A stretch of 23,110 nucleotides of DNA, from positions 1-23,110 of IMG/VR virus record IMGVR_UViG_3300036772_000564, one strand, 5' to 3'. This DNA comes from a virus. The translations under genes were made by a program, and so were the position numbers. This document shows, piece by piece, positions 1-23,110 of this stretch. Below the pieces are notes generated by a model that did not search any database, was not told where the DNA came from, and saw only the letters and a list, made by a program, of their open reading frames with translations. The number at the start of each line of letters is the position of its first letter. The stretch's first letter is position 1.

Positions 1-720
1 CGTGCCGGCAGAAGCCGCGCCTGGCGCGGTATGAAATCTGCTTTGGTCGCGGGAGGGGGCAGGCGAATTTGCATCGCGAATTTCCAGCCGGTTGTGGTCG
101 CCTGGAAGCGGCATCATTAGATCCGACAAACCCCATTGCTGCCCCTTGGCATCCCTCAGGCGCCCCCCCGCTGCGGAAACTATTTCAAATGGCTTTCCTT
201 CAATAAAGTAGTAGACCTTCTTACCACTGGCTATTGCTTTCGAAACAGTTGAGCGCGTCTCATCGGAGAACGCATCTGCATCCCTTCGGTTACCAAGAGA
301 TGAGCGATCTATAATCTGCACGCCGTTCGATGGCCTTGCTGTACTTTGAGGTGCGTGCTGTACTGTTGCGGAAGCCTTGGGCGGACTAGCCTTTAACGCA
401 GCGGCGGACGCGAAACGGCCATTCGACCCGCGCACCGGAGCAGCGCGCGTTGGAGTTGCCGCAGGCTTCGATGCTCGCGGAGCCGGCGTTGCTTTCGGCG
501 CGCGAGTCGAAGCGGTCGACGTGGTCGTGCGCGCGATGGCCTTGGCCTGCCGACTAACTGCGTCTGCCGCGCGCTCAAGCGCCTTGACGCTCGCACCGCC
601 AGCGATATCGCTCCGGAGGCCGCGAATCTCATCACGGACTTCGGTGAAGACTTGAAGGGCGCGCCCCCATTCAACGGGCGCACCAACCAGAAAACCGTAG
701 GCGTCGCTTTTAAGTGCCAT
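1..720 (-). CDS. Virion-associated protein, N-terminal 240 residues (runs off left edge)
   Basis: The frame is open from an ATG at 720 to base 1, so only the N-terminal part is visible. It starts directly after the stop of the tube-like gene (TAA then ATG, no gap), which makes it part of the portal operon. Residues 1-60 are helical, roughly 61-100 form a Thr/Ala/Pro/Lys/Arg-rich linker, and a RGSNGRFAS motif follows at about 98-106. The form R-x-x-G-R-F is common in phage tail proteins such as tape-measure and tail-associated lytic proteins. A more globular stretch with KKVYYFIEGKPFEIV follows. The position after a tube-like gene would suit a tape measure or tail-associated lysozyme, but no catalytic motif is visible and the function is not assigned. 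The coding call is strong because 240 codons are open and the protein composition is sensible. Confidence 0.75.
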   Translation of the reverse strand, partial: MALKSDAYGFLVGAPVEWGRALQVFTEVRDEIRGLRSDIAGGASVKALERAADAVSRQAKAIARTTTSTASTRAPKATPAPRASKPAATPTRAAPVRGSNGRFASAAALKASPPKASATVQHAPQSTARPSNGVQIIDRSSLGNRRDADAFSDETRSTVSKAIASGKKVYYFIEGKPFEIVSAAGGRLRDAKGQQWGLSDLMMPLPGDHNRLEIRDANSPAPSRDQSRFHTAPGAASAGT

Positions 721-1521
721 TTAGCTAATGAACGTATCAAATTGCGTGAAGGACAGTTGCAATTCCTGCACCGTATCCTCGCGGCGCGACAGCGAGGAAC
801 TAATGCTGACCGGGCGCATGATGAGGGTGTCTTCGTAGCCGCCCGGGTTCGAATCGTTCGTGATGAACGAGTGCAAGACGCGAATCTCGACCAGGTAATC
901 GTTCGGCACGCCGACGGTGCCATCGGCGTTCGTGACGAGGCTGCACTGGTATTGCATCCACGACTTGACAGTGCCGATAACGTCGTCGATTGCAGTCATT
1001 CGCAACTCGATCGGCTCGAAGCCGCCGACGCTATCCACTGAAGCGGAGCCGATGCGATGTTTGTCACCCGAAATCGTGGCCGGGGCGTACTCGAGATCGG
1101 TAACGAACAGATTGAGTGCGCGGTTTCCCTGCGCATAAAGTGCGGCCGGCCCCGTGGTGAAAAAGGTGTTCCGCGGGTTGACGGATTTGATCTCAACCAG
1201 AAACAGGTTCTTCTTTGCGATCTGCAGGGCCGCAACAGCCGCATAAATCTGTTTTGCCTCGGACGGCGTGATGCCGCCGAATAGCGGCGTCGGCGTATTC
1301 TGGAAATAGAGTTGCGTCGCAACCTCTGCGCCTAGCGGGAATTGACCTGCGAAAGCGGTTGCAATGGTCGCCGCGGCGCCAAGGAAATTCCCGTTGGCGA
1401 TCTGGTTCAGCGCGTTGGTGCCGGTTGTCACCGCGGAACTGATCTTCGGCGGAATAACTGCCTTCAGTTCGCTTAGCGCGAATCCGGTTGCCTGCGTGGA
1501 TATCGTATCGAAGAGACCCAT
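721..1521 (-). CDS. Tail tube-like / tube initiator-like structural protein
   Basis: 266 residues. The start overlaps the portal stop in a TGATG junction, so the two are translationally coupled. The N-terminal 90 residues are small-residue rich. From about residue 105 the pattern resembles the tail-tube fold: NLFLVEIKSV, then LNLFVTDLEYAP, GDKHRIGSA, and a segment in which strand-forming residues alternate around a helix (IGTVKSWMQYQ), finishing with ELQLSFTQFDTF. T4 gp19 and the tube-initiator proteins gp48 and gp54 share this order: NLF-x-V-E-I start, GDR/GDK-type loop, and an F/W-rich helix. I infer a role in the tail tube or baseplate-tube junction. The major tube, an initiator and another tube-fold protein cannot be told apart by eye. 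Confidence 0.65.
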   Translation of the reverse strand: MGLFDTISTQATGFALSELKAVIPPKISSAVTTGTNALNQIANGNFLGAAATIATAFAGQFPLGAEVATQLYFQNTPTPLFGGITPSEAKQIYAAVAALQIAKKNLFLVEIKSVNPRNTFFTTGPAALYAQGNRALNLFVTDLEYAPATISGDKHRIGSASVDSVGGFEPIELRMTAIDDVIGTVKSWMQYQCSLVTNADGTVGVPNDYLVEIRVLHSFITNDSNPGGYEDTLIMRPVSISSSLSRREDTVQELQLSFTQFDTFIS

Positions 1522-3101
1522 CAGGCATCCTCGCGCGCTGGCTGTTTGGCGGGCTTTGCCGGTGGCTCGTCGTTCGCCATAGGAATATTGCCGAATGCAC
1601 CCACTGGGGGCGGCTGGTCCGCGATCTGCGCGTAGAGCTTCGCTTCGTCCTCGTCGAGTTTCATTCGCTTGATGAGGAACTGGATGATGAATTCCTTCGA
1701 CGCATTCATGTCTCTCAGGTCGCGGATAACCTGAATCAGCGTGGCGCCGGAAGCCATCGCGTCCTGCTCGGTCTTCTGGCGCTCAGTCTCGAGCGCCGAG
1801 ATAGAGCCGTAGAAATTAACGCGCCACGGCTTCTTGGCGGCCGGGAACACCATGCCGTACCGGTGCATGGTGTGGACGTCGATGATCCATTCAATGAAGT
1901 CCGACAGGGCAATTCGGATGACGCGCGCATGCTCGGCCGCTTGCGCGCTCGTACGGAAGAAGCCGCCGTCGCCAAGTCCGCCCGACAACAGTTCGGCAAA
2001 ACCGAGCATCGAAAGATCAGTGCCGAGCGCGCCAGCCAGCAACTTTGCGTGAAGCATCACGTCATCGATCGTGATGTTCGAGCTGCGGCCCTGATTCATC
2101 GTGTCCATTCGAACGACCTGTTTCTCGTTCGACACAGGAATGATGTGGCGGATACGCTCCATCACCGGCTGACCGGCACTCACCGCGTTTGCTGCGCGCT
2201 CCTTCGACAACTGGAGCATCTTGATGATGGAGTCCAGATAGCGCTTTTGCTCATCCGACGTCATCGACTCCAGATTCACGCCGACCATCTGCTCGTCGAT
2301 GGAATCCATCCACCGCTGCGCAACGAGGCCGAGCAGCGACGCGAGCATGTTGTCGTAGGACTCTTCGGCCTGAAACAGGAATGAACCGCCGACGGACGAG
2401 GGCAGGATAGGGAGCGCGTCGACGTCGTCCTCGAGCAGGGCAATGCGAAACGACTTCTCGATGACGGAGTTTTGCGGCACCCAAAGTTGACGGGGCATCT
2501 TGAGGCGCGCCATCTGCGCGACCGTCAATCGCTCCTGGCTGTTCTTGCCGGCATACACGACGAAGCCAACCGTCTGAGAACCGCGTTCGTACGCCTGCAC
2601 GATCGGCGGGCGCACAAGTTCATCCACGTACAGGTCGCGGACGCCCACGCCTTTTTCAGCGTAGATGCGCGCGAATGCGTCGCCGAACGCTGTGCCGTTA
2701 TAGGCCGCGGTGTATGCGATCTTGTTCAGGAGCGGCGCGAGGTCTGCGGATATTTCGTCAACGATGCCGGCCAGCTGCTTGTTCTTCTCGGTCTCGGGAG
2801 TCTTCTCGATGAAGATGACGTCGCCGGTCGTTTCGTGGCCGCCCAACGCCGACGTGACGTGAAGGCGCAGCGCGCTCGACACGACTGCATCGCCCTCCAT
2901 GAACGACCACTTCTGATAGATCTGCTGACGCGAGCGCGCCATGCGCCGGCCGCTGCCGAGCAGAGTCGAGATGGAACTGCCGCCGTCATAGGCGAGGGCT
3001 TCGGCCTGATTGATTTCCTGCGCGTCTTTGTCGGCCTTCGAAAAGAAACCTTTCGCGGCGTTACCGATACGCTTTAGGAGGCCTTTTTGGTCATCCGGCA
3101 T
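1521..3101 (-). CDS. Portal protein (head-tail connector vertex)
   Basis: 526 residues, the usual size for myovirus portal proteins, which form the dodecameric ring through which DNA enters and leaves the head. Visible features are a helical N-terminus, the segment QQIYQKWSFMEGDAVVSSALRLHV (cited from about residue 60; typical of the portal wing where 'D-x-x-V-x-x-A-L' appears), a mixed alpha/beta core with WVPQNSVIEKSF, a long helix-rich stem and crown region from about 250 to 480, and an acidic Pro/Ala-rich tail. It follows the intrinsic terminator at 3177-3205 and is the first gene of a unit continuing into the tube-like gene. The ATG at 3101 has only a weak upstream GGA. I recognised the portal from overall pattern and size, so an HMM search is needed for certainty. 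Confidence 0.75.
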   Translation of the reverse strand: MPDDQKGLLKRIGNAAKGFFSKADKDAQEINQAEALAYDGGSSISTLLGSGRRMARSRQQIYQKWSFMEGDAVVSSALRLHVTSALGGHETTGDVIFIEKTPETEKNKQLAGIVDEISADLAPLLNKIAYTAAYNGTAFGDAFARIYAEKGVGVRDLYVDELVRPPIVQAYERGSQTVGFVVYAGKNSQERLTVAQMARLKMPRQLWVPQNSVIEKSFRIALLEDDVDALPILPSSVGGSFLFQAEESYDNMLASLLGLVAQRWMDSIDEQMVGVNLESMTSDEQKRYLDSIIKMLQLSKERAANAVSAGQPVMERIRHIIPVSNEKQVVRMDTMNQGRSSNITIDDVMLHAKLLAGALGTDLSMLGFAELLSGGLGDGGFFRTSAQAAEHARVIRIALSDFIEWIIDVHTMHRYGMVFPAAKKPWRVNFYGSISALETERQKTEQDAMASGATLIQVIRDLRDMNASKEFIIQFLIKRMKLDEDEAKLYAQIADQPPPVGAFGNIPMANDEPPAKPAKQPAREDA

Positions 3102-3176
3102 GGGGCATAGGGTTCCGAAGTGTGCCAGTCATTGTCGGCACCGGCATGCGGACCCATGCGTGGCTTTTTCCGCTCG

Positions 3177-3205
3177 CCCAAAAAATACCCCGGGCAGAGC
3201 CGGGG
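3177..3205 (-). terminator. Rho-independent terminator upstream of the portal gene
   Basis: Read on the minus strand, a 6-bp GC stem (CCCCGG / CCGGGG, 3188-3193 with 3200-3205, 6-nt loop) is followed at once by TATTTTTTGGG. The T-tract follows the stem only on the minus strand. It would end the transcript carrying the polyvalent-protein gene and the 100-residue gene, and it separates them from the portal unit. Confidence 0.75.
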
Positions 3206-3262
3206 CGAATTCTCGTCAGAAACGAGAAGGAGACAAACGAATGTTATGAGCGTACCCAGACG

Positions 3263-3565
3263 CTACGGGCCACCGTTTTCCACCTTTTCAGGATGCTCAA
3301 CGATCCAGCGCACGCGGGCCGCCGCCTGCAATCTGTCGAGCGGGCCCGTGGCGGCACTGATGCCGCAGATTGCGCGCGAGAGTGCCGCGACACGCCGCAA
3401 GCGATCGATGTTCGCGCTGTCGAGTGAGGTCGTCGCATGCCCGGTGCTGATGGGCTGGTCCGTCTGCACGCGCACGACGAGCGATGGCGGTGTCGGCGCG
3501 ATGCCGTCGAGCGGAATTGCGTCGGGCAACGGGCTTTCACCGGGTTGCTGCGTCATGATGTCCAT
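3263..3565 (-). CDS. Small hypothetical protein downstream of the polyvalent protein
   Basis: 100 residues if started at the ATG at 3565, which shares its A with the TAA stop of the preceding 1042-residue gene (TAATG). That coupling is why I prefer this start over one 15 codons upstream. The N-terminal half is Pro/Thr-rich and looks disordered. The C-terminal half is a predicted amphipathic helix region (NIDRLRRVAALSRAICGI, then RLQAAARVRWIVEHPEKV). I do not recognise the family. Its stop lies about 60 bp before the terminator at 3177-3205, so it is the last gene of its transcript. Confidence 0.6.
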   Translation of the reverse strand: MDIMTQQPGESPLPDAIPLDGIAPTPPSLVVRVQTDQPISTGHATTSLDSANIDRLRRVAALSRAICGISAATGPLDRLQAAARVRWIVEHPEKVENGGP

Positions 3566-6500
3566 TACGATTTCATCCGCGCAGTGAAGGCGGTAACCGC
3601 TTCGCGCCACTTGTCGAGCATGGGCCCATCCTTCTCGTAAGACTCGAAGAGCGCGCCGATGCGACCGCTTTCGCCTCGCTCGCTGCCGTCGATCACCGAG
3701 TCCAGATACGCTTGATCGGCTTCGCGCTGAACGACTTCATTCGGCTTCTCGGCCTGCGCCTGCGCCGGATCGAGCGGGATATCGACGGCGGCTTGCTCCG
3801 GTACCGGCGGCGTATCGTGCAGCGGGTCGGACACTTGGGTAGTCGTTGCGTCGCCAGCCTTCGGCACATCCTTAACTGCCTGCGGCGCGTCGACCGCCGA
3901 AGCGTCGAGCGGCGTCGACGTGTCGCCGCTCACCGGCAGCGGGTCAGATTCCACGACCGACGGTGTTTCAGGAGCAGGCGGGGCAGCCGGTACCGGCTTG
4001 ATTTCGGGCGCGGGCTCGACGTCTACCACGACAATCGGCTCGTTCGGCTTGGTCACTAGCATTTCAGCGCCTACCTCGGCTTTCGCTTCGGCAAGAATCG
4101 GCTCGCTCTGGCCGTTCTCCTGAATCTGGATGAGACCGGCGGGAGCCGCGTTCGACTCAGTCGGCTCGATCAGCGCTACCTCTGTCGTCGCGGTGTCGAG
4201 CGCCGGCTCCGGTTTATCGATCGACGGCATGTCGGGCGCGGCCGGCTGCTCGGCAAGCGTGGCGCTAACCGCAGCCGCAGGCACCGGAACGCCACCGCTT
4301 GCGCCGGCAGCTTGCTCGGGCGTCACCGGCTCTGCGGGCGGGGTGAGAACGCCAGTCGGGTTGCCGGGCTCGACAAGCGCCGTATCGAGCGAGGACTTTT
4401 CGGGAACCGGCGTCGACGTCGGCGGGGTAGGCCAGTCGTTACCGTTCTCCTGACGCACCGCGACCGCGCCAGCAGCAACCTGCTCGGGGGCTTGGACTTC
4501 GAGCTCGTTCGCACGCTCGCCCGCCGGCGGGGTGTCGTGCAGCGGATCCGGAACTTGTTGGACAGCATCCATCGACGCTCGGGCGGCTTGCAGCACGGCG
4601 CACGTGTAGACATCGATGGCGCATTTCGCCTTGGCCTGAATTTCAGGGTTCTCCGGATGCGCGCGCATGATCGATTCAATGCGCTCCGCGAGGCCGTCCG
4701 TGAATGCATTGACCGTGCAGTCAATAACGGATTGGAGGTAGTTGAGATCGTAGGTCAGTTGCGATTCGACCGCGCGCGCACCGCCTTCAGCTTCTTCCGC
4801 AGCGACAGCCGGCGGGACGAGTCCATTCTCCTGAATCTGAATCACGACGCCAGTCTTGCCATCGTCGGACGGATCCATGCCGGCGACCGGCAGCGGCTGC
4901 ACGGGATCGGCGATCGGCGGTTCGACCGGCGCGGCAATGACTTCGGCGACTGGCTCATCGGGGGCATCGCCTAGCGCTGCAATCAGTTCTGGCGAGACCA
5001 CGGTCGGGTCGGCTGAAACCTGCGCTGCTACGACTACTGCCGCGATGACCTCTGCCGCATCGGGCGGAACCGCGACGTCAGCAGCAGTCTCGCTTGCCGC
5101 GACCGCTTCCGGCTCGAGCATTTCATCAAGATGCGTTGCCAGTTCTTCGACGCTGAGCGTCATATCGTTCGATACGCTGCCGACGATGCCTTCACCCATC
5201 TCGTTCAGGACGTTTAGCGTGAGCGAGAAATTCGTCATGTCCGCCAGCGGATTGACCATCACGCCGTACAGGGAGTTGTTGCGCGAGCGCGTAAGCGGCG
5301 CCCACATTTCACCGATCCAACCGCGACCGCGCAGAGCATTGCGCACCGCCAGCGCGCGCTGACGCGTGATCGCGACTGCCTGCACGTGATTCGCGGGATC
5401 GGCGGCGAATGCGGCGTAGTTCGAGTACGGCTTGATGCTCGCGAGGTCGTCGTCGCTCACACCGATCGCACTCAATTGCGCCGCTTCAGCCGGATCGAGT
5501 TTGTTCGCCGCAACCTTTGCCGCCTCCAGATCCAACGCGACGCGCTGCTCCTCCTGCTTGGCGGCGATCTGCGCCTGAACGTCGGCGAGTTCCATTTCCG
5601 CCGCGGTGATCTGTCCTTTCAGGGCTTCGATGTTCGCGAGCGTTTCAGCCTTCTTCGCGTTCTGCTTGGCGAAGGTCGGGCTGTTCTTGATCGCCAGTTG
5701 CATGATGCGCCGCGCGACGGTGCGGAGGTCGAGTTCGACGCCGCGCTCCGGTGCCGCCGCGATCGTGACGTCGAGCTTGTTGAGCATCCACTTCCACGAA
5801 ATGAGTTCGTCTTGGGGCTGCACGCGGATATTGCTCCCGCCCGTGTGGAAGTAGACCGTGATCGTTTGGCCATCGGCCAGCCGATAGATGACCGCGATGT
5901 TGATGACGCCGCGCACGCGGTACGGCCGCGTGATCGTGAAGCCGGTAACCTGCGGATCGCCGACGCGATTCATCATGTTCATCAGCAATTGCGCGCGCTT
6001 CGGCAACTGCTGATACGGCGAGGTCATGGCGTCGAGCGTCATCACCTCATCGGCATCCTGCAAAAGCTCACCTTCGGTCACTGCATCGAAGATCAGCCCG
6101 TCGGAGTCGCGCCGGCGGATCTGATACAGGACGGCATCGAACGTCAGGGCGCGCGGTGCATCGCCGGACCAAAGGATTTTTTCCACGGGTTTCTCCACTG
6201 CCGGCTTGGTCGAAGAGACCTGAAGCCATTGTTTGAATTGATCCAGCGACATTGCAACCATCGAGCCGAAGCCAGTCCAGTCGCGCGTGTACGAGTTCAT
6301 GTAAGCCGCGCGAGCGCTATCTGCATCGACGAATCCGAGCATGCACTTCGTTTCATCGAATTTCCCGCCGAACACCTGATTTATGATCCAAATGCGCTTT
6401 GACTCGGGGTAGGGCCCAATGAAAACATCGACCTCGTCGCCGTCCGCGCCAAGCGTGCCGCAGATGTACCCGTAGTGCGCTGCCATGACGTTCGCCCACT

Positions 6501-6693
6501 CGCGCCCATCAGACGTCTTGCCTTTTCGAATCGAGCCGCGCGGATTCTCGATGGCGATGTTGAGACCGTGCAGACGTACACGCCCCTTGCGATAGTTGCC
6601 TGCTTCGCATTGCGCAGGCGTCGGTAGGGCGTGGTTGTCGCGCCCAAAGGCGCCGTCATGCGCAGCGCGTTCAAGCGCGAGGAAGTCATCCAT
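3565..6693 (-). CDS. Polyvalent phage protein: InPase-like domain, DarA-like domain, long disordered repeat region
   Basis: 1042 residues. Residues about 23-158 match the phage inorganic-pyrophosphatase-like (InPase) domain of polyvalent proteins: GNYRKGRVRLHGL (32-44), GADGDEVDVFIGP (82-94), FDETKCMLGF (112-121), then an SLDQFKQWL ending. Residues about 180-345 carry a second domain with TRPYRVRGVINIAV, DGQTITVYFHTGG and DELISWKWMLNKLDVT, which recall the P1 DarA / defence-against-restriction N-terminal family (moderate confidence). A coiled coil (about 345-400) and a third globular part (405-525) follow. Residues about 530-990 are Ala/Pro/Val/Glu-rich with duplicated motifs: IQIQENG at 618 and 855 (degenerate RQENG near 748), DPLHDTPP at 716 and 956, and YLQSVID / YLDSVID at 652 and 996. 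Such proteins are often injected with the DNA. Here that role is inference. Confidence 0.8.
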   Translation of the reverse strand: MDDFLALERAAHDGAFGRDNHALPTPAQCEAGNYRKGRVRLHGLNIAIENPRGSIRKGKTSDGREWANVMAAHYGYICGTLGADGDEVDVFIGPYPESKRIWIINQVFGGKFDETKCMLGFVDADSARAAYMNSYTRDWTGFGSMVAMSLDQFKQWLQVSSTKPAVEKPVEKILWSGDAPRALTFDAVLYQIRRRDSDGLIFDAVTEGELLQDADEVMTLDAMTSPYQQLPKRAQLLMNMMNRVGDPQVTGFTITRPYRVRGVINIAVIYRLADGQTITVYFHTGGSNIRVQPQDELISWKWMLNKLDVTIAAAPERGVELDLRTVARRIMQLAIKNSPTFAKQNAKKAETLANIEALKGQITAAEMELADVQAQIAAKQEEQRVALDLEAAKVAANKLDPAEAAQLSAIGVSDDDLASIKPYSNYAAFAADPANHVQAVAITRQRALAVRNALRGRGWIGEMWAPLTRSRNNSLYGVMVNPLADMTNFSLTLNVLNEMGEGIVGSVSNDMTLSVEELATHLDEMLEPEAVAASETAADVAVPPDAAEVIAAVVVAAQVSADPTVVSPELIAALGDAPDEPVAEVIAAPVEPPIADPVQPLPVAGMDPSDDGKTGVVIQIQENGLVPPAVAAEEAEGGARAVESQLTYDLNYLQSVIDCTVNAFTDGLAERIESIMRAHPENPEIQAKAKCAIDVYTCAVLQAARASMDAVQQVPDPLHDTPPAGERANELEVQAPEQVAAGAVAVRQENGNDWPTPPTSTPVPEKSSLDTALVEPGNPTGVLTPPAEPVTPEQAAGASGGVPVPAAAVSATLAEQPAAPDMPSIDKPEPALDTATTEVALIEPTESNAAPAGLIQIQENGQSEPILAEAKAEVGAEMLVTKPNEPIVVVDVEPAPEIKPVPAAPPAPETPSVVESDPLPVSGDTSTPLDASAVDAPQAVKDVPKAGDATTTQVSDPLHDTPPVPEQAAVDIPLDPAQAQAEKPNEVVQREADQAYLDSVIDGSERGESGRIGALFESYEKDGPMLDKWREAVTAFTARMKS

Positions 6694-6789
6694 ATCGGAA
6701 AGGGCCTATTTGAGGCTTATTGTGTGCGCCTGTCCGATGATCGCTGTGCCGGCTTTTTCCGCCGTTGAGTGCGAGTTACGCGTGCGTCG

Positions 6790-6817
6790 AATAAACGAGC
6801 AATGGGTGTTCAGTCAA
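6790..6817 (-). promoter_or_regulatory. Sigma70-like promoter for the polyvalent-protein gene
   Basis: On the minus strand a TTGACT -35 (6812-6817), 16-bp spacer and TTTATT -10 (6790-6795) lie about 95 bp upstream of the ATG at 6693. The -35 matches 5 of 6 consensus positions and the -10 matches 4 of 6. It is divergent from, and about 30 bp away from, the plus-strand island A promoter, so the two could share regulators. Confidence 0.45.
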
Positions 6818-6846
6818 ACCTTGTTACATTTCTCGCACCGCAACAC

Positions 6847-6878
6847 TTGCACAAGTAGCCTTTTATGGCTATTCTTAG
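6847..6878 (+). promoter_or_regulatory. Island A promoter/operator (imperfect palindrome)
   Basis: TTGCAC (6847-6852), a 17-bp spacer and TATTCT (6870-6875) form a sigma70-like promoter reading into the 74-residue membrane protein gene about 110 bp downstream. The spacer contains TAGCC and GGC in the same positions as the island B promoter at 11494-11526. The two 17-bp spacers agree at 12 positions, and the flank GGCTATTcTTAG matches GGCTATTATTAG there. The inverted repeat is degraded in its left arm here. This is the better-supported of the two observations because the same architecture appears twice, each time ahead of a plus-strand cargo unit. Confidence 0.6.
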
Positions 6879-6984
6879 TCGAGCAGGGTGAATCAGGGAC
6901 AAAGCAACGACCTGTCTGCCTCTACGCGGCCAACACCGGCCAAACGGCTGCTCTGCCGATACGGAGCGAAGAAAGGATTCTCCT

Positions 6985-7209
6985 ATGAACACGATGTTAT
7001 CCGCCGTAATACTCGCGCTCGCCGCTCTGCTCGTTGCTCTCTCGGCATTGTGCCGAAAGCGGGCCGAGCGGCTAATCCAAACAAGCGCTACGCGAACGCG
7101 CCGCGCCGCATGCGATCTCGTATCAATGGGATGCCAGATGCTCGGTCGAGTGAATAAACCCTCCGGGCAGGGGCACGGTTACGAGAACGTTCCGATAACC
7201 GTCCGGTGA
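6985..7209 (+). CDS. Small single-pass membrane protein (island A, first gene)
   Basis: 74 residues with a clear Shine-Dalgarno (AAAGGA, 7 nt before the ATG). Residues about 4-22 form a hydrophobic segment rich in Leu/Ala (LSAVILALAALLVALSAL), followed by CRKRAER and a basic, hydrophilic remainder ending in GQGHGYENVPITVR. This reads as an N-terminal membrane anchor with a cytoplasmic basic tail by the positive-inside rule. No lipobox is convincing. It is the first gene after the island A promoter and precedes the LprI-type gene. Holin-like or accessory envelope roles are possible but unsupported, and I do not recognise a family. Confidence 0.55.
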   Translation: MNTMLSAVILALAALLVALSALCRKRAERLIQTSATRTRRAACDLVSMGCQMLGRVNKPSGQGHGYENVPITVR

Positions 7210-7391
7210 ATGCCGCAGCCCACAAGCCAAGAGCCCGGCGTCAGACCGGGCAAACGACCCTGACCACACGCGAGAACCAATATGCATTTCCTGCCCGGCA
7301 TAGTATTTTTCTCCTTCTTTGCTATCCTTTGCGCGCGCGACTGCATGCGCACCGCGAGAAAACTAATGATCGAGAGAGACCCGCCAAATGA
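7206..7391 (+). CDS. Candidate 61-residue linker ORF, coupled at both ends (uncertain)
   Basis: Starts with GTG overlapping the stop of the preceding gene (GTGA) and ends with TGA overlapping the ATG of the LprI-type gene (ATGA), which is the coupling geometry of real operon genes. The product is basic with a short central hydrophobic run (HSIFLLLCYPL). It contains a 6-bp GC hairpin at 7233-7251 and competes with another ORF in a different frame (7282-7449). There is no ribosome-binding site for the GTG. At most one of these two ORFs is likely to be real. Confidence 0.25.
   Translation: MNAAAHKPRARRQTGQTTLTTRENQYAFPARHSIFLLLCYPLRARLHAHREKTNDRERPAK
7233..7251 (+). other. Intercistronic hairpin in island A
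   Basis: GCCCGG and CCGGGC pair across a 7-nt loop, about 24 bp after the stop of the 74-residue gene. No T-tract follows on either strand, so it is not a normal intrinsic terminator. It may set transcript stability or partial attenuation before the LprI-type gene. Confidence 0.4.
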
Positions 7392-7449
7392 AACCCCTGA
7401 TTATCGCCATTGCCGCATTCCTGACGGCAGGCCACGCGTTCGCCGCTAA
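7282..7449 (+). CDS. Candidate 55-residue membrane ORF overlapping the LprI-type gene start (uncertain)
   Basis: ATG at 7282, stop TAA at 7447-7449. The N-terminus reads MHFLPGIVFFSFFAILCARD, a convincing hydrophobic segment, then a basic stretch (CMRTARKLM) and a hydrophilic tail. The last 62 bases overlap the LprI-type gene in another frame. The ribosome-binding site is weak (GAGAA). The topology matches that of the upstream 74-residue protein, which makes it more plausible than a chance ORF, but the overlap with a signal-peptide-coding region weakens the call. Confidence 0.3.
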   Translation: MHFLPGIVFFSFFAILCARDCMRTARKLMIERDPPNETPDYRHCRIPDGRPRVRR

Positions 7450-8044
7450 CAACTGCGTGGAAGTGGGGCAGATGTACTTCAGCGCCGCGGCGCAACGTGA
7501 CAAGGCCGTTCCGCAAGACGAAGTCACGAAAAGCATCCGCAAGAATTTCGCCGGCCTGTCGAAGGAATACAACATCGACCTGGTCGTGACGGCAGCATTC
7601 AAGCACTTTGACGTCAGCCCGGAAACGCTCCAAGGGCTTGCGTCCGCCAAGTGCGAGGACGACCACGCGCAAGCAGTCGACGCGAACCCGGCCGCCGACG
7701 CTAAGAGCGCCGCACCGATCGTCGCCAGCGGATACAGCCATGCATTCGACGTCTGCGTGTCGAAATCGAATGGCGTCACCGTGGAAATGCTGGATTGCAT
7801 CGCGACGGAAACCGGCAAGCAGGGCGATCAACTAAACCGGACCTATCAGGCCTCCATGGCGATGCTGGCGCCCGACAGGCGCACCGATCTGCGGAGCGCT
7901 CAGCGCACGTGGATCAAGCAGCGCGACTCGAAATGCGCGCTCGACACAGAAGGCGGCACCGCGGCGCAGATCAATAGCGCGTCATGCGTGCTTGATATGA
8001 CTGCGGCGCGCGCGAAAGAACTGCTGGCCATGCGGGGCAAATAG
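7388..8044 (+). CDS. Secreted LprI-type lysozyme-inhibitor-like protein (DUF1311 domain)
   Basis: 218 residues. Signal peptide MKPLIIAIAAFLTAGHAFA, with likely cleavage after residue 19, so a periplasmic product. Residues about 116-213 fit the LprI/DUF1311 domain: YSHAFDVCVSKSNGVT, MLDCIATE, QLNRTYQASMAML, RRTDLRSAQRTWIKQRDSKC, then GGT and a final SCVLDMTAARAKEL, with cysteines 123, 137, 183 and 200 placed as in that family. Residues 20-90 are a separate N-terminal part with Cys23 and Cys89, which I do not recognise. LprI of Mycobacterium inhibits lysozyme, and many proteobacterial members are uncharacterised. In a phage it could protect the infected cell from incoming phage lysozymes or other muramidases (inference). 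GAGAGAGACC precedes the ATG, as in the island B barrel gene. Its 3' end converges with the minus-strand gene 14 bp away. Confidence 0.75.
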   Translation: MKPLIIAIAAFLTAGHAFAANNCVEVGQMYFSAAAQRDKAVPQDEVTKSIRKNFAGLSKEYNIDLVVTAAFKHFDVSPETLQGLASAKCEDDHAQAVDANPAADAKSAAPIVASGYSHAFDVCVSKSNGVTVEMLDCIATETGKQGDQLNRTYQASMAMLAPDRRTDLRSAQRTWIKQRDSKCALDTEGGTAAQINSASCVLDMTAARAKELLAMRGK

Positions 8045-8058
8045 CCCGTCGCCGGCAG

Positions 8059-8553
8059 TCATTCCCCGAACGCGAACACCATCAAATCACGCTTTTCGAT
8101 CCTGTACCGCCGCGCAAACGGCGGAACGTTCACGACCGCGTCGACCTCCATCACTTCGTAGGCTATTTTCACATCCGCTGATATCTCGATCGCGAGGACG
8201 TCGTGCTTGTTGACCACCTTGGCGTCTGGATCGGTCGGCGGGGTGAGGAATTCGACCATCACGTACATCTCCGCGGCGGACTGGTCGACACCATCGTCTC
8301 TATTGACCATCTGCGCCGAGACGAACGGCTCGCAGTTTAGGAGCTTCGCTGCACCTAGATCCTCATAGTCGACAGCCGCCTCGTCTTCGGAGTCGAGTAC
8401 CGTCATGCCGCCGAGCGTTGGATAACCCTCCGTCTCCGTATCCGATGCGCGCGTGACGACCTTGCGATAGACCTCGCAATCCATGTTGTTCGGATGTCGC
8501 AGCGTGACGTTGCGCGCCATCAGGTTCATTTGCTGCGGGACGGTACTCAGCAT
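8059..8553 (-). CDS. Hypothetical virion-cluster protein
   Basis: 164 residues from the ATG at 8553. This start, not one nine codons upstream, gives an 8-bp gap after the TAG of the zinc-motif gene and an AGGCG at a workable distance. The protein is acidic with many beta-prone segments (MYVMVEFLTPP, HDVLAIEISADVKIAYEVMEVDAVV, YRIEKRDLMVFAFGE). No domain is recognised. Tight packing with structural genes and this strand-rich composition suggest a neck, head-completion or minor structural role. That is inference from context only. Confidence 0.6.
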   Translation of the reverse strand: MLSTVPQQMNLMARNVTLRHPNNMDCEVYRKVVTRASDTETEGYPTLGGMTVLDSEDEAAVDYEDLGAAKLLNCEPFVSAQMVNRDDGVDQSAAEMYVMVEFLTPPTDPDAKVVNKHDVLAIEISADVKIAYEVMEVDAVVNVPPFARRYRIEKRDLMVFAFGE

Positions 8554-8560
8554 GGGGCGC

Positions 8561-9601
8561 CTATTTCGAAAGGGTCGCATGGATTTTGTCGTAGTCGGCT
8601 TGCGATAGCTGGCCGAGGTCTTTCAGCTTGCGCAGGTTCTTCAGCGCGTCGGCGCGGGCCTTGTCCGCTGTTTTCTTCGGCTGCTTTTCTTTCTCGGCGG
8701 TCCACTTCTTTTTGAGGCGCGCGCGGAGTGGATCCCAGTCAGCTTTGGGGCCGGGAAGCTTAACCTCGACGTCGCGCGCCGCTTTGCGCTGCCGGTTCGC
8801 AATATCGCGCGCCTCTTCCGTCGTAGTCGCCTCATTCTGGCGCGGATGTTCATGCTGATTGCGCGATACCATCCGCGCGATGACTTCGCGTATCGCCGAG
8901 CTTCGCTGGAATTCTGTGAGCGTCCGGAGGATGTGTTTGCATCCAAGGCCGGTCAGCAAGGGATTGCGCAGCTTCGGATAGACCGTTTCTGGAGGCCCTG
9001 CATTCACCCCGCCGACCGTGGCTACATAGGCAAAGGTGAAGCGCCAGGAACCGCAATCGCACCAAACCTGCAGTTTGCTGGACCGCTGCATCTTCGATGC
9101 AATAGCTTTTGGCGTGTCCGGTTGCGACGCCAGCGAAACGAAGTCCAGAATCTTGACGATCGTGTAGTGGCGTTTGACGTTCGATTCTTCGCTGGCATTC
9201 GTGATAAACCGCATCGTGCCGCGGTTCGATGAGGACGGAATGGCATAGTGGATCTGCTCGTTCGCGCGCTCGCGATCGGCGTCTCGCGAGAGGTTGATAA
9301 TCTGCTGCGCCGTCAGACCCTTTGAGTAGTGGCGCGCGACCGTCGCAACGTTGTCGCGGAATGCTGCTAGGTCATCGTCCGTGAGCGGCCGAATCTCTCC
9401 GCCCAACGTAGTCATCAGGACGCGCGAGGCGTCGTAATTCCCCCGAAGGTCGGAAGGCGTCAGCAGGTTCGGCGAGCGGCGCTTGATTGCGTCGTAGCGA
9501 GCGAACCGCGCAATCGCTTCTTTGATCGCCCCGCGGGTCTTGACTACGTGCGGGATATGACTCGCGCGCGCCTTGGGCCGCGACTTCGGTTTGACGGCCA
9601 C
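8561..9601 (-). CDS. SWIM-type zinc-motif structural protein
   Basis: 346 residues with a GTG start at 9601 and a GGGGG run just upstream. Residues 181-223 hold CDCGSWRFTFAYV ... PLLTGLGCKHILRTL, that is C181-x-C183 ... C221-x-H223. This is the SWIM-like CxC-(n)-CxH zinc ligand set, with the 'NPxxxGxCKH' context seen in a group of phage virion-associated proteins. The N-terminal 110 residues are helical and basic. Residues 285-346 are Lys/Arg-rich (RARLKKKWTAEKEKQPKK), likely nucleic-acid contacting or disordered. It lies between a 129-residue unknown and the 164-residue protein in one tight operon. The zinc motif is seen directly. Its role, DNA-contacting virion component or assembly factor, is inference. 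Confidence 0.65.
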   Translation of the reverse strand: MAVKPKSRPKARASHIPHVVKTRGAIKEAIARFARYDAIKRRSPNLLTPSDLRGNYDASRVLMTTLGGEIRPLTDDDLAAFRDNVATVARHYSKGLTAQQIINLSRDADRERANEQIHYAIPSSSNRGTMRFITNASEESNVKRHYTIVKILDFVSLASQPDTPKAIASKMQRSSKLQVWCDCGSWRFTFAYVATVGGVNAGPPETVYPKLRNPLLTGLGCKHILRTLTEFQRSSAIREVIARMVSRNQHEHPRQNEATTTEEARDIANRQRKAARDVEVKLPGPKADWDPLRARLKKKWTAEKEKQPKKTADKARADALKNLRKLKDLGQLSQADYDKIHATLSK

Positions 9602-9603
9602 GG

Positions 9604-9993
9604 CTAGCCCCCGCTCGTCAGCGCGATCGTCTGTCGAGTTACGAGGGCGACGTACTCGGGCGGGATGAAGTTAGCCGGCGTCGGCGTCCGGTCATCCGCA
9701 AGGTTCACGAACTTCGCCTGCGTCTTGAAACTCTTTAACGTGGCCGCGTCCGGAAGGATCAGCAGTTGTTCCGGCATTTCCTGCTCTACCGAATCGAGCC
9801 CGGCCGCCGCCATGATCGTCAAAAACTCATCGGGAATGCCGTAGACGCGCCGGCTAGCCAGTGTCATGTCCCATCGCTCATCAGGCTTCGTTTGATAGCT
9901 CTGCGTGACGGCCCAAGCCGGTGTCGTCAGGGCGTACTGGCGCACCAACTGATAGAAGATGGCGACGGCTGAGCTATTGGTTTCGATGGACAT
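9604..9993 (-). CDS. Hypothetical phage protein
   Basis: 129 residues from ATG 9993, read as MSIETNSSAVAIFYQLVRQYAL. The upstream TTG would add four residues and is less likely. It ends 2 bp before the GTG of the zinc-motif gene. It includes VTQSYQTKPDERWDMTLASRRVYGIPDEFLTIMAAAGLDSVEQEMPEQ in its middle (cited in part), a mix of helix and turn with no recognised motif. Such short proteins between tail-fibre and head genes in myoviruses are often baseplate or neck parts, but nothing in the sequence fixes that. Confidence 0.55.
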   Translation of the reverse strand: MSIETNSSAVAIFYQLVRQYALTTPAWAVTQSYQTKPDERWDMTLASRRVYGIPDEFLTIMAAAGLDSVEQEMPEQLLILPDAATLKSFKTQAKFVNLADDRTPTPANFIPPEYVALVTRQTIALTSGG

Positions 9994-10051
9994 GCAGGTT
10001 CGCAAAGGAATGTGAACCTATCATCGCGCTGAGCCATGCAACGAAGTCGTC

Positions 10052-10159
10052 TTACTTTCCGGCTTGAAGATATACAACGGCTTCGCCGGCACTGGCGGCG
10101 AGTCGAGCGATTGCCTCGAGCGTCTCCGCGTCAGTGCCGTTTGCTACTACGTGCTTCGT
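10052..10159 (-). CDS. 35-codon ORF with ACG at the expected start (remnant or non-AUG gene)
   Basis: The fibre gene ends AGC TAA, and the frame entered at the overlapping ACG (bases 10159-10157) is open for 35 codons to TAA at 10052-10054. The junction reads TAACG, where this operon elsewhere uses TAATG (21902-21898, 3567-3563). One T in place of C would give a normal coupled start. The product is protein-like: an acidic/Ala amphipathic helix (TDAETLEAIARLAASAGEAV) ending VVYLQAGK. GTGGA lies about 9 nt upstream. It may be a gene silenced by a start-codon change, a rare ACG start, or chance. Confidence 0.35.
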   Translation of the reverse strand, partial: TKHVVANGTDAETLEAIARLAASAGEAVVYLQAGK

Positions 10160-11115
10160 TAGCTGTATTCCACGACGATGATTGCGCCTGGCGCTCCGTG
10201 GCCGCCAACTTGGACTCCAACGGTTCCGCCAGCCAAGGCGCCACCGCCACCCGATCCGGGCGTCGTAGCGTCGGTACCCGGCCCGGAGTTTGTCGGTCTC
10301 CCATTGCCGCCGCCACCTAGAATCGATGAGCCGCCAGATCCCGAGAGGAAACTGGTAATGGACGTAGCAAAACCGGGCTGGCCATCCCCTCCCTTCGCGT
10401 TGAAGACGTTGCCACCTGTTGCATGCCCGCCCGCCAACGCCGTTGTCAGGTACGGCGGCGCGGCGGCGATACCGTTTCCGCCTGGCGCACCACCGCTCGC
10501 GACAAGCAGATTGCCGAATGATGTTTGGCCACCGGCATTGCCAGCTGTACCTCCTCCGCCAATCGTCATCGTTTGACCAGCAAAGCTCGAAGTCAGATAG
10601 CTGCGTGCGGCGCCGCCAGCCGAACCGCCCGAGGCAACGCTGATCTGGCCTGCTGCCGTTGTGGTCGTGTTTCCGCCGCCACCACCACCGCCAATCACCG
10701 TAACATCAATCGCGTTGGTGCCTGGCGTCGGAGTGTAAGCACCGTTTGCGGTGAATGTCCGTGTCGCGAGTACGCGCCCCGTGGCTTGTCCACGCTGCAT
10801 TGCGTGCTCGCTATGCGTGGCCGGCGCGACCTGTTGCGCGGCACCTGTGCAATCAAGCAGTACCCAGCACACGCTGCCTGAATTCAGCAACGGTCCGATA
10901 TACGAGACCAGCGTTACGTTGCCTCCGGCGACAATCTCATTGCCCTGCAAGGGTTGGCCACCGAGCCCAAAGACAGGACTTCCAACGAGTCCATCGGGCG
11001 CGTACGTAGCGTCTTCAGTATTGGTCTCGATAGCGGGAAATCTTTGAAAAATTCCGCTTGCGGTGGGCAACGCGGTCATTGGCAGCGAATTGAAAGATGT
11101 GTAGGCAGTCGTCAT
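10159..11115 (-). CDS. Second glycine-rich tail-fibre/adhesin protein
   Basis: 318 residues, with an ATG preceded by GGGA at 7 nt. Residues about 96-140 (VAPATHSEHAMQRGQATGR, then TPTPGTNAIDVTV) match the same region of the 538-residue fibre (IAPATQPSHAVQLGQMTGR). Residues 142-314 are a glycine-rich sandwich-like region that again parallels the first fibre, down to a shared EYS ending. Short glycine runs with serine/threonine-rich edges are typical of receptor-binding tips built from polyglycine helices, as known for the T-even-type S16 gp38 adhesin. The N-terminal 95 residues differ from the first fibre and lack its baseplate-attachment domain. I infer an adhesin tip or alternative receptor-binding protein. 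Confidence 0.7.
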   Translation of the reverse strand: MTTAYTSFNSLPMTALPTASGIFQRFPAIETNTEDATYAPDGLVGSPVFGLGGQPLQGNEIVAGGNVTLVSYIGPLLNSGSVCWVLLDCTGAAQQVAPATHSEHAMQRGQATGRVLATRTFTANGAYTPTPGTNAIDVTVIGGGGGGGNTTTTAAGQISVASGGSAGGAARSYLTSSFAGQTMTIGGGGTAGNAGGQTSFGNLLVASGGAPGGNGIAAAPPYLTTALAGGHATGGNVFNAKGGDGQPGFATSITSFLSGSGGSSILGGGGNGRPTNSGPGTDATTPGSGGGGALAGGTVGVQVGGHGAPGAIIVVEYS

Positions 11116-11129
11116 TTGTCATTCCCATG

Positions 11130-11163
11130 AATTAGAGAGCCAGCGCGGCTCCGCTGTCTAATT
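11130..11163. other. Stem-loop upstream of the second fibre gene
   Basis: AATTAGA (11130-11136) and TCTAATT (11157-11163) are exact inverted arms, with inner pairing GAGCC/GGCTC or CAGCG/CGCTG. On the minus strand it sits in the 5' leader of the fibre gene, 15 nt before its ATG. On the plus strand it would be a start-side or boundary structure. Its function is unknown. Confidence 0.4.
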
Positions 11164-11363
11164 TAGTGAACTCTTAAAATCTGACCAACCCGATTTTCCA
11201 TGCGGCAACGTCGCCTCGTATCCGCCGTTAGGCGGTTAGGAAAACGTGCATAGTCAAGAGCCGGCTGCAGCACCGATGTACTGCTTCATGATGAAGTCGT
11301 TCCGGGTTGGTAAGTAACTCAAGCAGCGCCCCATCAGCTATTCCTGATGGGGCGCCGCTTTTT
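11164..11363 (+). ncRNA. Candidate small RNA / untranslated transcript ending at a strong terminator
   Basis: About 200 bp with no credible ORF on either strand. It ends on the plus strand with the textbook terminator at 11326-11363 although no plus-strand gene precedes it for 3 kb. It holds short hairpins (CCGCC gtta GGCGG at 11222-11235; CTTCAT g ATGAAG around 11284-11296) and a TAAAAT at 11175-11180 that could be a -10, without a good -35. Alternatives are that the terminator stops antisense read-through from island A, or that it insulates island B. Confidence 0.25.
11326..11363 (+). terminator. Strong Rho-independent terminator, plus strand
   Basis: A perfect 12-bp stem (GCGCCCCATCAG with CTGATGGGGCGC), 6-nt loop CTATTC, then CGCTTTTTG. 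The T-tract supports the plus direction. On the minus strand the stem is followed by TGCTTGAG, which is weak. No plus-strand ORF ends upstream of it within this intergenic region. Confidence 0.85.
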
Positions 11364-11493
11364 GTCAAAAATATGAACCGGCCGGGCTATTCCTCGAAGC
11401 GTTATCGAGTGCTCCATGAAGCACGACGTTCCGTCGCCGGTATCTGCGTACCCCAGAAGCACGCGAGAGTTGAGCCTTTCCTCGAAGATTCCT

Positions 11494-11526
11494 TGCTAAT
11501 AATAGCCATATACGGCTATTATTAGC
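11494..11526 (+). promoter_or_regulatory. Island B promoter embedded in a perfect inverted repeat
   Basis: GCTAATAATAGCC (11495-11507), a 6-nt spacer and GGCTATTATTAGC (11514-11526) form a perfect 13-bp inverted repeat. The same bases contain a sigma70-like promoter: TTGCTA (11494-11499), exactly 17 bp, TATTAT (11517-11522). The lipoprotein ATG follows 48 bp after the -10, with AAGGA in front. A dyad covering both promoter elements is the classic layout for a dimeric repressor operator. The related element at 6847-6878 supports shared control. Confidence 0.7.
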
Positions 11527-11569
11527 CGCGTAGTGAATTTGCTTTTTACCCCAACCGCTCAAGGAAGCT

Positions 11570-12460
11570 ATGAAAACGTCTCAGGCAATACGTTACCTCG
11601 CAGTGTCTGCACTTGCAGCTTGCATGCTTGCTGGATGCGGTGGATCTGGAAAGGCATCGCCCAATGGATCGATCAAAGGAGCCTCACCGGTGGGCGGCGC
11701 ATCAGCGCCGGCCGCGGCATCTGAGTCGGTCGCGGATCCAGTGCCGTCGTCCGCGCCGACAGGTGATCCTGCGCCCGCATCAAAACCCGCGGCCTCGGCT
11801 CCCGACGCAGCGAGTGCGCCAACAACTTCGGAGCCGTCAGCCCCGGCAGCGGTGCCAGTGCTGATCGAGGTTCACGGTGACGACGCGATGCTCGGAATGA
11901 CGTCGCAAATGGGCATGGCGAGCCAACAGAGTGAGCCGGCGGACGTTCAAGCGATGTTGCGCGATCTACTGAGCGACCAGGCTATCACGGTCGACAACAG
12001 GGCCGAAGGCGGCACGGCATCGACGATCATCAACATGATGAATGGCGTCGATGGTGGAGGGGCGCCGTTCGCGCAGCGCGTGCTGACGTCCAAAGCACAG
12101 ATCGTTCTGGACAATCACGCGATCGAGGATGACCTGTCGCAATCGCTCGGGCCGTACGCGGACGCACTGATTGCGTGGGTTCAAGCAGTCCGCGCGGCAG
12201 GAAAGATTCCGGTTCTCGAAGAACCGAACCCGGTGTGCGATGCCGATCATCCGCATCTGGACAACTACGTTGCGACGATGGACGGTGTGGCTGAACAGTA
12301 CAACGTGCCGCTCGTCAAACAGTTCGATTACATCCAGACGCTACCGAACTGGCAGTCGCATTTCAACGCCTGCCTCTACCCGGATGAATGGATATTCCAG
12401 ATCAAGGCGCAACGCGAAGCTGCGATCCTCGCGCCGATCGTTCAATCGTTGATGAAATAA
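11570..12460 (+). CDS. Outer-membrane-type lipoprotein with a degenerate SGNH-hydrolase fold
   Basis: 296 residues, with SD AAGGA. Lipobox LAGC with Cys23 and Gly at +2 (no Asp, so outer-membrane sorting is expected). Residues 24-95 are a Ser/Ala/Pro linker. Residues 96-296 follow the SGNH/GDSL order, but key positions differ. Block I reads HGDDAML (Asp105 where Ser belongs). Block II keeps Gly (AEGGTAS, 146-151). Block III reads LDNHAIED (Glu186 in place of the Asn of G-x-N-D). Block V reads ACLYPDEW (Ala267 and Tyr270 in place of Asp and His of D-x-x-H-P). Family members with this ending continue similarly (FQIKAQ). So Ser, Asn, Asp and His all appear replaced while the scaffold is kept. 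I infer a pseudo-hydrolase, perhaps glycan-binding. SGNH domains are often fused to OafA-type acyltransferases, and one is encoded two genes downstream. Confidence 0.75.
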   Translation: MKTSQAIRYLAVSALAACMLAGCGGSGKASPNGSIKGASPVGGASAPAAASESVADPVPSSAPTGDPAPASKPAASAPDAASAPTTSEPSAPAAVPVLIEVHGDDAMLGMTSQMGMASQQSEPADVQAMLRDLLSDQAITVDNRAEGGTASTIINMMNGVDGGGAPFAQRVLTSKAQIVLDNHAIEDDLSQSLGPYADALIAWVQAVRAAGKIPVLEEPNPVCDADHPHLDNYVATMDGVAEQYNVPLVKQFDYIQTLPNWQSHFNACLYPDEWIFQIKAQREAAILAPIVQSLMK

Positions 12461-12466
12461 AACAGT

Positions 12467-12498
12467 GCGCCCACATCGGCTGTCACCGGTGCGGGCGC
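12467..12498 (+). other. Intercistronic hairpin after the lipoprotein gene
   Basis: GCGCCC-A-CATCGG pairs with CCGGTG-C-GGGCGC (one mismatch, one G-U) around a 6-nt loop, beginning 6 nt after the stop codon. No T-run follows, so full termination is unlikely. It may stabilise the upstream message or reduce downstream expression. Confidence 0.5.
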
Positions 12499-12533
12499 GG
12501 TGATCCACAGCAGTTACTTGAGAGAGACCGACC

Positions 12534-13241
12534 ATGAATCGGGTTCAGTATATCGCGGCTGCGGTCGCGGGGGTAGCACTCGCCTTTTCAACCGTAGCGC
12601 ACGCGGATAGCATCGCCGATTATGTCCACCCTGAAGCGGGAATCGGTGCATCCCTCTACAGCAAAGGCCCTGACGGCTTCTGGTTTCAGGAAGCCTTTCC
12701 GCACAAGATGCGCCTTGAGGTGCCTGCGTTCGAGGTTGGTCTGACTGGCCCGATCTATCAGGCGGCTAACTGGGGCATCGACTGGCATGCGGATTGGGCA
12801 TGGCTCGGTATGGTCAACACGGACGCCAAGGCCGTTCCGCTCGATGCTAATTACAACGCGCATACGAAGGGTTGCAACGGGCAATGCCTGCCTCTCGCTG
12901 ACTATCGCGGAAGCGGTCATGCACAGGCGTTTCTGCTCGCGCTGGAGCCTCACTACGACATCGGCAAATGGCGCCTCGGCGTCGAGGCTGGACCGACTCT
13001 GTATCACGCCACATGGACCGAGGATGTCAGCAACATTCAGTACACGGCAGGCGCCGATCCAATCAGCCTACGTCTAGCCAGCACAGACGGCTGGCGCTTC
13101 GGATGGGTCATCGGTGCGTCAGTCTCGCGCGGGCCGTTCTCGCTGGTCTATCAGCACTTCCTCATGAAGGCTAGCAGCTCGAACCCGGCGCCTCCGATCT
13201 GGCATTCGGTGGATTTGCTGATCGCGCGATACAGGTTCTAA
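12534..13241 (+). CDS. Secreted protein, probable outer-membrane beta-barrel
   Basis: 235 residues. The signal peptide ends at AHA (about residue 25). The mature part has repeated short strands of alternating aromatic and polar residues (GFWFQEAF, FEVGLTGPIY, WGIDWHADWAWLGMV, AFLLALEPHYDI, WRLGVEAGPTLYHATW, WRFGWVIGASV, FSLVYQHFLM, SVDLLIARYRF) and ends in Phe after YR, the usual C-terminal signal for barrel insertion. About 8-10 strands would suit a small barrel. A Cys pair lies in one loop (GCNGQCL). It sits between the SGNH-type lipoprotein and the acyltransferase genes and has GAGAGAGACC upstream. Family unknown. Roles such as receptor masking or lipid A/O-antigen processing are possible but not shown. 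Confidence 0.7.
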   Translation: MNRVQYIAAAVAGVALAFSTVAHADSIADYVHPEAGIGASLYSKGPDGFWFQEAFPHKMRLEVPAFEVGLTGPIYQAANWGIDWHADWAWLGMVNTDAKAVPLDANYNAHTKGCNGQCLPLADYRGSGHAQAFLLALEPHYDIGKWRLGVEAGPTLYHATWTEDVSNIQYTAGADPISLRLASTDGWRFGWVIGASVSRGPFSLVYQHFLMKASSSNPAPPIWHSVDLLIARYRF

Positions 13242-13338
13242 ACCGATCGTCAAAGCCATTACCAATGAAGACTGACGTGCTTATGGTTAAATACCCGCCG
13301 TAGACCATACCGCCCACACAACCGGCATTCGATTTCGC
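13242..13338 (+). other. Gap between barrel and acyltransferase genes; no clear signal
   Basis: 97 bp without an ORF. TATGGT ... ACCATA is a short inverted repeat around 13281-13308. I see no convincing promoter or ribosome-binding site for the next gene. Composition is lower in GC than the phage genes nearby (by eye). Confidence 0.4.
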
Positions 13339-14541
13339 ATGCACCTTACAGAAATAACAATTGTTGCAGTTTTTGCCACAGGAATAATTCTGGCAATGCC
13401 GCTTGGGTCGATTTTCAAGATCAAGCTCCGGGTCGACCGTTACGCAAACATTGACGGAATGCGCGCCGTAGCCGCGTTGCTGGTGGTGTCCTCGCACTAT
13501 TCGAGGAACGTATTGATTATGTTCGGCGAGACCACCGGGCCGTCTCTTGTAACGGCGATGGGAGATATCGGCGTACAGATATTCTTCTGCATCACGGGCT
13601 TCCTGTTCACGCGCAAGGCACTCGCCGGCCCGATCGACGTGCCGCAGTTCATTTCATCGCGCGTGCGCCGCATCGCCCCTCTTTATCTGGTTTGCATGAC
13701 GCTAGGCTTGATGCTTGCCAGTTACACCGCGCTCCAATTGAACTACCACCAGAGTTTTCATCTGCTTGACGTGCTGTCGGCGTACGGATCGGGGTTTTTA
13801 GGGGACCCGATAGGGAAGTTTTCGGGAGTGCCGTTGGCGAGCATTATCGGACAGGTCTGGACGCTGCATTGGGAATGGCTCTTTTACCTGTGCGTGCCAT
13901 TCCTTGCTGCGATATTGGCACGCCCGAAGTGGCTTGCAATGCTGGCGCTCTTCGTCATCCTTTGCTCGATCTATCGGGAAAAACTGGTGACTCAGCAGAT
14001 CTGGATGTTCTTCATTCCGGGTGCAGTGACGGCCCTGTTTGCCGAGCGAGTGAGGATCGGGACGGCCTGGCAGGTGCTGCTCCTCGTGCTTGGAATACTC
14101 ACTTTTGGCATCTCCATTTTCTCGAATCTGGCCTCTCACGGCTCCGAGGAATTCGTCCTGTGCGTGGTCGGATTCCCTGCGCTCGTGTTCGGCCACAAGG
14201 CGATGTTATCCACCAAACCTCTGCGCATTCTCGGCGAGGTGAGCTACAGCATCTACCTGATCCATTTGTTCCTGCCGGCTGTGTTCTGGATCATCGTGAT
14301 GCATGTCGCGCCTCTCGATTTCGCTTCGCCCCTGTCGAGATTGCACCTTGCCATCTTGATGGCGCCGTGGCTTTTCCCAATCTGCTTTTTGTCTTATGCA
14401 CTAATCGAGCGCCCATTTATGGCAAATCGGCAGAAAGAGGTGGCCCGACCATTCTTTACGCCGGATTCGACGGGGCAGCGTAGTTCTTTCCGTCAAATTC
14501 ATACCCCGGACCAACCGGTGAGCCGACTGGCAGAAGATTGA
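13339..14541 (+). CDS. OafA/AT3-type membrane O-acyltransferase
   Basis: 400 residues with about ten hydrophobic segments. AT3 (acyltransferase 3) landmarks in order: NIDGMRAVAALLVVSSHYS (37-55, including conserved Arg42 and His53), GVQIFFCITGFLF (78-90), SSRVRRIAP (106-114), VWTLHWEWLFYL (173-184), GEVSYSIYLIHLF (299-311) and LIERPF near 355-360. This family transfers acetyl or other acyl groups to surface polysaccharides such as O-antigen. Phage-borne members change the host serotype (established for Shigella and Salmonella converting phages). It lacks the C-terminal SGNH domain of some homologues. Residues about 373-400 are encoded in bases that overlap the minus-strand 14456-14641 gene. 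No ribosome-binding site precedes ATG 13339. Met20 (13396) with GGAA upstream is an alternative start. Confidence 0.85.
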   Translation: MHLTEITIVAVFATGIILAMPLGSIFKIKLRVDRYANIDGMRAVAALLVVSSHYSRNVLIMFGETTGPSLVTAMGDIGVQIFFCITGFLFTRKALAGPIDVPQFISSRVRRIAPLYLVCMTLGLMLASYTALQLNYHQSFHLLDVLSAYGSGFLGDPIGKFSGVPLASIIGQVWTLHWEWLFYLCVPFLAAILARPKWLAMLALFVILCSIYREKLVTQQIWMFFIPGAVTALFAERVRIGTAWQVLLLVLGILTFGISIFSNLASHGSEEFVLCVVGFPALVFGHKAMLSTKPLRILGEVSYSIYLIHLFLPAVFWIIVMHVAPLDFASPLSRLHLAILMAPWLFPICFLSYALIERPFMANRQKEVARPFFTPDSTGQRSSFRQIHTPDQPVSRLAED

Positions 14542-14641
14542 TTAATGATCCTTCCGGCGGTTCCCATTCTGAAACCCCATCCCACACAATAACGTTCGAT
14601 ACGATTGCGTTTTCGACCACTGCGTAGTTTCCTATAGACAT
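14456..14641 (-). CDS. Small tail-fibre-associated protein (chaperone-like)
   Basis: 61 residues, with AAAGAGAG before the ATG. Sequence MSIGNYAVVENAIVSNVIVW then DGVSEWEPPEGSLINLLPVG, ending in GYEFDGKNYAAPSNPA. This 'YAVVENNIVxNVIVWDG ... PPEG ... G' pattern is shared by small proteins encoded directly after tail-fibre genes and by domains of fibre-assembly chaperones. Here it starts 14 bp downstream of the stop of the 538-residue fibre gene. A role as fibre-assembly chaperone or tip subunit is likely from context and pattern. Its last 86 bp overlap the end of the acyltransferase gene on the other strand. Confidence 0.7.
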   Translation of the reverse strand: MSIGNYAVVENAIVSNVIVWDGVSEWEPPEGSLINLLPVGSPVGPGYEFDGKNYAAPSNPA

Positions 14642-14655
14642 CTTGGACTCTCTTT

Positions 14656-16272
14656 CTAAGAATACTCATAGACGATACATGCGCCCTGGAAGCCATTTCC
14701 ACCAGAATGTCCGGCGGCGGAGGGTCCGGTAGCCGATCCGCTGCCACCAGCGCCATACGCCGCTCCTGCGGCGCCGTCCGATGTCACTGCTCCGATTGAT
14801 GACGCGCCCATGCCAAGAAAACTGGAACCTCCGTTGCCTGAGACATACGATAACAACGAACCGGCAGTTGACGTTCCGCCAGAAGACCCCGATGAATTGA
14901 GGATGGAACCATTAAATCCAACGCCGGATTGACCGCTGATCTGAGCGTAAGGAGGCAGAAGAGCGGTCCCAATGCCACCGCCACCACCTCCCGTTGCTCC
15001 CGCGAAGGATCCAAACAAGGTGCTTCCACCATCGCCTCCTGATGCGGAGCCGCCGCCAGATCCGCCGCTACCAATCGTAATCGAGACCCCAGAAAAGCCA
15101 GATGTCAGGCGTGTTTTGAAATATCCACCACCACCACCACCACCACCGATGGCCACCTGACTTGCCGTAGTCGACACAGTTCCGCCACCGCCGCCACCGC
15201 CGCCAACCCCTTCAACCACAATGCTATTAACGCCCGCGCCTGGCGTATAAACGCCCGTCACAGTGAACAGGCGAACCGCAATCAAGCGCCCCGTCATCTG
15301 CCCCAACTGCACCGCATGCGACGGCTGCGTCGCCGGGGCGATGTTCTCCGCAGGCTGCATGATGTTCGTCCCGTCGCCGTGGATTCGCGTGGGCGATCCG
15401 TTTTGGGGAATCACGACGCCGGTGCCCGCCGCAGTCTTCGCCGTGACGCTGAACGCGCCGGTGGTGCTATTGACGACCGCCCAGTCCTTCACCCAATTCG
15501 GGAAAATGACATTGATGTTCGCCGTCAGCGCGCCGCTCAGCGTGATGTGTGCGCGCGCGGCCTGCGTCGACGTCAGCGTAACGTTGGCGCCAGCGAGTCC
15601 CGCGACCGGCGTATCGCCGTAGTTGTATAGCGGCACCCACCACGTCGGAGAAGAGGAGGGCGGATGCCCGATGTTGTTCGCTTGAACGGACTGATAGACC
15701 AACAGGTCATCGCCGATGATTTCCGCGCTCTTGACGAACGTGACATTCGGGTCATAGAAGGCAACGCCGTTGACCTTCTGGACGTACTGCGGATGCGGAT
15801 CCGCCGCGGCGACGTGCTGGCCGATAATCAGCAGCGCGGCCGATGCGCTCGGGTCGATCGTGACCGTGACCGAATTCGCGGGCAGAGCAGCCAGGCCAAG
15901 CGCGTACGAGACTGACGTCGCGACGGTGTCAGACAGGAACAGATTCGGCGTGCCGGTGCTGCTATAGACCGCTAGAAGCGTCACGCCGTCGTCACCGAAG
16001 AAACCGACTTCGCCGACAAAGAACGGATTGCCGGAGGCCGCCATCGCGACGGCGTAAATCTGGATTTGCGTCGGGCTGATGCGGCCACCGCCGGCGATCG
16101 GAACACGGACCTTTTCGGCCTGCAGCGCAGTCTCGGTTCCATTGGGAATGTACTGCGCGGTCCCGAATGCAATGTGCGAGATTTCAAACTCAACGCCGGT
16201 GCTCTGAGCATTGAAAACAGCGGCAAGACCATCTGCTGTGATGGTGGGTTGAACCGGTATAGACGTGGGCAT
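14656..16272 (-). CDS. Tail fibre protein with glycine-rich receptor-binding tip
   Basis: 538 residues with a strong SD (AAAGGAG, 5 nt before the ATG). N-terminal residues 1-150 fit the phage tail-collar/fibre family (DUF3751 type): FEISHIAFGTAQYIP, GGGRISPTQIQIYAV, FFVGEVGFFGDDG, SYALGLAALPANSV. This part attaches fibres to the baseplate. AADPHPQYVQK (156-166) is a typical fibre trimer segment. Middle residues 160-320 are strand-rich. Residues about 354-534 are extremely Gly/Ser/Ala-rich, with two runs of eight glycines (357-364 and 376-383) and a CIVYEYS ending. This matches polyglycine-sandwich adhesin tips in general style, and it is paralogous to the region in the 318-residue fibre. It binds the host surface by inference. 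Confidence 0.8.
   Translation of the reverse strand: MPTSIPVQPTITADGLAAVFNAQSTGVEFEISHIAFGTAQYIPNGTETALQAEKVRVPIAGGGRISPTQIQIYAVAMAASGNPFFVGEVGFFGDDGVTLLAVYSSTGTPNLFLSDTVATSVSYALGLAALPANSVTVTIDPSASAALLIIGQHVAAADPHPQYVQKVNGVAFYDPNVTFVKSAEIIGDDLLVYQSVQANNIGHPPSSSPTWWVPLYNYGDTPVAGLAGANVTLTSTQAARAHITLSGALTANINVIFPNWVKDWAVVNSTTGAFSVTAKTAAGTGVVIPQNGSPTRIHGDGTNIMQPAENIAPATQPSHAVQLGQMTGRLIAVRLFTVTGVYTPGAGVNSIVVEGVGGGGGGGGTVSTTASQVAIGGGGGGGGYFKTRLTSGFSGVSITIGSGGSGGGSASGGDGGSTLFGSFAGATGGGGGGIGTALLPPYAQISGQSGVGFNGSILNSSGSSGGTSTAGSLLSYVSGNGGSSFLGMGASSIGAVTSDGAAGAAYGAGGSGSATGPSAAGHSGGNGFQGACIVYEYS
15125..15148 (-). repeat. Trinucleotide tract (GGT)7 in the fibre tip
   Basis: On the plus strand (CCA)7 followed by CCG, which encodes eight consecutive glycines on the minus strand. 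A similar but imperfect GGC/GGT tract lies at about 15181-15212. Slippage in a 3-bp unit would change the number of glycines without changing the frame. Confidence 0.8.
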
Positions 16273-16336
16273 TCCAACTCCTTTGGATTGCCCATTCTTG
16301 TTTGGTGCCCACGGCGCTCTGCCGCGTGTTTTCCGG

Positions 16337-16792
16337 CTAGATAGTGTGGATTGTTCCGCGCCGCGTGAGCAGGGAGTCCATCAGCGACAGGTTCTTGGAG
16401 ATGGTCTTCGAGCGCTTCACCTGCCAGCATGTAGCCAGCACGGCCATACCGTAGTTCTCGACCTGAGGCTTCACCATAAAGCGGCGCTCGCCGGTATTGG
16501 TGTCGCCCTCCTGTACGAAGCGATCGGGGTTTGCGCGCGACGCCGCCTCCATAAAATCGATTTCGTGGAGCGCCTTCATGTGCATGTAGGCCGCTATTGC
16601 ATCGCTGATGTGGTCATCTGTGAAGAACGACTCTCGAGCGGGAACGTCGGCATCAGCGATGATCAAGCAATCCTTGAACCGATCCGTGCGGTAAGGTGCG
16701 ATCTTGCTGACGACGAGGATTCCATTCATCCATTTCGAGTACAGGGTCACGCCGTCGCCAGCGTAGCCTTTGAAGATTGCCTGAATATTCAC
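16337..16792 (-). CDS. Hypothetical virion-cluster protein
   Basis: 151 residues. The ATG overlaps the previous stop (ATGA), so it is coupled to the 263-residue gene. N-terminus MNIQAIFKGYAGDGVTLYSK is strand-rich, the centre is helical (DDHISDAIAAYMHMKALHEI), and the end is basic (WQVKRSKTISKNLSLMDSLLTRR). No family is recognised. It stands between a probable tail-completion protein and the fibre gene, and is followed by 64 bp holding the fibre gene's ribosome-binding site. A tail or baseplate role is inferred only from context. Confidence 0.6.
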   Translation of the reverse strand: MNIQAIFKGYAGDGVTLYSKWMNGILVVSKIAPYRTDRFKDCLIIADADVPARESFFTDDHISDAIAAYMHMKALHEIDFMEAASRANPDRFVQEGDTNTGERRFMVKPQVENYGMAVLATCWQVKRSKTISKNLSLMDSLLTRRGTIHTI

Positions 16793-17580
16793 GATTCGTC
16801 GGGCGGGAAGTTGTCGGCACCGAAGATCGGGCCGTCATGGTCCACCCGCTGCTGCGCCTGCATGCCGTTGTTCTCGTCCGTGAACGTGATGACGTTGAGC
16901 TTCGGATAACCGCTTGGATTGTCGGGGGTGCCGTCGCCCTGACCGTCGTTCGGCTCGCTTTGAGTGGGGGCCTTGAAAAGGGGAATCGACTCAATGAAAT
17001 GCACGTCGATGACGAGCATCGTCAGGTTCTTTTCTTCAGTGTCCGCCGCGACTTCGGCGGGAATATCCGTTGTCTCGACCGTGATTCCCCACGGCTGGTC
17101 GATGCCGGCGAACCGATACGTCGCGTAGAAATAGCGATTCTCTACGGCGTTGATGTGCAAGATTAGTTGCTGCATCAGATTACGCGCCGTCTCCTCTTCC
17201 GAGGCGCCGATCAGGATCTGACCGCGGCGCAACCCTTCGATCTTACGCATCTTGAAAATGCGCTCTTTCGGGTCGCTTGGGATCGTCACGTACATCTCGT
17301 TGGCGATCTGCCGCGAGTGGTCGCCGGGGACCGGGGCGTAATCCTTCGCCAGCGCGACCAGCGCCACCGGCATCAACGCGCCAGTCGTTTTCCCGATGTT
17401 GTCATTGCGACGCCATGCCGCGAGCATTTCGCTTGCGGCGTCCACCATGCGGCCGGGCGCCCACGCAACGCTGGTCGCGAAAGCGCGGGCGGCGTATTCA
17501 GTCAGGGCTGGCGTCGTCGGGACGAGATGCTTGTGCCAACGTTCGAGATATCCGCCGAGTGCGGTCTGGAGTTCTTTCAT
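16789..17580 (-). CDS. Probable tail-completion/terminator-type structural protein
   Basis: 263 residues. The start overlaps the protease stop (ATGA). Pattern: a helical N-terminus, YVTIPSDPKERIFKMRKIEG (95 onward), ETARNLMQQLILHINAVENRYFY, WGITVETTDIP, then NLTMLVIDVHFIESIPLFKAP, followed by an acidic Pro/Gly/Asn-rich tail from about 210. The combination of an IP-S/T start, a helix before NRYFY and a late beta-strand pair ending in a Pro recalls T4 gp15-type tail terminator/sheath stabiliser proteins. The resemblance is by eye and weak. A general tail/neck protein is the safer reading. Operon position after the prohead protease is unusual but coupled. Confidence 0.45.
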   Translation of the reverse strand: MKELQTALGGYLERWHKHLVPTTPALTEYAARAFATSVAWAPGRMVDAASEMLAAWRRNDNIGKTTGALMPVALVALAKDYAPVPGDHSRQIANEMYVTIPSDPKERIFKMRKIEGLRRGQILIGASEEETARNLMQQLILHINAVENRYFYATYRFAGIDQPWGITVETTDIPAEVAADTEEKNLTMLVIDVHFIESIPLFKAPTQSEPNDGQGDGTPDNPSGYPKLNVITFTDENNGMQAQQRVDHDGPIFGADNFPPDES

Positions 17581-18428
17581 CGGGAAAGGACGCTGTCCAG
17601 TACGTTCGTGACGGTCTTGTCTGCCGGCTTTGCTTCATCTTCAAGCGGCTCGAAGCGTCCCAGGTCCGCAGTCTTGAACGATTTGATGTTGCGCTCGAGC
17701 GCGCTCAGCCCGGAGCGGTCGACGAGAAGAGGGGGTTCCACGCTCTCAAGCGATGAAACGCTGTCGAGTGCTTTGCCGCGCGTGAGCAGCGAAATATAGG
17801 TCTCGTTCTCGGCCGACACCGTCGCGAGCGCTTTGAGCGCATCGCGATAGGCGGCATCGACGTTGTTCCGATCGGCCATGACCGAGTCGAGCAGTCGCGC
17901 CATGCCGCCGATGTGTTCGTTGTAGGCCTCGACCGCCTCGATGGCGTCAAGCGTCAATGCGCTGTCCAGCGCAACTTCGTAGCCGCGGTTCGTGCTGTAG
18001 TTCGGTTCCAGCACATAGTCGAAGCCGTAAAACTCCGGGCCGTTGCGCTTGAATTCATCGATCGCCGAGGAGAAGCCTCCAGCCTTCGACTTGTAGAGGT
18101 TGTAGGCGAGCTTGCCGGCGTCGTTGTCGAGGAATTCCGCCCGGTGTTCAATAGTGCCATCATCGAACGCTTTCAGATGCGTCGTCACGATTGCCGGCTC
18201 GACGCGCACCGCCTTACCGTCGACGACACCACCTTCCGCCGGATTCATCCCGAACTTCACGCGCGGCCAGTGACCGTAGTAGCCAAGCATGTCGCGGTGC
18301 TTGACCTTTTCCTGACAGGGGCCGCTATTGATCGCGGCAACGATGCTCGGAATGTCGAAGTTGCGCGGCTTCCCGCGATACGTTCGGCCGCGCTCGGTCA
18401 GGTTGTAGCGGATGAGGTCTGTTTGCAT
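17577..18428 (-). CDS. Prohead-protease-like protein (T4 gp21/S77- or S80-type)
   Basis: 283 residues from the ATG at 18428. Upstream ATGs at 18479 and 18500 in the same frame lie in or beside a hairpin (18470-18508), and the N-terminus MQTDLIRYNLTERGRTYRG reads as a native start. MLGYYGHWPR (47-56) offers a His (53) and AGGFSSAID (116-124) a Ser (120 or 121), separated by strand-rich VRVEPAIVTTHLKAF and a DDGTIEHRAEFL segment. T4-type prohead proteases have the same order, with His in a G-x-x-x-H-P loop followed later by G-x-S-S. These cut the scaffold and head proteins during maturation. The C-terminal 120 residues are helical. It lies in a tail/baseplate operon. Catalytic assignment is inference; coding is certain. 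Confidence 0.6.
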   Translation of the reverse strand: MQTDLIRYNLTERGRTYRGKPRNFDIPSIVAAINSGPCQEKVKHRDMLGYYGHWPRVKFGMNPAEGGVVDGKAVRVEPAIVTTHLKAFDDGTIEHRAEFLDNDAGKLAYNLYKSKAGGFSSAIDEFKRNGPEFYGFDYVLEPNYSTNRGYEVALDSALTLDAIEAVEAYNEHIGGMARLLDSVMADRNNVDAAYRDALKALATVSAENETYISLLTRGKALDSVSSLESVEPPLLVDRSGLSALERNIKSFKTADLGRFEPLEDEAKPADKTVTNVLDSVLSR

Positions 18429-18469
18429 GGCGCTGTTTGGGAATCTAGTGGCTTGATTCTGGTCCGCGA

Positions 18470-18508
18470 GGCACCTCATGTGCGCCCCGCTTTTCCACAT
18501 CAGGTGCC
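18470..18508 (-). other. 39-nt hairpin over the tail-gene stop and protease leader
   Basis: GGCACCTgATGTG and CACATgAGGTGCC pair at 12 of 13 positions (one G-G mismatch) around a 13-nt loop, on the minus-strand transcript. It spans the TGA of the preceding tail protein (18500-18502) and ends 42 nt before the protease ATG. No T-tract follows, so it is not an intrinsic terminator. Plausible functions: transcript processing, or lowering the read-through between tail and protease genes. Confidence 0.6.
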
Positions 18509-19219
18509 CGGCAGCTTGCACGAGCCGGCGAAGAAGCCAACGTTCTCGCTGTACGCACCCGATGAGATGCCGAGTGCGCCGCTTGTCGGATACGCCAGCA
18601 CCAGCGCGCCCTCAAAGAACGCGACGTTCTCGGCATACATGCCATCCGCGAAGCCGAGCGAGTCGGTGAAGCGCTTCAAAACCTGCAACTCGATCAGGAA
18701 ACGAGCTGCCAGCACTGCGAGCAGCGCCGGCAGGACACGCGTTGCGCTGACGCCTGTCTCGCTGGCATCGTCGATCGATACCCGCAAGCGGCTCGTCAGG
18801 TAGTAGTTCGTTTCCGGGTTGGCGTCCGTGATCTGCGCGCGCGTGAAGAGCGCGGTCGGGTACGGAACGCCTTTTTGCTGCCAAAGCTGGTCGATGACGA
18901 AGGCATTCGGCCAGAGCAATTGCAGATACGTCCGCAGGAAGATCATGCCGCGCTTCGGGTTGCGGAAATTCCATGCGCGATACAGGTACTCGACGGCATT
19001 CGTATCGTCGCCGAACACCGCAAGGCCATCTTCCTTGATGCGCTTTGTCAGCAGATCCAGTGAGCCAAGGTGCGCAGTGCCGTAGACATTCAGGTCGCGC
19101 TCGCTCGCGCGCATGTACGTCGAGAACAGGTCGAGAAAGATTTGCTTGAGCTCGCTCTCGACGTCGTCGTATTCGGCGCTATTGATGAGCGGGCCAAGGG
19201 TCGGCGGGGCGATCGTCAT
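18500..19219 (-). CDS. Baseplate/tail protein in gpI position with C-terminal repeat
   Basis: 239 residues. ATG at 19219 gives a 4-nt ATGA overlap with the J-like gene, so I chose it over the TTG nine bases upstream. It follows the J-like gene as gpI follows gpJ in P2-type phages. The middle (DVESELKQIFLDLFSTYMRASERDLN, LGSLDLLTKRIKEDGLAVFG, VEYLYRAWNFRNPKRGMIFL, LQLLWPN) has the helix-rich look of P2 gpI-like baseplate proteins, with moderate support. The C-terminal 60 residues contain a tandem pair, LGFADGMYAENVAFFEG and LGISSGAYSENVGFFAG, which is visible also in the DNA. Its likely place is the baseplate wedge that attaches fibres. Confidence 0.6.
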   Translation of the reverse strand: MTIAPPTLGPLINSAEYDDVESELKQIFLDLFSTYMRASERDLNVYGTAHLGSLDLLTKRIKEDGLAVFGDDTNAVEYLYRAWNFRNPKRGMIFLRTYLQLLWPNAFVIDQLWQQKGVPYPTALFTRAQITDANPETNYYLTSRLRVSIDDASETGVSATRVLPALLAVLAARFLIELQVLKRFTDSLGFADGMYAENVAFFEGALVLAYPTSGALGISSGAYSENVGFFAGSCKLPGT

Positions 19220-20646
19220 ACGCCCCAACTGCCGGCCGTGTACTTCGACAGCGTCACGGTGACCGTCAGGCTAGTGGTGTCCATGAACCGGTAGTCCTCC
19301 GGAAGCTGGCCGGTGACCGGCGCGAGAGTGACGGAGTAGTCTGAGGCGCTATCCTGCAACGCCGGCACGTTCGCGCGCAGCAGTTGATTGATGACCTTGT
19401 TCTGGACCGTGAATTGCCCGAACGTGACCGCCGGCGCGAGTTGACCGTATTGCGCCAGAATCACGTCGATGATCTGCTGCGTTACCGCGACCTGGTCGTA
19501 CACGCGCGCGATGGTGGCGTTGACGCCAGCGACGATCTTGATCACGTTCGCCGCGACGAAGCCGATCTTGTAAGAGTCGTCGGCGCCTTGAATGAGGGCG
19601 GTGATTTGCGCTTCATACGCTGCCTGGTCGCCGCCGACCGGAGGAACGAACGAGACGAACAGTTTGTTGATGTTGTCTTCGCTTGGCCCGCGCACCGATT
19701 CCTCGACCTGTTCGTTCCAGACGGACAGGAACAGCAGGCCCGGCACGTTGCGCCGAATCAGGTAGTCGAACTCGCCAAGATAGACCGCGTTCGCATCATA
19801 CGCAGATGGATACTTGCAGAGCTCGCGTAGCGTGGCGATGTCCATCGGGTCTTGGCCCTGAATGAGGACTGTCCCGAGCGTGAGTTTCACGAGCGAATCT
19901 TGAGGCGTCTCGATGTTGTCGAGCGAGAAGGGGCTTCCCGTTGCGATGGTGATGTCGCCAACGGTGTCGACGATCGTCAGATTGAAGACTTCGCCGGCGG
20001 CCGGCTGATAACCCACAACGCCGCCATAGCCGAACTTCACGAAAATGTTTTGGTACTCGTCCACCTCGACGGTATAGACCTGTTCGCCGTTGCTGATGTT
20101 CGTGAAGCCGGGGGCGTAAGTGAACTCGTTACCCGCCGAGTCGGCAACCGAGATGCCGGCGATGAAGGAGCCGTCGGCGGCCGGCGGAACCTGAATCGTA
20201 TAGAACGGCTGCGACGTGGTAACGGTGTTCGTTATGACGCGCATTGTTTGCTGCAGGCAGTCCGCAGACCCGTTGCCGCCCGCAGGCACAGTGACCGGGG
20301 TGTCCACCACGTAATCATTTCCACCCGCGTCGCTCAGCGTGCGGCCAGCGTTTAGCGTGTACGGGTTGACGTCGCTGTTCACAACGTTCACGCTGACGCG
20401 CGTCGGGATACCTTGCGGCACCAGTCCGCGAACCGCGGCATCTGCCAGAATCGTCGCGTCGCGCACCTTCTCGAATGCCTCGATTCCCTCGATTTCGATC
20501 TGCTGCGAGAGCATCGCCGCAATCTGCGTCACTGAACCGATCAGCGCCGTTACCGTCGGGTCACCAGTTTTATAGCGCGCGGCCACCGTCGGGTATTTGT
20601 CGATGGTGTTCTCGACCGCCGTATCGAAGTCACTTTTCGAGTACAT
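19216..20646 (-). CDS. Baseplate J-like protein
   Basis: 476 residues. The ATG overlaps the previous stop (TGATG). It starts with helices (FDTAVENTIDKYPTVAARY, TALIGSVTQIAAMLSQQIEIE, DATILADAAVRGLVPQGIPT), then a strand-rich middle with NAGRTLSDAGGNDYVVDTPV and VPAGGNGSADC. The C-terminal region (SAYDANAVYLGEFDYLIRRNVPGLLFLSVWNEQVEESVRG, then NINKLFVSFVPP and a helical YDQVAVTQQIIDVILAQYGQL) matches the gpJ/gp6 wedge layout: an 'A-xx-G-xxP' helix early, a beta module for fibre attachment, and a late 'VWNE' region. This class forms baseplate wedges in contractile-tail phages. The size and position before the gpI-like gene agree. Confidence 0.75.
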   Translation of the reverse strand: MYSKSDFDTAVENTIDKYPTVAARYKTGDPTVTALIGSVTQIAAMLSQQIEIEGIEAFEKVRDATILADAAVRGLVPQGIPTRVSVNVVNSDVNPYTLNAGRTLSDAGGNDYVVDTPVTVPAGGNGSADCLQQTMRVITNTVTTSQPFYTIQVPPAADGSFIAGISVADSAGNEFTYAPGFTNISNGEQVYTVEVDEYQNIFVKFGYGGVVGYQPAAGEVFNLTIVDTVGDITIATGSPFSLDNIETPQDSLVKLTLGTVLIQGQDPMDIATLRELCKYPSAYDANAVYLGEFDYLIRRNVPGLLFLSVWNEQVEESVRGPSEDNINKLFVSFVPPVGGDQAAYEAQITALIQGADDSYKIGFVAANVIKIVAGVNATIARVYDQVAVTQQIIDVILAQYGQLAPAVTFGQFTVQNKVINQLLRANVPALQDSASDYSVTLAPVTGQLPEDYRFMDTTSLTVTVTLSKYTAGSWGV

Positions 20647-20939
20647 CAGTTGATCCTTACGGTGCGGCCGAGGACCGAAATCATGATCGTTCGCTTGTCC
20701 GGACCCTGGTCCACATACGACAGGTCGACGGCATTCGCCGGGAGCATGGTGAGCAGCGGGATATCGGCGCGCATCTTCGCGAGGAATGCATTCGCGAGAC
20801 CCGCGCCGAACGGGTTCTGCAGGAGTTCGCGAATCGTGGTGCCGTAGGTCGAGCCGAGATAGCCATCCACTTCCGTAGACAGCCAGTGCTGGATCTGCGC
20901 CTCGATATCGGCGGGAGTAAAGGAGACGGTTTGTGCCAT
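20646..20939 (-). CDS. Small baseplate-region protein
   Basis: 97 residues, stop overlapping the J-like start. MAQTVSFTPADIEAQIQHWL and EVDGYLGSTYGTTIRELLQNPFGAGLANAFLAKMRADIPLL are partly amphipathic. The end (DLSYVDQGPDKRTIMISVLGRTVRIN) is strand-like. Small genes directly before gpJ-like genes often encode gp25-like baseplate wedge proteins. Here the expected EPR motif of gp25 is not seen, so I leave it as a baseplate-associated unknown. There is no strong ribosome-binding site before the ATG. Confidence 0.6.
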   Translation of the reverse strand: MAQTVSFTPADIEAQIQHWLSTEVDGYLGSTYGTTIRELLQNPFGAGLANAFLAKMRADIPLLTMLPANAVDLSYVDQGPDKRTIMISVLGRTVRIN

Positions 20940-20959
20940 GAGGTCATTGTGCTGTGCGC

Positions 20960-20984
20960 CCGCCGGCCCGCGCGGCGGCGTTTT
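20960..20984 (+). terminator. Weak GC hairpin with short T-run (plus orientation)
   Basis: CCGCCG and CGGCGG pair around a 7-nt loop and are followed by CGTTTT on the plus strand. On the minus strand, where all neighbouring genes lie, no T-run follows, so any role there would be an intercistronic hairpin. The T-run is short (4), so this is tentative. Confidence 0.3.
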
Positions 20985-21194
20985 CTAATGCAGCGTGCCG
21001 AACATGCGGGACAGGGCATCCTGCGGCGTGAGTCCGCAGCCGTGAAGCATCAACCAGGAATTGATCGACTCATCGAAAGAGTAGAAGTCAGGTGCGGCGT
21101 CGGAGCGCGCATAGCGCCGGGCGCACTCGATAAGCCAGTCGTTAAAATCGACTGGCTCTGCGTGGAGTTCGCGCCTCCGCGCCTCAGCGCTCAT
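20985..21194 (-). CDS. Small hypothetical protein after the phosphatase
   Basis: 69 residues. The ATG lies 11 nt inside the end of the phosphatase gene. Reads MSAEARRRELHAEPVDFNDW, then IECARRYARSDAAPDFYSFDES, INSWLMLHGCGLTPQDALSRMF, with an overall helical, charged composition. No family is recognised. It could be a minor structural or regulatory protein. The overlap and coding quality support a real gene. Confidence 0.55.
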   Translation of the reverse strand: MSAEARRRELHAEPVDFNDWLIECARRYARSDAAPDFYSFDESINSWLMLHGCGLTPQDALSRMFGTLH

Positions 21195-21900
21195 CGAAGA
21201 GCTTCGTCGATGGTTGATGGACTGGCCGAAGCGTCTCCAGCTCGAGAATCGTGAATTGCCGGTTCTCGCGCGCGATCCATGCTCCGGTATCGATGTAAAT
21301 CGTGTTGCCGAGGCTCGAGTACCGTTCGAGCGGGGTATGCCCTACGACGACCGCGCGAACGCCCTCGACGTTATCGCGGTTCTCGCGCTCAAAGCGGTCT
21401 CGGCTCCAGAGCATTGCCTCCTGGAAAGCCTCACCATTTTGCCCGGTCAGCGCAGCATGTATGTCCTGCCAGCGGCGCAGCGGGCAATCCGCATGGACAA
21501 TGCCGACAAGTCCGTTGATCGTTTCGACTTCGATTGCGATCGGCAGTGATTCGAAGGCATCGGCGAACTCGCGGCGCGCCGGATTCGGGTTGGCGACGTT
21601 CCAGCCTCCACCGTTCCGTACGTACAAGTCAGCGGGAAGGGCGCCGCGCGCGAAGTCGATCGCCATCTGCTCATGATTGCCGCGCACCGCGTGAAACCAC
21701 GGCTGCTTGAGCCAGTCGAGCGCGTGGTCGCTATCGGGACCGCGGTCGACAAGATCGCCAACGCTGAACAGGCGGTCGATAGTCGAATCGAACTCGATGG
21801 CGTAGAGCGCGCTGCGCAATTTCTCAAAACAGCCGTGCACGTCGCCCACGACCAGGTCGCAGCCGGTGGTGTTGCGTCCGAAGTGTTTGACGAGGGTCAT
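21184..21900 (-). CDS. PPP-family serine/threonine protein phosphatase (lambda-phosphatase-like)
   Basis: 238 residues. Metal-binding and catalytic motifs are complete: GDVHG (19-23), GDLVDRGP (48-55), GNHE (74-77), then VHAD and GHTP with a final DTGAW. This matches bacteriophage lambda-type protein phosphatases, which use two metal ions to remove phosphate from proteins. ATG 21900 shares its A with the TAA of the upstream gene (TAATG), so I preferred it over upstream starts. It lies in a structural gene operon, which is unusual because such enzymes more often sit with early or accessory genes. The substrate is unknown; host proteins or virion components are equally possible. Confidence 0.85.
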   Translation of the reverse strand: MTLVKHFGRNTTGCDLVVGDVHGCFEKLRSALYAIEFDSTIDRLFSVGDLVDRGPDSDHALDWLKQPWFHAVRGNHEQMAIDFARGALPADLYVRNGGGWNVANPNPARREFADAFESLPIAIEVETINGLVGIVHADCPLRRWQDIHAALTGQNGEAFQEAMLWSRDRFERENRDNVEGVRAVVVGHTPLERYSSLGNTIYIDTGAWIARENRQFTILELETLRPVHQPSTKLFDER

Positions 21901-22205
21901 TAGCCGTGCGGGCATCCAGCATCGGGGCTCATGCCGATGAGCGGGGCGGAACACGTAGTGCCGGCGACCTCAATCCGGTCTTCGATCTGTGCGCGCGCGA
22001 CTTCGATGGAGACACCCGGTGGAAGAACGATGCAACGCGGGAAATATGCATCGCTCTTGCGAATGCTCTGCGCGTGTGATTTGAATGCCTCGGCAAACTT
22101 CACATAGTCGGCAGCAGACATTCCGGCCGGCGTTGCCATGAACACCACGTCACCTTGCCCCGCACCCTCGATCAGCACCGACTCCAGCAATTTCTCGATT
22201 TTCAT
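21900..22205 (-). CDS. Small hypothetical protein upstream of the phosphatase
   Basis: 101 residues from ATG 22205, which has GGAG 11 nt upstream. In-frame GTG 22301 and ATG 22238 lack a better site, and the extra N-terminus reads like untranslated sequence. Reads MKIEKLLESVLIEGAGQGDV, MATPAGMSAADYVKFAEAFK, SIRKSDAYFPRCIVLPPGVSIEV, ARAQIEDRIEV. This looks like an alpha/beta protein with a central helix. Family unknown. It is coupled to the phosphatase by TAATG and is the first gene after the long gap, so it probably opens the operon. Confidence 0.6.
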   Translation of the reverse strand: MKIEKLLESVLIEGAGQGDVVFMATPAGMSAADYVKFAEAFKSHAQSIRKSDAYFPRCIVLPPGVSIEVARAQIEDRIEVAGTTCSAPLIGMSPDAGCPHG

Positions 22206-22729
22206 ACGCCCCAAAGCTCCAAATGGTAGTGCAGCCATCCGACTACGCACGCAAAGCCGTTGTGCGCTGGCCGCTGCGGTATCGCCCTCGCTGAGTGGCA
22301 CGAACGATATGCCCGTTATCCCCGCGCCTAAGCGCAGCGCCGCTCAACTCGGCGAACGACAGATATGTGTGTATGGCTAGTGTGCGAGGAGGGATGACGG
22401 CAGCGGACGAGCGTTTTCCGTTGGGAGAATAGAAAAGGGCGCGCCCACGTCATCATCGGGCGCGCCCTTCGTTGCTGCTGTGAATCCCCACCTTTGGACT
22501 TACGTTGGCGCGCAGGTGGGTGCCACGATCTTGCTGGATACGGTCGATCGGTTACCGTCGGAGTGGCGCCATTTACCCGTGGCGCGACCGCTCCAGTGGT
22601 TTCGCGCAATAGGGCTATGTCAGGAGTGAATCGCCAATCGCGAAGGCCGCTGCGGCGGCCATTCGGAATGAGATGCCGGGCCGTTGATATGGCCCAGCAT
22701 CGGACGTCAACTACTGCAGCAACGCGCGC
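22206..22729. other. Intergenic region without a gene: terminator, hairpins, 5' leader
   Basis: About 520 bp with no credible ORF on either strand. It contains the strong terminator at 22424-22469, two GC hairpins nearer the right-hand gene (GGCCGC/GCGGCC 22645-22660; GGGCC/GGCCC 22678-22695), and the leader of the small gene starting at 22205. I do not see a convincing consensus promoter for that operon. Confidence 0.5.
22424..22469 (-). terminator. Strong Rho-independent terminator, minus strand
   Basis: Perfect 12-bp arms, AAGGGCGCGCCC (22435-22446) and GGGCGCGCCCTT (22458-22469), with an 11-nt loop. On the minus strand the hairpin is followed by TTTTCTATTCT. On the plus strand only TTCGTTG follows. 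Each arm also contains a GGCGCGCC palindrome. It ends transcription from the right-hand gene. Confidence 0.85.
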
Positions 22730-23110
22730 TCAGAGAAGCGCTTTAATATGCGATGCGAGCTCGACGAACTTGCTTTCGAACCACGCTGCGACTTCCGCGG
22801 GCAACTGCTCCAGCTTCTGAATCTCAGCCTTGATTTCTTCGGCCACGCTATGCGCCGGTGTCTTCACCGTTTCGAGAACCGGATCGTTGACGTTGCCGGG
22901 TTGATCGACCGGCGGCTGCGTTTGCACGACCGGTGCGGGTGCTGCCGCGTTGGAGCCAACTGCGGGGTCGACCGGCACAGCATCACCAACCGGCAGAGCG
23001 TCGACAGTCGGCGCATCGGTCGTCGGGGCAACGGCGCCCGTTTCGTCTTCGGTCGCGAACATTGGGAATGCCGTTGCCAGCATGAGTTTCAACAGAATGG
23101 ATTTGCGCAC
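22730..23110 (-). CDS. Ala/Pro/Val-rich protein at right edge (start uncertain, may be partial)
   Basis: 126 residues if GTG at 23110 is the start; the frame is open to the window edge, so it may begin further right. N-terminal MRKSILLKLMLATAFPMFA is hydrophobic, followed by a long low-complexity part (ETGAVAPTTDAPTVDALPVG ... PAPVVQTQPPVDQPGN) and a helical C-terminus (AEEIKAEIQKLEQLPAEVAA). The last helix ends LASHIKALL. Composition resembles the disordered part of the polyvalent protein. Family unknown. A terminator follows 260 bp downstream. Confidence 0.55.
   Translation of the reverse strand: MRKSILLKLMLATAFPMFATEDETGAVAPTTDAPTVDALPVGDAVPVDPAVGSNAAAPAPVVQTQPPVDQPGNVNDPVLETVKTPAHSVAEEIKAEIQKLEQLPAEVAAWFESKFVELASHIKALL

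Follow-up and report, generated by a model that had tools for sequence, protein, structure and literature searches.

A symmetric dyad at two cargo promoters of a P1-like phage fragment, putatively a dispersed operator of a phage regulator

Both plus-strand cargo units of the phage fragment studied here start at a sigma70-type promoter that overlaps the same symmetric dyad, TAGCC-N6-GGCTA. From comparison of sequences, we regard it as slightly favored (probability about 0.55) that these two elements (sites 1 and 2; Table 1) are putative operators of a dimeric Cro/CI-type regulator of the phage itself, dispersed to cargo promoters. The cargo genes would then probably be wired into the lysis-lysogeny switch of the phage instead of being independent add-ons. 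A dispersed, symmetric site that lies at promoters of cargo and is common to the regulator region of an unrelated phage is new; no paper on such a site was found in the open-licence literature.

The window, i.e., the whole stretch of DNA analyzed, is a full IMG/VR record of 23,110 b with structural genes and cargo, covering a fragment of a P1-like phage. Among its proteins, the portal matches that of P1 (Prt) and that of Xanthomonas phage Rb1 (58%), a tail protein (8561-9601) matches gp25 of P1, and a homologue of P1 gene 26 lies at 9604-10005. The structural genes are carried by the minus strand, and the two plus-strand cargo units break into them. Unit 1 (6985-8044) consists of a 74-aa ORF followed by an LprI gene, and unit 2 (11570-14541) of genes for an SGNH-like lipoprotein, a 235-aa exported protein and an acyltransferase; that the two sites head these units agrees with the original prediction. 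The match of the lipoprotein to Lipase_GDSL_2 is weak and under the Pfam cut-off. The 235-aa ORF had been called a barrel gene; it is indeed present on the plus strand, but that family assignment finds no counterpart in Pfam or PHROG. Neither the gp25-like tail protein nor the SGNH lipoprotein has a close homologue in IMG/VR, and Rfam and tRNA scans gave no match. Elsewhere in the window, a 1042-aa protein (3565-6693, minus strand) combines an InPase-like domain (PF18823) and a DarA_N antirestriction domain (PF18788) in one chain, and at 14456-14541 the 3' end of the acyltransferase gene overlaps, convergently, the 3' end of a minus-strand 61-aa ORF.

Table 1. Features of the window that bear on the dyad and the cargo units
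Feature	Position	Strand	Basis
Site 1, sigma70-like promoter TTGCAC-17-TATTCT of LprI unit	6847-6875	+	Sequence; TTGCAC-17-TATTAT kept in relative L014
Operator-like dyad TAGCC-TTTTAT-GGCTA within site 1	6856-6871	.	Core match
74-aa ORF, leads cargo unit 1	6985-7209	+	ORF only, without family match
LprI-domain protein, predicted export signal, cargo unit 1	7388-8044	+	PF07007, E 1.6e-20
Strong intrinsic-terminator-like hairpin 5' of site 2	11326-11355	+	12-pair stem, then T5
Site 2, sigma70-like promoter TTGCTA-18-TATTAT of cargo unit 2	11493-11522	+	Promoter scan
Perfect 13+13 inverted repeat GCTAATAATAGCC-N6-GGCTATTATTAGC; core TAGCC-ATATAC-GGCTA at 11503-11518	11495-11526	.	Repeat search
SGNH/GDSL-like lipoprotein, cargo unit 2	11570-12460	+	phrog_8011, 6.6e-31; lipobox LAGC by inspection
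235-aa exported protein, family unknown, cargo unit 2	12534-13241	+	0 Pfam/PHROG matches
Membrane O-acyltransferase, cargo unit 2	13339-14541	+	PF01757, 3.9e-27; phrog_3333 O-acetyltransferase
Site 3, related element TAGCCATACACACATAT, right arm degenerate, 5' of phosphatase/baseplate operon	22363-22379	-	Y/R-identical to L014 LprI promoter element

The dyad in the window and in a close relative

The exact core TAGCC-N6-GGCTA occurs twice in the window, each time directly 5' of a plus-strand cargo unit, where 100 dinucleotide shuffles give an expectation of 0.00. The full 13+13 dyad is found in one place, even with three mismatches allowed. In this G+C-rich window, the core with at most one mismatch gives two matches against four for the reversed control and, therefore, it is the exact matches, and where they lie, that make it significant. 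At both sites the dyad is centered at about -18.5 and spans approximately -26 to -11, and it thus covers the spacer and the -10 element, as would fit a repressor that blocks the promoter. Read on the minus strand, site 2 has a TATTAT but no -35 element, so that a bidirectional role is only possible.

The original prediction had described the two sites as sharing one unusual palindromic promoter. The promoter of site 1 and the similarity of the spacers (12 of 17 positions, counted by eye) were recovered as described, whereas the spacer of site 2 measures 18 rather than 17 nt, with a -35 hexamer that starts at 11493 rather than 11494. The perfect inverted repeat at site 2 is real, but it does not enclose the whole promoter, the first two T of the -35 hexamer lying outside, and its 13+13 arms are not found at site 1; what both sites have in common is the TAGCC-N6-GGCTA core. 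Nor is the promoter itself unusual: the sigma70-like match is plain, with one found between 5000 and 14000 vs. 3.2 in shuffled sequences. A further motif, GAGAGAGACC, said to recur before the LprI and "barrel" genes, does so at 7372-7381 and 12520-12529, but it is better considered ordinary ribosome-binding context, since copies with at most one mismatch are expected 1.3 times and both lie at the position of a ribosome-binding site.

A third, related element (site 3, 22379-22363 on the minus strand) had been overlooked. Because it precedes the baseplate operon, the element is not exclusive to cargo. A strong hairpin with a 12-bp G+C-rich stem and a T-rich tail (22435-22469, minus strand) lies 56 nt before it, and together the two look like an operon boundary ahead of the phosphatase/baseplate genes. 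In a close relative of the phage (L014; 77-80% DNA identity to the window) an LprI-like gene, cut by the contig end, stands behind TTGCACGACTAGCCATATACGCATATTAT. The -35 element, the 17-nt spacer, TAGCC at the matching place and ATATACG are all kept in this promoter, and its right arm reads GCATA. Both degenerate copies, i.e., that of L014 and site 3, thus retain TAGCCATAYAC and the -10 side and have lost the right arm, which argues against an operator.

Occurrence in other phages and in host genomes

A more distant P1-like relative, an 82.6-kb prophage of Undibacterium crateris with a portal 60% identical to that of the window, has copies of the element in promoters lying between Rha and a gene for LprI, ahead of a small ORF adjoining the portal gene, and ahead of g67 and g80. 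Weaker copies, part of which could be terminators, occur at a Holliday-junction resolvase gene, a helicase-loader operon, an XRE regulator gene, an exonuclease/RecT operon (where the promoter copy matches at two mismatches) and an HTH_17 gene. The sites are dispersed over about ten places in this prophage and two in the window. With at most one mismatch the core is found 10 times in the prophage vs. 1.5 expected from first-order Markov simulations, among them copies next to the XRE regulator gene, Rha and LprI; the two-mismatch set (41 vs. 24) is only mildly enriched. In the 4.3-Mb U. crateris assembly all five strict matches (at four places) fall inside the phage, which makes up 1.9% of the DNA, and the reversed control gives none.

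The dyad is not general among phages with related portals, since 49 such relatives give 2 exact copies and 15 with at most one mismatch, vs. 1 and 33 in shuffled DNA. Among 24 further portal relatives the strict motif was encountered only in L014 and the Undibacterium phage. One of the records surveyed, titled as an Alistipes senegalensis MAG (L073, JAMPER010000001.1), has a portal of the proteobacterial P1-like type, which may point to a mislabelled or mixed bin. In a pattern scan of 393 host-family genomes, matches outside the Undibacterium phage were about as frequent as those of the reversed control; four of the host loci were inspected and appear unrelated. The exact TAATAGCC-N6-GGCTATTA has seven matches in IMG/VR, which are mostly terminator-like, bidirectional-looking hairpins. 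On inspection, the LprI loci of G010, G007 and G016 have no such dyad. In the G010 phage record the LprI gene lies directly 3' of a gene for a CI-type repressor with HTH_3 and peptidase S24 domains (L157, 401-1773), a gene order which suggests that LprI is expressed in the lysogen there and which we count against an operator model. The LprI arrangement of G007 (L160) may be like that of G010.

The link to a Cro/CI-type regulator comes from a scan with the pattern TAGCC-N-TATA-N-GGCTATWAT, which matched six loci besides the Undibacterium one. By rough estimate this yield is near chance, so the scan by itself proves nothing; the weight of one of the six, the 61.6-kb phage L113, lies in the clustering of its dyads. 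An identical 20-mer (TAGCCATATACGGCTATTAT) occurs in the regulatory region of L113, and five dyads surround a divergent HTH/XRE gene pair: those at 2584 and 2607 lie between the HTH gene and the XRE gene, and those at 3363, 3386, and 3407, spaced 23 and 21 bp apart, lie over a TTGACA..TATAAT early promoter 5' of a RecT operon. The core with at most one mismatch is found five times vs. 0.12 expected, with four of the five in the regulatory region and one at 4848. The XRE protein of L113 is 38% identical over 69 aa to that of the Undibacterium prophage (g98), the gene order is similar, and the recognition helices (GQSSIGRA and GQTTIGRI) are alike. The XRE gene occupies 2638-3156 of L113, its divergent partner encodes a 73-aa HTH protein, and g98 lies at 13889-14281 of locus L110. 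A search of IMG/VR for relatives of the L113 repressor returned L113 itself and the Undibacterium protein only. Since L113 has no homologue of the window portal, the regulator module seems to be passed from one family of phages to another.

Two Pseudomonas phages, 8P (with an annotated Cro/CI-type repressor) and USP_18, possess a homologous module in which the recognition helix differs. Dyads of the TAGCC-N6-GGCTA type are absent from both, and another repeated dyad, TCCGTAT-CGGA, was seen by eye in the two corresponding places. These dyads lie around the HTH pair at 1380-1450 and 2290-2370 of locus L186 and likewise in L187, the loci of the two phages, and they are probably the operators of 8P and USP_18 themselves. 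Because these phages pair another helix with another dyad, site and recognition helix seem to change together, as would fit a regulator and its operator.

Interpretation and alternative explanations

If sites 1 and 2 are operators, a symmetric TAGCC-N6-GGCTA element would overlap their promoters, and a bound dimer would most likely obstruct RNA polymerase at the spacer and -10 element. Dispersal of such operators over the genome would tie the cargo to the switch of regulatory, recombination, and replication genes, and loss of the regulator would release it. We infer from these comparisons that the phage encodes such a regulator beyond the 23,110-b record, that it binds at sites 1 and 2, and in which direction it acts; any choice between the two HTH proteins as the binding one, and an off state of the cargo in the prophage, would be suggestions of the same standing. 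The shared dimeric regulator of the original prediction is thus strengthened by comparison, in that the dyad recurs at promoters of a relative, occurs only in the phage part of the genome of its host and, in another phage, flanks the genes of regulators. The regulon, however, would not be limited to the two cargo islands, as in relatives it includes regulatory, recombination, and replication promoters, and a related element precedes the baseplate operon of the window.

A different role of the element, as a promoter for lytic or late transcription that depends on a phage activator similar to Lpa of P1, would have cargo and structural operons fire together, with TAGCC (at approximately -26 to -22) and the -10 element as the conserved parts. 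The position of site 3 before the baseplate operon and the parts retained in the degenerate copies agree with this, as does the divergent late pair of P1, which has one common -22 box at gene 26, a gene with a homologue in the window. However, the boxes of P1 (AAGTNACTT) have a different sequence, Lpa (PF25716) was found in none of the 26 relatives searched (the window itself being only a fragment), the dyads of relatives cluster at regulator, recombination, and replication genes, and sites 1 and 2 possess TTGC -35 elements. A P1-type late promoter is, therefore, unsupported, and we consider an activator-read promoter in general unlikely. Morons, the cargo genes of phages, are usually assumed to have independent promoters, and sites 1 and 2 might simply be two instances of one constitutive promoter carried along with the cargo, and the dyad would have no dedicated regulator. 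The cargo units are typical morons, the spacers are alike and the element is associated with promoters in all close cases, but the dyads at non-cargo genes of the Undibacterium phage, the five copies around the regulator pair of L113 and the presence of two exact cores, which is not a chance expectation, make this rather improbable.

Morons are also commonly under host control, and the cargo encodes envelope proteins, as would suit a dyad used by a host regulator so that the cargo follows host physiology; the phage-borne location of all strict matches in the Undibacterium assembly and the results for the host-family genomes render this very unlikely. Least probable of all seems a terminator or RNA/DNA hairpin at site 2 in place of an operator. 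Single-stranded, its repeat has a stable fold (z -4.95), and the exact TAATAGCC-N6-GGCTATTA matches elsewhere resemble bidirectional terminators. However, no T-tract follows the repeat, which ends 43 nt 5' of a start codon, and in folding site 1 shows no advantage over shuffled sequences (z -1.34). The G+C-rich stem followed by a T run of an intrinsic terminator is seen at neither site, the terminator scan lists none there, and a separate terminator-like hairpin is present upstream.

Returning to the putative operators, P1-like phages of Betaproteobacteria might have brought envelope cargo that they acquired laterally under the control of their immunity regulator, through symmetric operators dispersed over the genome, and the sharing of the operator with an unrelated phage could tentatively be attributed to exchange of the regulator module. 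If true, the two phages are predicted to respond to each other's repressor and the cargo to switch along with the lysis-lysogeny decision. With operator sites shared with a phage regulator, the timing of LprI-type proteins, lipoproteins, and O-acyltransferases would be set by the switch of the phage. Together, TAGCC-N6-GGCTA and the recognition helix GQ[ST][ST]IGR provide a sequence handle on an immunity specificity which may not be limited to one phage family.

Comparison with known systems

The late promoters of P1, which carry AAGTNACTT and depend on Lpa, resemble the sites of the window in having an inverted repeat just 5' of the -10 element, and in the divergent pair at gene 26. However, the 9-bp repeat bound by Lpa is centered at -22, whereas the dyad of the window has another sequence and is centered at about -18.5. 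In mycobacteriophage L5, a single repressor has numerous stoperators scattered over the genome (PMC6550527), to which the sites discussed here are similar, but stoperators are asymmetric and mostly lie outside promoters, whereas the sites of the window lie within them. Nearer in phage type is the C1 repressor of P1, with 22 dispersed operators of an asymmetric 17-bp consensus, ATTGCTCTAATAAATTT (PMC8546580). In both cases widely dispersed repressor sites would overlap promoters of a temperate P1-type phage. However, the C1 consensus does not occur at the sites of the window, which are symmetric, lie at cargo promoters and would have a regulator encoded outside the record. With the lambda-type Cro/CI sets, as in L113 and Pseudomonas phage 8P, the likeness lies in the symmetric dyads, which there form tandem sets at two promoters next to a divergent pair of HTH genes. 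Multiple copies of the present dyad around a Cro/CI-type gene are seen in L113, i.e., in another phage, where they are confined to the regulatory region, whereas in the window and the Undibacterium prophage single copies lie far off, at cargo and other genes.
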